Origin: Ornithobacterium rhinotracheale
Lineage (GTDB): Bacteria > Bacteroidota > Bacteroidia > Flavobacteriales > Weeksellaceae
Direction: 5' to 3'
DNA length: 64,000 nt
NCBI RefSeq assembly: GCF_022832975.1
Contig: NZ_CP094846.1
Coordinates: 2,245,501-2,309,500 of the forward strand
Shown here: positions 1 through 64,000 of the stretch, in pieces
Layout: each line of letters starts with the position of its first letter
Position numbering within the stretch: the stretch's first letter is position 1
Program-made: the position numbers and the translations under genes
The notes under the pieces: generated by a model
The model's database searches: none
What the model was told of the DNA's origin: nothing
What the model saw: only the letters and a program-made list of their open reading frames with translations

Positions 1-20
1 AATTACAAACTTTAAATAAA

Positions 21-470
21 ATGGCATTAGAAAAACAAATCATGGAGGAAATGAAAGCCGCCATGAAAAGCAAAGATAAAACCGCACTCGAAGCTTTAAG
101 AGCAATTAAATCCGCAATATTATTAGCCAAGACAGATGGGTCTGGCTCCGAACTAAGTGAAGCCGACGAAATTGCAATTCTTCAGAAGCAAATCAAAATG
201 CGTAAAGATGCTGCTTCTCAATTTGCAGAACAAGGTAGAAACGAAATGGCAGAGAACGAATTGGCACAAGCAAGCGTTATTGAAAAATTCTTACCAGAGC
301 AGCTTTCTACAGAAGATTTACTAGCTGAAATTGCTAAAATCGTTGAAGAAACAGGTGCTACTGAAATGAAAGACATGGGCAAAGTGATGAAGCTTGCCAA
401 TGAAAGATTAGCCGGAAAAGCCGACAGCAAAGCTATTGCCGATGCAGTAAAAAGCAAACTAGCAAAATAA
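21..470 (+). CDS. GatB/YqeY domain protein
   Basis: This is a 149-residue soluble helical protein of the YqeY family, which resembles the C-terminal tRNA-binding tail domain of the GatB amidotransferase subunit. It is the usual full length for a stand-alone YqeY. The opening residues (MALEKQIMEEMKAAMKSKDK) and the segment LRAIKSAILLAK are characteristic, as is the C-terminal MGKVMKLANERLAGKADSK. The family's role is not firmly established; a link to tRNA-dependent amidation is only inferred from the domain. In Flavobacteriia the gene often follows ftsZ, and that neighbour would lie outside the window. A strong hairpin terminator follows, so it is the last gene of its transcript. Confidence 0.9.
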   Translation: MALEKQIMEEMKAAMKSKDKTALEALRAIKSAILLAKTDGSGSELSEADEIAILQKQIKMRKDAASQFAEQGRNEMAENELAQASVIEKFLPEQLSTEDLLAEIAKIVEETGATEMKDMGKVMKLANERLAGKADSKAIADAVKSKLAK

Positions 471-494
471 TCTTTTTTTAATCATAGTTTTTTT

Positions 495-522
495 AACCTT
501 GCAGAAACTGCAAGGTTTTTTT
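495..522 (+). terminator. Rho-independent terminator after yqeY-like gene
   Basis: Ten-base perfect arms (495-504 and 508-517, AACCTTGCAG / CTGCAAGGTT) enclose an AAA loop and run into a T-tract. Confidence 0.85.
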
Positions 523-541
523 ATATTGCAAAAAAAACGAA

Positions 542-976
542 ATGAAATTCAGTTTTAAACCTATTTTTTCATTGGCTTTGGGACTCGTGTTTTTACATAG
601 CTGTGGCGAAAACGAAGATCCACACAACATAGATCGTGGTGCACTCTATGGAAACTGGAAGGTGATTTCCGCCCTTAAAAATAACGACAGCCTTTCGCTT
701 GGTGCTTGCACTCCAACAATGAGCTTTAATAAAAAGAAATTTTACAAATTCACATACTGGGACGAAAATGATAGTCTTTGCATTAAGCCCCAAGAAATTT
801 CAGGAAAATTTAAATTGAGGGAAAATAAACTTTTAACTCAAAAAAACGACTCTGCCGATTGGGTAGAAAACCCCGTAGCATATATAACTAAACAAAATAT
901 GGATATCCACTTAATACAAAATGATAGCTTGGATCAACCACAAAATTTTCATTTAAAACTTGAAAAATTAAATTGA
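542..976 (+). CDS. Small lipoprotein, lipocalin-like (hypothetical)
   Basis: A 144-residue protein with a lipoprotein signal: a hydrophobic stretch ends in the lipobox LHSC, with Cys21 as the lipidated residue. The mature part has a GALYGNWKVISA segment near its start followed by alternating short beta-like segments. That pattern is common in Bacteroidota lipocalin-like lipoproteins, but no family is identified with certainty. It lies after a terminator and before a 300-bp gap, so it is probably monocistronic. Its location would be the inner or outer membrane. The function is unknown. Confidence 0.75.
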   Translation: MKFSFKPIFSLALGLVFLHSCGENEDPHNIDRGALYGNWKVISALKNNDSLSLGACTPTMSFNKKKFYKFTYWDENDSLCIKPQEISGKFKLRENKLLTQKNDSADWVENPVAYITKQNMDIHLIQNDSLDQPQNFHLKLEKLN

Positions 977-1278
977 ACCTAGGCTTATTATAGAATGAAA
1001 AATCACTAAAAATCGTTTTTTCAATACTTGATTTTGCTAAAATGAGTTCCGTCAAAAAAAACACAATTACCTACAAAACAACACCTTAACCTATATTTCA
1101 GACAAATAAATTAGCTAATGAAACACTTAAAGTTTTGATAAATTAAATATTTCCTTATTTTTTAACAAAGATTTAATTTTTATCGGGATTTACGCTGATA
1201 ATCGCACATTCGAAGGCTAAAATGGCTCAAAATCCAAATTATTTAGAATCTGTCTAAGGTTTTAAAAGAACTTCAACC
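977..1278. other. Intergenic gap
   Basis: This AT-rich stretch between the lipoprotein and the RlpA-like gene contains no ORF with coding character, no RNA gene and no clear repeat. Its end holds the promoter of the downstream gene. Confidence 0.6.
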
Positions 1279-1286
1279 TACCTTTG
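1279..1286 (+). promoter_or_regulatory. -7 promoter element (TACCTTTG)
   Basis: An exact match to the Bacteroidota -7 consensus TAnnTTTG, 30 nt before the rlpA-like start. No TTG -33 element is evident. Confidence 0.6.
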
Positions 1287-1316
1287 CGCCAGAAATAATA
1301 GAAAAAATAGAAAATC

Positions 1317-1697
1317 ATGAAACGAAGATTTATTTTTACACTATTAGTTTTTATGAGCTTGCAATTATCTTTTGCCACAAGCACCTACAATGGGAATGGC
1401 GATGGCGATGACAAAAAGGTAGTAAAAGCTTCTTGGTATGGAAAAGAATTCCACGGGAAGAAAACAGCAAGCGGTGAAAAGTATGATATGAATGCCCTAA
1501 CAGCGGCTCATAAGACTTTACCTTTCGGAACTAAAGTGAAGATTACAAATGTAAGAACAAACAAATCTGTAATTGTAAGAATTAATGACAGAGGTCCTTT
1601 TGTAAAAGGAAGAAAATTTGATTTAAGCAAAGCTGCTTTCCATCAAATTGCAGCAAAAGACCGAGGTGTAATTACAGTAAATTACGAAATTTTATAA
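1317..1697 (+). CDS. RlpA-like septal ring / lytic transglycosylase-type protein
   Basis: A 126-residue exported protein with an N-terminal signal peptide (hydrophobic residues 5-20) followed by a single double-psi beta-barrel RlpA domain at about residues 38-125. Family hallmarks are visible: ASWYGKEFHGKKTASGE near the domain start and the RINDRGPF segment that carries the catalytic Asp region. RlpA proteins cleave or bind denuded peptidoglycan during cell separation; that activity is known for the Pseudomonas protein and is inferred here. There is no C-terminal SPOR domain, so this is the short form. It has its own -7 promoter and a strong bidirectional terminator. Confidence 0.85.
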   Translation: MKRRFIFTLLVFMSLQLSFATSTYNGNGDGDDKKVVKASWYGKEFHGKKTASGEKYDMNALTAAHKTLPFGTKVKITNVRTNKSVIVRINDRGPFVKGRKFDLSKAAFHQIAAKDRGVITVNYEIL

Positions 1698-1720
1698 TCT
1701 TTGTAATCAATTAAAAAAAT

Positions 1721-1751
1721 CAGCGGCGATTCTCTAAGAGAATCGCCGCTG
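1721..1751. terminator. Bidirectional terminator between rlpA-like gene and beta-galactosidase
   Basis: Perfect 15-bp arms (1721-1735 and 1737-1751) face each other across one base. An A-run lies to the left. The hairpin sits between two convergent genes and could end both transcripts. Confidence 0.8.
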
Positions 1752-1781
1752 TTGCATTTACTGCTATTTTATTTTTGCCTT

Positions 1782-4700
1782 TTAGTTTCCAAGAACGCTA
1801 AACTCTGCTCCACTAGCAAAATCTTGTCCGTTCTGCTCGTTCAATGCGGTGAATCTCAAGTAGCGTGCTTTGACTGGTTTTTCAAACAAAACTTTCTTCT
1901 CTTTGCTTGACTTGTCAAAAGTTCCCTTTGCAATTTCTTTCCAGTTCTGCGCATCGTCGCTCACAGAGACACTAAAATCTTTGATATTACCATTTGTGCC
2001 GTTTTGGCGCGGCAAATAAGTAAATCCTTTGATTTCTTGTGGTGCTCCCAAATCAAAATCAATCCAGTGTGGGTACTGTGCCACAGTCACAGAATACATA
2101 GTATGCCAAATGGTATTGGTGTCGCCATCTAACATATTTTCGGCTTCGCCCCCACCCGATTCTTGGCTACTTACATTCAACACTTTTAAGTTGAGTTTTT
2201 CAATTTTAGGGAATTTTACACTCACTTTTGAATTTTTATTGCCTTTGTACCAAGCGGCAATCACTCCACCATCTCTAAACTCAAATGGTTCTTGATAGCT
2301 TTGCACTTTTTTACCATTGATGCTATACTCTATTTTGCGATCTTTAGCAGCAGAAACAATGCTTAATTTTCCTTGCGCATCACGAGCAATGGAAATTGGC
2401 ATTTCACCTGCTGGTGCTACATCTGCTATTTGAGATAAATCTTTGCCCGCAGGGCGAATGATGAATCCCATGCTGTATGGTTTTGCATACACGCGATCTT
2501 TGGCCAATGGCGCACCTTGTCCGCAGCTATTACCACCAAGCCCTGTAACCATGGCATCGATTCTTAAATGCACTCTTTTACTTTCTGGCAATTCATGTGG
2601 GTGTGGTGCCATAATCAAATCCATCGCTGAATATTCAAGCGCAGAACAAGACATAGGCTTATTTGGAATAAATACTGCCCCTTGCCCTTGATTATCTGTC
2701 AAGGCCAACCATCTTACATCTTCGTGATTACCCATATCTTGTGGTTTAGGGAAATTCACAAATTCATCTTTTACTTTGTTTTTGAAAATTTCAACAAAGG
2801 CTCCAGACATACGGTCGTTGTAGTTGTCTTGCGGGCCTCTACCATAATAAGTGAAATCATCGAATTTTTTAGGCAACTCCATTACATAGCCCAATCGTGG
2901 CAAAATTACATTTGGATTGTTTGAGCTAATGTTTGATTGCAATTCAATAGAACCGTCTTTATAAACCGTATAAATCTGATTGGTTACAAATTTGAAATCT
3001 GTATCATCAAATTTTCTATCGGTAAGCTCTTCTACGGTATTGTGTCCTGAGCTTGTTCCACCATGGATTTTAGCCGCATTTGGCGCTTGAGATTCTACAG
3101 TGAAATACAAGGTATAAGTTCCGTCTGCATTTTTCACCACATTGGTAGCGGTGGTTTTGTGTTTTAGATTATGCAAACCAAGCTCAAACCATTTTTGGTA
3201 CCCCCAATTGTCATTATTTACAAAAGCACGGAGCGCATCCAATTTTGGTCCTTCTCCTGGCTCAATGATGGTTTGTCCTTTATAATTTAAGCTATATAAA
3301 GCCCCTGTTTTTAAATTAAATTCTGCAGTAAAATCATCTCCTTTGATAATTTGTAAATCTCCTTTTTTGCTGGCTTTAAGTGATTTTCCTTTAGCCACTT
3401 GAGAGATACTTGGTTTTTCCGCAGGTTTTTGCAATAAAATTTGCTCTTCGGCTTGCACATAGCCTTTTTTAGCCCAAGGCTTATCTTTGTTTAATTTAAA
3501 TTGAATCTTTAAGAAATATTCAGAATTTTTATTGAAGAAAGAGGATATGTGCTTGCCTGGAAAATCTACTATTTTTTTCTCACGAGGTTTCACATCGCCC
3601 AAATCAATAATTCCTTGATAGGTTTCCCCTTCTGGTTTTCCATCTTTATAAAACTGATAAAACATTTGGTAATCAGACAAATCTTCAAAATAATTTTTAT
3701 TGAAAATCTCTAATTTATTCCAACCACTAGCGTCTTTTACTTTTCTCACAGAGATATTCTGATATACTTTTTTCACTTCAAAATATTGTGGTTTTGGAGT
3801 CATATCGGCGAAAATAATTCCGTTTAGCACAAATTGTCCGTCGTTTGGTGTATCGCCAAAATCACCGCCATAAGCCATGTATGCTTTACCCGTTTTGGGG
3901 TCGTAATTTCTCATCGCTTGGTCAATCCAGTCCCAAATGGCACCCCCACATATAAAGTTTGAAGATTCTATCGCATTCCAATAATCTGCCAAGTTCCCGC
4001 AGGCATTTCCCATAGAGTGCGCATATTCTGAAATGTGGAAAGGATATTTAATATTATATTTTCCAGTTGCTGCACCGTAAGTCCACGCGATAGACGGATA
4101 TTGATTTGAGCCCATATCTACAATGTCGTTGTTTCGCTCATACTGAACAGGGCGAGAAGTATCAAATGCCTTGATGCCTTGGTAGGCATATTCAAAGTTT
4201 TTCCCTGGACCTGCTTCGTTTCCTAACGACCAAATCACAATTGAAGGGTGATTGACATGCGCATGCACCATTTCCATCACACGACCTACATGGGCGTTTT
4301 TCCATTCTTTTGGATGAGAAAGCGAAGGTTTTCCATAATAGTATTCGTGAGACTCAATGTTGGCTTCATCTTCGAGATAAATTCCGTATTTGTTGCACAA
4401 GTAGTACCAATAAGGATCATCTGGATAGTGAGAATTACGCACATGATTGATGTTTGCGCGTTTCATCATTTTCACCTCGTTTTCCATTTGCTCGTGCGTA
4501 ATGGCGTGCCCCAATTCAGGATTGGTCTCGTGGCGGTTTACGCCTTTGAATTTTACCGTTTTACCATTTACATAGAAATAGCGACCAGCCAAACCAAATT
4601 CATCATCTGCCGCCGCAGTTTCTTTGATTTCTACTTTTCTAAAGCCTACATGAGCCGAAACCATATCCACTACTTTGCCTTTTCTATCCTTTAGCTCAGC

Positions 4701-5819
4701 CACGAGCGTGTAGCGGTACGGAAGCTCAGCCGACCATTTATTAGGATTTTCTAAATTTATAGTCGCTGTGCTTATTTCAGTTTGATTTGATTTCAATTTT
4801 TGAAGTCCAGCTTGAGCTAAAACATTTGGCAATGGTTTGCTTTCGTCTGAGTACAATTTATTTTCAAATAATTTGTATTCAAGAGAATAGCCTTTAGCTG
4901 TTTTTCTATCTAAATTCCGGATTTCTGTTGAAATATTTAAGATTCCGTTTTGGTAATTTGCGTCCAAATCAGGAATTACATTCAAATCACGAATTTGCAC
5001 TTTGGGGGTAGAACGCAAAGCCACAGTTCTGAAGATTCCTGGCAAGCGGAACATATCTTGCGCCTCCAAGAAAGACCCATCTGAGTTACGATACACTTCT
5101 ACCGCAACGACATTATTTCCTTTTTTTACATAAGGCGTGATATCAAACGATGCGGTGTTTCTTGAGTTTTTAGAAAAACCTATGTATTTTCCGTTAATCC
5201 AAAGGTAGAAGAAAGAATCTACCCCATCGAAATCTATATAAATCTCTCGCCCGTCCCAATCGCTTGGAATGGTGAAATCACGACGATACGAGCCGACTTC
5301 GTTTCTATACACATAAGTGGTCCAATCCTTAGGTGGTGTACGCATTACCCCACCGCGCCAATCGTCTACAGCCACTTTGTGTTGGAAAATCACGGGCTGA
5401 TTCACATAAATCGGCACGCCATACTTGAGCGAACCATCTTTTTGCACGCCTACCATGTTCCAGTTAGACGGCACTTTGATATTATCCCAATTCGCCACAT
5501 TGTAATCTGGCTTATAGAAGTCTACTGGACGCTCGCTTGGCGTTTTTACCCAATGGAATTTCCAATCTCCGTTTAGCGATTCCCAATATTTTGAATATTG
5601 AGGTAAAACTTTTCGTGCATTATCTTCACTTGCAAACGAGAAAAAATACGCACGCGGTTGCTCCTTGTTCAAAGCGAGTTCCTCAACCGATTCCCATTCT
5701 TTGCCCGTAGGCGCATCCTTGTCGCCATAAGCAAATCCAGCCAAATCTACACGCTGCCCAAAGACAAAACTTTGTGCAAGTACGCCCAGCATAAGGCCCA
5801 TTTTTTTGTTCCAGTCCAT
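1782..5819 (-). CDS. Secreted GH2 beta-galactosidase with C-terminal F5/8C domain
   Basis: A 1345-residue LacZ-type glycoside hydrolase family 2 enzyme with an export signal (residues 1-22, cleavage near VFGQ). Domain order is GH2 sugar-binding domain (about 60-280), immunoglobulin-like domain (280-400), TIM barrel (400-720), LacZ domain 4 and small chain (720-1120), and an F5/8-type C (discoidin-like) carbohydrate-binding domain from about residue 1210. The acid/base Glu lies in WSLGNEAG (about residue 534) and the nucleophile in HISEYAHSMGN (about 597). It should release terminal beta-galactose from glycans in the periplasm or at the surface. It is far longer than E. coli LacZ. No T9SS sorting domain is visible. 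It is monocistronic with no SusC/D partner beside it. The exact galactoside substrate is not evident. Confidence 0.92.
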   Translation of the reverse strand: MDWNKKMGLMLGVLAQSFVFGQRVDLAGFAYGDKDAPTGKEWESVEELALNKEQPRAYFFSFASEDNARKVLPQYSKYWESLNGDWKFHWVKTPSERPVDFYKPDYNVANWDNIKVPSNWNMVGVQKDGSLKYGVPIYVNQPVIFQHKVAVDDWRGGVMRTPPKDWTTYVYRNEVGSYRRDFTIPSDWDGREIYIDFDGVDSFFYLWINGKYIGFSKNSRNTASFDITPYVKKGNNVVAVEVYRNSDGSFLEAQDMFRLPGIFRTVALRSTPKVQIRDLNVIPDLDANYQNGILNISTEIRNLDRKTAKGYSLEYKLFENKLYSDESKPLPNVLAQAGLQKLKSNQTEISTATINLENPNKWSAELPYRYTLVAELKDRKGKVVDMVSAHVGFRKVEIKETAAADDEFGLAGRYFYVNGKTVKFKGVNRHETNPELGHAITHEQMENEVKMMKRANINHVRNSHYPDDPYWYYLCNKYGIYLEDEANIESHEYYYGKPSLSHPKEWKNAHVGRVMEMVHAHVNHPSIVIWSLGNEAGPGKNFEYAYQGIKAFDTSRPVQYERNNDIVDMGSNQYPSIAWTYGAATGKYNIKYPFHISEYAHSMGNACGNLADYWNAIESSNFICGGAIWDWIDQAMRNYDPKTGKAYMAYGGDFGDTPNDGQFVLNGIIFADMTPKPQYFEVKKVYQNISVRKVKDASGWNKLEIFNKNYFEDLSDYQMFYQFYKDGKPEGETYQGIIDLGDVKPREKKIVDFPGKHISSFFNKNSEYFLKIQFKLNKDKPWAKKGYVQAEEQILLQKPAEKPSISQVAKGKSLKASKKGDLQIIKGDDFTAEFNLKTGALYSLNYKGQTIIEPGEGPKLDALRAFVNNDNWGYQKWFELGLHNLKHKTTATNVVKNADGTYTLYFTVESQAPNAAKIHGGTSSGHNTVEELTDRKFDDTDFKFVTNQIYTVYKDGSIELQSNISSNNPNVILPRLGYVMELPKKFDDFTYYGRGPQDNYNDRMSGAFVEIFKNKVKDEFVNFPKPQDMGNHEDVRWLALTDNQGQGAVFIPNKPMSCSALEYSAMDLIMAPHPHELPESKRVHLRIDAMVTGLGGNSCGQGAPLAKDRVYAKPYSMGFIIRPAGKDLSQIADVAPAGEMPISIARDAQGKLSIVSAAKDRKIEYSINGKKVQSYQEPFEFRDGGVIAAWYKGNKNSKVSVKFPKIEKLNLKVLNVSSQESGGGEAENMLDGDTNTIWHTMYSVTVAQYPHWIDFDLGAPQEIKGFTYLPRQNGTNGNIKDFSVSVSDDAQNWKEIAKGTFDKSSKEKKVLFEKPVKARYLRFTALNEQNGQDFASGAEFSVLGN

Positions 5820-5986
5820 ATAATTATTGTTTTATTTTCGGATTTGAGCCATAAAGATAAAAAATTAATGTTAAATCATAAATATGATTTTTAGGGCTTT
5901 TTGAGTAAATCACGCTTATACACTTACTTTTTAGACAAAAATTCAAGCAAAATCTTAATAAACAATTGTTAAATACAGTACATTTT
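5820..5986. other. Intergenic region upstream of beta-galactosidase
   Basis: An AT-rich region that should hold the leftward promoter of the GH2 gene; a near-consensus TATCTTTA lies on the minus strand. I see no other gene here. Confidence 0.4.
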
Positions 5987-6215
5987 TTAAAGGATTATCG
6001 TTTCTTTACATCATTAAATGAATGCTGTCATTAGACTGAAAAATTAGCGAAATTATGATTCTTACATTGAGCGCATCAACAACTGTATGTGTAATTTTAT
6101 GGGCGAATCGTTTTTTATCAAAATTTTAAAACTCCCTGCAGAAGAAATTGAACAATTTTTGATTTTTGTAAAGGGCCAAAAGCCGAGGGAATTGAGCGAG
6201 TTTTATCAAACCTAA
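5987..6215 (+). pseudogene. Decayed copy of the adjacent 6308-7144 gene
   Basis: Conceptual translation shows similarity to residues of about 150-245 of the intact downstream gene. One frame reads FFTSLNECCH then a stop, and after a frameshift another reads YDSYIERINN followed by FMGESFFIKILKLPAEEIE. The intact protein has LFKHLNGYYR, YEGYIKKIND and FLGDDFFVTYLKLPKNEIQ in the same order. The longest open piece (6087-6215) encodes 42 residues from an ATG. Internal stops and at least one frame change argue against function. The N-terminal half is missing. Confidence 0.75.
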
Positions 6216-6253
6216 GAGTATGCTTGGTTTTTCTAATCTTTTGAGAAATAAAG

Positions 6254-6261
6254 TACCTTTG
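6254..6261 (+). promoter_or_regulatory. -7 promoter element (TACCTTTG)
   Basis: Exact TAnnTTTG match 46 nt before the 6308 start codon. It sits downstream of the pseudogene, so the intact gene has its own promoter. Confidence 0.55.
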
Positions 6262-6307
6262 TACCTTAACCACATCAAAAATCGTGATGCGCTAAATAAA
6301 TAAACAA

Positions 6308-7144
6308 ATGCAAAAAAACATTAAAAATATATTTTTCAAATCATTTTTGGTATTGATTTTCGCACTTGTGGGAAAAGCTGTTTCGGCCCAAAATCTTTCG
6401 GGAAGTGTGGTGATAGACTTCTCGAATGCGACAGCTGATGGAATTAAGATTTTAAATCAAACTAAAAAATTATATACCACCACCGACATAACGGGGCATT
6501 TCACAATCTCGGCATCGGTAAACGATACGGTGATTTTCAGTGGTTCGTTCCTCGAAACGCGTAAATTCATTGTTACAGAATCTGCATTGAACAATCCTCA
6601 TTTTGCAATTCACTTAAACACCGAAAATATCAAATTAGCGGATTTGGTGGTGCGCCCAAAACTTACGGGCTTTATAGATAAAGATGTGGCTACGGTGCCC
6701 AACGATAAACGCAAGGAGAACTTATACAAAAGTCTCGGAATCGACATCAAAGTACTAGACATAAAATACGAAGAGAATAAAGATCCTATCTTAAAAAATA
6801 TAACTACGCTTGATGTAATATCTTTGTTCAAACACCTCAACGGATACTATCGCAAACTTGAGAGTTTAAGAAAATATGAGGGATACATTAAAAAAATCAA
6901 TGATGTTAGAGAATTTTTAGGAGATGACTTCTTTGTAACTTATTTAAAATTACCGAAAAACGAAATTCAGAGCTTTTTGATCTTTGCACAATATAGAAAC
7001 CAAGCAGCTTATGAACAAGCCTTTCAAACTAAAAGCTATCTAGCAATGTCTTCACTTCTGCAAAAAGAATTGCCTATCTATTTAAAAAGAATTGAAGAAC
7101 GCGACAAACAAAATCCTAATAGCGCGAAGAATCAAAAGGATTAG
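6308..7144 (+). CDS. Exported carboxypeptidase-regulatory-like domain protein
   Basis: A 278-residue protein with an N-terminal signal peptide ending near VSAQ (residue 28). The N-terminal part of the mature protein (about 30-110) looks like a carboxypeptidase-D regulatory-like beta-sandwich: a SGSVVIDFSNATADGIKI strand pair is followed by TDITGHFTISA. The C-terminal 150 residues are helical and charged. Proteins of this layout are common and uncharacterised in Flavobacteriia. The 3' end overlaps the convergent PorP/SprF gene by 29 bp. A decayed copy of the C-terminal half lies directly upstream, so this locus once held a tandem pair. The function is unknown. Confidence 0.8.
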   Translation: MQKNIKNIFFKSFLVLIFALVGKAVSAQNLSGSVVIDFSNATADGIKILNQTKKLYTTTDITGHFTISASVNDTVIFSGSFLETRKFIVTESALNNPHFAIHLNTENIKLADLVVRPKLTGFIDKDVATVPNDKRKENLYKSLGIDIKVLDIKYEENKDPILKNITTLDVISLFKHLNGYYRKLESLRKYEGYIKKINDVREFLGDDFFVTYLKLPKNEIQSFLIFAQYRNQAAYEQAFQTKSYLAMSSLLQKELPIYLKRIEERDKQNPNSAKNQKD

Positions 7145-8072
7145 CAAAATCAAATCCTAAACTAAATAAATGTCCTGCCCCCACTTCTTTGTAAATTTCG
7201 GAAAGTCCCCATTTGTAGGAATAACCAATGCGAAAACGACCTAGTTCTAGTTGTAATTGAGGTGATAAAGACAAGGCTTGAGACCCTGATTTATCACTAG
7301 CCATACGATAGCTTACACCCACGCCCAATGCGTTTTCGCCCATGTAGAATTTAGATTTTAAGATTAAATCCAATTGCGTTTCCGATTGACCGTTAAGGGC
7401 TAAATTAAACGAAGGGTCAAGCACAAAACCATCTGCAACTACAAAACGATATCCACCGCCCAAGTAGTACCATGCAGGAAGAGGCTCAACATTATTTACT
7501 ACAAATTGATTGTTCCCAAGCGGAATGTCCAACACAGAAATCGCCCCATGAAAGCCTTTATAATAAAACGAAGTCCCTATATTTAAATAGTTTAAAAAGC
7601 GGGAAGTATCTTGCAAAAGTGGATCATCCCAAGTTTCTGGTTTCATTTTATCTTTGTCAAAATTCTGAGAAAATCCTGTATAAGAAACCCCAAAACTAAA
7701 AACTTCTGGCAAATCATACTCGCCCAAATAATCATCTCCAATCGGGATGTGATACGCCGCAGCGAGATTCACACCCGTCATTTTGCTCGCTCCGTTGCTA
7801 TCGTGGAAACCGTACACCCCAGCCGATAACCTTCCCAAAACGCTGGCGTGCGCACTCAAAGTTTGCGTAGAAGGCGTATTATCCATTCCGTTCCATTGCG
7901 AATAGTGCGAAGCGCGCACCTTTACGATGTCGGGATTGGCTCCTGCATACGACGGATTGATTAAGAAATCGTCGCTCAAAATATAGTGTTCATAAAAAGG
8001 CAAACTCTCTTGCGCTTTGACACTTAATAAAGGCAAACAAAGGACTAATATCTGAAAATAAATCTTCTTCAT
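7116..8072 (-). CDS. PorP/SprF family T9SS-associated outer membrane protein
   Basis: A 318-residue protein with a signal peptide (cleavage near VKAQ, residue 20-21) and a beta-barrel pattern of alternating aromatic and glycine-rich strands. The block beginning LINPSYAGANPDIVKVRAS and followed by QWNGMDNTPSTQTLS is the PorP/SprF family signature. Family members sit in the outer membrane and assist type IX secretion or attach secreted adhesins to the surface. Usually they lie next to a large T9SS substrate; none is seen here, so the partner is unknown. It overlaps the 3' end of the convergent gene by 29 bp. Confidence 0.88.
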   Translation of the reverse strand: MKKIYFQILVLCLPLLSVKAQESLPFYEHYILSDDFLINPSYAGANPDIVKVRASHYSQWNGMDNTPSTQTLSAHASVLGRLSAGVYGFHDSNGASKMTGVNLAAAYHIPIGDDYLGEYDLPEVFSFGVSYTGFSQNFDKDKMKPETWDDPLLQDTSRFLNYLNIGTSFYYKGFHGAISVLDIPLGNNQFVVNNVEPLPAWYYLGGGYRFVVADGFVLDPSFNLALNGQSETQLDLILKSKFYMGENALGVGVSYRMASDKSGSQALSLSPQLQLELGRFRIGYSYKWGLSEIYKEVGAGHLFSLGFDFANPFDSSRY

Positions 8073-8151
8073 ACCACGAAAATTAAAGCACTCGCAAGAT
8101 AATCAATTCATTTTATTTTTACGATTGGATTTTCACTATTTTTAATCTTTT

Positions 8152-8853
8152 TTATAAATATTTTTTTAATTCTAGTAGCGAAAAAATCGTCGGGACTTGT
8201 GGCAACGAATAATTTTCTCTCAACGGATTGAAATAAACACATTTAATTCCATAATTGACACTACCTAAAATATCTGCTTCCCAATCATCGCCCACCAAAA
8301 GTGAATTTTCTTTCGTTGCGCCTGCTTTTTCTAAAGCTAAATCAAACAAAATAGGGGAAGGTTTTCTCACGCCAATCTCATCGGCACAAGTCAGACTTTC
8401 AAAATGTCCTTTCAACGCCGAGCGTTCCACTTTGCCTTGCGAAACTTCGATAAAACCATTGGTAATCACATGCAATTTGTATTTAGGTTTTAAATATTTT
8501 AAAATCTCTTCTGCACCTGGCACTACGCCATTTTTCTCGAGCATAAGCGATAAATATTGTTCATCAAATATCGATGAAAGTGCTTGGTCCTTTATCCCAA
8601 AATGCGCAAAAGGCTCAGAAAATCTGCGTGCTCGCAATTCATCCTTGGTGATTTCGGCACGGCTAAGTTGTAGCCACAAGGCTTCGTTTTGGTCATAAAA
8701 CTCTTGATGCCAAGTCTCGAAATCTACGCCGTATTTTTCTTGCACTTGGTAATGGCTAAACATTTCTTTTAAGGTGATTTCTGAGTTTCCGCGATGATCC
8801 CAAAGCGTGTTGTCTAAATCAAAAAATATATGTTGTATGGTGTCGAAATTCAT
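8152..8853 (-). CDS. YjjG-family HAD hydrolase (nucleotidase)
   Basis: A 233-residue HAD phosphatase. Motif I is FFDLDNTLWDH (DxDxT), motif II is VITNG, and motif IV is VGDDWEADI. These match the YjjG/YfnB branch, whose members dephosphorylate 5'-nucleotides, including modified pyrimidines. The open frame extends upstream to 8991, but the start at 8853 (MNFDTIQHIFFDLD) is chosen because it places motif I at the usual distance from the N-terminus and avoids overlapping the HTTM gene. The gap to the upstream HTTM gene is 8 bp, so the two are probably co-transcribed. Confidence 0.88.
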   Translation of the reverse strand: MNFDTIQHIFFDLDNTLWDHRGNSEITLKEMFSHYQVQEKYGVDFETWHQEFYDQNEALWLQLSRAEITKDELRARRFSEPFAHFGIKDQALSSIFDEQYLSLMLEKNGVVPGAEEILKYLKPKYKLHVITNGFIEVSQGKVERSALKGHFESLTCADEIGVRKPSPILFDLALEKAGATKENSLLVGDDWEADILGSVNYGIKCVYFNPLRENYSLPQVPTIFSLLELKKYL

Positions 8854-8861
8854 AAAATTCT

Positions 8862-10211
8862 TTAGTGATAATAATCTTTTGGCGAAGGCAAAATAAAGGT
8901 TTGATGCCCAAAATAGCTCCACTTGGTATGCGCCAAATCCACTTTGGGGTCCACAAACGGGTGACATGGGCCGCCGTTTACGCTTACGCAAGAATTTTTA
9001 GCATAAATCTTAACATCTTCTATGCCTTGCGCTTGGTATCTTTTTTTAAGCTCCTGCGCATATTGCCAAATAAAATCGGGCTTGGTCTGCACACCATTAA
9101 TCTGGTGCGGACGCAGAAATTCATACAAATTTTCCTGTACGATTTTACCATTTGGCAAATGGGTTTCAAAATTGATTTCGCCTGATTTAGTGCGCAGCAT
9201 CATACGCCATGCCATGCGGTGCCCTTCTTCTGTCCACAGCACATCATCGGGGATCAACCAGTGTCGCAACGGCAAATAAATTTGCAACAAAGTAAGCCCC
9301 ACAAATGCATAAAGCACAATCGGGCGGCGTGACTTTTTCTCAAACAAATCATCTGAAATCATCGCTCGGGATTTGAATGGGAAAATCTCTTTTTTCAATG
9401 TTTTGGTATCAAAGAAGAAAAGCGACATGGCCAATGCCAAATATGGGAATATGCCCACATGCAGCGTAACTGAATTAAATAGGTGAAAAATCAACGCAGC
9501 AAAAAAGGCTAATTTTCTGGTAGGTTTAAACATTAAAAGCGGCACAAAAAGGAAATCAAATGCGATTCCGCCGTAGGCTAAAAGTGGTGCTAAATCGGGA
9601 TTTCGCAAGAATTTAGCCATAAATTTAAAATGCTCGGTGTGCAAAAACCACTGCGCCGACTGCTCCAAACGCAACGGCAAATAATGATTATCGAGCCAGC
9701 CAGGGTAAAGTTTGGCTACCGCAGCAAAAAAGTATAAAATCGCCAATTGTATCTGGAAAATCAAAATGGTCCAGCGTGGCGTGGAATTCGATGAAATTTT
9801 GGTATTTAAACTCGCATCTACCGAGTAAAATTGATGCGCAGGAACAATGGCCATAAAAAAGCTAATCCACACCAAAAAATAATAATGATTGTTGTAATTG
9901 GATTTTTGCATAAAGTAGGTGAGCGTCCATAGCAAAAAAAGCAATACCGACGACACTCGATAAGAAGCTCCAATCATCACCATAAAGCCCAAAAAGCCCA
10001 TGAGCCCATAAATGAAATACATCGGCTCGCCGAGCAAAAAATGCGTCCATTCAAATCCGATAAAATTGAATGTATAATCCACATTTACAAAGGTTTTCTC
10101 TACCCAGCCCGTGGCAATGGCGCCCCAGCATTCAAGCATCATCAAAAAGCCAAAAAGGATTCTAAAAAAAACGAGTTTGGTGTTGTCTACTCTTTCAAAC
10201 AAATAATTCAT
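8862..10211 (-). CDS. HTTM domain (vitamin K-dependent gamma-carboxylase-like) membrane protein
   Basis: A 449-residue polytopic membrane protein with roughly eight hydrophobic segments in the first 320 residues and a soluble C-terminal part (about 325-449). The opening VDNTKLVFFRILFGFLMMLE and the YNNHYYFLVWISFFMAIVPA segment are typical of the HTTM domain related to vertebrate gamma-glutamyl carboxylase. The bacterial reaction is unknown; carboxylation of Glu should not be assumed. Its neighbours are a DUF2797 gene upstream (37-bp gap) and the YjjG-like gene downstream (8-bp gap), suggesting one operon. Confidence 0.85.
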   Translation of the reverse strand: MNYLFERVDNTKLVFFRILFGFLMMLECWGAIATGWVEKTFVNVDYTFNFIGFEWTHFLLGEPMYFIYGLMGFLGFMVMIGASYRVSSVLLFLLWTLTYFMQKSNYNNHYYFLVWISFFMAIVPAHQFYSVDASLNTKISSNSTPRWTILIFQIQLAILYFFAAVAKLYPGWLDNHYLPLRLEQSAQWFLHTEHFKFMAKFLRNPDLAPLLAYGGIAFDFLFVPLLMFKPTRKLAFFAALIFHLFNSVTLHVGIFPYLALAMSLFFFDTKTLKKEIFPFKSRAMISDDLFEKKSRRPIVLYAFVGLTLLQIYLPLRHWLIPDDVLWTEEGHRMAWRMMLRTKSGEINFETHLPNGKIVQENLYEFLRPHQINGVQTKPDFIWQYAQELKKRYQAQGIEDVKIYAKNSCVSVNGGPCHPFVDPKVDLAHTKWSYFGHQTFILPSPKDYYH

Positions 10212-10248
10212 ATCCTGCTTGATTATTTGGGCGGCAATTTAAGATTAT

Positions 10249-11043
10249 TTATTGAATATTAAGCGATACCACATGACCTTCTTGCGCACGAATGTTTAAA
10301 ACTTGCTGGTCTTCAAAAATCAAATATTGCCCTTTGATGCCTGCCAGCACGCCTGAAATCTCTGGTGATTTCTGAAAATTGGTCGATTTTATCTTATTTA
10401 ATTGAAAATCTAGGGGATACTGAAATTCGTAAATTTCGTCTTTGGGACAATAAAATGGCGCTAAATCTTCGGACAAATAAGATTGCACGCGATGTTTTTC
10501 GGCGATTAAATCAATTTCGGGATTTTCGTTTTTAAGCATGCGCTGCCAGTGCGTCTTGTCTGACATGTAGTTTTTGAGCAACACCTCAATTTGTCCCGCC
10601 TCGTAACGATTATTGGTTTCGGCAAAAATCACGGTTTGGCTCGCCCCTTGGTCTATCCAGCGGGTAGGAATTTGCACTTTGCGTGTTACGCCCACTTTCA
10701 GTCCGCCCGAAAGTGCCAAATACACCACATGTGGCTGAAGTTCAAACTTTTTTTCCCACTCCAAATCGCGCTGCTCCACGCCCAAATGTGCCGTAGACAA
10801 TTCAGGTTTTAAGATATTGGGATTGGCTTCGGGCACAGTGAAAAAACAATTTTTACAGAATCCCATGCGGAAGATGGGCTTATCCATCCCGCAGCCTTTG
10901 CATTCGTTTGAAATATGGGTGAAATCCAATTTTTTCCCAATCATTTGATTCATATCAATGAAATCTTGCCCCAGATTGAGATAATAACGAATGGGCTGGG
11001 CGTTTTCTACCAGCATTTTTTTGAGCACTCCCGTAAAATTCAT
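10249..11043 (-). CDS. DUF2797 family protein
   Basis: A 264-residue cytoplasmic protein. A probable zinc site lies at about residues 48-68 (CKGCGMDKPIFRMGFCKNCF, a CxxC...CxxC arrangement). The VYLALSGGLKVGVTRKVQIPTRWIDQGA segment is the DUF2797 signature and looks like a GIY-YIG-type fold (YLALSGG...KVGVT). The family has no established function. It heads the probable DUF2797-HTTM-YjjG operon and has a -7 box 26 nt before its start. Confidence 0.85.
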   Translation of the reverse strand: MNFTGVLKKMLVENAQPIRYYLNLGQDFIDMNQMIGKKLDFTHISNECKGCGMDKPIFRMGFCKNCFFTVPEANPNILKPELSTAHLGVEQRDLEWEKKFELQPHVVYLALSGGLKVGVTRKVQIPTRWIDQGASQTVIFAETNNRYEAGQIEVLLKNYMSDKTHWQRMLKNENPEIDLIAEKHRVQSYLSEDLAPFYCPKDEIYEFQYPLDFQLNKIKSTNFQKSPEISGVLAGIKGQYLIFEDQQVLNIRAQEGHVVSLNIQ

Positions 11044-11069
11044 TTTTTTAATGTTTTTTTTCGAAAGAG

Positions 11070-11077
11070 CAAAAATA
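11070..11077 (-). promoter_or_regulatory. -7 promoter element (TATTTTTG) for DUF2797 operon
   Basis: Matches TAnnTTTG on the minus strand, 26 nt before the start codon at 11043. Confidence 0.45.
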
Positions 11078-11112
11078 CAGGCTTTGTGCTGGAATCTGAA
11101 ATTTAAACAGAT

Positions 11113-11307
11113 TTATTTTTGATTAAGCTTAACTTTTGCCCAATCAAAAAGAATGGATAAAAATACACAAAACACGGCAAAAATAAATGCCCAATACATT
11201 ATGTACACAATATCCGCATCGAACTTTGAAACGGCGTATTTTACCAATGTGACTCCCACAAAAAAAACGACAAATTCTAAAATATATTTTTTGATGTTTT
11301 TTTTCAT
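11113..11307 (-). CDS. Tiny two-helix membrane protein
   Basis: A 64-residue protein with two hydrophobic segments (about 10-27 and 32-53) and a basic C-terminus ending FDWAKVKLNQK. It shares that ending with the next upstream gene, both in protein and in a 26-nt exact DNA repeat, so the two are duplicates. It is the last member of a row of four small membrane genes read leftward. No family is recognised. The function is unknown. Confidence 0.6.
   Translation of the reverse strand: MKKNIKKYILEFVVFFVGVTLVKYAVSKFDADIVYIMYWAFIFAVFCVFLSILFDWAKVKLNQK
11125..11150. repeat. 26-nt direct repeat, copy 1 (copy 2 at 11376-11401)
   Basis: An exact 26-nt match between the 3' ends of the two neighbouring tiny membrane genes. 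It encodes the shared DWAKVKL tail and indicates duplication. Confidence 0.8.
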
Positions 11308-11363
11308 ATCATTTAATTTTGGATTGTTCTTTTTTCAAAAATATATCAATTTCTATTTTTTTC

Positions 11364-11546
11364 TTAGCTTTTACCAAGCTTAACTTTTGCCCAATCAAAA
11401 ATAAAAATAGCGATGACAAATACTGCTGAATATTTTAAAGCGTAAATAAAAACATCTACCAAATCTTCTCTAAACATAGAAATTGCATAATCAATAATTG
11501 CCAAAACGATAAAATATTGTAGAAATATTTTTAAATATTTATTCAT
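11364..11546 (-). CDS. Tiny two-helix membrane protein, paralogue
   Basis: A 60-residue protein (MNKYLKIFLQYFIVLAII...) with two hydrophobic helices and the tail FDWAKVKLGKS. The open frame extends to 11669 but would overlap the upstream gene, so the ATG at 11546 is preferred. It is a paralogue of the 11113-11307 product. The function is unknown. Confidence 0.6.
   Translation of the reverse strand: MNKYLKIFLQYFIVLAIIDYAISMFREDLVDVFIYALKYSAVFVIAIFIFDWAKVKLGKS
11376..11401. repeat. 26-nt direct repeat, copy 2
   Basis: Exact copy of 11125-11150, at the same place within the paralogous gene. Confidence 0.8.
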
Positions 11547-11604
11547 ATTTCTTAATGTAATAATGGTTGTAAAGATAATGAAAATATGACAAATTCTGTT
11601 TTTT

Positions 11605-11799
11605 TTACTTTTTAGGTTTCTTTTGTAGAAACATAAAAATAAGTGCGAAAATAATCCCCACAAAAACATTTTTCAACAAGACAGCAACGAAGGCTTCTTG
11701 CGGCTCTTCAAAAATGATGTTCCAGCTGTATGAAATGGCTATCCCAATGGGTACATAAATTAAAAATAGCGTGAAAAATCTTTTAATTCGCTCGTTCAT
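11605..11799 (-). CDS. Tiny membrane protein
   Basis: A 64-residue protein with hydrophobic segments at about 8-26 and 38-57 and a basic end (QKKPKK). The start ATG overlaps the TGA of the upstream 59-residue gene (ATGA), which implies translational coupling. Its topology resembles the other three genes of the row, but sequence similarity is weak. The function is unknown. Confidence 0.6.
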   Translation of the reverse strand: MNERIKRFFTLFLIYVPIGIAISYSWNIIFEEPQEAFVAVLLKNVFVGIIFALIFMFLQKKPKK

Positions 11800-11975
11800 A
11801 GGCGTTTCTTTTTAAAAAAATAAATAACAATAAAATTTAATATCGGTGCCAAAATGGCTACAACAATCAGCTGAATGGGCTTGGTTTCTATCTCTAAAAA
11901 GTATTTGTTGCTAAGCCAAGTTAAAAAAACAAAAAACACGGCATACAGCAAGCTTTCTATGACTAATTGTTTCAT
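11796..11975 (-). CDS. Tiny membrane protein (59 residues), first of four
   Basis: A 59-residue ORF starting MKQLVIESLLYAVFFVFLTW and ending YFFKKKRL. It has two hydrophobic segments (about 8-20 and 35-53) and a basic tail, like its neighbours. The stop codon overlaps the next start by 4 nt (ATGA), which supports it as a real gene. It is the first cistron of the small-protein row. No family is recognised. Confidence 0.6.
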   Translation of the reverse strand: MKQLVIESLLYAVFFVFLTWLSNKYFLEIETKPIQLIVVAILAPILNFIVIYFFKKKRL

Positions 11976-12055
11976 GATTATTTTGTTTTAACCTTGTAAA
12001 TTTAGAAATTTAATTCAAAAAAATATATCAAATTCGGATTTTTTAAACCAAAAAA

Positions 12056-12080
12056 AGAGAGCAGCATATGGCTACTCTCT
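12056..12080 (-). terminator. Terminator of amino-sugar operon
   Basis: Ten-base arms (12056-12065, 12071-12080) with one mismatch around a 5-nt loop. A run of A on the plus strand gives a U-tract to leftward transcripts ending after the kinase gene. Confidence 0.65.
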
Positions 12081-12110
12081 CTTAGTTATAAAAATCTACA
12101 GCTTAAAAGT

Positions 12111-13136
12111 TTAAACGACATGTGTTGCGTCTAAAATTCCTTTTAATAGATTTAGCTGGTTCATCGTTCTATCTAAATTGTGGTTTTCGCGCTTCACGGC
12201 GTAGTATACATCTCCGTTTAGGAAATCGGTTAAGAAGCGCACGGCTTGTATGTAAACCACTGTGGCGCCTGCCAAATCAAAGTTTTCTAATTCCTGCGGG
12301 GTCAACTTATCTTTTAAGTTTTCCAAGAATCCTTTTTTAATGGCTTCGTAGTTTTCTTTTGAAAAGTTATTTGGCGTTGGGTCGTCCTCATCGCGCGTAT
12401 TGGTGTATGAGCGCACCATATCTCCAAAATCATACAAGATAGTGCCTGGCATAAGCGTATCCAAATCGATTACCGCCACAGGCTTGTTTTTGTCGTCTGC
12501 ACTCAAAAGAATGTTACTAATTTTTGGATCGGCGTGAATCAAGCGTTTAGGGAACCCGTCTTGCGAAGTGATTTCCAACCATTTTTTAGGAATTTCTTTC
12601 AGCTCTTCTACAATGGTAATTGCCTCAAGTGCCAGCTCTTTTCTGTTTGGCGTTGCATTGTTAAGCGATTGCTCATAATCTTGCATTCTTTTGGCAAAAT
12701 TGATGAACCCTGGAATTGGCTCTTTTAAACCTTCCACATCCAAATCGCAAACATAAGAATGAAACTCTCCAATAAATTTTGCTACCTCATAGGCCTGCTC
12801 TGGGCTCTCTACCGTTTCGATGCATTGCGTATTTTCGATAAAAGGGATTACACGCCATACGCCGTTTTCTGCCTCTACTAGGTACTCTCCGCGCACGGTT
12901 TTTCTAGGTCTTAGGATAGCGTGGGGGTAGTTTTTAGCTTCTAGGTGGTCGGCTAGTTTTAGCATATTTTCCACGATTACCTCTGGCTGCTCAAATATAT
13001 TGGTATTGAATTTTTGAAGTACATAGGCACCTTGGGCATCACGCAAAACATAAGTGGTATTGATGTGCCCCATCTCATTTTTTTGCAATCCGAAATCGGC
13101 GTCTTTACCAAAAAACTTTTTTACTATTTCTTCCAT
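12111..13136 (-). CDS. Sugar 1-kinase, NahK-like (aminoglycoside phosphotransferase fold)
   Basis: A 341-residue kinase of the APH/choline-kinase fold. The lid segment GHINTTYVLRD is followed by the YVLQKFNTNIF nucleotide-binding Lys. The catalytic loop HADPKISNILL and the metal-binding VIDLDTLMPGTILYDFGDM are intact. This combination matches N-acetylhexosamine 1-kinase (NahK) relatives, which phosphorylate GlcNAc or GalNAc at C1. The substrate is inferred. It follows the nucleotidyltransferase gene by 6 bp, which fits a salvage route from free amino sugar to sugar-1-phosphate to nucleotide sugar. A terminator follows. Confidence 0.82.
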   Translation of the reverse strand: MEEIVKKFFGKDADFGLQKNEMGHINTTYVLRDAQGAYVLQKFNTNIFEQPEVIVENMLKLADHLEAKNYPHAILRPRKTVRGEYLVEAENGVWRVIPFIENTQCIETVESPEQAYEVAKFIGEFHSYVCDLDVEGLKEPIPGFINFAKRMQDYEQSLNNATPNRKELALEAITIVEELKEIPKKWLEITSQDGFPKRLIHADPKISNILLSADDKNKPVAVIDLDTLMPGTILYDFGDMVRSYTNTRDEDDPTPNNFSKENYEAIKKGFLENLKDKLTPQELENFDLAGATVVYIQAVRFLTDFLNGDVYYAVKRENHNLDRTMNQLNLLKGILDATHVV

Positions 13137-13142
13137 AATTTA

Positions 13143-14066
13143 TTATTTTTTCCAAAGTGGACTATTATATTTTCCGTCTTGAGTCTTTTGTTTCAAATCA
13201 TCTACTACCAGCTGTTTATCTTCTGGATAAGTCATCCCAAACCAGTCTTCTTTACTTTGCTCTACCCAAACATTTAATTCCCCTTTTTGGATTTGGTTAT
13301 CTATATATAAAGGTATAAAGTATTCTTGTTTTTCTTTGTTTTCGATAGTGCTTAAGAACTCTTCGAAACCTTCTTGCAAACTTGGAAAAATTGTGTGGTC
13401 TAGAATCCAGAAATTCATAGACACTTTAGATTTTGGTTGTAAATCTACTTTTTCTGGCTGATCTGCTTCGTTTACGATTTCACCATTGTCTTTTTTGATG
13501 ATTTTTAGGATTTCGGTTACTTTTTTAAGTTTACCATCTTCCACTTCACACACTCCACGAGATACAGTACCGTTGTCGCTCAAAGTTTTTTCAAGCTCAA
13601 ATGCTACCATTCCGTAGTTTTTAGCATCGATTTTTCCAGCTTTTACTAATTCGTGCGCCAATTCAAAAGTATTCGCTCCGTAATAGTCGTCTGCGTTCAT
13701 CACAACAAATGGCTGTTTCACCACATCTTTAGCCATAAGCACTGCGTGTGCAGTTCCCCAAGGTTTTTGGCGCAAAGGCACTAAATCAGCATATTTTTCT
13801 GGCACCGCCTTAGGCATTGCTTGAAGCACAAAATCTACTTTGATTCCACGCTCGTCTAGCGGTTTTCTCAAATGTTCTTTGATTTCTTCTGACAATTGAT
13901 CGTTGATGATGAAAACCACATGATTCACACCATTATTTATCGCATCGTATAAGCCAAACTCCATAAGGCATTCACCGTTGTCGCCTACGGGATCTACTTG
14001 CTTTTGTCCTTTGTAGCGGCTTCCTAGTCCACCGGCTAACACCATTAAAGTCATTGTATCACTCAT
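13143..14066 (-). CDS. Sugar-phosphate nucleotidyltransferase
   Basis: A 307-residue NTP-transferase with a Rossmann-like start LMVLAGGLGSRYKGQKQVDP (the nucleotide-binding GGxGxR...KQ loop) and a VVMNADDYYG metal-binding motif. It should join a sugar-1-phosphate to a nucleoside triphosphate; the nucleotide and sugar are not evident from sequence. It overlaps the upstream GH109-like gene by 8 bp and is 6 bp from the kinase gene, so all three are translated from one message. With the NahK-like kinase it would form an activated amino sugar. The C-terminal part (from about 215) is less conserved. Confidence 0.82.
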   Translation of the reverse strand: MSDTMTLMVLAGGLGSRYKGQKQVDPVGDNGECLMEFGLYDAINNGVNHVVFIINDQLSEEIKEHLRKPLDERGIKVDFVLQAMPKAVPEKYADLVPLRQKPWGTAHAVLMAKDVVKQPFVVMNADDYYGANTFELAHELVKAGKIDAKNYGMVAFELEKTLSDNGTVSRGVCEVEDGKLKKVTEILKIIKKDNGEIVNEADQPEKVDLQPKSKVSMNFWILDHTIFPSLQEGFEEFLSTIENKEKQEYFIPLYIDNQIQKGELNVWVEQSKEDWFGMTYPEDKQLVVDDLKQKTQDGKYNSPLWKK

Positions 14067-15288
14067 AATTCTTAAATTTATTTTTTCTATTTATATATTT
14101 TCCTTTTGTAAAATCAGGCATTTCTATCATTTTGCCATTGGCTTGTATCGATTGTTCAGAAAGTGGCGTAATCGCCTTCCAAGTTGCGAGATCATAGACA
14201 TCAATTCGGAAATCTTTGTCTTGCTGAATTCGCTCGATAAAATCATTTAGCATAATGTAATCTATAGCATATCTCCCAAATTTAGTGATTTTTTTGCGAA
14301 ACTTCACCCAAATCTGGCTATCATTTTTTTGTAAATATTTCTTGGGGCTCTGCCATCGCTTTTCTAGGGGCGAAGTAGCTTTATTTTTTTCCAAATAAAT
14401 TTGTCCATCGGATAAATCGCCACGATAATATTCTTGCCAAATTCCTTTACTTCCCTGAACCATAAGCCCTAAATTAAATGGTCTTGGCAACGATGTGTCG
14501 TGTGTGAGCTGCATCACTTCTCCTCGCTCGCACTGCATTTGCGTGATGATGACATCGCCTAATTTGAAATCAATCTCTTTTTGGCAATAATTCTTCATCC
14601 CCACAGATTTTGTAGCCACAGTGCTCACTTGTGTGATTCTATTTCCCGTATTGATATCGTTGAAAATCGCCATAGGCCCTAGCCCATGCGTAGGATAAAT
14701 ATCGGCATTGCGCTCTACATACTCTTGTGTGCGCCAATTACTTTCGCCTTGCGTTTTCTCGCCAAAATTCATTTTTTCATCAAAAAGTACACTGCGTATA
14801 TCGTGCTGATAGCCACCTTTTAAATAAACCAATTCACCAAAAATCCCTTTTTGAATCATTTGTGCAATCGCCAAAACATCTCTTCGATAACAGCAATTCT
14901 CAAGGAGCATAATTGGAGTCTGCGTCTGCTCATAGGCTTCTACAAACGCCCAGCACTCTTCTAGCGACTCAGCGCCGCTCACTTCTACGCCTACGCGCAC
15001 ACCGTGCTGCATGGCAAATCGGCTTTGGGCTAAATGCTCTTTCCAAGGGGTATAAATCAATACTGCATCGAGTGATTCCTGCTCAATCATGCGCTGATAA
15101 TCTTGCGGATTTTTATCGTAAAAAGTGGGATTATGAAATTTTTTAGCTAGAATTGTTTGCGCTAAAGCATTTTGCTTAGGCAAGGGCTCAGCAATGGCAA
15201 CTATCGCAACATCTGCACGATCGCACAACATAGCCAAATGGCGCAATCCACGCCTTCCCATCCCTATAAAACCTAGCCGAATGCCCAT
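14059..15288 (-). CDS. Gfo/Idh/MocA-fold protein, GH109-like
   Basis: A 409-residue protein with an N-terminal NAD-binding Rossmann fold (GFIGMGRRGLRHL, residues 6-18). Residues matching the active site of GH109 alpha-N-acetylgalactosaminidase are present: Glu130 in MLLENCCYRRD, Tyr160 in GGYQHDIR, and Tyr198/His201 in YPTHGLGP. GH109 enzymes cleave alpha-GalNAc with an NAD-dependent redox mechanism. Unlike many GH109 proteins it has no Tat or Sec signal, so it should act in the cytoplasm, on imported glycans or as a related oxidoreductase. It heads the three-gene operon and is divergent from nagB. Confidence 0.8.
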   Translation of the reverse strand: MGIRLGFIGMGRRGLRHLAMLCDRADVAIVAIAEPLPKQNALAQTILAKKFHNPTFYDKNPQDYQRMIEQESLDAVLIYTPWKEHLAQSRFAMQHGVRVGVEVSGAESLEECWAFVEAYEQTQTPIMLLENCCYRRDVLAIAQMIQKGIFGELVYLKGGYQHDIRSVLFDEKMNFGEKTQGESNWRTQEYVERNADIYPTHGLGPMAIFNDINTGNRITQVSTVATKSVGMKNYCQKEIDFKLGDVIITQMQCERGEVMQLTHDTSLPRPFNLGLMVQGSKGIWQEYYRGDLSDGQIYLEKNKATSPLEKRWQSPKKYLQKNDSQIWVKFRKKITKFGRYAIDYIMLNDFIERIQQDKDFRIDVYDLATWKAITPLSEQSIQANGKMIEMPDFTKGKYINRKNKFKNYE

Positions 15289-15467
15289 GAATACATTGGT
15301 CTTAAACCTTTTTTAATTATAAAATATCGGCTAAATATCGGTTTTTTCTAAGGATTAAACAAATGATAATTTTCATAATTGTTTTTTCCACATTTCGCAT
15401 CAAAAATTATGTATAAAAAGATTTTTCGCCGTACTTTTATGCTTTCTATTTAAACACATCTATTGTT

Positions 15468-17453
15468 ATGAAAAACATATTAGAAGAAAATCCATCACTT
15501 AAGAAAAACAAAGTGATTTTAAAACAAGCAAAAGACGCTTTAGAACTCTCTCAATTCACTAGAGAGGAGAGAATTCCAGTTGAAATTTTTGACACCGCTC
15601 TCGAAGGTTCAAAAGTGGCAGCTAGAGAAATCGCCGATTTAATTAAAGAAAAACAAGCCGCTGGCCAAAAATGCGTACTTGGTTTAGCAACTGGTAGTAG
15701 CCCTATTGCAACTTATGACGAGCTCATCAGAATGCACAAAGAAGAAGGACTTAGCTTCAAAAATGTGATTACTTTCAACCTTGATGAGTATTACCCAATG
15801 CAAGCCGATGCGCCACAATCATATCATCGATTCATGCATGAACATCTATTCAACCATGTAGATATCGACCCTGCCAATGTTCACATTCCAGATGGAAGTG
15901 TGTCCGTAGAAAAATTAGCTGAAAGTTGCCATGCCTACGAAAAATTAATCGACGAAGCTGGCGGAATCGATTTACAACTTTTAGGTATCGGTAGAACTGG
16001 ACACATCGGATTCAACGAGCCAGGTTCTCACATGAATACCTACACTCGTTTAGTTTCTCTTGATGAATTAACCATCAGAGATGCTGCTAAAGATTTTGGC
16101 GGAATCAACAATGTTCCCAAAGGAGCTATCACTATGGGAGTTGGCTCTATCTTTAAAGCTAGAAAAATTATTCTTTTAGCTTGGGGAGACAAAAAAGCAA
16201 GCATCGTGAAAAAAGCGGTGGAAGGAAAAGTGGTAGACGAAGTTCCTGCTAGCTACTTGCAAAGACATGAAAACGCTAAATACATTGTAGATTTTGACGC
16301 TGCAGGCGACCTTACAAGGGTAAAAACACCTTGGAAAGTGGGTACTTGCAACTGGACTCCAAGTTTGGTAAAACGCGCAGTGGTTCAATTGTGTATTGAT
16401 ACTGGAAAACCAATTTTAAAACTTACCAATAAAGATTATACAGACCATAACTTAAACGAACTTGTTGTTACTTACGGTTCTGCATATAATGTAAACCTTC
16501 AAGTATTCAACGATTTACAAAACACCATCACAGGATGGCCAGGTGGAAAACCAAACGCTGACGAGACTAAACGCCCTGAGCGTAAAGACCCAGCACAAAA
16601 ACGAGTAATCGTATTTAGCCCGCACCCAGATGATGATGTGATTTCAATGGGTGGTACTTTAAGAAGATTGGTAGAGCAAGGGCACGATGTGCATGTGGCA
16701 TACCAAGTTTCTGGAAACATTGCCGTGGCTGATTATGAACTGCTCCGCCCAATGCTTTTAATGAAAAACTATTTAGAAGAAAACGGCGACACTTCATCTG
16801 AAACTTACAAAAACTTAACTCAATATTTGAGCGAGCTTGATGAAACTGAAAACTTCAAAGCCATCACTCCACAAATTTTACATTTGAAAGGATTATTGAG
16901 AGAAGAAGAAGCTAAATCTGCCTGCCGCCATGTCGGTGTGAAAGAAGGAAATGCTCACTTCTTGCGCCTACCTTTCTACGAAACAGGTAAAGTTAAAAAG
17001 AACGACCTTAGCCAAAAAGATGTGGACATCGTAAAAGAATTTTTACGCTCAATCAAGCCACACCAAATCTTTGCCGCAGGCGACTTGATGGACCCTCACG
17101 GAACACACAAAGTATGTCTAGAAGCTATCTTCTTGGCGCTTGACGAAATCAAAGCAGACGGCGACGAATGGCTAAAAGACTGCTGGGTATGGATGTACCG
17201 TGGCGCATGGCAAGAATGGCCAATCAACGAGATTGAAATGGCTGTACCAATGTCTCCAAGTGAATTAAGACAAAAACGAAATGCCATCTTGAGACACCAA
17301 TCTCAAATGGAAGCAGCTCCATTTATGGGAACAGACTCTCGCCTATTCTGGCAACGCGCCGAAGATAGAAACCGTGAGACTGCAGACCTTTACAACAAAT
17401 TGGGCTTAGCAGAATACGAAGCAATGGAAGGTTTTGTGAGATACATTCCATAA
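15468..17453 (+). CDS. nagB: Glucosamine-6-phosphate deaminase fused to LmbE/PIG-L deacetylase-like domain
   Basis: A 661-residue two-domain cytosolic protein. The N-terminal half (about 30-300) is a complete NagB isomerase/deaminase with LATGSSPIATYDEL, FNLDEYYPM and GIGRTGHIGFNEPGS, which converts GlcN6P to Fru6P and ammonia. The C-terminal half (about 378-650) is LmbE/PIG-L-like with the metal motif SPHPDDDVISMGG and a later DPHGTH, so it may be an N-deacetylase; its substrate is unknown, with GlcNAc6P an obvious candidate. This fused form is found in Bacteroidota, whereas E. coli NagB has about 266 residues. It is divergent from the amino-sugar operon and is followed by a terminator. Confidence 0.93.
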   Translation: MKNILEENPSLKKNKVILKQAKDALELSQFTREERIPVEIFDTALEGSKVAAREIADLIKEKQAAGQKCVLGLATGSSPIATYDELIRMHKEEGLSFKNVITFNLDEYYPMQADAPQSYHRFMHEHLFNHVDIDPANVHIPDGSVSVEKLAESCHAYEKLIDEAGGIDLQLLGIGRTGHIGFNEPGSHMNTYTRLVSLDELTIRDAAKDFGGINNVPKGAITMGVGSIFKARKIILLAWGDKKASIVKKAVEGKVVDEVPASYLQRHENAKYIVDFDAAGDLTRVKTPWKVGTCNWTPSLVKRAVVQLCIDTGKPILKLTNKDYTDHNLNELVVTYGSAYNVNLQVFNDLQNTITGWPGGKPNADETKRPERKDPAQKRVIVFSPHPDDDVISMGGTLRRLVEQGHDVHVAYQVSGNIAVADYELLRPMLLMKNYLEENGDTSSETYKNLTQYLSELDETENFKAITPQILHLKGLLREEEAKSACRHVGVKEGNAHFLRLPFYETGKVKKNDLSQKDVDIVKEFLRSIKPHQIFAAGDLMDPHGTHKVCLEAIFLALDEIKADGDEWLKDCWVWMYRGAWQEWPINEIEMAVPMSPSELRQKRNAILRHQSQMEAAPFMGTDSRLFWQRAEDRNRETADLYNKLGLAEYEAMEGFVRYIP

Positions 17454-17484
17454 GCCAAAAAGTGTTTTTAAAAGTTAGTATTTA

Positions 17485-17512
17485 GGAAGGTTTTTCGGAG
17501 CCTTCCTTTTTT
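17485..17512 (+). terminator. Terminator after nagB
   Basis: GGAAGG (17485-17490) pairs with CCTTCC (17501-17506), extended by one to two weaker pairs, and a T-tract follows. Confidence 0.75.
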
Positions 17513-17731
17513 TTATTTTTCACTTAAATAAAAATCATTTTTTAGGCATTTTTTTGTCTAAAAATCCATTTATCTTTAATCATTAAAATCAAAAGAAAGC
17601 AAAATTCAATCAAAAATCATTTTTTTGCTATATTGAATCTCATTTTGTGAGAATAATAAAAATTAAGCCTTTAATAAAACTTTATCAAAGCAAGTCCTTG
17701 AATTTTATAGGCTAAAACGATATTTTTTTCA
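17513..17731. other. Intergenic gap before gyrB
   Basis: Very AT-rich (many TTTTT and AAAAT runs), with no ORF or RNA gene. It ends in the gyrB -7 box. Confidence 0.5.
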
Positions 17732-17739
17732 TATCTTTG
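17732..17739 (+). promoter_or_regulatory. -7 promoter element of gyrB (TATCTTTG)
   Basis: Exact TAnnTTTG match, 33 nt before the gyrB start codon. Confidence 0.6.
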
Positions 17740-17769
17740 TTAATTGAGAATAGAAATACAGAAAATTAA

Positions 17770-19722
<1,953 letters not shown>

Positions 19723-19751
19723 TCACATTTTTTTAATTTATTTAATTACAC

Positions 19752-19785
19752 AAAGGCAGAAAATTGATTTTCTGCCTTTTTTTTA
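19752..19785 (+). terminator. Terminator after gyrB
   Basis: Inverted repeat 19752-19764 / 19767-19779 (AAAGGCAGAAAAT and its complement) followed by eight T. Confidence 0.85.
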
Positions 19786-19823
19786 TTGTTTAAAAAACAT
19801 TTTATGAATAAATTTTAACCGAT

Positions 19824-20495
19824 TTAAAAAGATAATTTTTTCTCATAAATAATTTTTTTATCAAATATTTTTATGCCGTTATTTTTCAGAGAATCCCTAA
19901 AACTTAAGTCTAAATATTTTGTAACATTCTCATGTGGAGTGTAGATAAATTTAGTTTCATATTTTTTCCCTTTTTCAATATCATAAGAAGAAATATAAGT
20001 GTAAAAATAAGCTTCAGAAGTGAGGGGTATATAATTTATTCTAACTGTTTTTTTATCACCTGGATTCAAAATAAATGAGTTTTTCATCAATAAATAATGT
20101 TTCAAAATCCATATAGAATCCTTTTTTACAAATTTTTCGGCATACTTCTCTTGGCTTAGAATTATATTTTTATAGTAGTCTAATTGAAGGCTATCTATAT
20201 AATAAGCACTAAGATTAGCTGGGTAGAAATATCCATCTTTTGGAATATACTCTGGCACTAATAAATATGGACCTTCTATCTCTACAGGAATTTCCAAATC
20301 AAATTCAGAAAATATATTTAAATTATTATATAAAATAGGGATAAAATATTTTTGATTGGTTTTATTTTGAAATTCAATCAAAATATAATTTTCATTAAGT
20401 GTGCCATTGTTTAATACATTCATTTGAACCTTTTCGTTTTCCCTACACGAAAAAATAAAGACACAAAAGATTATTATTGTAAAAACTTTATGCAT
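19824..20495 (-). CDS. Hypothetical lipoprotein
   Basis: A 223-residue protein whose signal ends in the lipobox IFSC (Cys17). The mature part is rich in Asn, Lys, Tyr and Phe and begins with a beta-like NYILIEFQNKTNQKYFIPIL segment resembling a small beta-sandwich. I recognise no family. It is the last gene of a leftward block of five small exported proteins that is more AT-rich than its surroundings. The function is unknown. Confidence 0.65.
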   Translation of the reverse strand: MHKVFTIIIFCVFIFSCRENEKVQMNVLNNGTLNENYILIEFQNKTNQKYFIPILYNNLNIFSEFDLEIPVEIEGPYLLVPEYIPKDGYFYPANLSAYYIDSLQLDYYKNIILSQEKYAEKFVKKDSIWILKHYLLMKNSFILNPGDKKTVRINYIPLTSEAYFYTYISSYDIEKGKKYETKFIYTPHENVTKYLDLSFRDSLKNNGIKIFDKKIIYEKKLSF

Positions 20496-20524
20496 AATTC
20501 ATACGATTAAAATTCACGATATAA

Positions 20525-20977
20525 TCATTTTTTATGATAAAAATAATCCTTTTTATCTGAGATTTTGGCATCTTCTTGATTGAAAGAATTATCAAAAATG
20601 AAATTAACTAATTTATTTAACCCTTTACTCTCATAAAACTCCAAACATTTCCGAACATGCATTTGTGTATTCGGATGGTCTAAATTTGGATATTTTTTCT
20701 CTGCCCATTTAATTGAAAACGCATATAGGGAATCAATATATGGGCGTTGTGACGCATTAGACACAGGGTCATAGCCATACAAATGATAATATAAATTATT
20801 TCCGCTGGAATCTTTTAATTTATAAGTTAAAGAGTCTCCTACAGAATGGTCTAAACAGGTATAAAAAGCAAATCTTTTAAGCGTTATAGCACTTAACTCT
20901 CTATCTGAAATTTCATGCTGTGAAAAAGAAATTTGCATCAAAATCAATGAGCAAAAAAGACTGATTATTCTTTTCAT
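20525..20977 (-). CDS. Small exported helical protein, possibly Tai4-like immunity protein
   Basis: A 150-residue protein with a signal peptide (residues 1-19, ending SFSQ). The mature part is predicted helical, with a conserved-looking Cys pair: FYTCLDHS near residue 40 and VRKCLEFYESKGLNKLV near 110. The tail segment (CLxFYxSKxLxxLV) resembles what I recall of the Tai4 family of periplasmic immunity proteins against type VI amidase effectors. The match is a weak recollection, not a search result. No toxin or T6SS gene is nearby. The 24-bp leader before its start is almost identical to the leader of the next gene. Confidence 0.5.
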   Translation of the reverse strand: MKRIISLFCSLILMQISFSQHEISDRELSAITLKRFAFYTCLDHSVGDSLTYKLKDSSGNNLYYHLYGYDPVSNASQRPYIDSLYAFSIKWAEKKYPNLDHPNTQMHVRKCLEFYESKGLNKLVNFIFDNSFNQEDAKISDKKDYFYHKK

Positions 20978-21538
20978 GATTTGATTTTTTAAGTGAAAAA
21001 CCTATTTTATAAAATCATTTTCGCTACTGGGTTTTGGGCTGAATTCTTTAAAATGATATACATCGTTTACTTTTTTTACATCTGTTTTTTGTCCGTCTAC
21101 AATTTTGCTTGATTCTTTGATAACAAATGTCGTATCATTCAATATTTTTCCTTCCCCATGATAAACTTTATACCCTAACTGTGTAGAGTTCCAACTTTCA
21201 AGAATAATATCATTGCCATCTACTTCAAATACACCCCAAGAACCTTTTATATTTTTTATATTAAGATTTTTTGTATACTCACTCATATAACTATCCATTT
21301 GACTCATAGGAGCTCCTCCACCAATACCTAGATTAATACCATTCTTATACAAAAACATAATTGCATAAAATTCCTCTACTCCATCATTAATCCATTTTAA
21401 ATAATAAAATCCATCCAAACGCAAATTATTTCCTGTATATTCCTTGCGCTGTAAAGAAAGTTCTTCATCTTTTTTGTCTGAATCCAAACAACCCGCTAAA
21501 ACAAAAAAACTGATAAATAACAATGCTATTCTTTTCAT
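20978..21538. repeat. Tandem duplication, copy 1
   Basis: This unit (one lipoprotein gene plus its short 3' intergenic spacer) is repeated at 21539-22097. About 155 bp at the 3' end of the genes differ by one base, and roughly 150 bp at the 5' end are nearly identical. The middle is clearly diverged. Confidence 0.85.
21002..21538 (-). CDS. Duplicated lipoprotein A
   Basis: A 178-residue lipoprotein with lipobox LAGC (Cys17). Its N-terminal 60 residues and C-terminal 50 residues are nearly identical to the adjacent 177-residue paralogue, while the core (about 65-125) differs (PMSQMDSYMSEYTKNLNIKN against PVREMDSTMKKYLGINYKTR). The product is probably anchored in a membrane. No family is recognised. 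The pattern of constant ends and variable core suggests recent duplication followed by change in the core. Confidence 0.7.
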   Translation of the reverse strand: MKRIALLFISFFVLAGCLDSDKKDEELSLQRKEYTGNNLRLDGFYYLKWINDGVEEFYAIMFLYKNGINLGIGGGAPMSQMDSYMSEYTKNLNIKNIKGSWGVFEVDGNDIILESWNSTQLGYKVYHGEGKILNDTTFVIKESSKIVDGQKTDVKKVNDVYHFKEFSPKPSSENDFIK

Positions 21539-22097
21539 GATTTGATTTTTTTAAGTGAAAAACCTATTTTATAAAATCATTTTCGCTACTGGGTTTTGGG
21601 CTGAATTCTTTAAAATGATATACATCGTTTACTTTTTTTACATCTGTTTTTTGTCCGTCTACAATTTTGCTTGATTCTTTGACAACAAATGTCGTATCAT
21701 TCAATATTTTTCCTTCTTGTCTAATAACTTTGTATCCCAATTGTGTAGCTCCATAAGATTCCATTACAATCTCTTCATTTTTAATTGCAAAGACACCCCA
21801 ACCCGATTTTCTTGTTTTATAATTTATACCCAAATACTTCTTCATAGTAGAGTCCATTTCCCGAACAGGACCGCCACCTCCCAGTCCAAATTGAATGCCG
21901 TTTTTAAATAAAAAAGTAGTTGCATAAAATTCCTCTACTCCATCATTAATCCATGTCAAATAATAAAATCCATCTAAACGCAAATTATTTCCTGTATATT
22001 CCTTGCGCTGTAAAGAAAGTTCTTCATCTTTTCTGTCTGAATCCAAACAACTCGCTAAAACAAAAAAACTGATAAATAACAATGCTATTCTTTTCAT
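21539..22097. repeat. Tandem duplication, copy 2
   Basis: Second unit of the duplication described at 20978-21538. The 25-bp spacer (21539-21563) matches 20978-21001 apart from one extra T. Confidence 0.85.
21564..22097 (-). CDS. Duplicated lipoprotein B
   Basis: A 177-residue lipoprotein with lipobox LASC (Cys17), the tandem paralogue of the gene at 21002-21538. The conserved opening after the signal is SLQRKEYTGNNLRLDGFYYL and the conserved end is NDVYHFKEFSPKPSSENDFI. The central region differs from copy A in both DNA and protein. No function can be assigned. Confidence 0.7.
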   Translation of the reverse strand: MKRIALLFISFFVLASCLDSDRKDEELSLQRKEYTGNNLRLDGFYYLTWINDGVEEFYATTFLFKNGIQFGLGGGGPVREMDSTMKKYLGINYKTRKSGWGVFAIKNEEIVMESYGATQLGYKVIRQEGKILNDTTFVVKESSKIVDGQKTDVKKVNDVYHFKEFSPKPSSENDFIK

Positions 22098-22134
22098 GAT
22101 TTGATTTTTTATTAATTCACAATTACATTTAAAG

Positions 22135-22545
22135 CTAATTTCCGTTATAAATTATTTTAAAATCTTGCGCTTTTAACTCATCAAAAGTATATGAAAACTT
22201 TGCATCATAAATATTTTTCTTTTTGATTTCATCCCAACCATATTTTTCCATAGTGGATTCTTTTAAAACGAAAAAATATAGTTTTTCATTTTTGTCGTAA
22301 TAAATAGGGTCATTTTTTAAAATATCCCCTGAGCTACTCGTTTCTGGCAAATTACTATTGGGCAAGATAAATACTGATGGATAAAAATCAACCACTTCAA
22401 GGCTTTTATCAGATGTTCGTATATTGATAAAAATTTTCTCGTCAGTATTATTATAAACATGGAATTCTGCTACAAAATCATCTTGACATTGAATATTTAT
22501 CAAAACGACGAAAATAACAAATAGGTATTTTACTTTTTTAAGCAT
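22135..22545 (-). CDS. Small hypothetical lipoprotein
   Basis: A 136-residue protein with a hydrophobic signal and a probable lipobox IQC at Cys20. The mature part (FVAEFHVYNNTDEKIFINIR...) looks beta-rich, similar in style to the 19824-20495 product. It is the first gene of the leftward block of five small exported proteins. It is not assigned to any family. Confidence 0.6.
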   Translation of the reverse strand: MLKKVKYLFVIFVVLINIQCQDDFVAEFHVYNNTDEKIFINIRTSDKSLEVVDFYPSVFILPNSNLPETSSSGDILKNDPIYYDKNEKLYFFVLKESTMEKYGWDEIKKKNIYDAKFSYTFDELKAQDFKIIYNGN

Positions 22546-22741
22546 AGCTTTTTGTTTTATTAAATTAAGACTAATTTCACTTTTACCAAGGTAAGAAAAA
22601 AATTAATAAATTGCTCAAAAATCTAATTTTTTAACACACAAAAACCACTTGATTTTTAGCTAAATATTACACACAACAATCTTCATCGTTAAATAAATGT
22701 TTTCTTATTCAAAACGCACTTTTTTCTCAAAAAAAGAATTG

Positions 22742-22749
22742 TAACTTTG
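22742..22749 (+). promoter_or_regulatory. -7 promoter element of mnmA (TAACTTTG)
   Basis: Exact TAnnTTTG match ending 5 nt before the ATG at 22755. It overlaps the possible GTG start at 22749, which rules that start out if this promoter is used. Confidence 0.6.
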
Positions 22750-22754
22750 TGGCA

Positions 22755-23954
22755 ATGCAAAATTCAGAAATAAAAGTAGTAATTGGGCTTTCGGGCGGAG
22801 TAGACAGCAGCGTGGCGGCGTATTTGTTAAAAGAACAAGGCTACCAAGTGATTGGGCTTTTTATGCGCAATTGGAACGACGCATCGGTTACGCTCGAAGA
22901 CGAATGCCCCTGGGTGGAAGATAGTGCGGATGCACTATTGATTGCGGAAAAATTGGGCATTCCGTTTCAAACCATTGATTTAAGCGAAACTTACAAAGAA
23001 CGCATTGTAGATTATATGTTCCGCGAGTATGAGCAAGGGCGCACACCCAATCCTGATGTGCTCTGCAACCGCGAAATCAAATTTGACATTTTCCTTGAAA
23101 CTGCTTTAAAGCTTGGTGCTGATTATGTGGCAACGGGACATTATTGCCAAAAATCATCTGAAATCATAGACGGAAAAGAAGTTTATAAACTTTTGGCAGG
23201 TGCCGATAAAAACAAAGACCAATCGTATTTTTTATGTCAGCTCAATCAATACCAATTATCAAAAGCATTGTTCCCTATCGGGCATTTAGAAAAACCCGAA
23301 GTGCGCAGAATCGCACGCGAACAAGAACTTGTGACCGCAGATAAAAAGGATTCGCAAGGTTTGTGCTTTATCGGAAAAGTGAGATTGCCTGAGTTTTTGC
23401 AACAACAATTAAAACCGAAAAAAGGGCAAATTGTTGAAATTCCTACTGACTACCCAGGCTACCACGAAGAAAAACCAAATTTCGAGTCCAAAGAAGAGGA
23501 ATTAAAGTGGCTTTCGCGAAAGTTTAAATACACGATGTTCGACGGAATTTTGGTTGGCGAGCACGACGGAGCGCATTATTTCACCATTGGGCAGCGTAGA
23601 GGAATTGGCGTGGGCGGTAAAAAAGAACCACTTTTTGTCATAGATACCGATGTGGAACAAAACATCTTGTTTGTGGGCGAAGGGAATAATCACCCTGGGC
23701 TTTACAAGCAAGCCTTATTTGTGCCAAAAGACGATGTACACTGGATTCGTGAAGATTTAGCCTTAAAACCCAACGAAACCATGCAGGTTGAAGCGAGAAT
23801 TCGTTATCGCCAGAAATTAATCAAAGCCGAATTATTCTGTTTTGAAAGTGGCATTTATGTATTGTTTGAAAAAGCTCCATCTGCCATCACACCAGGGCAA
23901 TTTGTGGCTTGGTATCGTGGCGACGAACTTTTGGGCTCAGGCGTAATTCAATAA
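22755..23954 (+). CDS. mnmA: tRNA-uridine 2-sulfurtransferase
   Basis: A 399-residue enzyme that thiolates U34 of tRNA Lys, Glu and Gln. The PP-loop [15 protein letters not shown] near residue 11 binds ATP. The catalytic cysteines lie in [12 protein letters not shown] and [10 protein letters not shown]. The ATG at 22755 is chosen over the in-frame GTG at 22749, because the -7 promoter box covers that GTG and the ATG gives the usual spacing to the PP-loop. It is slightly longer than the E. coli enzyme (about 368). It is followed after 14 bp by the endonuclease gene, so the two may share a transcript. Confidence 0.96.
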
Positions 23955-23968
23955 AATAATTAGACAAA

Positions 23969-25345
23969 ATGAAGACAATGAAATATAGAAACTTTTTACT
24001 TTTATTTTTCGTAAGTATTTGCACTTGGGCGCAAGTGCCAGATTACTACAAAAGTTTAGATTTAACCAAAACAGGCGAAGCTTTTAAAAAAGAACTAAGC
24101 CAATTGATTATCAAAACGCACAGAAATACTTTAAGCTATAAACAAGTAACAGATGTGCTGAAAGAAAGTGACCGTGACCCTCAAAACTCAAAAAATGTTT
24201 TGTTGATTTACGGAAGCGAAAACAATGACGGAAAATACGCAAGAAGCAGAAATAAAAATTATGCGGGAGGCGCAAAAGGACAATGGAACAAAGAACATGT
24301 TTATGCAAAATCATTGGGAAGACCGAATTTAGGCACTTCTGGACCAGGTGCAGATGCTCACCATTTACGACCTGCCGACCCGCCACTCAATAGCGACCGT
24401 GGCAGTTTACCATTTGACGATGGTCGTGGTACCAAAGCCTACAAAACCAATCGTGGTGGCTGGTTCCCAGGCGACGAATGGAAAGGCGATGTGGCGCGTA
24501 TGATGATGTATATGGCTTTGCGCTACGGCGACCGATGCGACCCTAAACGCGTGGGCATGAATCCATACACCATTTCAAAAGATTTCCCTGATATTTTCCT
24601 TAAATGGAATATCGAAGACCCCGTTTCTGATTTTGAAAAACAACGAAACGAAGTGGTAGCCAAAGCGCAAGGAAATAGAAATCCATTTATCGATAATCCA
24701 AATTTGGCAACACGCATCTGGGGAGGAACACCTGCACCCGACACTTGGGGCAAAGGCACTCAACCAGCCCCAGCACCGCCAACAGATCCAGAAAATCCAC
24801 CTGTAGCACCAGGAAATTTTAGCATTAAAAACTTGCGTGCAAGCAATGTAAATCCTACAAATTTTACTTTGACATGGGATTTGCCTGAAAACTTTAAAAG
24901 CGTGGGGTACTACGAAGTGTACATGGGAGATGCATTTAAACAAAAAACTTTCACCAACACAGCTTTAATCAACAAGCTACAACCAGAGACTTCATACACT
25001 TTCAAAGTAGTAGCTAAAAAGCCGAACGGCGAACAAATCGAAGAAAGTCAGCCATTTAATTTCACCACTCCGGCGGGCGTAACCGACATTACAAACAAAC
25101 CAAAAACCAATAAAAATATCGTTTTTTATCCTAATCCTGTGACCGACGGCAAACTGAATGTAGATGGCAAAAACTTGCAAAATGTAAAATGGCTAAAAAT
25201 CTATGATTTGCAAGGAAGGCTACAGAAAAACATCGTAAATCCATTTATTCATGAAGGTGGTTTTACTATTGATGTTTCTAATTTAACCAAAGGAATTTAC
25301 ATCCTAAAAACACCTAATCATTACGAAAAGATTTTAATTTTATAA
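23969..25345 (+). CDS. Secreted endonuclease I with Fn3 and T9SS sorting domain
   Basis: A 458-residue exported nuclease. A signal peptide ends near TWAQ. The EndA/endonuclease I domain (about 25-260) contains WNKEHVYAKSLG and DAHHLRPADPPLNSDRGS, the His-metal core. A Pro-rich linker leads to one fibronectin type III domain (about 285-368). The C-terminal 75 residues are a type A T9SS sorting domain (FYPNPVTDGKLNV ... LKIYDLQGR ... LTKGIYIL). The product should be secreted or surface-attached and degrade extracellular DNA. The start at 23978 (MKYRNF) is equally possible. It is followed by a terminator. Confidence 0.93.
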   Translation: MKTMKYRNFLLLFFVSICTWAQVPDYYKSLDLTKTGEAFKKELSQLIIKTHRNTLSYKQVTDVLKESDRDPQNSKNVLLIYGSENNDGKYARSRNKNYAGGAKGQWNKEHVYAKSLGRPNLGTSGPGADAHHLRPADPPLNSDRGSLPFDDGRGTKAYKTNRGGWFPGDEWKGDVARMMMYMALRYGDRCDPKRVGMNPYTISKDFPDIFLKWNIEDPVSDFEKQRNEVVAKAQGNRNPFIDNPNLATRIWGGTPAPDTWGKGTQPAPAPPTDPENPPVAPGNFSIKNLRASNVNPTNFTLTWDLPENFKSVGYYEVYMGDAFKQKTFTNTALINKLQPETSYTFKVVAKKPNGEQIEESQPFNFTTPAGVTDITNKPKTNKNIVFYPNPVTDGKLNVDGKNLQNVKWLKIYDLQGRLQKNIVNPFIHEGGFTIDVSNLTKGIYILKTPNHYEKILIL

Positions 25346-25376
25346 AAGAAATCGTTTTTATTGTACTTTTTCTAAG

Positions 25377-25408
25377 GCCTATCTCACTTGAGGTAGGCTT
25401 TTCTTTAT
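25377..25408 (+). terminator. Terminator after endonuclease gene
   Basis: Ten-base arms 25377-25386 / 25389-25398 with one G-U pair, then TTTTCTTT. Confidence 0.75.
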
Positions 25409-25501
25409 AAAAAATCATTTTCAATACATTTTTTATCATTTATTTTTTTGAATTAAAACAATAAAACCTTAAAATCTAAGGATAAAATAATTTAGATTTT
25501 T

Positions 25502-25509
25502 TATATTTG
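25502..25509 (+). promoter_or_regulatory. -7 promoter element of sucC (TATATTTG)
   Basis: Exact TAnnTTTG match, 24 nt before the sucC start. Confidence 0.6.
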
Positions 25510-25533
25510 TAGAAAATCATAAAATAAAATTCA

Positions 25534-26727
25534 ATGAATCTTCACGAATATCAAGGCAAAGAACTTTTAAGTAGATATGGCGTAAAAACCCAAAGAGGAA
25601 TTGTCGCCTCTACGCCAGACGAAGCCGTGAAAATGGCAGAACGCCTTACTGACTCAACAGGCACCCAATGGTATGTGGTAAAAGCACAAGTACACGCAGG
25701 AGGCCGTGGAAAAGCGGGTGGCGTGAAATTGGCTAAATCTTTGGAAGATGTAAAAGAGCTTTCTTCTAAAATTTTGGGCATGCGCATCGTAACACCCCAA
25801 ACATCTGCAGAAGGTAAATTGGTGAACCAAGTATTAATTGCCGAAGATGTTTATTACCCAGGAGAGAGCCCTACAGCGGAATACTACATGTCTGTATTGC
25901 TAAACCGCGCAACAGGAAAAAATATGATTATGTACTCTCCAGAAGGAGGTATGGACATCGAGGAAGTTGCCGAAAAAATGCCTGATAAAATCTTTAAAGA
26001 AATCATCGACCCAGCGGTTGGATTGCGCCCATTCCAAGCCAATCGTATCGCCTTTAATCTAGGATTGGAAGGTGAAGCTTTCAAAGATATGGTGAAATTT
26101 GTTTACGCTCTGTACGAGGCTTACACTCAGTCTGATGCTTCTATGTTTGAGATCAACCCTGTTTTAAAAACATCGGATAATCAGATTTTAGCAGTGGATT
26201 GTAAAGTATCAATCGACAACAATGCCCTTTTCAGACACAAAGACATCGCTTCTATGCGCGACATCCGCGAAGAAGACACCACCGAGGTAGAAGCTGGAGA
26301 AGCAGGCTTAAACTTTGTAAAACTTGACGGAAATGTGGGCTGTATGGTAAATGGTGCTGGGCTTGCCATGGCAACGATGGACATCATTAAACTTTCTGGC
26401 GGAAATCCTGCCAACTTCCTTGATGTGGGCGGTACTGCCGATGCTGAGCGTGTAGAAAAAGCATTCAGAATTATTTTAAAAGATGAAAATGTACGCGCGA
26501 TTTTGGTAAACATTTTCGGTGGAATCGTGAGATGCGACCGAGTGGCTCAGGGTATTATTGAAGCCTATAAAAACATGGGCGACAGCATTACAGTTCCTAT
26601 CATCGTGAGATTGCAAGGAACCAATGCCGAAGAAGCTAAGAAAATGATTGATGAAAGTGGACTAAAAGTGTTCTCTGCTATCACATTGCAAGAAGTAGCC
26701 GATAAGGTGAGCGAAGTGATTGACTAA
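25534..26727 (+). CDS. sucC: Succinate-CoA ligase (ADP-forming) subunit beta
   Basis: A 397-residue TCA-cycle enzyme subunit of standard length. The opening MNLHEYQGKELLSRYGV, the ATP-grasp segment VVKAQVHAGGRGKAGGVKLA and the C-terminal VNIFGGIVRCDRVAQGII and VRLQGTNAEEAKKM are diagnostic. With SucD it makes ATP while converting succinyl-CoA to succinate. sucD does not follow; a terminator comes directly after, so the two subunits are encoded apart, as is usual in Flavobacteriia. Confidence 0.98.
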   Translation: MNLHEYQGKELLSRYGVKTQRGIVASTPDEAVKMAERLTDSTGTQWYVVKAQVHAGGRGKAGGVKLAKSLEDVKELSSKILGMRIVTPQTSAEGKLVNQVLIAEDVYYPGESPTAEYYMSVLLNRATGKNMIMYSPEGGMDIEEVAEKMPDKIFKEIIDPAVGLRPFQANRIAFNLGLEGEAFKDMVKFVYALYEAYTQSDASMFEINPVLKTSDNQILAVDCKVSIDNNALFRHKDIASMRDIREEDTTEVEAGEAGLNFVKLDGNVGCMVNGAGLAMATMDIIKLSGGNPANFLDVGGTADAERVEKAFRIILKDENVRAILVNIFGGIVRCDRVAQGIIEAYKNMGDSITVPIIVRLQGTNAEEAKKMIDESGLKVFSAITLQEVADKVSEVID

Positions 26728-26749
26728 ACGATTCAATTATAAAAATATG

Positions 26750-26786
26750 AAATCCGTATGATTTTTTATCGTACGGATTTTTTTAT
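26750..26786 (+). terminator. Terminator after sucC
   Basis: Thirteen-base arms 26750-26762 / 26768-26780 with one G-U pair, followed by a T-run. Confidence 0.85.
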
Positions 26787-26795
26787 GCCCATAAA

Positions 26796-26825
26796 AAAAG
26801 CAACCACCCGAAGGTAGCTGCTTTT
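26796..26825 (-). terminator. Terminator after DUF2853 gene
   Basis: AAAAGCA ... TGCTTTT arms with an inner CC/GG around CGAA. The A-run at the left gives a U-tract for leftward transcription. Confidence 0.65.
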
Positions 26826-26850
26826 AATAATTGTGTAAATAATAAAATAA

Positions 26851-27189
26851 CTATTCGTAAATACTTAATTTTCCAAAGTGTTCTGCCAAAAGATAATAGA
26901 AAATCGCACGATGTTTTCTCGGATTTGATTTTCCCATTTTTTCAGCCACTTTTTCAATCGCAGCATCTAAATCATCAGATTCAGAAAGTCCTAATTTTTT
27001 AATTAAGAAATTTTGTTTTACACGGTCTACTTCAGATTTGTCTGATGTGGAAACAAAAGCAGAATCTGCATTATAAATAGAAGGCCCCAAAGCTTTCACC
27101 ACTTTGGTGAATAAATCTTGATCGCACGCGATGCTTTTTTCCTTCATCACGCCTAACATTTCAGTTACTTTTTCGTCAAATTTGCTCAT
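26851..27189 (-). CDS. DUF2853 family protein
   Basis: A 112-residue helical cytoplasmic protein. The opening MSKFDEKV and the segments LTK(V/A)VKALGPSIYNADSAFV-like and KHRAIFYYLLAEHFGKLSIY match DUF2853. The KHRAIFYYLLAE motif is the clearest mark. The family function is unknown. It is monocistronic, with a terminator after it. Confidence 0.85.
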   Translation of the reverse strand: MSKFDEKVTEMLGVMKEKSIACDQDLFTKVVKALGPSIYNADSAFVSTSDKSEVDRVKQNFLIKKLGLSESDDLDAAIEKVAEKMGKSNPRKHRAIFYYLLAEHFGKLSIYE

Positions 27190-27254
27190 AATTTTGATTT
27201 TTGATAGGCTAAATTTAGTAATTTATTACTGAAAATCAAAATTTTAATGATTTT

Positions 27255-28358
27255 TTATTTCAAATACACTCTTTCCACTCGTGGTGCTACCGAGGTAATG
27301 ATTTCATACGGAATCGTTCCGGTGGCCTCTGCGACCTCGTAAATGCTTGGATTTTCACCGAACACCACCACTTCATCGCCTTCTTTGCAATCGATATGGG
27401 TAACATCTACCATAAACATATCCATACAAATTGTCCCCGTAACGAGAGCTTTTTCCCCATGAATACAAACAAATCCTTTTTGGCTAAAGCTTCGATGCAC
27501 CCCATCGGCATATCCGATAGAAACTACGGCTATTTTCATCTCGTTTGGCGCTTTGAATCTCCTACCATAACTCACTGTTTCCCCCGCTTTGATTGTACGA
27601 ATTTGCGAAATATATGATTTTAATTTTACTGCAATTTCTAAATTTTCACCATCTTCCTGAGTTGCTGCAATTCCATACATTCCAATCCCTAAACGCTCCA
27701 TATCCAACTGAAATTTAGGGAATCGGAGAATAGCTGCCGAGTTAGCAATATGGCGCAATGGTCGATAGCCTAAATTAAAGGCGATTCGCTCATAATATTC
27801 ATTAAAGCGATTATACTGCTCGGTGGTAAATTCTTCGCCGTCGGGCTCATCGCTCACCGCAAAGTGCGAAAAAACAGACGCTACTTTCACATACGGGTTA
27901 TCGGACAATTGGGCAATTAGTTCATGCAAATCACTTTCGCCAAAGCCCAAACGATTCATTCCTGTATTTAACTTTAAATGAATCGGATATGCTTGCTGAA
28001 TTTGTTTATCAATTAATTTTTGGGTGAAAAGATTTAATATCCTAAAATTAAAAATTGAGGGTTCGGCGTTTAAATCAATCACTTGCTCACAAGCGATTTC
28101 ATCGGTATTGAGCACCATAATGGGCTTATTGATTCCTGCTTTGCGTAAATCAGCTGCTTCTTTGGCAAAAGCCACCGCTAGGTAATCCGCTTGGTCGTGG
28201 AGTGCTTTAGAAATCTCCACTGCCCCGAGCCCATAGGCATTGGCTTTTACCATAGCTATTAGCTTGGTCTCGGGATTCATTCTTTGTCTGGCATAGGCCA
28301 CATTGCTTTTAAGCGCAGCAAGGTCTATTTCCAAAATGGCGTGTCTGCTATAAAGCAT
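27255..28358 (-). CDS. alr: Alanine racemase
   Basis: A 367-residue PLP enzyme that interconverts L- and D-alanine for peptidoglycan. The PLP lysine is in MVKANAYGLGA (about residue 38). The second catalytic Tyr lies in the CMDMFMVDVTH region neighbourhood of the C-terminal domain, and SYGRRFKAP is intact. The length is normal for the single-domain form; the MurF-Alr fusion seen in some Bacteroidota is absent here. The start lies 16 bp after the upstream lipoprotein gene, so the two are probably co-transcribed. Confidence 0.96.
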   Translation of the reverse strand: MLYSRHAILEIDLAALKSNVAYARQRMNPETKLIAMVKANAYGLGAVEISKALHDQADYLAVAFAKEAADLRKAGINKPIMVLNTDEIACEQVIDLNAEPSIFNFRILNLFTQKLIDKQIQQAYPIHLKLNTGMNRLGFGESDLHELIAQLSDNPYVKVASVFSHFAVSDEPDGEEFTTEQYNRFNEYYERIAFNLGYRPLRHIANSAAILRFPKFQLDMERLGIGMYGIAATQEDGENLEIAVKLKSYISQIRTIKAGETVSYGRRFKAPNEMKIAVVSIGYADGVHRSFSQKGFVCIHGEKALVTGTICMDMFMVDVTHIDCKEGDEVVVFGENPSIYEVAEATGTIPYEIITSVAPRVERVYLK

Positions 28359-28374
28359 TTACAATAAGTTTTGA

Positions 28375-29034
28375 TTAAAGATCTTTTTTATAAATACTCA
28401 AAATTCGCTTTTTTAGATATTCAGATGGCTTATTAAGTGGCTCTGAATATAAATAGTAATCTGTAGTATTGTTATTTAAATTAATTTCTTGATACGCAGG
28501 AATGTTTTCTTCTGAATTTTCAAGTAGCACAACGGTAGAATCATTTTTGAAATAAGCAGCTTCTACCCAGTAAGCAGGCCCGTAAAATACGATTCTTTGT
28601 ACTTTTTTCTCTGGAATATTTACCAAAACTACTTCTTGATCTGCATTGATTTGCAATTTTTTATCTTGAGCCATTCCCCATTTATAACTATCGATATCGA
28701 TATATTGTGTGGAATCTGAATTGTAGATTAAATAATCTTTATAAAGCGGATCAAAATTTTTGTCCCATACAGGCACTACACTACTTTCACCTCGAATGAT
28801 TTCAAAAGTGCCATCTTTTTTGAATTTATCGACAGAAAAATCGCTTTGCAATCTTTTATAATAATCCACCCACGCATTGAACTCATTGGGCTTATTAGCC
28901 ACTATTTCTTCAGTTGGCTTTTCTACCTTAGTTTCTGGCGTATCAGGCAATTCGCTGGGCTTAGAGTCTTTTTTTGTATCGCAACTCCAGAAAAATAAAA
29001 TTGCTAATAGGGCATATAATCTTGTGTGTTTCAT
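28375..29034 (-). CDS. Hypothetical lipoprotein upstream of alr
   Basis: A 219-residue lipoprotein. The ATG at 29034 (MKHTRLYALLAILFFWSC) puts the lipobox FWSC at Cys18; the open frame also allows a start five codons earlier. A Pro/Glu/Lys-rich linker (about 20-50) precedes a beta-rich domain with repeated short strands. No family is recognised. It lies 16 bp upstream of alr. A role at the cell envelope is only inferred from the anchor. Confidence 0.7.
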   Translation of the reverse strand: MKHTRLYALLAILFFWSCDTKKDSKPSELPDTPETKVEKPTEEIVANKPNEFNAWVDYYKRLQSDFSVDKFKKDGTFEIIRGESSVVPVWDKNFDPLYKDYLIYNSDSTQYIDIDSYKWGMAQDKKLQINADQEVVLVNIPEKKVQRIVFYGPAYWVEAAYFKNDSTVVLLENSEENIPAYQEINLNNNTTDYYLYSEPLNKPSEYLKKRILSIYKKDL

Positions 29035-29124
29035 ATCTAATTTTGCCACGAATTTATAAAGAATTTTACTAAAAACCGGATTTCTTTTGTATTTTTAAAA
29101 TGACTCCTAATTTATTTAACAGAA

Positions 29125-29157
29125 AAAAGCCCTTTTAAAAATTAAAAAAGGGCTTTT
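29125..29157 (-). terminator. Terminator after aspA
   Basis: Twelve-base perfect arms (AAAAGCCCTTTT at 29125-29136, complement at 29146-29157) around a 9-nt loop. Confidence 0.8.
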
Positions 29158-29178
29158 GAATGATTGATGTACCTTGCT

Positions 29179-30585
29179 CTATTTGATAAAATCATGAGAC
29201 GCCAACATATTTTCTGGATCAAGAATGGCATCTAGTTTTTCTTTTGACAATAATTTATATTCTAGCACAAGATCATAAACAGATTTTCCACTTTCTAGTG
29301 CTTCTTTAGCTATTTTGGTACTATTTTTATACCCTATGTAAGGGTTTAGTGCCGTTACTATTCCAATGCTATTCATCACCATATTTTTACAAACTTCGCG
29401 ATTGGCTGTGATGCCTTCTACACATTTGGTGCGCAAAGTGGTAATCGCTCTTTGCAAAAACTCGATAGATTCGATGATGGACTCGCACAATACGGGCTCC
29501 ATTACATTTAATTGTAGCTGCCCTGCTTCGGCCGCAAAAGTTACCGTTAAATCATTTCCAAACACTTTGAAACACACTTGGTTTACTACTTCAGGGATTA
29601 CAGGATTTACTTTCCCTGGCATGATGGAAGAACCTGGTTGCATTTTTGGCAAATTGATTTCGTTCAAGCCCGCCCTCGGTCCAGATGATAATAAGCGCAA
29701 ATCGTTACAAATTTTTGAAAGTTTTACGGCTAATCTCTTCAAGGCTGAAGAATAGATTACATAAGAACCTGTATCTGGCGTTGCTTCTACTAAGTTAGGG
29801 GCAGAAACAAATGGATCGCCTGTGATTTTAGCCAAATTTTCTGCACAAAGTTTAGCGTATTTTGGTGGCGCATTCAGCCCAGTACCAATGGCTGTCCCCC
29901 CCATATTAATTTCTAAAAATAAGTTAGCATTATTATCTAATCTAGCTACTTCTTCTTCTAAATTAGCTGCAAAAGCCTCAAACTCCTGTCCCAAAGTCAT
30001 AGGCACAGCATCTTGCAATTGCGTGCGCCCCATTTTGATGACATCTTCAAATTCCTTTCCTTTATTTCTAAAAGCCTGAACCAATTCTTGGATATGCGTA
30101 ACCAAAATTTTATTCATATTGATTACAGCCAATTTCACCGTTGTCGGGTACACATCGTTTGTTGATTGCGAAAGGTTCAAATGATCGTTTGGATAACAAT
30201 GCTGATAATCCCCTTTTTCGTAGCCCATGATTTCGAGTGCACGGTTGGCAATCACCTCGTTGGCATTCATATTCACAGAAGTTCCTGCCCCCCCTTGAAT
30301 CATATCTACGGGAAACTGGTCATGCAATTGCCCTGCAATAATCTCCTTGCACGCTTGGGTAATGGCTTTTAGTAATTTCTCATCCAAAAGCCCAAGCTCA
30401 TAGTTGGTTTGTGCCGCCGCCAATTTAACATAGGCTATAGCTTTTACAAATTCTGAATAATCCCCCATTTTTTTTCCAGTGATAAAAAAATTATCAATGG
30501 CACGCTGAGTTTGCACTCCATAGTAGGCATCTTTTGGAACCTGTTTTTCGCCTAGCAAATCAGATTCTATTCTAAATTCTTGCAT
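29179..30585 (-). CDS. aspA: Aspartate ammonia-lyase
   Basis: A 468-residue enzyme of the fumarase/aspartase superfamily that converts aspartate to fumarate and ammonia. The superfamily signature [16 protein letters not shown] is present near residue 318; its Ser is the catalytic base. Aspartase rather than fumarase is called from the opening ([20 protein letters not shown]) and the C-terminal [13 protein letters not shown] segment. The length is normal. It is monocistronic with a strong terminator. With the asparaginase at 39131 it could feed asparagine nitrogen and carbon into the TCA cycle. Confidence 0.95.
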
Positions 30586-30848
30586 AGATTGTTTGTATTA
30601 AATTATTGGGGTAAAGGTACAAATTTCTTTATCTCGCAAAAAAAATTTTGCCCTCATTTTTTTCGTTGAACTATATATATTTTATCTCTTAAATTTTAGC
30701 CACAAAAAACACAAATATGAGCAACTTTCCACCAAACAAATAAGAATAAAATATTTTAAAATCATATTTTATAAAATATAAATAATAAAAAAATCATTTT
30801 TAAATTAAAAAAGATACAATTTTTTAAAGTTAAATATTTTCAAATGCA

Positions 30849-30856
30849 TATATTTG
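30849..30856 (+). promoter_or_regulatory. -7 promoter element (TATATTTG) of the FadL-like gene
   Basis: Exact TAnnTTTG match, 21 nt before the ATG at 30878. It overlaps the alternative upstream start at 30854, which is therefore rejected. Confidence 0.6.
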
Positions 30857-30877
30857 TTGTCTAAAACAATTTTAAAC

Positions 30878-32107
30878 ATGATTAAAAAATTATTTTTACC
30901 ACTAGCTCTTGTGGCTAGTTCTATGTGGGTTTTTGCCGGAGGGTATAGAGTTTCCCTACAAGGAGTAAGACAAGCCGCCATGGGGGCGCAAGGTGTAGCA
31001 CTTTCGCATGATGCTAGTGTGGCGTTTTTCAACCCAGCAGCTTTAGCTTTTGTGGACAACAAATTGAGCATAGCAGTGGGAGGCTTTGGCATAGGCATCA
31101 CCGCAAAATATCAAAACAGAGAAACACTTTATAAAGCTGAAACCGACAATCCTATAGGTACTCCGCTTTACCTTGCAGCTAGCTACAAACCTACCGATAA
31201 ATTAGCCGTGGGCGTGAGCGTAACCACACCGTTTGGTAGCACTGTAGACTGGGGCGATAAATGGGCGGGGCGCTATGTCATCGACAGAATTGCACTAAAA
31301 TCATTTTTTATTCAGCCAACAGCGGCATATAAAGTGGCAGATTGGCTTTCGGTGGGCGCAGGAGCAATCATCGCTCGCGGAAATGTAAACATTAAAAGAG
31401 CTCTACCTCTAGGCAACCAAGATGCTGGACTAGAAATCGACAAACAAGGTGCGCATGGAATGGGCTTTAATGTGGGGGTTTACGCCAGACCAAACGACAA
31501 ATTAAACATCGGAATCGCTTATCGCTCGGAAGTGAAAATGAAGGCAGACAAAGGCTCTGCTGTGTTTAAAAATCTACCCAGTATCGTAACTACCAAAATG
31601 CCTTTTACCGCTAAATATTTTGACGCACAATTACCATTGCCTGCAGAACTCCTTGTAGGAGCAAATTATAAAGTTTCGCCTAAATTAATGATAGGTGCAG
31701 AGATAGGCGCCGTAAAATGGGACGCTTATAAAACTTTAAACATCAGGCTCTACAATGATGATAATGAATACAATAATAGCTCAAACAAAAACTATAAAAA
31801 TACATTAAATTATAGTATTGGTGCAGAATATTTGATTAATCCAAAGGCAGCATTGCGCTTAGGCTATAAATTCGACAAATCTCCATCGCCAGCTGATTCG
31901 TTTAACCCAGAAACACCTACGATTAATTATCACGCATTCACTACTGGATTTGGCTACGAATTCGAGAAATTCCGTGTGGATGCTATGGCTGAATATTTAG
32001 TGGGAAATGAGAGAAGCTTTCACAATATTCAATATAATTTTGGTGGAGACATTAACACAGGTGGCTATGTGTTTGGTCTAGGGTTATCATACAGACTTGA
32101 TAAATAA
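30878..32107 (+). CDS. OmpP1/FadL/TodX family outer membrane transporter
   Basis: A 409-residue beta-barrel with signal peptide MIKKLFLPLALVASSMWVFA. The mature start GGYRVSLQGVRQAAMGAQG and the HDASVAFFNPAALAF segment are hallmarks of the FadL family, whose N-terminal hatch plugs the barrel. The C-terminus ends in alternating strand residues (GYVFGLGLSYRLDK). Such channels import long-chain fatty acids or other hydrophobic compounds; the actual cargo is not evident. The SGNH-hydrolase lipoprotein gene follows after 19 bp, so lipid cleavage and uptake could be linked. Confidence 0.9.
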   Translation: MIKKLFLPLALVASSMWVFAGGYRVSLQGVRQAAMGAQGVALSHDASVAFFNPAALAFVDNKLSIAVGGFGIGITAKYQNRETLYKAETDNPIGTPLYLAASYKPTDKLAVGVSVTTPFGSTVDWGDKWAGRYVIDRIALKSFFIQPTAAYKVADWLSVGAGAIIARGNVNIKRALPLGNQDAGLEIDKQGAHGMGFNVGVYARPNDKLNIGIAYRSEVKMKADKGSAVFKNLPSIVTTKMPFTAKYFDAQLPLPAELLVGANYKVSPKLMIGAEIGAVKWDAYKTLNIRLYNDDNEYNNSSNKNYKNTLNYSIGAEYLINPKAALRLGYKFDKSPSPADSFNPETPTINYHAFTTGFGYEFEKFRVDAMAEYLVGNERSFHNIQYNFGGDINTGGYVFGLGLSYRLDK

Positions 32108-32126
32108 TTAATTAAAAAAATATCTA

Positions 32127-33701
32127 ATGAAAATAAATTACAGAAATATATTTTTAAGTGCTAGCATTCTTTTTTTGGCAGCATGTAACAGCGATTTTGA
32201 TTACGACATAGAAAACCCAAACATTACGCACGGAGATGCAGATTTTTCTAAATATGTAGCTTTAGGAAATTCGCTCACTTCGGGTTTTGCAGATGGGGCT
32301 TTGTATCGTTCGGCACAAGAAAATTCATATCCTGCCATTATTGCCAAACAAATGAAATTTGTGGGGGGCGGTGATTTCACCCAACCTTTGATGAAAGATG
32401 ATATTGGTGGTTTTTCTGATTTGTTCGCACAAAGTAAAGGAACTTCTTTTTACGGAAAATTAGAATTAAAAATTGTAGATGGCACTCCTACCCCTACACC
32501 AACTGTTCCAAAATACACCTTATCCCAAACCTTTGAAAAAGGGAATTTTAATAATTTAGGGGTCGCAGGGGCAAAATCCTATCACTTATTGGCTCCAGGC
32601 TACGGAAATCCCGCAAATTTAAAATTAGGAAAAGCCAACCCTTATTTTGTGAGATTTGCCAGCCAAGCAAATGCTAGTGTATTGAGCGATGCCTTAGCAC
32701 AAAAACCCACTTTCTTTACTTTATGGATTGGGAACAATGATGTTTTGGGCTACGCAATGAATGGCGCTGCAAGTACAGACCAAAAAGGAAACATTGATTT
32801 AGCCAAATATGGATCAAGCGATTTATCTGAAACGAAGGTGGTTGCAGGCTCTATCCAAAAATTGATAGACGCGCTCGTGAAATCTGGTGCAAAAGGTGCT
32901 GTAGCCAATTTGCCATTTGTTGAAGATATTCCATATTTCACAACTGTTCCAGCTGAGCCTTTAAGCCCATTAAATAAAAATTATGCCTCACAAATTAATA
33001 ATTTAAATGATTTTTATTCGAAATTAAACCAAGTCTTTGATTTATTAAAAGTACCTGAACGAAAGATTACTTTTAGTGCAAACAAGGCGAGTGGTGCTGT
33101 GATTGTGGATACAAGTTTACCCGACTTAAGCCAGCAAATTGCTAGCGTTTTGTCTCAAGCAAAAGTACCTCAAGCTGAAGCACAACTTTTGGCAAAAACT
33201 TTTGGACAAGTTCGCCAATCTAAAGCTGGCGATTTATTACCTCTAACGGTGAGCAGAACGCTTGGAAAATTAAATACTGATAGAAAATCTTTACTAGAGC
33301 AATTAGGGCTCCCAACACAAAAAGCTACATTGCTCGCCATGAATGGACTCACCTATCCATTGCAAGATGCTAATGTTTTAACTCAAAAAGAGGTTGAAAA
33401 AATTCATCAAAGGGTAGCAGATATAAATCAAGACATTAAAGCCATGGCTCAACAATATCAAATTGCATATGTAGACATGAATGCAGAAATGCAAAAGCTC
33501 ACTAAAGGATTTAAATTCAATGGGGCTGATTATAACGCGAGTTTTGTAACTGGCGGCGCTTTTTCCCTTGATGGCGTTCATTTAAATAGCAGAGGATACG
33601 CTATCGCTGCCAATGCTTTTTTGCGCGCCATCAACCATCAATATAAGGCGAGTATTCCATTGGTAGACATCAATGCCTATCCGGGGACTCAACTGCCTTA
33701 A
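32127..33701 (+). CDS. SGNH/GDSL-type hydrolase lipoprotein
   Basis: A 524-residue lipoprotein (lipobox LAAC, Cys20). Block I reads VALGNSLTSGFADG: the nucleophile Ser is kept, but the Asp of the classical GDS is Asn. Block III is LWIGNNDVLGYA (GxND), and block V is DGVHLNSRGYAIAANAF with the catalytic Asp/His. It is therefore a plausible esterase or lipase with a roughly 170-residue insertion between blocks III and V. It probably sits in the outer membrane next to the co-transcribed FadL-like barrel. The substrate is unknown. Confidence 0.85.
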   Translation: MKINYRNIFLSASILFLAACNSDFDYDIENPNITHGDADFSKYVALGNSLTSGFADGALYRSAQENSYPAIIAKQMKFVGGGDFTQPLMKDDIGGFSDLFAQSKGTSFYGKLELKIVDGTPTPTPTVPKYTLSQTFEKGNFNNLGVAGAKSYHLLAPGYGNPANLKLGKANPYFVRFASQANASVLSDALAQKPTFFTLWIGNNDVLGYAMNGAASTDQKGNIDLAKYGSSDLSETKVVAGSIQKLIDALVKSGAKGAVANLPFVEDIPYFTTVPAEPLSPLNKNYASQINNLNDFYSKLNQVFDLLKVPERKITFSANKASGAVIVDTSLPDLSQQIASVLSQAKVPQAEAQLLAKTFGQVRQSKAGDLLPLTVSRTLGKLNTDRKSLLEQLGLPTQKATLLAMNGLTYPLQDANVLTQKEVEKIHQRVADINQDIKAMAQQYQIAYVDMNAEMQKLTKGFKFNGADYNASFVTGGAFSLDGVHLNSRGYAIAANAFLRAINHQYKASIPLVDINAYPGTQLP

Positions 33702-33738
33702 GAAAATTTAATTTTAACTGTTTTTCTTTTTTTTATGA

Positions 33739-33768
33739 CTAAGGGGGCAACATTTGTTGCCCCCTTAG
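33739..33768. terminator. Bidirectional terminator between SGNH gene and deoC
   Basis: Perfect 13-bp arms (33739-33751 / 33756-33768) around ATTT, with T-rich sequence on the right and A/T-rich on the left. It lies between convergent genes. Confidence 0.85.
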
Positions 33769-33793
33769 CTATTTTTATACGAATAAAGGCTGA

Positions 33794-34537
33794 TTAATAC
33801 CCTGCATTAGCTGTTTCCCCATCACAAATTTTCTTTGCAGATGAAGTTCCTATACGAGACACCCCTAAAGCAATCATTTCTCGCGCTTCTTGTGCACTAC
33901 GCACACCGCCGGCAGCTTTCACTGGCAATTTACCAGAATGCTCTGCCATGATTTTGATGTTTTCTGGAGTAGCTCCATTAGGCTTATCTCCTTCTGTTTG
34001 GTAGAAACCTGTAGAGGATTTCACAAAAACAAATTGCTCTTTTCCACTAAAATTTTCTTCTACCACTTTACGGATTAAATCCGTAATTTGAGCGATTTGC
34101 TCATTAGTAAGTGCTGCGGCTTCAATTATCCATTTAGCAGTACGGTTATTTTTTAACACAATCTCTGTGCAAGCTTTTATTTCTTTTCTTACCAAATCTA
34201 AATCTCCTTTTTTAAAAGCTTCGTAATTTACTACAAAATCCAAATCATCGGCTCTATCTTGAATAGCTGTCTCAGCTTCTTTTAGTTTATGCTCGGTAGA
34301 ATAAGTTCCTTCATGGAATCCAATCACCGTTCCTACTTTGGTTTCTGCATTTTGCTGTGCTAAAAAGTTTTTGGCAAGCTTTACATATTCTGGACGAATC
34401 ATCACGGCGTAAAAACCTTCTTCTATGGCCTCTTTACATAATTCAATTACCTTATCCTGAGTTTGCGCTTCACTTAAACCCGATTGGGCTGGTGTTTTTA
34501 AATAAGTGGAGTCCATGTAATGTTTTAGTGCTTTCAT
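33794..34537 (-). CDS. deoC: Deoxyribose-phosphate aldolase
   Basis: A 247-residue class I aldolase that cleaves 2-deoxyribose-5-phosphate to glyceraldehyde-3-phosphate and acetaldehyde. The Schiff-base Lys is in FVKSSTGF, and the second active-site Lys is in LPVKAAGGVRSA. It is within the range of the longer (about 250-residue) members. It stands alone, without other deo genes, and shares a terminator hairpin with the convergent SGNH gene. Confidence 0.93.
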   Translation of the reverse strand: MKALKHYMDSTYLKTPAQSGLSEAQTQDKVIELCKEAIEEGFYAVMIRPEYVKLAKNFLAQQNAETKVGTVIGFHEGTYSTEHKLKEAETAIQDRADDLDFVVNYEAFKKGDLDLVRKEIKACTEIVLKNNRTAKWIIEAAALTNEQIAQITDLIRKVVEENFSGKEQFVFVKSSTGFYQTEGDKPNGATPENIKIMAEHSGKLPVKAAGGVRSAQEAREMIALGVSRIGTSSAKKICDGETANAGY

Positions 34538-34568
34538 ATTTTAATTATTTAATTTATTTGTTTAAATG

Positions 34569-35534
34569 TTAACTAGGTTTTAAAATGGCATAGATTGGAA
34601 AGTGATCGCTATAACCTCCTAGATATTTTCTCCCCACATAGGTTCTAAATGGCATTCCTCGATATTTTCTTTTCCATTCTTGGAGGAAATAGGGATTAAA
34701 CACATCTGCATCTACTAAGTTTAACCCATTATATTGATTCATAAATGATTTTGAGAATAACATTTGATCATAAAAAATCCAATTCCCGCGATGCGTGGTA
34801 GTATATTTACGCTCAGCCATAAGTAATTCCATGGGGTTGAAAAATTCTAAATTAGACTGATTCATGTAATTGGGGGTTGATTTAAAATATCGATGTAGCG
34901 TATCCGCATCTGGATTGGTATTAAAGTCGCCCAGAATTACCACATGCGGGTTTTCCTCATTCGTCAAAATATAATCAATTCTATTTTTTATCATTTCAGC
35001 TATCGAATGTCTTTTTGATTCGTTGATTTTCTTGTGTCTTTGGGAGGGCAAATGCACTACGAAAATATGTACAAAATTGTCGTTTAGCTTTCCGTTTACA
35101 TAGAGAACATCTCGTGTGTAATCCTCTCTACCATATTTATCTATAAATTTGGGTGGGCGTATAGGCTCGGCATGATTAAGTATAAATTCATGAGAATTAT
35201 AGATCAAAGCCACATCTACGCCTCGCTCGTCTAAAGAATCAAAATGCACATAACGATATGGCGTTTTCTTTAAATGTGAAACATTAAGCAAATCTCGCAA
35301 GACGGTTTTATTCTCCACTTCCGCTAGGCCTACAATTGTAGGAGAATGTCCTATTTTTCGTTTTCCTATCTCGGAAATAGCCTTAGCAATCTTGCCTATT
35401 TTATTTTTATATCTATCTTTTGTCCAATGTTTTTTACCTTCTGGTGTAAAATCATCGTCAAAAGTCTTGGGATCGTCGATTGTATCGAACAAATTTTCAA
35501 CATTATAAAATGCGATAGAATAAAATGCTTGCAT
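34569..35534 (-). CDS. Endonuclease/exonuclease/phosphatase family protein
   Basis: A 321-residue cytoplasmic protein of the EEP (DNase I-like) fold. Visible marks are FYNVENLFDTIDDP at the N-terminus, VGLAEVENKTVL (metal-binding Glu), VILGDFNTNPD and the C-terminal GGYSDHFPIYA (SDH motif). It should hydrolyse phosphodiester bonds in nucleic acid or lipid; the substrate is not evident. The frame is open to 35690, but the ATG at 35534 gives the normal N-terminus and lies 4 nt after a -7 box; an ATG at 35585 is less likely. It is divergent from the Rrf2 regulator. Confidence 0.85.
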   Translation of the reverse strand: MQAFYSIAFYNVENLFDTIDDPKTFDDDFTPEGKKHWTKDRYKNKIGKIAKAISEIGKRKIGHSPTIVGLAEVENKTVLRDLLNVSHLKKTPYRYVHFDSLDERGVDVALIYNSHEFILNHAEPIRPPKFIDKYGREDYTRDVLYVNGKLNDNFVHIFVVHLPSQRHKKINESKRHSIAEMIKNRIDYILTNEENPHVVILGDFNTNPDADTLHRYFKSTPNYMNQSNLEFFNPMELLMAERKYTTTHRGNWIFYDQMLFSKSFMNQYNGLNLVDADVFNPYFLQEWKRKYRGMPFRTYVGRKYLGGYSDHFPIYAILKPS

Positions 35535-35538
35535 ACTC

Positions 35539-35546
35539 CAAATATA
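35539..35546 (-). promoter_or_regulatory. -7 promoter element (TATATTTG) of the EEP-family gene
   Basis: Exact TAnnTTTG match on the minus strand, ending 4 nt before the ATG at 35534. Confidence 0.6.
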
Positions 35547-35597
35547 GCAATAATTAAATTTATTCTTGGAATTTATTACAAACATAGTTTCTTTTAG

Positions 35598-35605
35598 TAT
35601 ATTTG
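35598..35605 (+). promoter_or_regulatory. -7 promoter element (TATATTTG) of the rrf2-type operon
   Basis: Exact TAnnTTTG match, 16 nt before the start at 35622. An 8-bp direct repeat (AATTTATT) with 5-bp spacing lies upstream and could be an operator; this is a guess. Confidence 0.55.
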
Positions 35606-35621
35606 TTAAAAAGATATATTT

Positions 35622-36056
35622 ATGTTTTCTAAGACTTGTGAATATGGTATTAGAGCGACTGTTTTTATAGCGACACAATCGTTGAAACAAAAACGGGTGC
35701 GCTTAAAAGAAATTGCAAAGGAAATTAATACACCAGAGGCTTTCACCGCTAAAATACTACAAGATTTAGCTAAACATGATTTGATATCATCTGTAAAAGG
35801 CCCTTACGGGGGATTTGAAATTTCATTGACAGATTTAAAGAAAATCAAACTAAGCCAAATAGTAGATGCCATTGATGGAGATAGCATTTACAATGGTTGT
35901 GGACTTGGGTTTAAAGAATGTGGAAAACATAATCCCTGTCCCATACACGACAAGTTTAAAGCAGTGAGAAAAAAATTAAAACAAATGCTAGAAAATACAA
36001 CATTGCATGATTTGGCAGTAAAGGTTGAAAGCGGAGATGCAATATTAAAATTATGA
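35622..36056 (+). CDS. Rrf2-family transcriptional regulator
   Basis: A 144-residue winged-helix protein. The N-terminal helix-turn-helix region (MFSKTCEYGIRATVFIA ... RLKEIAKEINTPEAFTAKIL) and the wing (SSVKGPYGGFEIS) are typical of Rrf2. Three cysteines in the CGLGFKECGKHNPC segment (about residues 93-108) could bind an iron-sulfur cluster, as in NsrR or IscR. Its stop overlaps the start of the truncated-haemoglobin gene (ATGA), so the two are translationally coupled. By context it most likely senses NO or redox change and controls its own operon; that is inferred. Confidence 0.88.
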   Translation: MFSKTCEYGIRATVFIATQSLKQKRVRLKEIAKEINTPEAFTAKILQDLAKHDLISSVKGPYGGFEISLTDLKKIKLSQIVDAIDGDSIYNGCGLGFKECGKHNPCPIHDKFKAVRKKLKQMLENTTLHDLAVKVESGDAILKL

Positions 36057-36430
36057 AAAAAAGCGATTTAAGCACCTTGGATGACATCAAATTTATGGTA
36101 GATTCTTTTTACGCTAAGGTAAGAAATGATGAACTTTTATCTCCTATATTTGAAGAACGAATAGGCAATCATTGGAAATCTCATTTGGATAAAATGTATC
36201 GTTTTTGGCAAACAATTTTACACGATGAGCACACTTATTATGGGAGTCCGTTTCCGCCACACGCATCGATGCCCGTCAATCAAAAACATTTTGAACGATG
36301 GCTTGCTTTATTTAACCAAAACTTAAATGAACATTTTGAGGGAGATTTAGCAGATGAAGCATCATGGAGAGCAGAAAAAATGGCTCAAATGTTTCAGCTC
36401 AAAATTGATTTTTTAAAGAGTAAAAAATGA
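36053..36430 (+). CDS. Group III truncated haemoglobin
   Basis: A 125-residue globin of the trHb3 (P) type. It has the SFYAKVRNDELLSPIF segment, a HLDKMYRFWQTIL helix and the distal/proximal pattern MPVNQKHFERWLALF, in which the proximal His lies at residue 79. The C-terminal EKMAQMFQLKIDFLKSKK completes the fold. Truncated haemoglobins bind O2 or NO and often detoxify NO; the role here is inferred. The start overlaps the Rrf2 gene by 4 nt. A bidirectional terminator follows. Confidence 0.9.
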   Translation: MKKSDLSTLDDIKFMVDSFYAKVRNDELLSPIFEERIGNHWKSHLDKMYRFWQTILHDEHTYYGSPFPPHASMPVNQKHFERWLALFNQNLNEHFEGDLADEASWRAEKMAQMFQLKIDFLKSKK

Positions 36431-36453
36431 TAATTTGATATATTTAAAAAACA

Positions 36454-36479
36454 AAAAGCACTCATAAATGAGTGCTTTT
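36454..36479. terminator. Bidirectional terminator between trHb and exbD genes
   Basis: Perfect 11-bp arms (36454-36464 / 36469-36479) around TAAA, A-run on the left and T-run on the right, between convergent genes. Confidence 0.85.
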
Positions 36480-36514
36480 CTATTAATTAATCAATAAACT
36501 AATTTAATGAACTA

Positions 36515-36997
36515 CTAATTCACTGTCGGATCTCCTTTTACCCCAGCATAACTTACATTAAATGCTTGAGAATAAGAGAGCTGTTCTTTTATAGCTTGAA
36601 CAAAACCTACTTTTGCATTTTTATCAATAGTAAGTTGTGTCATTAATCCATAATCTAAAAGATCTTGGCCATTTTTCTTACTAGATTCATCTCCTACCCA
36701 TCCTCTAATATCGTTTAATTGAGCGGGTTTATCGTTCAATAATAACAAGAATTCTTGAGGATATTTATTTTTATTTTTGGGCTGACCTAGATATAGATAT
36801 GCAACCATATCTTTTTTCAAGATTTTGTTCAACGCAGTAGCTTTAGGCATTTCAATCTTAATGTACTCATCATAATTTGATTGTCTAATAGATGTAGCAA
36901 TCATAAAGAAGAAAAGTAGCATGAAGATGATATCTGGCAAAGCTGCTGTGGATGGTTGAGGTATTTCCTTATTACTATTATCTTTAAATTTACTCAT
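36515..36997 (-). CDS. ExbD/TolR-family transport protein 2
   Basis: A 160-residue inner-membrane protein with a short cytoplasmic N-terminus, one membrane helix (about 22-40, LPDIIFMLLFFFMIATSI) carrying the conserved Asp that relays protons, and a periplasmic domain. It is the last gene of a four-gene leftward operon (exbB-like, unknown membrane protein, two exbD-like). In such systems the ExbB/ExbD channel powers TonB-type proteins that move cargo across the outer membrane. Confidence 0.88.
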   Translation of the reverse strand: MSKFKDNSNKEIPQPSTAALPDIIFMLLFFFMIATSIRQSNYDEYIKIEMPKATALNKILKKDMVAYLYLGQPKNKNKYPQEFLLLLNDKPAQLNDIRGWVGDESSKKNGQDLLDYGLMTQLTIDKNAKVGFVQAIKEQLSYSQAFNVSYAGVKGDPTVN

Positions 36998-37012
36998 AAT
37001 TCATATGTTTTT

Positions 37013-37642
37013 TTATTGAGAAGCATCAGATGGTTTTGGTTCAGCGATAATCTTAGGATATCTGCTGTTGGCATCTTTGATAATAGCATTATCACCCTCA
37101 TCATCCCCCTTAGTAGGGTTAGGAATCAAGGTTTCCCAATCTCGGTTATAAGCACGCTTAACATAAGCAGCCTTTAACTCCTCATAAGCGGCTTCTATTT
37201 CACCTTGCAGTGCCATATAATCCTTCCATGAGGTACCTTTATCGAATTTCACAGAGACAATTGCTAATGATGGGTGCGCTGATAGATCTGGTCTTCTCTC
37301 TCCTTGACAATAGTTACAAGGCTGGCCATCTTTATCTACACCTCCGCCGTTATCAACATGTCTTCTAACCAATTCTTTTACTTCTTTAAGATTTACTTGC
37401 CTTACTTCTGAAGGGTTTTCCTTGTAAAGAATCTGCCCGTATGCGTTTGCTACGAATTCTATCGCGTTTCTTTGCTCTACCTTGATGGTTACATCTTTTG
37501 TATCTTTAGACATATCCGGCAGCTGTCTCTGAATCCCTTCTGATTTCTCCATAGATGAAGCAATCAAGAAGAAAGTCAAAAGCAAGAAAGCAATGTCCGC
37601 CATAGAGCTCGCATTAATTTCTGGTAATTTTTTCTTTGCCAT
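37013..37642 (-). CDS. ExbD/TolR-family transport protein 1
   Basis: A 209-residue ExbD-like protein. The helix SSMADIAFLLLTFFLIASSM holds the conserved Asp. The periplasmic part is longer than in E. coli ExbD (141) and holds a CNYC pair (CxxC, about residue 110) that could form a disulfide or bind metal. It lies 15 bp before the second exbD-like gene and is co-transcribed with it. Confidence 0.88.
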   Translation of the reverse strand: MAKKKLPEINASSMADIAFLLLTFFLIASSMEKSEGIQRQLPDMSKDTKDVTIKVEQRNAIEFVANAYGQILYKENPSEVRQVNLKEVKELVRRHVDNGGGVDKDGQPCNYCQGERRPDLSAHPSLAIVSVKFDKGTSWKDYMALQGEIEAAYEELKAAYVKRAYNRDWETLIPNPTKGDDEGDNAIIKDANSRYPKIIAEPKPSDASQ

Positions 37643-37654
37643 AAGTTTAAATTC

Positions 37655-38101
37655 TTATGATTTTATTAATCCTTTCACTGTATCGTAAACCATATAGGCT
37701 ACTGATGCAAAAAGTAGTACCATGATAGATACTATCCCGGTTCCTATGAGTTTTGACCCTGTACCACCAGCATAAACTTCTCCGTTTCCGTAAACCACAT
37801 CATCTCCACTTGAAAAGATGAATCCAATGATTAACGAAATCAATACAGCTCCTGCTACATACAAGAACTCTTTTGTGTGAGAGGGGTGTTTTATAATATC
37901 TACTACTTTGTAGAATAAAAACAAGATTACTGATAGTGCAAAGATTAAAACTGTAACCCAAATGATAAAGTTCACAGGACCTTTGTCTGGGTTCCAATCG
38001 TTTTCTGATGCCATTGCCCCTGGTGAAAAAATCACATAAGCGCCACTAAATACCGCTAAGGCTGCAAAGACATACAGTAATATATTTGATAATGACTTCA
38101 T
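37655..38101 (-). CDS. Conserved membrane protein between exbB and exbD
   Basis: A 148-residue protein with four hydrophobic segments (about 7-29, 44-66, 80-98 and 118-138). I know no functional family for it. It sits 24 bp after the exbB-like gene and 12 bp before exbD, so it belongs to the same transcript. A role as an accessory of the proton-channel complex is only suggested by position. Confidence 0.75.
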   Translation of the reverse strand: MKSLSNILLYVFAALAVFSGAYVIFSPGAMASENDWNPDKGPVNFIIWVTVLIFALSVILFLFYKVVDIIKHPSHTKEFLYVAGAVLISLIIGFIFSSGDDVVYGNGEVYAGGTGSKLIGTGIVSIMVLLFASVAYMVYDTVKGLIKS

Positions 38102-38125
38102 AATTAATTAAGATTTGGGGTTAAA

Positions 38126-38881
38126 TTATTTTCTGTAACGAACTAACATATCCATGATAGAAATTGAGGCATCTTCCATTTTGTTTACGATGCTATCTAT
38201 CTTAGCTGTTAAGTAGTTATAGAAAATCTGCAACACGATAGCTACCACCAAACCTGCTAAGGTTGTCAATAACGCTACCTGGATGTTACCCGCCATATCT
38301 TGTGCCTGTACTGAACCACTTTTTGCGATATCTTGGAATGCCATTACCATCCCTACTACTGTACCCATGAATCCAAGCATCGGCGCAATCGCAATAAATA
38401 ATCCAATCCAAGAAAGGTTTCTTTCAAGTTTTCCTACTTCTACTCCTCCGTATCCTACTACTGAGCGCTCTACATCATCAAATGGCTGACCATCTCCTAC
38501 TCTTAATAAGGCTTGGTATGCAATAGAAGCAACTGGACCTTTTTTGTCTCTTGCTACATCTTTTGCGCTTTCGATTCCACCTGAATTAAGGGCATCTTCA
38601 AGTTCAGATAATAATTTTGTAGTATTTACATCAGCTGCGTTTAAATACAACATTCTCTCAATTGCGAATGCTAAACCTAAAATCAAACAGATTAATGGCA
38701 AAGTCATCCAGAAAGGACCTCCCATTACGAAGAATTCTTTCAATACATAAATTGGACTTTGGCTCTCCTCAGCAGGTGCTGCGTCTGCTGCTTGTGCTGC
38801 TTGTGCAAATACTGCCGCGTTTGCTTGCATTGATGTTAAAGCAATTCCGGCCATAGCTAAAAGTGAAAATCGTTTTTTCAT
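38126..38881 (-). CDS. ExbB/TolQ/MotA-family proton channel
   Basis: A 251-residue inner-membrane protein with an extended N-terminus that resembles a signal sequence (ending near ANAAVFAQ), as is usual for Bacteroidota ExbB. Three membrane helices follow; the conserved segment GLFIAIAPMLGFMGTVVGMVMAF is the ExbB/MotA signature. With the two ExbD-like proteins it should form a proton-driven motor energising TonB. It is the first gene of the operon. Confidence 0.92.
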   Translation of the reverse strand: MKKRFSLLAMAGIALTSMQANAAVFAQAAQAADAAPAEESQSPIYVLKEFFVMGGPFWMTLPLICLILGLAFAIERMLYLNAADVNTTKLLSELEDALNSGGIESAKDVARDKKGPVASIAYQALLRVGDGQPFDDVERSVVGYGGVEVGKLERNLSWIGLFIAIAPMLGFMGTVVGMVMAFQDIAKSGSVQAQDMAGNIQVALLTTLAGLVVAIVLQIFYNYLTAKIDSIVNKMEDASISIMDMLVRYRK

Positions 38882-38936
38882 ATGCTAAAATTTAATTAAA
38901 TATTTATTTTTTACTTATTATTCTAATATTCTTTTG

Positions 38937-39023
38937 CGGAGAAGAAGGGATTCGAACCCTCGATTCGCTTTCGCGAAAACACGCTTTCCAGGCGTGCGCC
39001 TTAAACCACTCGGCCACCTCTCC
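38937..39023 (-). tRNA. tRNA-Ser (GGA)
   Basis: Read on the minus strand, the acceptor arm GGAGAGG pairs with CTTCTCC, and there is a T-loop GGTTCGAATCCC. The anticodon loop is CTGGAAA between CACGC and GCGTG, giving anticodon GGA. A long variable arm typical of class II tRNA-Ser is present. The CCA end is not encoded. Length is 87 nt. Confidence 0.93.
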
Positions 39024-39130
39024 ATTTTCCTTTTTTAAGACGCTTTCGAGATCGAAAATCTAACCTCAACGCTTATTTTCATTCAGCCAAATTAAAAATT
39101 TTTTTTGAGTATTAAAAATTTTTTGAGCAT

Positions 39131-40144
39131 CTATTTTATTTCTCCACATATATTTTTTTCAAATTCCTCTTTAAATGTTTGTCTATCAATATTTTTGCTC
39201 AACAATGACATTGATTTGGTTATGGCCGCTTCTGTAGTGATATCTTTGCCACTTACAGCACCAAGGGTTAACAACCCACTACTTGCCGAGTATTTTCCTA
39301 AATTCACTTCTCCGGAAAAACATTGGCTCAAAACAATTAAATTCAACCCTTCGTCTATTCTTTTAGCTAAAATATGATTGAATTTTTCATCATTAAATAT
39401 ATTACCACTCCCAAAGGCTTCTAGCACGAGTGCTTTCAGATTAATATTTCCCACACAATCGTACAAAAATTGATGATTCATGCCAGGGAATATTTTCAAT
39501 AGGCCCACATCACTCGAAAAATTATCGTTTACTGAATATTTTTCACTCGATTTGAACAATAAATCTTCATTTAATTCCATTTCCACTCCTGATTCTCCTA
39601 AATTGGGAAAATTAGGAGATGCAAAGGCATCAAAATGATTGGCGCTTTTCTTGGTCGTGCGATTAGCTCTATATAGCTTGTATTCAAAATATATACATAC
39701 CTCTTTGATAATTGGACGAGCATCCCTCTGCAATGTTGCATAATGTATAGAACTTATGAGATTTTCCTTAGCATCTGTACGCAAATCTCCTATGGGTAAT
39801 TGGGAACCTGTGAATATAATTGGCTTACTAAGGCCTTTGAAGGCAAAGCTCAACGCAGAAGCGGTGTAGGCCATGGTATCGGTCCCATGTAGTACTACAA
39901 AACCATCGTATGCATTGTAGTTTTGATCAATAAGATTGATAAGCCCTTGCCAATGAGGGATAGACATGTCTGATGAATCTATTGGCTCTCCTAGCGTTAC
40001 AGTGTCTAATGTAGCTTCTATGAGCTTGATTTCGGGTATCCGCTCCAAGAGATTAGAGAAATTAAATGGACGAAGGCTTTTGGTTTGGTAATCCCTCACC
40101 ATACCTATCGTTCCTCCCGTGTAGATTAATAGTATTCTTGCCAA
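39131..40144 (-). CDS. Type I L-asparaginase
   Basis: A 337-residue asparaginase, which hydrolyses asparagine to aspartate and ammonia. The first active-site Thr is in IYTGGTIGM and the second is in VVLHGTDTMAYTASAL. There is no signal peptide, so it is cytosolic. The start codon is TTG at 40144, because an in-frame TGA lies just upstream and no ATG or GTG would keep the GGTIG motif near the N-terminus. A -7 box TATCTTTG lies 18 nt before it. A terminator hairpin of the neighbouring TonB-receptor gene lies upstream. Confidence 0.9.
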   Translation of the reverse strand: MARILLIYTGGTIGMVRDYQTKSLRPFNFSNLLERIPEIKLIEATLDTVTLGEPIDSSDMSIPHWQGLINLIDQNYNAYDGFVVLHGTDTMAYTASALSFAFKGLSKPIIFTGSQLPIGDLRTDAKENLISSIHYATLQRDARPIIKEVCIYFEYKLYRANRTTKKSANHFDAFASPNFPNLGESGVEMELNEDLLFKSSEKYSVNDNFSSDVGLLKIFPGMNHQFLYDCVGNINLKALVLEAFGSGNIFNDEKFNHILAKRIDEGLNLIVLSQCFSGEVNLGKYSASSGLLTLGAVSGKDITTEAAITKSMSLLSKNIDRQTFKEEFEKNICGEIK

Positions 40145-40162
40145 ATTTATATTTTTTCATCC

Positions 40163-40170
40163 CAAAGATA
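40163..40170 (-). promoter_or_regulatory. -7 promoter element (TATCTTTG) of asparaginase gene
   Basis: Exact TAnnTTTG match on the minus strand, 18 nt before the TTG start. Confidence 0.55.
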
Positions 40171-40229
40171 CTGTAAAATCTACAAAAATTTAAATTTTGT
40201 GTGTTTTTTTATTGTTTAACCTTAAATAA

Positions 40230-40260
40230 AAGCCCCACACATCGGCGATGAATGGGGCTT
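40230..40260 (-). terminator. Terminator after TonB-dependent receptor gene
   Basis: AAGCCCCA (40230-40237) pairs with TGGGGCTT (40253-40260). It lies left of the receptor gene and gives a U-tract to leftward transcripts. Confidence 0.7.
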
Positions 40261-40281
40261 AAAATTGCTATTTTTTATTGA

Positions 40282-42918
40282 TTAAAATTTGTAAGCTACG
40301 CTAAAGTTCCATGTACGACCATAGCCGAAGTAAACGGTATTGGCTGTATTTAAACCTTTATAAATATCTGATTGTTTGGTATTGCTATCCACTTTGAACA
40401 CACTATGAGTTTTATAATCCTCTTTCATTTCAGATATATAAGTTGTATCGAATAAATTGTTTACATTTAATCTGAATTGAAGTTTTTGTTTTGTAGTAAT
40501 AGGTTGCTCATAAGAAACTCCTAGATCGAACAAGTTATAGGATGGTAATTTGATGTTGTCTTTTGTTACCACATCAGCATACAAATCGCTGTTGTATTTC
40601 CAGTCTAAATCTAATCTTAAACGATTAGTAGCCTTCAACACAGCACCTAGACCTGCTTGGAACTGTGGAGAATCCCCTACTTTACCTCCATCAATTTCTA
40701 TTTCTTTTTCGCTCTCTAGATTTAAATCTTGATTATAGATTTTTCTAAGGGTATTTCCTTTATATACCCAATTTCCATAGGAAACAAATCCTTTGAGGCT
40801 TAATGGTCTTGTTACCTTAGCCAAGAAATCTTATTCCACCCCTTGGTGTAATTGCCCAGCAACTAGATCATTTGTAAATTGTGATTGTTGCTGATCATTT
40901 GTTGTAATTTTTGTAACGACTTTATCTTTCCAATAAGTTCTATATAAATTTAAATTTAAATTGAAAGGAGCGCTGCTGTAGGAGTACCCAGCTTCTAGCC
41001 CAAAGATTTTTTCGTTATTAGTAAGTGGATTCACTTGGTTACCATAATTTAGGTAAATATTATCATGATATGGCTGGCGAGAGTAGTACCCTACGTTTGC
41101 ATATAAGTTGTTTTGATGATTGACTTTGAAGTTGAATCCTGTTTTTACATTGTATCCGTTATTGGTTACTTTATCCGCTTTTTGCTTATCTTTTGCATAT
41201 TGGTATCTATCTTCTCTCTCGTGACTTTGTCTTGAAACAGCCCCTTGGAAATAAGCTGATAAGATATCTGAATTATATTCTAACTGGCCGAATAATCCTC
41301 CATATTGGATGGTTTCGTTATAATCCCATGCCAGTCTCTGATCTTCCGGAGCAAAGTCTGTAAGTGCTTTCCACGGTGTATGTGGATATGCTTGAGTTAT
41401 TAGATTTTTGCCTGCTGCTCTTTTAGGATCTGTATCATTATAGCCCTTCAATCCCATAAAATCTGTAATTTGTCTGAAGTGCAATCCTGTGTAAGATCTC
41501 AAATCAAAGCCTAGATTCATGCTCCAATTTTCACTGATTTTATTTTCGAAATTAGAAACCATTCCATACCATTGGTGATTATTAACACTAGCTCTCATTA
41601 AATAACCTCTCTTATAGCCTCCAATTCTATCATTTAAAGCTAGATTTTTTTGATACTCCTTATCTAATTCCAATAAGCCATTTTTATCTCTACTAGCGGA
41701 ACCAATTGATCCAGTTCCTCCTCCACGTCCCCAAGAGGCATACAAAACAGTGGATAATGTTGATTTTTCAGACAATTTCCAGTCCCAGTTTAAGTTGGCA
41801 ATTGGCTTATGGTAATAATTGGTTCTTGTAGAATAAGCCTCTCCGTTTAAGTACCCCCAGTTGCTGTTGTATCTTTTTCCATATTTCAAGAAAGTGGCAA
41901 TAGTATTAGGCGCTGCCTGATCGTGCCATTGTGGAGCTCCAGTTATCAAAAAGTTCAAATTATGATTTTCACTTGGTTGCCATCCAAATGACAAGAAATA
42001 AGTTTGCCCGCGACCTGCTGTTTGGTCATTATAACCATTTCCTTGCCAGTATGTGAATAGCGCACTTACCCCGAAGTTATTTACCATACCTGTGCTATAC
42101 CCCACGGTAGATTTAGCAAATCCATTATTTCCAGCAGTCATTCTAAGCACACCACCTGGACGCATATCTGTTGCTTTGGTCACAATATTCACGGTTCCAC
42201 CTACCGATGATATGGCTAATTTAGAAGAACCTAGACCTCGCTGAATTTGGATAGCATTAGCAATATCGCTCATACCCGCCCAGTTACTCCAATAGACTTT
42301 ACCATCTTCCATTCCATTGATTGGCTGCCCATTCAATAGATACGCTGTATTATCTTGTTTAAAACCACGAACATTAATTCTAGAATCACCATATCCACTT
42401 GCCTGCCCTGCAATCTGAATAGACGGAGTATTCTTCATCAATTCAGAAAAATCTCCATTACCAGCTTTTAGTTCAATGTCAGCTTTTGTAATATTAGACA
42501 CAGCGATTGGAGTTTGTCTATCCTTAACCAAATCGATAATTCCAGACCCTACAATTACGACTTCATCTAGCCCAACATTTTCACCACCCAGTTGCACATT
42601 TAGGTGTTTCACTTTTGCATTGCCTATGTGCACTCCTTTAATTTCTTTCTTAGGAAACATCGCATCATCTACAATCACAGTGTATGTGCCCTCTGATTGC
42701 ATATTAGGCGCAGAATACTGGCCGTGCTCATTTGTTTCTGTAACATAAACAGCGCCCGTAGCATCATATACCACTTTAACTACAGCGCCAGAGACTGGGT
42801 AGTTATTAGAATCTGTAACCTCCCCCTTCAATTGTGCATTTCCCTGCTGAGCAATCGCCTCTGCCGAGCACATGATTGTAAAAGCAATTAGTGCTTTTGT
42901 GCTAAAATTAAATTTCAT
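40282..42918 (-). pseudogene. TonB-dependent receptor interrupted by an in-frame stop
   Basis: The 5' part (40834-42918) encodes 695 residues: signal peptide, a carboxypeptidase-regulatory-like domain (about 25-115), a plug domain with DSRINVRGFKQDNTAYLLNG and QIQRGLGSSKLAISSVGGTV (about 130-245), and most of a barrel. It ends at a TAA (40831-40833). The same frame then continues open with DFLAKVTRPLSLKGFVSYGN to a natural Phe-terminal end (YKF) at 40282, adding about 180 residues that include the last barrel strands. One base change (for example TTA or CAA to TAA) explains the break. Without the C-terminus, barrel assembly should fail. The ligand is unknown; no SusD is near. A sequencing error is possible. 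Confidence 0.85.
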
Positions 42919-43236
42919 GTTTTGTCATTTAGTTTTTGCAAATTTGAACGGAATATTAATTTCTAATGTAAAATTAAAGTTATCATTTCGTGACAAATCT
43001 CACCTCTCCACTACTTCAATGCAGACAAAGCAGAAACAAAACATTCCCTACCTTTTGTATTTCAATATTTTAAATAAAAAATAATTGAGAAAAAATACAA
43101 TTTAGAATTATTAAAAATAAAAGTTAAAAAATCTAATTTCAGCACATTTTTTAATAAAGAAATTTGAATTTTAGACTTTTAAAAATAAATTTCAACAGAA
43201 ATATACAAAGTTGCTTTTTGAATCGCACAGAATATT
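42919..43236. other. Intergenic gap between TonB receptor and yebC
   Basis: An AT-rich divergent promoter region. It should carry the leftward receptor promoter; a near-match CAAATTTG lies on the minus strand about 30 nt before its start. No ORF or RNA gene is seen. Confidence 0.5.
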
Positions 43237-43244
43237 TATTTTTG
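43237..43244 (+). promoter_or_regulatory. -7 promoter element (TATTTTTG) of yebC
   Basis: Matches TAnnTTTG, 29 nt before the ATG at 43274. A TTG at 43211-43213 (23-bp spacing) and another at 43218-43220 (16-bp spacing) are candidate -33 elements. Confidence 0.5.
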
Positions 43245-43273
43245 TAAAAAATTATAAATATATACGATTTTAT

Positions 43274-44020
43274 ATGGGACGCGCATTTGAATATAGAAAA
43301 GCAGCCAAATTCGCTCGTTGGGACCGAATGGCAAAACAATTTTCAAGAATAGGTAAAGAAATCGCAATGGCGGTGAAAGATGGTGGACCCGACCCTGATT
43401 CAAACCACGCACTACGCCGTGCAATCCAGAATGCCAAGGGGGTAAACATGCCTAAGGAGAATGTGGAAAGAGCTATTAAAAAAGCGAGTGGCGCTGATGC
43501 CGATGTGTACGATGAAATCACATTTGAGGGCTACGCTCCTCACGGAATTGGAATTTTTGTGGAATGTACTACCAATAATAACAATAGAACCGTAGCCAAC
43601 GTGCGAGCAATCTTTAACAAAGTAGGCGGAAACTTGGGTAAAAACGGAGAATTAGCCTTTATGTTTGATAGAAAGGGTGTTTTTACGATTGAAAAGGCTG
43701 AAATCAAGATGGATATGGAGGAGCTTGAGCTTGAGCTAATCGACGCGGGGGCAGACGAGTTTGAGCAAGAGGGCGATTTACTTTTTATCTACTCTGAGTT
43801 TGAAAACTTCGGAAAACTTTCTCACAAGCTAGACGAAATGGGAATCGAAGTGAAAAATGCGGAGGTTAAACGCATCGCTAATACGACTAAATCGCTTGGA
43901 TTGGAAGAAACCAAGGAGATTCTAGACATCATTGATCGTTTTGAACAAGATGAAGATGTGCAAAACGTTTATTCAACTTTGGAGATTTCTCCAGAAATGG
44001 AAAAAAGTCTGGAAGAATAA
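43274..44020 (+). CDS. YebC/PmpR-family protein
   Basis: A 248-residue cytoplasmic protein of the YebC/TACO1 family. The MGRAFEYRKAAKFARWDRMAKQFS opening is a Bacteroidota variant of the usual MAGHSKW start. The KDGGPDPDSNHALRRAIQ and NNRTVANVRAIFNKVGGNLG segments are signatures. Family members have been reported as DNA-binding regulators and, more recently, as factors acting on ribosomes; the role here is not determined. The frame is open from 43211, but the ATG at 43274 matches the family start. Confidence 0.93.
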   Translation: MGRAFEYRKAAKFARWDRMAKQFSRIGKEIAMAVKDGGPDPDSNHALRRAIQNAKGVNMPKENVERAIKKASGADADVYDEITFEGYAPHGIGIFVECTTNNNNRTVANVRAIFNKVGGNLGKNGELAFMFDRKGVFTIEKAEIKMDMEELELELIDAGADEFEQEGDLLFIYSEFENFGKLSHKLDEMGIEVKNAEVKRIANTTKSLGLEETKEILDIIDRFEQDEDVQNVYSTLEISPEMEKSLEE

Positions 44021-44060
44021 TTATCACATAACTAAAAAAATACATTTTCGCACTTTTTTT

Positions 44061-44104
44061 AATCCGTTCAGTCTGGGTTTTTAGAAACCCAGACTGAACG
44101 GATT
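44061..44104. terminator. Long bidirectional terminator between yebC and DUF3078 gene
   Basis: A perfect 20-bp stem (44061-44080 / 44085-44104) around TTAG, flanked by T-rich tracts on both sides, between convergent genes. Confidence 0.88.
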
Positions 44105-44170
44105 TTATTTGGCGTTTATCTTTCTTTTATTCTAAAAAAGAAAAAATATGATTTTTGGATATTTTTTTAG

Positions 44171-45106
44171 TTATAAATCAAATTTAAACCCTACCCCAAA
44201 ATGTTCTCGCAATTGAAATCCACTATAGACATCGTCATCATACATAGCTTGCACCATTAAATTTGTGGTGAGAAGTTTATTGATTTTGAAATTGACATTC
44301 ATTCGATAATCCATATCAATATTGGCTGGCTCATCTAAATAATCGGAATAAAGCGAAAGTCGATTTTCTACCTCAACATTTTTTAACAATGTATATTTTA
44401 AATACATAGAGGCATAGAGCCCTAGTCTTAAATTGATTTTTTTGCCAGCCTCTACCCCAAAGAGATTGTAATGATAATTGCTTATAAAATCCTCTATGCT
44501 CTTTCTGTATTCATAAACTTTTCCGTTTACATAAGTAGTTTTGAGCGAAGCAGGAGCCAAGTTGAGTACAAAATTATCGCTTTTTCGCCACATGATACCA
44601 GGTCCTGAATTTACGTAAAGTGGAGCCAAAAAGCCTGATGCTCGATAGAAATCGGAATCTTCTTTTCCATAATTGTAGGAGTCTGTGAGCTGTGTTTGCA
44701 TATTCAGAAAATAAGAATACGAAAAATGCTCGCTCACTTTTTTCCCGAAAATGGAGTTGAAAATGATTTGGTCTGATGATTTTCTTATTCCCTGTCCGTA
44801 GTTTTTATTTACGCCATAGAGTACATCTAAACTAGACTCCCACACCAATTTTGGATTTTGATACTTTAATCGTTGAGATAGCTTACCAAAGATTTCGAGT
44901 TTGCCTAAATTTCCTCCTACCCAATTTTCGTAGTGGTGTTGCCCAAAGTTGATTTGCAGATTTCCTGTTCGCTTCCAGCGACGCTCCTCAACTTTTTTGA
45001 GATTAAATTCTATTCTTTTAATTTCACGAGCCACATCTTTCACCTGGGCCTTAGACGCCCCAGAAAAAAGTAAAAGAGAGATAACGATTAGCTTACGAGA
45101 AATCAT
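44171..45106 (-). CDS. DUF3078 family protein, paralogue 1
   Basis: A 311-residue exported protein with a signal peptide (ending near SKAQ). The pattern of alternating aromatic residues and W/G-rich turns (GQHHYENWVGGNLG, SSLDVLYGVNKNYGQGIRKSSD) matches DUF3078, a probable outer-membrane beta-barrel family of unknown role. It is similar along its whole length to the upstream 45196-46116 product. It has its own -7 box at 45129-45136 besides a terminator upstream. Confidence 0.85.
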   Translation of the reverse strand: MISRKLIVISLLLFSGASKAQVKDVAREIKRIEFNLKKVEERRWKRTGNLQINFGQHHYENWVGGNLGKLEIFGKLSQRLKYQNPKLVWESSLDVLYGVNKNYGQGIRKSSDQIIFNSIFGKKVSEHFSYSYFLNMQTQLTDSYNYGKEDSDFYRASGFLAPLYVNSGPGIMWRKSDNFVLNLAPASLKTTYVNGKVYEYRKSIEDFISNYHYNLFGVEAGKKINLRLGLYASMYLKYTLLKNVEVENRLSLYSDYLDEPANIDMDYRMNVNFKINKLLTTNLMVQAMYDDDVYSGFQLREHFGVGFKFDL

Positions 45107-45128
45107 TGAATAAAATAATGCTTTTACA

Positions 45129-45136
45129 CAAAAATA
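45129..45136 (-). promoter_or_regulatory. -7 promoter element (TATTTTTG)
   Basis: Matches TAnnTTTG on the minus strand, 22 nt before the DUF3078 paralogue 1 start. Confidence 0.45.
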
Positions 45137-45146
45137 AGCAATAAAA

Positions 45147-45175
45147 AAAAGGCTAAACCTAGGGTCTAGCCTTTT
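45147..45175 (-). terminator. Terminator after DUF3078 paralogue 2
   Basis: AAAAGGCTA (45147-45155) pairs with TAGCCTTTT (45167-45175), with further A-C-C / G-G-T pairing inside. Confidence 0.75.
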
Positions 45176-45195
45176 AACATATTTTTAATCTCTAT

Positions 45196-46116
45196 TTAGA
45201 AATTCATATTAAATCCTAATCCAAATACTTCTCTCACTTGCAATCCTTTGTATGCATTATCATCATATAATGTTTGAACAGTAAGGTTTGTACTCAAATA
45301 CTTGTTGATTTTCATAGCTAAATTCATAGTGTAATCTAAATCGATATTTTGAGGATTGTCTAAATAGTTAGAGTATAAGCCTAAAATATTTTCCATAGTT
45401 ACATTTTCCATCAACTGAACTTTGTAGTATCCTGCAGCATAGAAACCAAGCTCATATCTTGTGCTTTCTCCTGCTTTTACACCGAATGTTTCAACATCTT
45501 TAGAAGAAACAAATTTAGATCCATCCCAAGTGTATACATCTCCAGAAAGGATAGTCACTTTTGAGGTTAATGGAGCAAAATTGAATTTAAAGTTATCATG
45601 TTTTTTATACATTAAACCAGGACCAAATGTTAAGTAGGCTGGCTTCATGAAACCTGAGGTAGGAAAATCTTTATAGTTTTCTTTGCTGTAATCGTATCCA
45701 TCTGTAAACTGAGTTCTAAAGTTTCCAAAGAATGAATAGCTCCAGTTCCCAAAAGCTCTCTTACCTAGCAATGAGTTAATTTCTAGACGGTCATCAGTTT
45801 TTCTATATTCCTGACCTTGGTTTTTAGAAAGACCGTAAGCCAAGATAAACTTGTTATCCCAAGTCCATGGACCTTTTTTGTAATTTACATCGTAGTTGAT
45901 GTTTGCATTTCCAGCAACGTTATTAGTTCCCCCAGCTACCCAATTTGAGAAAGCAGATTGGTTAAACAAAAGAGAGAAAGTTCCTCCTCTTTTCCATCCA
46001 TCGATTGTGTCGTTGTTTTGAATTGTAGTTTTGTTCAATTCACTACTTACTTTATTAAGCTGTGCAAAAGACATGCTTGAAAGTAAAATTCCTGATAATA
46101 ATAAAAACTTTTTCAT
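45196..46116 (-). CDS. DUF3078 family protein, paralogue 2
   Basis: A 306-residue exported protein with signal peptide MKKFLLLSGILLSSMSFAQ. Conserved marks are LLFNQSAFSNWVAGG, NYKKGPWTWDNKFILAYGLS and a C-terminal Phe (MNF) typical of outer-membrane barrels. It is the tandem paralogue of 44171-45106, separated from it by a terminator and a new promoter, so the two can be expressed independently. The function is unknown. Confidence 0.87.
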   Translation of the reverse strand: MKKFLLLSGILLSSMSFAQLNKVSSELNKTTIQNNDTIDGWKRGGTFSLLFNQSAFSNWVAGGTNNVAGNANINYDVNYKKGPWTWDNKFILAYGLSKNQGQEYRKTDDRLEINSLLGKRAFGNWSYSFFGNFRTQFTDGYDYSKENYKDFPTSGFMKPAYLTFGPGLMYKKHDNFKFNFAPLTSKVTILSGDVYTWDGSKFVSSKDVETFGVKAGESTRYELGFYAAGYYKVQLMENVTMENILGLYSNYLDNPQNIDLDYTMNLAMKINKYLSTNLTVQTLYDDNAYKGLQVREVFGLGFNMNF

Positions 46117-46139
46117 CTATTTTTGTTTTATTTGGTCGG

Positions 46140-46147
46140 CAAAGATA
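46140..46147 (-). promoter_or_regulatory. -7 promoter element (TATCTTTG) of DUF3078 paralogue 2
   Basis: Exact TAnnTTTG match, 23 nt before the start at 46116. Confidence 0.55.
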
Positions 46148-46176
46148 TATATTTTATGATATATTACAACAAAAAT

Positions 46177-47187
46177 TTATGATTTTATGAATTTATCGCA
46201 CCATTTAAGCAACAAATCTACAAACACCTGACTGTCGTTCAAGCATGGAATGTAGTGAAACTCCTCGCCCCCAGCTTCCAGAAACTCTTCTTTTCCCTCC
46301 ATGGCAATTTCCTCTAAAGTTTCTAAACAATCTGAGACAAAAGCAGGCGCCACAACAGCAATTTTCTTTACGCCTTTGGCCGGAAATCCTTCCAAAGTAG
46401 CATCGGTGTACGGCTGCAACCACGGATCGTTGCCCAATCTTGATTGGAACGACTGCATTACTTGTTTTTTGTCTAAACCTAGCGCCTCACGAGTAAGCTC
46501 CGTAGTTTTATAACATTGGTGGCGGTAGCAAGTCGCATGCGAAGGATTATCTTCTTTAAAGCAACATTTCCCGATTTGGCAAGTATTTGTTTTATCGGTT
46601 TTATGGATATGCCTTTCTGGGATTCCGTGGTATGAAAACAATAATTTATCGAACTCCGCAGGCAATTCTCCTTTGATACTTTCAGCCAATGCCGAAATAT
46701 AATCTGCATCGTTATAGAATGGCTCTTGGAAAGTTAGTTTCATTTCTGGGAAATATTTCTTTTGTACTTCCTCCGCCTTTTCCACCACTGTTTCGGTCGT
46801 GCTCATGGCGTATTGTGGGTACAACGGAATCACAAACACCTCATCGCAGCCCTTTGCCTTTAATTCCTCCAAGCCTTTTTTGATGGATGGATTCCCGTAA
46901 CGCATTCCAATGGCTATGGGATAATCCACTTTTTCTTGCATTTTTTGCTGCAAACGCTCGGTAAGCACAATGAGCGGAGAACCTTCTTTCCACCAAATCT
47001 TGCGATAAGCTTCAGCCGATTTTTTTGGTCTAAATGGTAAAATAAATAAATGTAAAATAATGTTTCTTACAAACCAAACATCTATCACCTTCGGGTCTGA
47101 TAAAAATTCGCGTAAATATCTCCTAACATCCGAAGTTTTTGTAGAGTCTGGCGATCCTAAATTTATAAGTAATATTCCTTTCTTCAT
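46177..47187 (-). CDS. hemH: Ferrochelatase
   Basis: A 336-residue enzyme inserting Fe2+ into a porphyrin at the last steps of haem synthesis. The start LLINLGSPDSTKTSDVRRYL, the catalytic-His segment LFSYHGIPERHI and the C-terminal VAPAFVSDCLETLEEI (metal-site Glu) are clear. After the His segment there is a cysteine-rich stretch, TCQIGKCCFKEDNPSHATC followed by YRHQC (about 200-225), which could bind a metal or Fe-S cluster. Whether proto- or coproporphyrin is the substrate cannot be told. The -7 box lies 5 nt before the ATG. Confidence 0.95.
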   Translation of the reverse strand: MKKGILLINLGSPDSTKTSDVRRYLREFLSDPKVIDVWFVRNIILHLFILPFRPKKSAEAYRKIWWKEGSPLIVLTERLQQKMQEKVDYPIAIGMRYGNPSIKKGLEELKAKGCDEVFVIPLYPQYAMSTTETVVEKAEEVQKKYFPEMKLTFQEPFYNDADYISALAESIKGELPAEFDKLLFSYHGIPERHIHKTDKTNTCQIGKCCFKEDNPSHATCYRHQCYKTTELTREALGLDKKQVMQSFQSRLGNDPWLQPYTDATLEGFPAKGVKKIAVVAPAFVSDCLETLEEIAMEGKEEFLEAGGEEFHYIPCLNDSQVFVDLLLKWCDKFIKS

Positions 47188-47192
47188 CGGTG

Positions 47193-47200
47193 CAAAAATA
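47193..47200 (-). promoter_or_regulatory. -7 promoter element (TATTTTTG) of hemH
   Basis: Matches TAnnTTTG on the minus strand, ending 5 nt before the hemH start codon. Confidence 0.55.
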
Positions 47201-47264
47201 ATGGCAATTCCGTTTTAAACCTAATTTTATAATTAAACTTTTAGTTTCTCGGCTTAAAAATAAG

Positions 47265-47272
47265 TACATTTG
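47265..47272 (+). promoter_or_regulatory. -7 promoter element (TACATTTG) of ruvB
   Basis: Exact TAnnTTTG match ending 4 nt before the ruvB ATG. Confidence 0.6.
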
Positions 47273-47276
47273 CCCT

Positions 47277-48302
47277 ATGTCTTATTTAAATCCAGAAGAA
47301 GAATATTTCCCAAAAGAAGAGCTACAACAAGAGGAGTTTGTGCGTCCGCAAAGTTTTGGTGATTTTGCAGGGCAAGCACATATTTTAGACAATTTAGAAA
47401 TCTTTGTCAAAGCGGCTAAAATGCGCAACGAATCGCTAGACCATGTGTTGCTACACGGGCCTCCCGGTTTGGGGAAAACTACGCTTGCACATATCATTGC
47501 CAATGAGCTTGGCGTAAACATCAAAGTCACCTCAGGACCTGTATTGGACAAGCCTGGGGATTTGGCGGGATTGCTCACCAATCTTGAAGAAAACGATGTT
47601 TTATTTATCGATGAAATCCACCGTATGTCGCCCATCATCGAAGAATATTTATATTCCGCCATGGAAGACTACAAAATCGATATTTTGATAGAATCTGGAC
47701 CTAATGCTCGCTCTGTGGAAATTGGGCTAAACCCTTTTACTTTGATTGGCGCCACCACACGCTCGGGTTTGCTCACGGCTCCACTTCGTGCGCGTTTTGG
47801 AATCAACTGCCGATTTGAATATTATAATGTAGAACTTTTGAGCTCTATCGTAGAACGAAGCGCTCGCATTCTCGACACGCCGATTGATGAAGATGCCGCC
47901 ATTGAAATTGCGGGCAGAAGCCGTGGTACGCCTCGTATCGCAAATGCGTTGCTTAGACGAACAAGGGATTTTGCCCAAATTAAGGGCAATGGTAGAATCG
48001 ACAAAAAAATGGCGCAATTCAGTTTGTCGGCTTTGAAAGTGGATCAAAACGGCTTAGACGAAATGGACAACCGAATTTTGACGACTATTATCGAGAAATT
48101 CAAAGGAGGCCCTGTGGGACTTACCACCATTGCAACAGCCGTGGCAGAAAACGCAGGCACGATAGAAGAAGTGTATGAGCCTTTTTTAATTCAAGAAGGC
48201 TACTTGATGCGCACTCCTCGCGGTCGAGAAGTTACACAGAAGGCTTACGACCATTTGGGACTTACCCGCCATGGCAAAGGCACTCAAACTGAGCTTTTTT
48301 AA
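47277..48302 (+). CDS. ruvB: Holliday junction branch-migration helicase RuvB
   Basis: A 341-residue AAA+ ATPase of normal length. Walker A is [15 protein letters not shown], Walker B is FIDEIHRM, and sensor elements GATTRSGLL and PLRARFG follow. The C-terminal winged helix ends with [16 protein letters not shown]. With RuvA it drives branch migration of Holliday junctions. ruvA is not in the window. It is divergent from hemH; the 89-bp intergenic region holds -7 boxes for both genes very close to their start codons. Confidence 0.98.
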
Positions 48303-48354
48303 ATTAAAATGCACTGCATAAATCTTTAATATAATAGTTTAAAAATCTCAAAAA

Positions 48355-48387
48355 AAAAATCCGCTTTTCAATGAAAAGCGGATTTTT
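48355..48387. terminator. Bidirectional terminator between ruvB and mdh
   Basis: Perfect 15-bp arms (48355-48369 / 48373-48387) around AAT, with A- and T-runs at the ends. Confidence 0.85.
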
Positions 48388-48418
48388 AATTATGTAAAAA
48401 ACTAATTGGTTAAATAAA

Positions 48419-49345
48419 TTAAGCGTCTAATGCTTTATTAACTTCTCTTACTTGCGCAACAGCAGCATCAAATTTAGCTCTTTCTTCTTCGTTTAGTTCA
48501 ACCTCAACGATTTTTTCAACTCCGTTTTTACCAATGATGGCTGGCACACCAAAGCTGATGTCGCTTAAATCATACTCTCCTTCTAATAATAGTGAGCAAG
48601 GGAACATTTTCTTGGAATCTTGTGCAATGGCTCTCACTAGCTCGGAAACTGCGGCGCCTGGGGCATACCACGCAGAGGTGCCTAAAAGTTTGGTAAGTGT
48701 AGCACCACCTACTCTTGTTTCTTGCTCTACGCTATCGAGCTGCTCTTTGCTAAGGAAGGTAGAAACTGGCACGCCGTTTCTTGTGGCTAAGCGTGTTAGT
48801 GGCAGCATTCCTGTGTCGCTGTGCGCCCCGATTACCATACCATCTACATCAGAGATAGGGCAATCTAAAGCCTCTGCCAATCTGTATTTGAAACGAGCAC
48901 TATCAAGTGCCCCTCCCATACCGATTACGCGGTTTTTAGGCAATCCTGTTGCTTTGTGCACAAGGTAAGCCATGGTATCCATTGGGTTAGAAACCACGAT
49001 TACAATTACATTTGGAGAGTATTTCACTAATTGCTCCACGACTGATTTTACAATATTGGCATTTGTGCCGATTAATTCCTCGCGAGTCATTCCAGGTTTA
49101 CGCGGAATGCCAGAAGTAATCACGGCAACATCACTACCTGCTGTTTTAGAATAATCGTTGGTAGAACCCACGATTTTAGTGTCAAACAAATTCAAAGAAG
49201 CTGTTTGCATTAAATCCATGGCTTTCCCTTCGGCATAGCCTTCCTTAATGTCTACTAACACCACTTCTGATGCGAAATTTTTAATAGCAATGTACTCAGC
49301 ACAACTTGCACCTACAGCACCTGCTCCTACTACGGTAACTTTCAT
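48419..49345 (-). CDS. mdh: Malate dehydrogenase
   Basis: A 308-residue LDH-like NAD-dependent malate dehydrogenase of the TCA cycle. The NAD-binding loop is VVGAGAVGASCAEY. The substrate-loop segment SGIPRKPGMTREEL carries the Arg that marks malate rather than lactate specificity. The catalytic His is in MVIGAHSDTGMLPL. The length is normal. It is monocistronic. Confidence 0.96.
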   Translation of the reverse strand: MKVTVVGAGAVGASCAEYIAIKNFASEVVLVDIKEGYAEGKAMDLMQTASLNLFDTKIVGSTNDYSKTAGSDVAVITSGIPRKPGMTREELIGTNANIVKSVVEQLVKYSPNVIVIVVSNPMDTMAYLVHKATGLPKNRVIGMGGALDSARFKYRLAEALDCPISDVDGMVIGAHSDTGMLPLTRLATRNGVPVSTFLSKEQLDSVEQETRVGGATLTKLLGTSAWYAPGAAVSELVRAIAQDSKKMFPCSLLLEGEYDLSDISFGVPAIIGKNGVEKIVEVELNEEERAKFDAAVAQVREVNKALDA

Positions 49346-49490
49346 ATTATTCTTTATTTGTGATTAATATAATTTCGAGGGTAAAGATACGGCATTTCAT
49401 TTTAAATTAAAATTAAAAACAGCGATAATCTTCATTGATTTTTCTCATCTTCAAATTCTTGTAGAATTGAAATATTTTTAACCAAATCCT

Positions 49491-49498
49491 TACCTTTG
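49491..49498 (+). promoter_or_regulatory. -7 promoter element (TACCTTTG) of MATE gene
   Basis: Exact TAnnTTTG match ending 4 nt before the ATG at 49503. Confidence 0.6.
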
Positions 49499-49502
49499 CC
49501 AG

Positions 49503-50828
49503 ATGCCAGAGCAAAAAGTAAGTTTCAAAGAAATCAACCGATTAGCCATTCCCGCCATCTTTGCAGGAATTATAGAACCACTTATTTCGCTCACCGATAC
49601 CGCCGTGGCGGGCCGGCTTCCTATGAACACCGCCGAAGCCCTAGGAGCCATTGGGCTTGTGGGGTCTTTCCTATCGGCACTCACTTGGATTTTTGTACAA
49701 ACCTCGAGTGCACTTTCGGCATTGATATCACACGCCGTGGGACAAAATCGCCTGAAACATTTAATTTCGCTCAATTCACAAGTTTTTTGGATTAATTTAG
49801 GCATCACATTGCTACTTTCGGTGGGGACTTTCTTTTTAGCCCCTTGGATTTTAAAACTTTATGGTGCCAAAGATTTATTACTCGAAATGGCAATACCCTA
49901 TCTTAAAATCAGGGTTTGGGGTTTTCCGTTTACGCTTTTAACGCTCACCATTTTTGGAATATTCCGCGGGTTGCAAAACACCACTTGGGCAATGCGCATC
50001 AGTCTAGTGGGCGGGCTCACCAACATTGGGCTGGATTTATTTTTTGTCTATGAGCTAAATGCTGGCGTGCGTGGAATCGCTTTTGCCAGCGTAATTGCAC
50101 AAGGCTTAATGTTTATTTTAGCTTTTATTCAATTATGGCGAAAAACACCGTTTAAGACTTTGCAAGTGCGCAAAAGGCATCCGCTACTATTTCGCACACT
50201 TCGCATGAGCGTGGATTTGTTTTTACGCACATTTTCGCTAAATGTGGCTTTATTTTTAGCGTTCAGAATGGCAAGTTTGCTCGGGCATGGTGAAAACAAC
50301 CAATATGTGGCGGCACATACATTGCTGATTCAGGTTTGGCTTTTTTCTTCGTATTTTCTTGACGGCTACGCCAACGCAGGACGCGCCATTGCAGGAAAAT
50401 TATTTGGTGCCAAGGATTTAAAAAAACTGAATTTGCTCATTTTCGATGTACTGAAAATCATGCTTTTCATAGGAATTTTGCTAGGCATCGCCTACCGTGT
50501 TTTACAACGCCCCATTGCCGAAATGCTCACGCACGATGAGCTGGTGCAGCGAACTTTCTACACCGCATTCTTTTTGGTAGCACTTATGCAACCGATCAAT
50601 TCCGTAGCTTTTATGATGGATGGCATTTACAAAGGCCTGGGCGAAACCCGTATTTTGCGTAATGTTTTTATGCTCGCAGTTTTGGTAGGATTCATTCCGC
50701 CTTTAATTCTATTTTATTACTTAGGTTTTGGCTTAGTAGGAATTTGGCTTGCATTCCTAATCTGGATGATTTTCAGAGCGGGTGGCTTAAGCATTCATTA
50801 TTATAAGTATTATTGGAAGCAGGCTTAA
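49503..50828 (+). CDS. MATE-family efflux transporter (DinF-like)
   Basis: A 441-residue polytopic protein with twelve predicted membrane helices in two related halves. The start IKEINRLAIPAIFAGIIEPLISLTDTAVAGRL-type segment and the later ISLVGGLTNIGLDLFFVY are typical of the DinF branch of MATE. It should export organic compounds in exchange for Na+ or H+. The substrate cannot be inferred. It has its own promoter and is followed by the crotonase pair after 71 bp. Confidence 0.9.
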   Translation: MPEQKVSFKEINRLAIPAIFAGIIEPLISLTDTAVAGRLPMNTAEALGAIGLVGSFLSALTWIFVQTSSALSALISHAVGQNRLKHLISLNSQVFWINLGITLLLSVGTFFLAPWILKLYGAKDLLLEMAIPYLKIRVWGFPFTLLTLTIFGIFRGLQNTTWAMRISLVGGLTNIGLDLFFVYELNAGVRGIAFASVIAQGLMFILAFIQLWRKTPFKTLQVRKRHPLLFRTLRMSVDLFLRTFSLNVALFLAFRMASLLGHGENNQYVAAHTLLIQVWLFSSYFLDGYANAGRAIAGKLFGAKDLKKLNLLIFDVLKIMLFIGILLGIAYRVLQRPIAEMLTHDELVQRTFYTAFFLVALMQPINSVAFMMDGIYKGLGETRILRNVFMLAVLVGFIPPLILFYYLGFGLVGIWLAFLIWMIFRAGGLSIHYYKYYWKQA

Positions 50829-50899
50829 TTAATCTTAAATTTTGATTTTTCAATTTTTAATCCGTAACTTTAAAGTCTAAATAACCGAATTTAGATTTT

Positions 50900-51652
50900 A
50901 TGGAAGCATATGTAAAAACCGAGATAAAAAACAAAATCGCTTATATTGAGTTTTTTCACCCAAAAAGCAATTCTTTTCCTACACTGCAACTCAATGAACT
51001 AGAAAAACATATTCAAAAAGCAGGTAAAAACGACGATGCAAAACTCGTGGTTTTGCAGAGCCGTGGCACAAGTGTATTCTGTGCAGGTGCTTCGTTTGAA
51101 GAATTGCTTAAAATCGAAAATTTCGAACAAGGGAAAAAGTTTTTTTCGGGATTTGCGCGTGTGATTCTCGCCATGAAACAGTGTCCTAAATTCATCATTG
51201 GCGCCATTCAAGGTAAAGTCGTGGGCGGTGGCGTAGGGCTTACTGCGGCTTGCGATTACAACATCGCAACGATGCAATCGCAAGTGCGATTGAGCGAACT
51301 TTCCATAGGGATTGGTCCTTTTGTAGTGGAGCCTGCCGTGCGTAGAAAAATAGGGCTAAATGCTCTTTCGGAACTTACGCTTAACCCCAAAGCTTGGAAA
51401 AGCGCCCTGTGGTGCAAGGAAAAAGGCTTGTATCATAAAGTTTATAATTCAGATGAAGAATTCGTGAACGGGCTAAACGAATTTACCGAACAATTGTGCC
51501 AATACAGCCCCGAAGCTATGGCAGAAATCAAAAAAGTGTTCTGGCAAAACACTGAAAACTGGGACACCGAACTTTTTGCCAAAGCAGCCATTAGCGGACA
51601 ATTGGTGCTTTCTGAATTCACTAAATCGACCCTTAGCAAATACAAAAAATAA
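50900..51652 (+). CDS. Enoyl-CoA hydratase/isomerase-family protein (atypical active site)
   Basis: A 250-residue crotonase-fold protein. The oxyanion-hole segment FCAGASFEELL and VVGGGVGLTAACD are present, but the usual first catalytic Glu (GGGxEL) is replaced by Gly (GGGVGL). The second Glu is kept in LSELSIGIGPF. The reaction is therefore unlikely to be simple hydration; isomerase or another crotonase reaction is possible. Its gene is followed after 6 bp by a second, canonical crotonase, so the two work in the same pathway, perhaps fatty acid or amino acid breakdown. Confidence 0.85.
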   Translation: MEAYVKTEIKNKIAYIEFFHPKSNSFPTLQLNELEKHIQKAGKNDDAKLVVLQSRGTSVFCAGASFEELLKIENFEQGKKFFSGFARVILAMKQCPKFIIGAIQGKVVGGGVGLTAACDYNIATMQSQVRLSELSIGIGPFVVEPAVRRKIGLNALSELTLNPKAWKSALWCKEKGLYHKVYNSDEEFVNGLNEFTEQLCQYSPEAMAEIKKVFWQNTENWDTELFAKAAISGQLVLSEFTKSTLSKYKK

Positions 51653-51658
51653 TCAATC

Positions 51659-52429
51659 ATGAATCTAAAAAATTTAATCTTAGAAAAAAATAACAGAGTA
51701 GCGACCATTTATATCAATCGTCCCGAATCTCTTAATGCACTAGACTCAGCTACCATTGAGGAGTTTGGACATTTAATCTATGAATTAGAAAATGATGACA
51801 GCGTGCGTGCCATCATTATTACTGGCGCTGGAGACGAGTCTTTTGCTTCAGGTGCAGACATCAAAGAGTTTAAGAGTTTTAACAAGCCTCAAGGTGAAAA
51901 TCTTTCTCGTCGTGGCCAAGAAGTATTATTCAATCGTTTGGTTCGACTTAGCAAACCCACCATTGCAGCCATTAATGGGCACGCTTTAGGAGGTGGTCTA
52001 GAATTAGCCTTAGCATGCCATATCCGAATTGCATCGGAACAAGCTAATATGGGATTCCCCGAGCTTTCTCTAGGACTTATTCCCGCATATGGCGGCACTC
52101 AAAAACTACCCGTTTTAATCGGGAAAGCGAGAGCTTTAGAATTTATTCTTTTAGGCAAAAAAATCCCTGTAAAATTAGCCCGCGAGTGGGGATTAGTATA
52201 TAAAGTAGTCCCTCACCAAGAGCTCATGAGTAGCGCCATGGAACTTGCTCAAACACTTTGTAATAATTCCGCCTCTGCTACCGCAGCAGCCATAAAAGCA
52301 CTAAATGCTGCTTTTACGCCTTATGGGCAAGAAGCCGAAATTAAATTATTTGGAAGCCTTTTCGGCACCGAGGATTTTGAAGAAGGCACTTCCGCTTTTT
52401 TGGAAAAAAGAAAACCTAATTTTAAATAG
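51659..52429 (+). CDS. Enoyl-CoA hydratase
   Basis: A 256-residue crotonase-fold enzyme. The oxyanion hole is FASGADIKEF, and both catalytic Glu residues are present: GGGLELALACHI and MGFPELSLGLIPAYGGTQ. It should hydrate enoyl-CoA to 3-hydroxyacyl-CoA. Chain-length preference is unknown. It is co-transcribed with the atypical crotonase 6 bp upstream and followed by a terminator. Confidence 0.92.
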   Translation: MNLKNLILEKNNRVATIYINRPESLNALDSATIEEFGHLIYELENDDSVRAIIITGAGDESFASGADIKEFKSFNKPQGENLSRRGQEVLFNRLVRLSKPTIAAINGHALGGGLELALACHIRIASEQANMGFPELSLGLIPAYGGTQKLPVLIGKARALEFILLGKKIPVKLAREWGLVYKVVPHQELMSSAMELAQTLCNNSASATAAAIKALNAAFTPYGQEAEIKLFGSLFGTEDFEEGTSAFLEKRKPNFK

Positions 52430-52453
52430 TTTTTCACTTTGTTTATTTGGGAG

Positions 52454-52486
52454 AAGTCGTGTAAATATTTTACACGACTTTTTTAT
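52454..52486 (+). terminator. Terminator after enoyl-CoA hydratase
   Basis: Perfect 12-bp arms (52454-52465 / 52469-52480) around TAT, followed by TTTTTT-rich sequence. Confidence 0.88.
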
Positions 52487-52557
52487 TACACCTTTAGAGC
52501 AAAACTAAAACTTAAAAAATACTTATCTTTACCTTTTTTAAAACCAAAACACAGATT

Positions 52558-55356
52558 ATGTCTACACATCAAGATAAAAGATTATTTCTACTCGACGCTT
52601 ACGCTTTGATTTTCAGAGGATATTATGCCTTTATTAAAAACCCAAGAATCAATTCTAAAGGATTAAACACTTCTGCCATTATGGGCTTTATGAATTCGCT
52701 TTTGGAAGTGGTGAAAAAAGAAAAGCCCACCCACCTTGCTGTAGTGTTTGATGTCGGGAAACAAAATACTTTAAGACACGAATATTTCCCTGAATATAAA
52801 GCTACGCGCGACGAAACACCCGAGGGAATTAAGGTTGCCGTGCCATACATTCAAGAGATTTTGCATGCCATGAAAATCCCCGTGCTCTACGCCGAGGGCT
52901 ATGAGGCTGATGATGTGATTGGGACTTTGGCCAGAAAAGCGGAAAAAAATGGATTTACCACTTTTATGATGACGCCCGATAAGGATTTCGCCCAATTGGT
53001 GAGCGAGCATATCAAGATGTATAAACCTGCTTCGCGAGGCGGGGGCATTCAGATTTGGGGCGTAAAAGAAGTGCAAGATAATTTTGGAGTAAAAGACCCC
53101 AAACAAATCATTGATTATCTAGGCATGATGGGCGACAGCGCCGACAATATTCCTGGCATCCCTGGTATTGGTCCCAAAACGGCACAAAAATTCATCGAAA
53201 AATATGGTTCGATGGAAGGGCTCTACGAAAACATCAATGATTTAAAAGGAAAACAAAAAGTAAATGTAGAAGAAAACAAAGAACAAGCCTTTTTGTCTAA
53301 AAAATTAGCCACCATCTTGACCGACGCGCCTGTGGAGTTTGACGAAGAATCTTTGATTGTGGAACAACCTGATTTTGATAAAATTAAAGAAATCTTTACG
53401 GATTTAGAATTTAAACGACTTACCGAAAATTTATTCCGTGCGTATGGCTTAGATTCTCCTGCAGTGGCAGCGACTACGGTTTCTGCACCTACTCTTTTCG
53501 ACCAATTGGAAGAAGAACCAAGCGAAGAAAATTCAGCATTTAAAACCATCGAAAACCAAGAACATTTTTACCAATTGGTGGATACCACTATGGGGCTGAA
53601 AATCTTGGTGAGTAAACTTTTGCAGCAGAAGCAAATTTGTCTGGATTGCGAAACCACAGGCCTCAAAGCACTAGAAGCCTCCCTTGTGGGAATGGCGTTT
53701 AGTTACGAGCAAGGCAAGGGCTATTATGTAAGTTTTGCAGGGCAGAGCGAGGCAGAAATTCAGGAGAAAATTGAAATCTTGCGCCCCGTGCTGGAAAGCC
53801 CCGAAATCCTGAAAATTGGGCAGAATTTAAAATACGATATTAAGGTGCTGTTTAAATATAATATTCAGCTATCTGCCCCACTGTATGATACGATGGTGGC
53901 GCACTACCTCATCAACCCAGATATGCGCCACAATATGGATTTCCTTGCCGAAACTTATTTAAATTATAAGCCCATAAGCATAGAAACGCTCATCGGGAAA
54001 AAGGGCAAAAACCAAATGAGCTTTGACCAAGTGCCCCTTGACCAGCAAACGGAATACGCCGTGGAGGACACCGATGTAACATTGCAATTAAAAGAAACCT
54101 TTGCCCCTAAAATAGAGGAAATCAAGGCAGGGAATTTATTCCATCAAGTGGAAATGCCACTAGTCCAAGTGCTTGCCGATATGGAAAAAGAGGGCATCAG
54201 CCTTGATGTAGGTGCCCTTTCTGAAATCTCCAAAGAGCTTGATGCCGATATGGGAGAGCTAGAAAAGCAAATCTTTGGCTATGCACAAGAAGAGTTTAAC
54301 CTCAATTCTCCAAAGCAGCTCGGCGAAATCCTCTTCGAGAAAATGCAACTGATAAAGAACCCTAAGAAAACTAAGACAGGGCAATATGCTACCTCAGAGG
54401 AAATCCTATCTAAAATAGCCGATAAGCACCCCATCATTGAGCAAATTTTGGAGTACCGCCAATTGCAAAAATTAAAATCCACTTATGTAGACAGCCTGCC
54501 GCAAGAAGTGAGCCCTATCACAGGGCGTGTGCATACTAGTTTTGCACAAACCGTGGCAGCTACAGGGCGTTTGGCGTCCAATAATCCGAATTTGCAGAAT
54601 ATCCCGATTCGCACACCACGCGGGCAGGAGGTGCGCAAGGCCTTTATTGCTAAGGATGAGGAGCATATCCTACTCGCCGCTGACTACTCACAAATAGAGC
54701 TAAGACTTATTGCCGGACTAAGCCAAGACCCTACTATGATGACCTCATTCCTTAACGGAGAAGATATACACGCTGCAACAGCGGCCAAAGTCTTTGGAAT
54801 CCCCCTCAGTGAGGTATCGCGAGAGCAAAGAAGCCACGCCAAAACGGTGAATTTTGGGATTGTTTATGGTGTTTCTGCCTTTGGACTGAGCGAACAAACG
54901 AGTCTTTCTCGTGGCGAATCCAAAGATTTGATTGATGCGTATTTTGAAACTTATCCTCAATTGCAAAAATACATTCAAGACCAAATTGCACTGGCAAGAA
55001 AACAAGGTTATGTAGAAACGATTTTGGGCAGACGCCGCTACTTGCGCGACATTAATTCTAATAATTATGTGGTGAAAAGCCACGCTGAGCGAAACGCCGT
55101 GAATGCGCCCGTGCAAGGTAGTGCGGCAGACATCATCAAACTCGGTATGGTGAAAATCCATCAACGATTAAAACAGGAAAATTTCCAAACCAAAATGCTC
55201 CTGCAAGTGCACGACGAATTGGTGTTTGAAGCACCAAAATCAGAAGTGGAACAAGTTTCTGCCCTCATCAAAGACACCATGGAACACGCCATCGCATTCA
55301 ATGTGCCACTCGTGGTGGAATGCGGCATAGGCAAAAACTGGCTGGAGGCGCATTAG
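52558..55356 (+). CDS. polA: DNA polymerase I
   Basis: A 932-residue three-domain enzyme. The 5' nuclease domain (1-290) has FLLDAYALIFRGYYAF and EGYEADDVIGTLA. The 3'-5' exonuclease domain (about 335-520) keeps the acidic residues: CLDCETTGL (about 361), LKYDIKVL and YAVEDTDVT, so proofreading should be active. The polymerase domain has AADYSQIELRLI (about 708), HAKTVNFGIVYG (O-helix, about 761) and LQVHDELVFE (about 882). It fills gaps and removes primers in replication and repair. It is monocistronic. Confidence 0.98.
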   Translation: MSTHQDKRLFLLDAYALIFRGYYAFIKNPRINSKGLNTSAIMGFMNSLLEVVKKEKPTHLAVVFDVGKQNTLRHEYFPEYKATRDETPEGIKVAVPYIQEILHAMKIPVLYAEGYEADDVIGTLARKAEKNGFTTFMMTPDKDFAQLVSEHIKMYKPASRGGGIQIWGVKEVQDNFGVKDPKQIIDYLGMMGDSADNIPGIPGIGPKTAQKFIEKYGSMEGLYENINDLKGKQKVNVEENKEQAFLSKKLATILTDAPVEFDEESLIVEQPDFDKIKEIFTDLEFKRLTENLFRAYGLDSPAVAATTVSAPTLFDQLEEEPSEENSAFKTIENQEHFYQLVDTTMGLKILVSKLLQQKQICLDCETTGLKALEASLVGMAFSYEQGKGYYVSFAGQSEAEIQEKIEILRPVLESPEILKIGQNLKYDIKVLFKYNIQLSAPLYDTMVAHYLINPDMRHNMDFLAETYLNYKPISIETLIGKKGKNQMSFDQVPLDQQTEYAVEDTDVTLQLKETFAPKIEEIKAGNLFHQVEMPLVQVLADMEKEGISLDVGALSEISKELDADMGELEKQIFGYAQEEFNLNSPKQLGEILFEKMQLIKNPKKTKTGQYATSEEILSKIADKHPIIEQILEYRQLQKLKSTYVDSLPQEVSPITGRVHTSFAQTVAATGRLASNNPNLQNIPIRTPRGQEVRKAFIAKDEEHILLAADYSQIELRLIAGLSQDPTMMTSFLNGEDIHAATAAKVFGIPLSEVSREQRSHAKTVNFGIVYGVSAFGLSEQTSLSRGESKDLIDAYFETYPQLQKYIQDQIALARKQGYVETILGRRRYLRDINSNNYVVKSHAERNAVNAPVQGSAADIIKLGMVKIHQRLKQENFQTKMLLQVHDELVFEAPKSEVEQVSALIKDTMEHAIAFNVPLVVECGIGKNWLEAH

Positions 55357-55451
55357 TTTCAAAATATTCATTCACAGCTTGTATTTATATACAAACTTTA
55401 ATACATTTGTTAATACCAAAAAAAATAATATAAATCCTAAAAAAAACATCT

Positions 55452-55949
55452 ATGAGTAAAAATGATTTAATCAGCTTAGAATTTTCTACCGAAGATTTAA
55501 AGAAAATTGACGATGCGCTCAAAACCATTGGCGAGGTTTTGAAAGGCAAAACCCGCAATCTTACGCCCGAAGAACGCAAACAATTTGGGCGTATTGCCGA
55601 GCAAAATAAACTTTTTGTAGAGAAATCTAAAAGCCTTATGGAGCAGTTTCCGCAGTATATACCCGTGTTTATGGACAAAGCGGAGTTTGACAAAGATTTT
55701 GCCGCACGCAAAGCCATAGAAAACCGCCTGCAACTGCTTGATAACTTGACCGAGCAACTCTCAGACACCAAAATCTTGCTCGATAATGACAACTACACCG
55801 CAGCACTCACATTCTACCGAAACATTCGCTACCTAAGCAAAGAAGATGTGCCAGGCACCACGAGCATTGCCAAAGATTTAGGGCAATTTTTCCCCCGTTC
55901 ACGCAAAAGAAACGCTACCGAAACAGAAGATACAGCTACCGATAGCTAA
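55452..55949 (+). CDS. Hypothetical helical protein
   Basis: A 165-residue soluble protein with no signal peptide. It is predicted to be mostly helical; the region about 15-130 has heptad-like spacing of hydrophobic residues, and the C-terminal 25 residues are charged and low-complexity (RSRKRNATETEDTATDS). I recognise no family. It has only an AT-rich upstream region of 95 bp after polA. The function is unknown. Confidence 0.7.
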   Translation: MSKNDLISLEFSTEDLKKIDDALKTIGEVLKGKTRNLTPEERKQFGRIAEQNKLFVEKSKSLMEQFPQYIPVFMDKAEFDKDFAARKAIENRLQLLDNLTEQLSDTKILLDNDNYTAALTFYRNIRYLSKEDVPGTTSIAKDLGQFFPRSRKRNATETEDTATDS

Positions 55950-55978
55950 TTTTTGCCCGTTGAACTCAAGTTTTTAAG

Positions 55979-56132
55979 TAAAGAAGAGAAGTTTTTGATT
56001 AAATCAGAGAAAATTTTAGGCTCAAAAGCCATTTTTTTCGATTGAACGCCTAAAAATTTCGATAGCTCAGCCAAATTTTTCGATACTAAGGCTAAAAATT
56101 CCGATACCATAAGCAAAAACTTCTCTTCTTTA
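55979..56132. repeat. 19-bp inverted repeat enclosing four ~21-nt direct repeats
   Basis: A 19-nt segment at 55979-55997 is found as its exact complement at 56114-56132. Between them are four imperfect direct repeats of about 21 nt starting at 56028, 56048, 56070 and 56091, each of the form GCC(A/T)AAAA-TTTCGAT plus a variable end. Read on the minus strand they give a heptad series (SEFLALV, SKNLAEL, SKFLGVQ, SKKMAFE) within an 88-codon open frame. I do not call that frame a gene. Confidence 0.75.
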
Positions 56133-56165
56133 ATGAAATTTATTAACAGCTCCATTAAAAATAAT

Positions 56166-57221
56166 ATGAAAAAACTGATTTTATTACTTATTTTAATCGT
56201 TTCTTGCACCATTAATGCTCAATCTTTAGAAACTTGCACAAATTATTACAGCAATAGAGAATACAAAAAAGCCTTTGAATGCTTTAAGCCACATGCCGAG
56301 CAAGGAGATGCCCAAGCACAATTTAATTTAGGCTATATGTACAGCAACGGAGAGGGCGTAAAACAAGACATCCATAAAGCCTTTGAGTGGTATCAAAAAG
56401 TTACCAAACAAGAATATGCCAAAGCGCAATATAATTTAGGCTCAATGTACTTAAAAGGAAACGGTGTAAGACAAGATTACCACAAAGCCTTTGAGTGGTT
56501 TCAAAAAGCGGCTGAGCAAGGATTTGCCAAAGCACAATTTAATTTAGGCTTAATGTACGACAAAGGAGAGGGCATAAAACAAGATTACCACAAAGCCTTT
56601 GAGTGGTATCAAAAAGCTGCCGAGCAAGGAGATGCCCAAGCACAATTTAATTTAGGCTATATGTACGAGAACGGAGAGGGCGTAAAACAAGATTACTACA
56701 AGGCCTTTGAGTGGTATCAAAAAGCTGCCGAGCAAGGATTTGCCAAAGCGCAATTTAATTTAGGCATAATGTACTTAAAAGGAAACGGCGTAAAACAAGA
56801 TTACCACAAAGCCTTTGAGTGGTATCAAAAAGCGGCTAAGCAAGGACATGCCGAAGCGCAAACTGCTTTAGGCATAATGTACGACAACGGAGAGGGCGTA
56901 AGACAAGATTACCACAAAGCTATTGAGTGGTATCAAAAAGCTGCCGAGCAAGGAATTGCCCAAGCGCAAATTAATTTAGGCTATATGTACGAGAACGGAG
57001 AGGGCGTAAAACAAGATTACCACAAAGCCTTTGAGTGGTATCAAAAAGCTGCCGAGCAAGGAATTGCCCAAGCGCAATTTAATTTAGGCTATATGTACGA
57101 GAACGGAGAGGGCGTAAAACAAGATTACCACAAGGCCAAAGAATATTTTGGTAAAGCTTGCGATAATGGATATCAAAACGGCTGCGATTTATACCGAAAA
57201 TTAAACGAAAAAGGGGATTAA
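56166..57221 (+). CDS. Sel1-repeat exported protein
   Basis: A 351-residue protein. Its N-terminal signal (MKKLILLLILIVSC TINAQ) could be a normal signal peptide or a lipobox (IVSC). Eight 36-residue Sel1-like repeats run from about residue 42 to 329 (consensus KAAEQGxAxAQFNLGxMYxxGEGVKQDYHKAFEWYQ, shown here as a consensus in segments), followed by a partial ninth. Sel1 repeats form helix-turn-helix stacks that mediate protein contacts. The ATG at 56166 is chosen because an earlier one at 56133 lies inside the inverted repeat and adds residues before the signal. A terminator follows. Confidence 0.9.
   Translation: MKKLILLLILIVSCTINAQSLETCTNYYSNREYKKAFECFKPHAEQGDAQAQFNLGYMYSNGEGVKQDIHKAFEWYQKVTKQEYAKAQYNLGSMYLKGNGVRQDYHKAFEWFQKAAEQGFAKAQFNLGLMYDKGEGIKQDYHKAFEWYQKAAEQGDAQAQFNLGYMYENGEGVKQDYYKAFEWYQKAAEQGFAKAQFNLGIMYLKGNGVKQDYHKAFEWYQKAAKQGHAEAQTALGIMYDNGEGVRQDYHKAIEWYQKAAEQGIAQAQINLGYMYENGEGVKQDYHKAFEWYQKAAEQGIAQAQFNLGYMYENGEGVKQDYHKAKEYFGKACDNGYQNGCDLYRKLNEKGD
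56289..57152 (+). repeat. Eight tandem 108-bp repeats (Sel1 array)
   Basis: Eight in-frame 108-bp units code for the Sel1 repeats. Several neighbours are nearly identical at the DNA level (for example the units around 56600, 56940 and 57050), so copy number could change by slippage or recombination. Confidence 0.85.
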
Positions 57222-57226
57222 AACAG

Positions 57227-57265
57227 AAAAATCCTGAGTTTAGAACACTCAGGATTTTTTAATTT
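57227..57265. terminator. Bidirectional terminator between Sel1 gene and recJ
   Basis: Perfect 13-bp arms (57227-57239 / 57247-57259) with a 7-nt loop and A/T runs on both sides. Confidence 0.85.
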
Positions 57266-58966
57266 TTAGCCAAACCTTACATCTTTAATTCGGATTTGGA
57301 GGTGTGCTTTGCCTTGCCATACATTTTCTTCGATGACATAGACCATGTCAAAGCTTTCGGTTTTCATTCGTTTTAAATAGTGCCCCATACCAAACCCAAT
57401 CGCGGTGAAATGTTTGCGCACTTCGGGATGATACACTGTGAGCTTAATATGCTCGTTGCTACGCCCCATATAGCGTTCATCGCCCGCCGAGCGCACGCCC
57501 GTTGTTAAGAACTGTGGCATTAAATTTTCTGGGCCAAAAGGCTCCATTTGTTTTAAAATTCGGGCAAATTTCGGTGTAATTTCTTTAAAGCTTAGCTCGG
57601 TATCTATCTCGATGGTAGGTGTTTGCTGGGTTTTGTGAATATTTCTACTCACAATTTGCTCAAATCTTCGTTTAAAATTCGGCAAATTCACTTCCTTCAT
57701 CGTAAGCCCTGCGGCGTACATGTGTCCGCCAAAACGCTCAAGCAAATCGCCACATTCCACCAAAGCCTCGTACACATCAAATCCCTTTACCGAGCGCACA
57801 GAAGCCACCAGCATTCCGTTGTCTCCTTGTGTAAAGACCACCGTCGGGCGATAATACACTTCGGTAAGGCGCGAAGCCACAATCCCTATAACTCCTTTGT
57901 GCCAATTTGGGTCGTAGACCACAGTGGTAAATTTAGTTTCGTCTTCTTCCGCCAATTGATTGAGTGCTTCATCGGTAATCAGCGAGTCGAGCTCCTTGCG
58001 CTCTTTGTTTAAATCATTGATTTCGCTCACATATCGGCGTGCGGTGATTTCGTTTTCGGTAATGAGTAGTTTTACCGCATCGGTTGCTTGCTTGATTCTT
58101 CCCGCCGCATTGATTTTAGGCGCAATGGCAAACACAATTTTGCTCACATTGACCAAGCCCACCGATTCTTTAGGAATCAACATTTTTAAGCCTAAACGCG
58201 GCGAAGCGTTCAACACTTTTAATCCAAAATGTGCCAAAATCCGATTTTCTCCCGTAATCGGTACAATATCGGCCGCGATACTCACCGCCACCAAATCCAA
58301 ATAACTAAATAATTCTTTGTCAGAGATTTTTAAAGGTTTGGCCAAGGCCTGAATAAGTTTAAAGCCTACGCCACAGCCACTTAATCCGTCGTAAGGATAT
58401 TGGCAATCTTCGCGTTTGGGATCGAGCACCGCCACTGCATCGGGTAACTCTTCGCCAGGAAAGTGGTGATCGCAAATAATGAAATCGATGCCTTTTTCTT
58501 TGGCATACGCCACCATTTCGTTGGCTTTAATCCCGCAATCGAGCGAAATAATTAGCTGAATATCATTGTCAGCTGCATAGTCCATACCTTCTTTGGACAC
58601 GCCATAGCCTTCTTTATAGCGATCTGGAATGTAATAAGTTACATTATCGGTTTGACTTTTCAAAAAAGTGTACATCAACGCCACCGAAGTCGTTCCGTCG
58701 ACATCGTAGTCGCCATACACCATGATTTTTTCTTGATTATTGAGCGCAGAAAGGATGCGTTCCACGGCGCTATCCATGTCTTTCATGAGCAAAGGATCGT
58801 GCAAATGAGAAAGTTGCGGACGAAAGAAATCCTTGGCTTCATCGTAAGTGGTGATGCCCCGCTGAACCAAAATACGGGATAGGGACTCCGAAATTTTTAG
58901 GGAATCCTGCAAAGCTTTTACATTCTCTGCGAGTGGTTTGGGCTTGAGTAACCAGCGTGAAGACAT
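57266..58966 (-). CDS. recJ: Single-stranded-DNA-specific exonuclease RecJ
   Basis: A 566-residue DHH-family nuclease of normal length. Metal motifs MVYGDYDVDGTTSVALM, SLDCGIKANEM and ICDHHFPGEELP (the DHH) are intact, as is SGCGVGFKL. The DHHA1 region near 420 has the GGHMYAAGLTM motif. It degrades single-stranded DNA 5' to 3' in recombination and mismatch repair. The -7 box lies 6 nt before the ATG, so the mRNA may have almost no leader. Confidence 0.97.
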   Translation of the reverse strand: MSSRWLLKPKPLAENVKALQDSLKISESLSRILVQRGITTYDEAKDFFRPQLSHLHDPLLMKDMDSAVERILSALNNQEKIMVYGDYDVDGTTSVALMYTFLKSQTDNVTYYIPDRYKEGYGVSKEGMDYAADNDIQLIISLDCGIKANEMVAYAKEKGIDFIICDHHFPGEELPDAVAVLDPKREDCQYPYDGLSGCGVGFKLIQALAKPLKISDKELFSYLDLVAVSIAADIVPITGENRILAHFGLKVLNASPRLGLKMLIPKESVGLVNVSKIVFAIAPKINAAGRIKQATDAVKLLITENEITARRYVSEINDLNKERKELDSLITDEALNQLAEEDETKFTTVVYDPNWHKGVIGIVASRLTEVYYRPTVVFTQGDNGMLVASVRSVKGFDVYEALVECGDLLERFGGHMYAAGLTMKEVNLPNFKRRFEQIVSRNIHKTQQTPTIEIDTELSFKEITPKFARILKQMEPFGPENLMPQFLTTGVRSAGDERYMGRSNEHIKLTVYHPEVRKHFTAIGFGMGHYLKRMKTESFDMVYVIEENVWQGKAHLQIRIKDVRFG

Positions 58967-58972
58967 ATTTCA

Positions 58973-58980
58973 CAAAGTTA
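58973..58980 (-). promoter_or_regulatory. -7 promoter element (TAACTTTG) of recJ
   Basis: Exact TAnnTTTG match on the minus strand, ending 6 nt before the recJ start codon. Confidence 0.55.
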
Positions 58981-59113
58981 GCATTTTTCTTTTGATTTTC
59001 ATAGGGCTAAAATTTATAATTGTAAACAATTTTTCTGTACCAAATTTTTTTTAACAAAAAAAGAATTTGTATATCTCTAAAAATGAGTATCTTTAAACTC
59101 AAAATATTGTAAT

Positions 59114-62100
59114 ATGAAAAAATGCCTTTTCTTAGCATTATTCCTCTTTATCTCATGGAACCTTAATGCCCAAAATAAAAACTTGATGCAAGATTGGAAT
59201 CAGATTGAAAAAAAAGTGGAAAATGGTGATTACAAATCCCTTGTTCCTGCCTTGGATGCGATTTACCAAAAGGCAGAAAAAAACAACGACCTCCCGAGTA
59301 AAATCAAGGCTTTGCTCATAAAAGCCAATGTAGAAACTTCGGTGAGCGACAAAGTGGATTATAAACTGGACATTGTAAAACTTTTTAAATCTGAAATTCA
59401 AAAAAGCAAAGGCACCGAACGCGCTATTTGGCAGGCGTATTTAGCCAAACTTTACAATACTTACTATATCCCGTCGAGAAGCAAAAATTTCTCTACTGCG
59501 CAACGAAGCGATGATTTTAGAGAATGGACACAACAACAAAAAATAGAAGCCATCAAAGAATTGTTGAATGAAGCAACCGCCAATCCTGCACTGCTGGACA
59601 AGCCACTTAAAAATTATAAACTACTCGTGGAAGGTGACTTGCAAAAGAATATTTTAATCCAAACATTGTATGATTTGGTGCTTTACGAAGCCTATGAAAT
59701 CATGGACAATTTTTCGCAAGAATCCGAAGCTGCTAATCAATATTTAATTAAATTAAGGGATTTTCAAAAACAGAAAAAAAATCAAAATTGGCTGTATTAT
59801 GAAATTGCAATTTTCAAAGAGCAATGGAACGATGAGCAAATTAGCAAAGAAAAATATTTAGCAGAATTAAAGGAACTCTATACTCAAAATAGCAATAACC
59901 CGTGGAGTACAATGGCGCTGTATGAATGGGCAAAATTGTACAACGAGGCTAGCCCTGAGATTTACGATATGGTAACGGCTAAAATCAAGCAATTTAAGGA
60001 TTTTGCCTATACGCCATTCTTGGAAGCTTTGGCTAAAAATTTAAAACAATCAGAAATTGAAATTGCAAGTATCAAAAATTGGACACCAAACACCAATTTA
60101 CCCATAAAAATTAGCCATAGAAATATCGGAAATAAGATTTATTACCGACTATACGAGATTAGTTTAACCAAAAGATTACGCTACGACTTGAACGAATATT
60201 TCAATGGAACAATTGATGATTTCAAGGATTTTAAAATTGTAGCCAAAGGCGAAGTAGACATCAAAAAATTTGATGATTTAAAAACACACAAAACTGTAGT
60301 TCCCTTATCTTTCCCAAAAGGAAATTATTACTTGCTCTTCTCCTCTCGCCCCGATTTTAATGAAAAATCTGCTTTGTCTGGTTCCGAGATCACTGTAAGA
60401 GATTGGAACAACGACAAGCTTCTTCTTACGGATAAAAACACCAATGCACCGCTTAAAAAAGCTAAAGCAACTATTCTGGTTTATGACCAAGAATTGGGAA
60501 AAATAATCAAAAAAACACCCGTGGTGACAGATGAAAACGGAGTGATTCCTTTTTCTCTCACCTCTCGCAGATATTACCTTGAATATTATTTAGAAAAAGA
60601 TGGTGTTTTTGTAAATTTTTATCCTGAAGCAAAAAAAACAAAAGAAGATAACTTTGAGCATACCAGTGCTAAAATCTTAACCGATAGAAATTTGTATCGC
60701 CCTGGACAAGAAGTTTTTGTAAAAGCCATTGTTTACGACGATGTAAATATGCGTCCAAAAACAAATCTTAACTACACTATATTGCTCAAAAATGCTAAAT
60801 ACGAGACTATTGCAAGCAAAGAAATAAAAACTAATAGCTTTGGTTCTTCAACCACATCTTTTATTCTCCCTACCAATGACATGCCTGGCAACTACCAATT
60901 GATGATTAAAGATTTAGGACAAACAGGAATCAGAGTAGAAGAGTACAAACGCCCAAATTTTGAAGTAAAACTCAATCCATACGAAGGGCAAGCTACATTG
61001 AACCAAACAGTGAATATTACAGGAAATGTAATGTCTTATGCAGGAGCCAATATCCCGAACGCTACGGTAGAATACAATGTGCGCCGCATAGAACTTGAGC
61101 CTTATCGTTTCTTTTTTTCAAATAGAAAAGAGGTGCAAATCAAAAGTGGAAAAACCGCAACCAATGCGCAAGGAAATTTTGAAATTAGCTTTGACGCCAC
61201 AAGCAATGCTCCTGCTAGCCAAGCTAAATATTTCTCATACGATGTACGCGTAAAAGTAACCGACCCTTCGGGCGAAACGCATAGTGCCAACAAACGATAT
61301 TCTTTCTCAAATGTGCCTTTCTACATCACAACAGAAACCCAAGGAAGCAAATTAAGTTCTAACTTTAAAGAAATTGACATTAAAACATTTAATGTAAATA
61401 ATCAGCCTGTTTCTGAAAAAGTAAAAGTCGAGTTATTTGCCTACGAACCAAATGATAGAATTTTAATTCCGTTTAAAAACAATAGCGATTACGAAATTTT
61501 ATCAAAATCCGAATTTATAAAAGAATTGCCGCATGTTGCATACATGGGCGACTCGCTTAAAGTGAAAAATTTAGTTTTTGCGGAAGAATACACAACACAA
61601 GAAAATACTAAATTTCAATTGCCACAACAATTGGCAGCGGGGCACTACAAACTTATCATTTCTCAAAATGCAAATGGTGCCGAAATAAAAACGGAACGCA
61701 ATATAGTAGTCCTTGACGACCAAAGTTTAAAAATCAATGAAAATGCGTTTTTTGTAATGCAATTTGATCAAAGCAAACAGTTCAATCCTGGCGAAAAAGC
61801 CATTGTATATTTCGGCGGAGCTGCCAAAGGAGGACATGTGAAAATTGAGATTTATGGCAAGAACAATACGCTAATCAAAAGAGAATTTGTACCAGTGTAT
61901 GGCAAACTTATTCGCTACGAAATTCCAATCAAAGAGGAATATCGTGGCAATATTTCCTTGAGCCTTTCGTATGAAAAATTCAACTATACCCAAAGCGAAA
62001 ATTTCACCATTTTAGTTCCTTTTAATAATAAAAAATTAGAAATCACTACCGAAACATTCCGCTCGCTGCTTGAACCTGGCAAGGGTGAGAAATGGAAATT

Positions 62101-64000
62101 TAAGGTGAAGAAAAATGATGGAAAACCAGCTGAGGCAGAGGTTTTAGCAACGATGTATGATGCTTCGCTCAATGCTATTTATAGAAAAAACAACATCAAC
62201 TTTTTCCCATATCGTTCAAACTATAATTATCACACGGCATACAATAATATTTTAAAATTCTTTAGTACAATTCCAGAGACTGAAGACATTAAATTTAAAG
62301 AATACAATTTCCCATTATCGTTAAATCTTTTTGGTTTAAATTTAAGCTCCACAAATTATGACATAGTGGTAGGCTTTGGCAGACAAAAACGAGCAGCTTT
62401 TACGGGATCGCTTGAAGGTGTTGCAAAGGCTGTAGATTTATCTGCCCTAAAATCAGCCTTAAAAGAAGAAAGAGTAGTTATAGGGAATAACCCAAGAAAT
62501 TTTAAAGACAACGAGCCAAAAGAAAATCTATCTATCCGAAAAAATTTAAACGAAACCGCCTTTTTCTACCCTGATTTAAAAACCGATGCCAATGGGGATT
62601 TCTGGGTAGAATTTACAGCTCCAGAGAGCTTAACGACTTGGAATTTCCAAGCTTTGGCGCAGACCAAGGATTTCAGCTTTGGCTATTTAGAAAAATCGGT
62701 AAAAACACAAAAGGAATTAATGGTGAATCCAAATATGCCGAGATTCTTGCGCGTGGGAGATGAGGTGTCCCTCCGAACACGAATTGATAATCTTAGCAAT
62801 CAGCCCATTAGCGCGCAGGTGCATTTAGATTTAATTAACCCAGCTAATAATAAGCTGTTTGACAAGGAATTTAAACTGAAAAATAAAGCGCAAGCAGTAA
62901 ATATCCCTGCCCAAGCTAGCCAAGTGGTAACTTGGAAAATTAAAGTGCCTGCGGGAGAGCCTGCCGTGCTATATCGAATTTTTGCCAAGGGGCAAAAGCA
63001 CCAAGATGGCGTGGAAAATATGTTGCCAATTTTGAGCAACCAAGTTTTGGTTACGCAGACAATGCCCTTGTATGTGAACAGAGGGCAAAGCAAGCGCTTT
63101 GTGATGCCAAATGTGGAGCCAAATTCAAAGACAAGAGACAATATTTCTATGAAATTTGAAATTACTAAAAACCCCACTTGGTTTGCCGTTCTCTCCTTGC
63201 CGTATTTGGATAATCCTGATTTTAAAACCACTGATAATGTGCTGAATGCCTTTATCTCAAATGCAATGAGCTACCAAATTATGCAGGATAATCCAGCCTT
63301 TGAAAATCTCTGGAAATCCTACCGAGAGCAGCATAAATTTGAGTCGCCACTTGCGCAAAATAGCGAGTATAAAAACTTAGCACTTCAAGCCACACCGTGG
63401 GTGCTAGATGCTAAGAATGAGAAAGAAAGAATGCTTAAATTGTCAAATTATTTTAATAAAAATCAAGCAGAATTAAACATCAATCGCTACCTCGCTCAGC
63501 TAGAAGCTATGCAGCTGAATAATGGCGCCTTCCCTTGGTTTAAGGACGGAAAGGAAAACTTGTACGAGTCCGTTTATGTGCTGCAAAATCTAGGCGAATT
63601 CCTGCAAGACCACCCAGCTTTTAAAGCCAAAACTAAAAAAATTGTAGCTGGCTTGGTAAATTATCTAGATGGCCAAATCCTGAAGGAGTGGAGGGAAACC
63701 AAAAATCCATTTGAGAGAAGCTACTTGATTGATAGAGTGGTGAGATTCCTATACGGCCGCTCGTTCTTTGTTAAAGAGCATCCATTTAGTCAAGAATTAA
63801 GCCAAATCAATGATTATGTATTGCGCGAATCTTTCCACCATATGAATAATTATACCATCAGAGGGAAGGGTATTTTGGCCTTAACCTTAAATAGCTATAA
63901 CCGAAAAGCCGAAGCGCAAAAAGTGATGCACTTCATCAAAGAACGCGCTACCATTTCCGAAGAAATGGGCATGTACTGGAACGAGAAATTTAGCTCATGG
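59114..64000 (+). CDS. Alpha-2-macroglobulin-like protein, 3' end beyond window
   Basis: The open frame runs 1629 codons to the window edge without a stop. A signal peptide ends near NLNAQ (residue 20). Residues about 30-500 are a helical and beta N-terminal region. The MG-type segment DRNLYRPGQEVFVKAIVYDD at about 524 is typical of bacterial macroglobulins, and the A2M domain is at about 1155-1245 (DANGDFWVEFTAPESLTTWN then FQALAQTKDFS). In the following thioester-domain region, where many homologues have a CxEQ motif after a Pro-Tyr segment, the sequence reads SLPYLDNPDFKTTDNVL: no Cys-Glu-Gln is present. It is probably a periplasmic or surface protein that traps or shields against proteases, but the trap chemistry is not supported here. 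Confidence 0.85.
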   Translation, partial: MKKCLFLALFLFISWNLNAQNKNLMQDWNQIEKKVENGDYKSLVPALDAIYQKAEKNNDLPSKIKALLIKANVETSVSDKVDYKLDIVKLFKSEIQKSKGTERAIWQAYLAKLYNTYYIPSRSKNFSTAQRSDDFREWTQQQKIEAIKELLNEATANPALLDKPLKNYKLLVEGDLQKNILIQTLYDLVLYEAYEIMDNFSQESEAANQYLIKLRDFQKQKKNQNWLYYEIAIFKEQWNDEQISKEKYLAELKELYTQNSNNPWSTMALYEWAKLYNEASPEIYDMVTAKIKQFKDFAYTPFLEALAKNLKQSEIEIASIKNWTPNTNLPIKISHRNIGNKIYYRLYEISLTKRLRYDLNEYFNGTIDDFKDFKIVAKGEVDIKKFDDLKTHKTVVPLSFPKGNYYLLFSSRPDFNEKSALSGSEITVRDWNNDKLLLTDKNTNAPLKKAKATILVYDQELGKIIKKTPVVTDENGVIPFSLTSRRYYLEYYLEKDGVFVNFYPEAKKTKEDNFEHTSAKILTDRNLYRPGQEVFVKAIVYDDVNMRPKTNLNYTILLKNAKYETIASKEIKTNSFGSSTTSFILPTNDMPGNYQLMIKDLGQTGIRVEEYKRPNFEVKLNPYEGQATLNQTVNITGNVMSYAGANIPNATVEYNVRRIELEPYRFFFSNRKEVQIKSGKTATNAQGNFEISFDATSNAPASQAKYFSYDVRVKVTDPSGETHSANKRYSFSNVPFYITTETQGSKLSSNFKEIDIKTFNVNNQPVSEKVKVELFAYEPNDRILIPFKNNSDYEILSKSEFIKELPHVAYMGDSLKVKNLVFAEEYTTQENTKFQLPQQLAAGHYKLIISQNANGAEIKTERNIVVLDDQSLKINENAFFVMQFDQSKQFNPGEKAIVYFGGAAKGGHVKIEIYGKNNTLIKREFVPVYGKLIRYEIPIKEEYRGNISLSLSYEKFNYTQSENFTILVPFNNKKLEITTETFRSLLEPGKGEKWKFKVKKNDGKPAEAEVLATMYDASLNAIYRKNNINFFPYRSNYNYHTAYNNILKFFSTIPETEDIKFKEYNFPLSLNLFGLNLSSTNYDIVVGFGRQKRAAFTGSLEGVAKAVDLSALKSALKEERVVIGNNPRNFKDNEPKENLSIRKNLNETAFFYPDLKTDANGDFWVEFTAPESLTTWNFQALAQTKDFSFGYLEKSVKTQKELMVNPNMPRFLRVGDEVSLRTRIDNLSNQPISAQVHLDLINPANNKLFDKEFKLKNKAQAVNIPAQASQVVTWKIKVPAGEPAVLYRIFAKGQKHQDGVENMLPILSNQVLVTQTMPLYVNRGQSKRFVMPNVEPNSKTRDNISMKFEITKNPTWFAVLSLPYLDNPDFKTTDNVLNAFISNAMSYQIMQDNPAFENLWKSYREQHKFESPLAQNSEYKNLALQATPWVLDAKNEKERMLKLSNYFNKNQAELNINRYLAQLEAMQLNNGAFPWFKDGKENLYESVYVLQNLGEFLQDHPAFKAKTKKIVAGLVNYLDGQILKEWRETKNPFERSYLIDRVVRFLYGRSFFVKEHPFSQELSQINDYVLRESFHHMNNYTIRGKGILALTLNSYNRKAEAQKVMHFIKERATISEEMGMYWNEKFSSW

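Follow-up and report, generated by a model that had tools for sequence, protein, structure and literature searches.

Introduction

Arrays of short, regularly spaced DNA sites that work together with an initiator protein are known from plasmids, among them the iteron arrays P1 incA and F incC, and the spacing of plasmid iterons lies near two helical turns. Systems in which partition relies on a single protein have also been described, such as StbA and pSK1 Par. An iteron array with its initiator is represented on a chromid by ori2-inc and RctB of Vibrio cholerae (PMC6090056), and partition with centromere arrays is carried out by the three-part Par systems (PMC7762940). A different kind of repeated site is found in the REP/BIME elements associated with RAYT transposases, for which 37 to 427 perfect copies per genome are given in the Stenotrophomonas cases (PMC2817692).

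This report deals with a locus of Ornithobacterium rhinotracheale situated in a stretch of 64,000 nucleotides, here called the window, and with its counterparts in related bacteria. The locus belongs to a two-part chromosomal module of Bacteroidota composed of the gene of a small all-helical protein and, 3' of it, an array of sites placed two helical turns apart. No account of the gene-array pairing was found in the open-access literature, and the family has no name in the databases searched.

As in iteron systems, an array of short sites, in some cases 3' of the gene, lies near a small-protein gene, the sites beside the gene are phased at about two helical turns (here by a lag test and pooled peaks), and additional sites occur elsewhere, those of iteron systems titrating the protein. 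Unlike iteron replicons, the 165-aa family has no Rep initiator match in Pfam, NCBIfam or PHROGs, the arrays are chromosomal, the gene was not found in plasmid records, and the units are often palindromic, with a sequence that shifts between close relatives. The locus resembles the Par centromere arrays in that phased sites stand next to the gene of their cognate protein and that systems of several specificities can coexist; however, no linked motor NTPase as in the three-part systems was seen, no cluster of neighbors is common to more than 23 of 195 loci (judged by eye), the 165-aa protein falls outside the known centromere-binding families, and the array is chromosomal and 3' of the gene. 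REP/RAYT systems resemble it in having extragenic palindromes of alternating orientation that are linked to a gene, coevolve with it and have dispersed copies. They differ in that the adjacent gene here carries no transposase domain (25 members, Pfam), that each genome holds a handful of arrays (two plus a weak third, about seven and about five by the sequence-only model R1), and that the tandem period is a strict 21-22 bp with the array on one side of the gene only. In a reading by eye, the GT(A/G)G head of REP did not stand out as a constant part of the unit consensuses. Compared with MITEs, no constant ends were seen among the array copies. In contrast to CRISPR, the whole 21-bp period is repeat-like, there are no spacers, and the Pfam matches of the 165-aa family include no cas gene. 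The module is thus not a REP/RAYT system, an iteron replicon, a three-part Par system or a CRISPR locus.

The Array and Its Neighboring Genes

The gene of the 165-aa protein (P0001) is an open reading frame on the plus strand at 55452-55949, directly 5' of the array. The latter, to which no strand is assigned, occupies 55941-56150 with about ten 21-bp units of core AAAANTTTT whose rows stand in register; its start may be put at about 55941 or at 55962 and its end at 56150, giving 9-10 imperfect units in an exact 21-nt register, and its first row already overlaps the gene's stop codon. The four repeats of about 21 nt reported in the first-pass annotation are therefore real and in register, but their number was set too low. 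A repeat search detected these units as one 42-nt pair, 74% alike, and the flank that holds the array (L090) reaches a self-similarity z of 11.7 at lag 21/42.

The perfect 19-bp inverted repeat from which the same annotation started was confirmed, with its left arm at 55979-55997 (plus strand) matching exactly the right arm at 56114-56132 (minus strand). Perfect inverted repeats of at least 15 bp with a gap of at most 160 bp were absent from 20 dinucleotide shuffles of the 64-kb window, compared with 15 perfect 15-mer inverted pairs in the real sequence; at 19 bp the window contains this pair and one at 44061-44086, and no others. The orientation of the units flips along the array, so the 19-bp inverted repeat corresponds to two units standing face to face near the array ends. 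The other perfect inverted repeat, of at least 19 bp and with a short loop, lies at 44061-44105, and two AT-rich 41-nt copies, 85% alike, 251 bp apart and containing TTTTTGATTAAG / CCAATCAAAAA, occur at 11113-11404.

On the 3' side of the array a Sel1-repeat gene, also an open reading frame on the plus strand, spans 56133-57221, although its start may be a later ATG near 56168. It is regarded as a neighbor outside the module. Its 108-nt repeat units (56258-57205) align to the congener G001 with gaps of 108 columns, hence the number of Sel1 units varies among congeners.

The Protein Family

Reading of the flanks placed several arrays just 3' of members of one protein family, namely P0001, a second copy in the congeners G001 and G002, and homologs in two other genera. 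Within the taxonomic family a protein profile detected homologs in 57 of 148 genomes; across the phylum it did so in 25 of 296, five of which are from the window's family. A pattern scan with one genome per species gave 357 relatives; the best 80, which were retained, belong mostly to Flavobacteriales (Riemerella, Chryseobacterium, Capnocytophaga, Aquimarina, Kordia and others), a few being labeled Bacteroidia only.

Neither Pfam (25 members, and also 5 members) nor NCBIfam (5 members) gave a match above the curated cut-off, and among the Pfam matches there was no transposase family and no cas gene. PHROGs and PADLOC provided no match worth naming, and the weak matches to these four collections are scattered over the members and lie below the cut-off where one exists. 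In IMG/VR contigs, 134 pattern matches included no relative, and no homolog was found in plasmids or phages, the P0001 query returning none from 72,556 plasmid records, a search that distant members would escape.

The AlphaFold2 model of P0001, built with 61 sequences, has a mean pLDDT of 86.4 (mostly above 90 in the core) and predicts four helices, one of them of 55 residues (76-130), with a disordered tail from residue 152. Foldseek found no match in the PDB at E<=0.001; the best VIA-align Z was 3.6 over 63 residues, which speaks for neither kinship nor novelty, and a profile search of PDB sequences gave a best E of 0.005 to a short stretch of IFT70. The conserved residues, which include R42, E78, D82, R86, D113, Y115 and Y122 (P0001 numbering), combine acidic and basic side chains and contain no known DNA-binding motif. 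The last 25 residues have a mean net charge of +1.1 in proteins with exact 21-bp arrays (n=103) vs -0.16 in the others (n=69), a link between a basic C-terminal tail and exact arrays that carries little weight since kinship is uncorrected.

Statistical Link Between Gene and Array

Homologous open reading frames amounted to 205 hits (97 + 81 + 27), and 172 of them passed a filter that required no fewer than 120 residues, 450 nt of sequence on the 3' side and a flank not identical to another. The top self-similarity lag (lags 8-60) was 21, 22, 42 or 43 in 142 of the 172 3' flanks, compared with 21 of 167 in the 300 nt upstream; the 30 flanks that had no such top lag include many Chryseobacterium-like ones. 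Under a stricter score, in which lags 21 and 42 were set against 100 dinucleotide shuffles (60 for the upstream control), z>4 was reached by 103 of 172 3' flanks vs 5 of 167 upstream ones, kinship being uncorrected beyond the dropping of identical flanks. The 3' flanks of other long open reading frames in the same loci reached z>4 in 10 of 144 cases, one of which is another array. Among the coded genomes, 25 of 29 genera hold at least one flank at z>4, as do 14 of 14 in the window's family. The five seed proteins had been picked for their adjoining arrays, so a handful of flanks is not independent. Over the 103 arrays the length ranges from about 4 to 29 units.

The neighboring genes, judged by eye and in part annotated, are not conserved overall. 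The identity of the next gene varies between genomes, and in 50 of 149 loci that gene is encoded on the opposite strand. A small helix-turn-helix-like protein is encoded upstream, mostly divergently, in 23 of 195 loci (L105, L109-L111, L182-L184 and others), which are mostly Chryseobacterium-like, and another upstream neighbor is common to 19 loci, mostly Aquimarina-like. At L100, L101, L107, L197 and L214 a protein resembling, by eye, an IS200-type or REP-associated transposase is encoded downstream of the family gene, and the arrays there are weak with a period of about 21.6 bp.

Nature of the Repeated Units

Pooled over the 103 strong flanks (z>4), self-similarity peaks at 21, 42, 63, 84 and 105, with side lobes mainly at +1; over the 69 flanks with z<=4 the peaks fall at 22, 43, 65, 86-87 and 108, and minor half-steps are seen near 33 and 53. 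The latter series implies a period near 21.6 bp. The 21-22-bp spacing is that of two helical turns and is not bound to codons. Tested against permuted columns, 53 of the 92 strong arrays (z>5) have a palindromic unit at p<0.01, and the remaining 39 do not at that level. Phased A-tract bending was tried as the common factor; although the units of the window would suit curved DNA, those of other lineages are GC-rich (L271), so that curvature cannot be the factor shared by the arrays.

The first-pass annotation saw the 21-nt unit as matching the codon heptad of a minus-strand frame and named the remnant of a coiled-coil gene among its readings. In the window the minus frame is indeed open through the whole array and yields xSKFLxx heptads, but most sister arrays contain stops. 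A heptad coding gene, in which AAAANTTTT units would give xSKFLxx or xPKNLxx (both strands), was discarded on two grounds, namely that over 92 arrays (z>5) the fully open frames number 0.63 per array vs 0.65 in a control that reshuffles the 21 columns but retains the period, and are spread evenly across all six frames, and that one group of arrays has a period of about 21.6 bp; a coding origin is accordingly hardly credible. The miniature mobile element proposed by the same annotation, whose ends the 19-bp inverted repeats would be, accounts for the presence of the repeat and for related copies dispersed in the genome, but the arms are ordinary units, which the arrays have in common and in register, no shared ends were seen, and the number of units differs from array to array (about 4 to 29, n=103). 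The order polA-gene-array is moreover common to G001 and, insertion apart, to G002, no homolog of the gene was found in viral contigs, plasmids or phages, and one gene family accompanies the arrays across the phylum, which makes a mobile element very improbable.

The palindromic units would also suit an array that works as RNA, i.e., a row of hairpins made from its own promoter or by read-through and bound or processed by the adjacent protein, as a decoy or as an RNA antidote of the kind found in type III toxin-antitoxin loci. The window array region does fold better than its shuffles (z -3.9 and -5.1 for the two strands), and G-T mismatches within the palindromes slightly exceed A-C ones (429 vs 338); a G-T/A-C ratio of 1.07 is, however, expected from composition alone, and most mismatches are of other kinds (1260), so that the outcome is close to neutral and gives no hint of selection for RNA pairing. 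A terminator-like hairpin lies within 110 nt past the stop codon in 44 of 92 arrays, compared with 3.6% in shuffles, so that in about half of the cases the array is probably outside the transcript of the gene. Rfam gave nothing at gathering score for 10 loci, with two chance-level matches in the window, and a fixed helical spacing has no obvious reason in an RNA; an RNA function is quite unlikely on these grounds. The strong hairpin of the window, the position of the array between two genes and the lack of any separately listed terminator-like site between the stop codon of the 165-aa gene and the Sel1 gene are what a local regulatory or insulating DNA element would offer, be it an operator array for its own or the next gene, or a terminator. 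Against this, the array is 3' of the gene and often past a terminator, the next gene varies and lies on the opposite strand in a third of the loci mentioned above, and a terminator needs no 4-29 phased units; a local element is considered unlikely, if deserving of some attention. For the hairpin over the Sel1 leader that had been suggested initially, the good folding in the window holds, but neighbors elsewhere are not conserved and there is no clear G-U preference.

The reading favored here, with a probability of about 0.55, is that the array consists of dyad-symmetric DNA sites in helical phase to which the adjacent protein binds. In its favor are the linkage of gene and array, the period, the palindromic units of most strong arrays, the missing coding signal, the terminator-like hairpin ahead of 44 of 92 arrays, the change of the unit along with the protein, and the orphan arrays described below. 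Weighing against it are the 30 flanks that lack the characteristic lag, the 39 strong arrays whose unit is not palindromic at p<0.01, the residue mix of the protein with its lack of a known DNA-binding motif, and the absence of a Foldseek match in the PDB at E<=0.001.

Unit Sequence and Protein Lineage

The sequence of the unit is unlike between lineages, being AAAANTTTT in the window and TTGAGGTTCCTAACCTCATTT, GAGTCTAAAAGACTC or TTCGGAAGGTACCCGGGTAGG elsewhere. In 60 gene-array pairs, the mean array similarity rises from 0.32 where protein identity is below 30% to 0.89 where it exceeds 90%. The same trend of array similarity with protein identity is found in 23 pairs of paralogs from the same genome, which indicates that the arrays belong to the protein lineage and not to the genome. 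As judged from sequence comparison, this tracking of the protein by the unit is consistent with cognate recognition but is no proof of it, since common inheritance alone would also yield it.

Copies in the Genus and Arrays Without the Gene

A search for further copies had been proposed in the first-pass annotation, with uniqueness in the genome, together with lack of conservation and of a transcript, as the outcome speaking against the element. The array is not unique: a second one lies in the same genome at G000:C1:331765-332025, and more were found in two congeners. Model R1, which was built from six units and whose strict filters weak arrays may escape, gave the counts cited in the Introduction for the window's genome (G000), G001 and G002, respectively, the weak third match of G000 being at C1:1963791-1963889; the two G000 arrays sit on a 2.4-Mb contig. 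Some arrays contain twenty or more units. In the congener G003 the model detected no array, and no homolog of the 165-aa gene was found there either.

The array at C1:331765 is an orphan, i.e., it stands without the gene, and is common to three species of the window's genus, with one additional unit and a 2-bp difference in G002. In another genus (g27), one array type adjoins the gene and has one further copy elsewhere in G162, G159 and G073, and in G107 it occurs only at a site without the gene. When 12 orphan loci, four from g27 and eight others, were searched by profile, no gene of the family or fragment of one was found, and the same search recovered two of two gene-linked control loci. 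The orphans of G159 and G162 lie between the same genes, and their arrays differ by substitutions, one whole-unit gap and small edge changes.

The order polA-gene-array is shared by G000 and G001, and also by G002 apart from an insertion after polA. In G002 (C1:675100-676160, L311), the last ~150 bp of polA are repeated ~0.7 kb downstream, just before the 165-aa gene, a duplication of the polA 3' end that looks as if an insertion had taken place there. Transplantation of the module in G002 was considered and dropped, the locus being the same polA locus behind an insertion. A stretch of low divergence surrounds both arrays in the comparison of G000 with G001 and may reflect selection or recombination; no inference is drawn from it, because divergence is patchy along both loci and the orphan array of G159/G162 is no more conserved than its own flanks.

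At L071 (G001:C1:1528300-1536800), an orphan array at ~2140-2601 is followed by a second copy of the gene with its array at 5745-6490, and the open reading frames between the orphan array and this gene copy resemble, by eye, Rhs/YD toxin tails and small immunity-like proteins. Model matches at L069 (G001) and L086 (G034) lie just upstream of what seems by eye to be the same carboxylase gene (MDLNFNKRED / MDLEFNKRED), although the two loci belong to different genera.

Proposed Mechanism and Biological Meaning

With units every 21-22 bp, i.e., every two turns, the sites all point to the same face of the DNA. If the array is indeed read by its neighbor, the 165-aa protein, which probably forms dimers or oligomers by way of its 55-residue helix, would bind its own array cooperatively, either directly or with a partner, and form a nucleoprotein patch on that face. 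Orphan arrays would also be bound, in trans, forming patches of the same kind. Such a patch might act like a centromere or an incompatibility iteron array, by pairing or anchoring DNA or by titrating the protein, and each paralog might have its own site sequence; these last two steps are the least certain. By analogy, the layout and the presence of several unlike pairs in one genome appear most like centromeres or incompatibility iterons. It is conceivable, though the odds are well against it, that the modules are single-protein, chromosome-borne centromere- or handcuffing-like systems in which each paralog reads its own palindrome array, several of them operating orthogonally on one chromosome.

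The pairing of gene and array is kept across the phylum, and the sequence of the sites changes fast as the two-turn spacing stays fixed, a combination indicative of a nucleoprotein machine that has been conserved. Intergenic repeats of these genomes that would otherwise pass for lost coiled-coil genes or mobile scraps are accounted for as well. If the protein reads the array, the natural protein-array pairs would constitute a ready set in which to study the evolution of DNA specificity and may be a source of orthogonal DNA-tethering tools.
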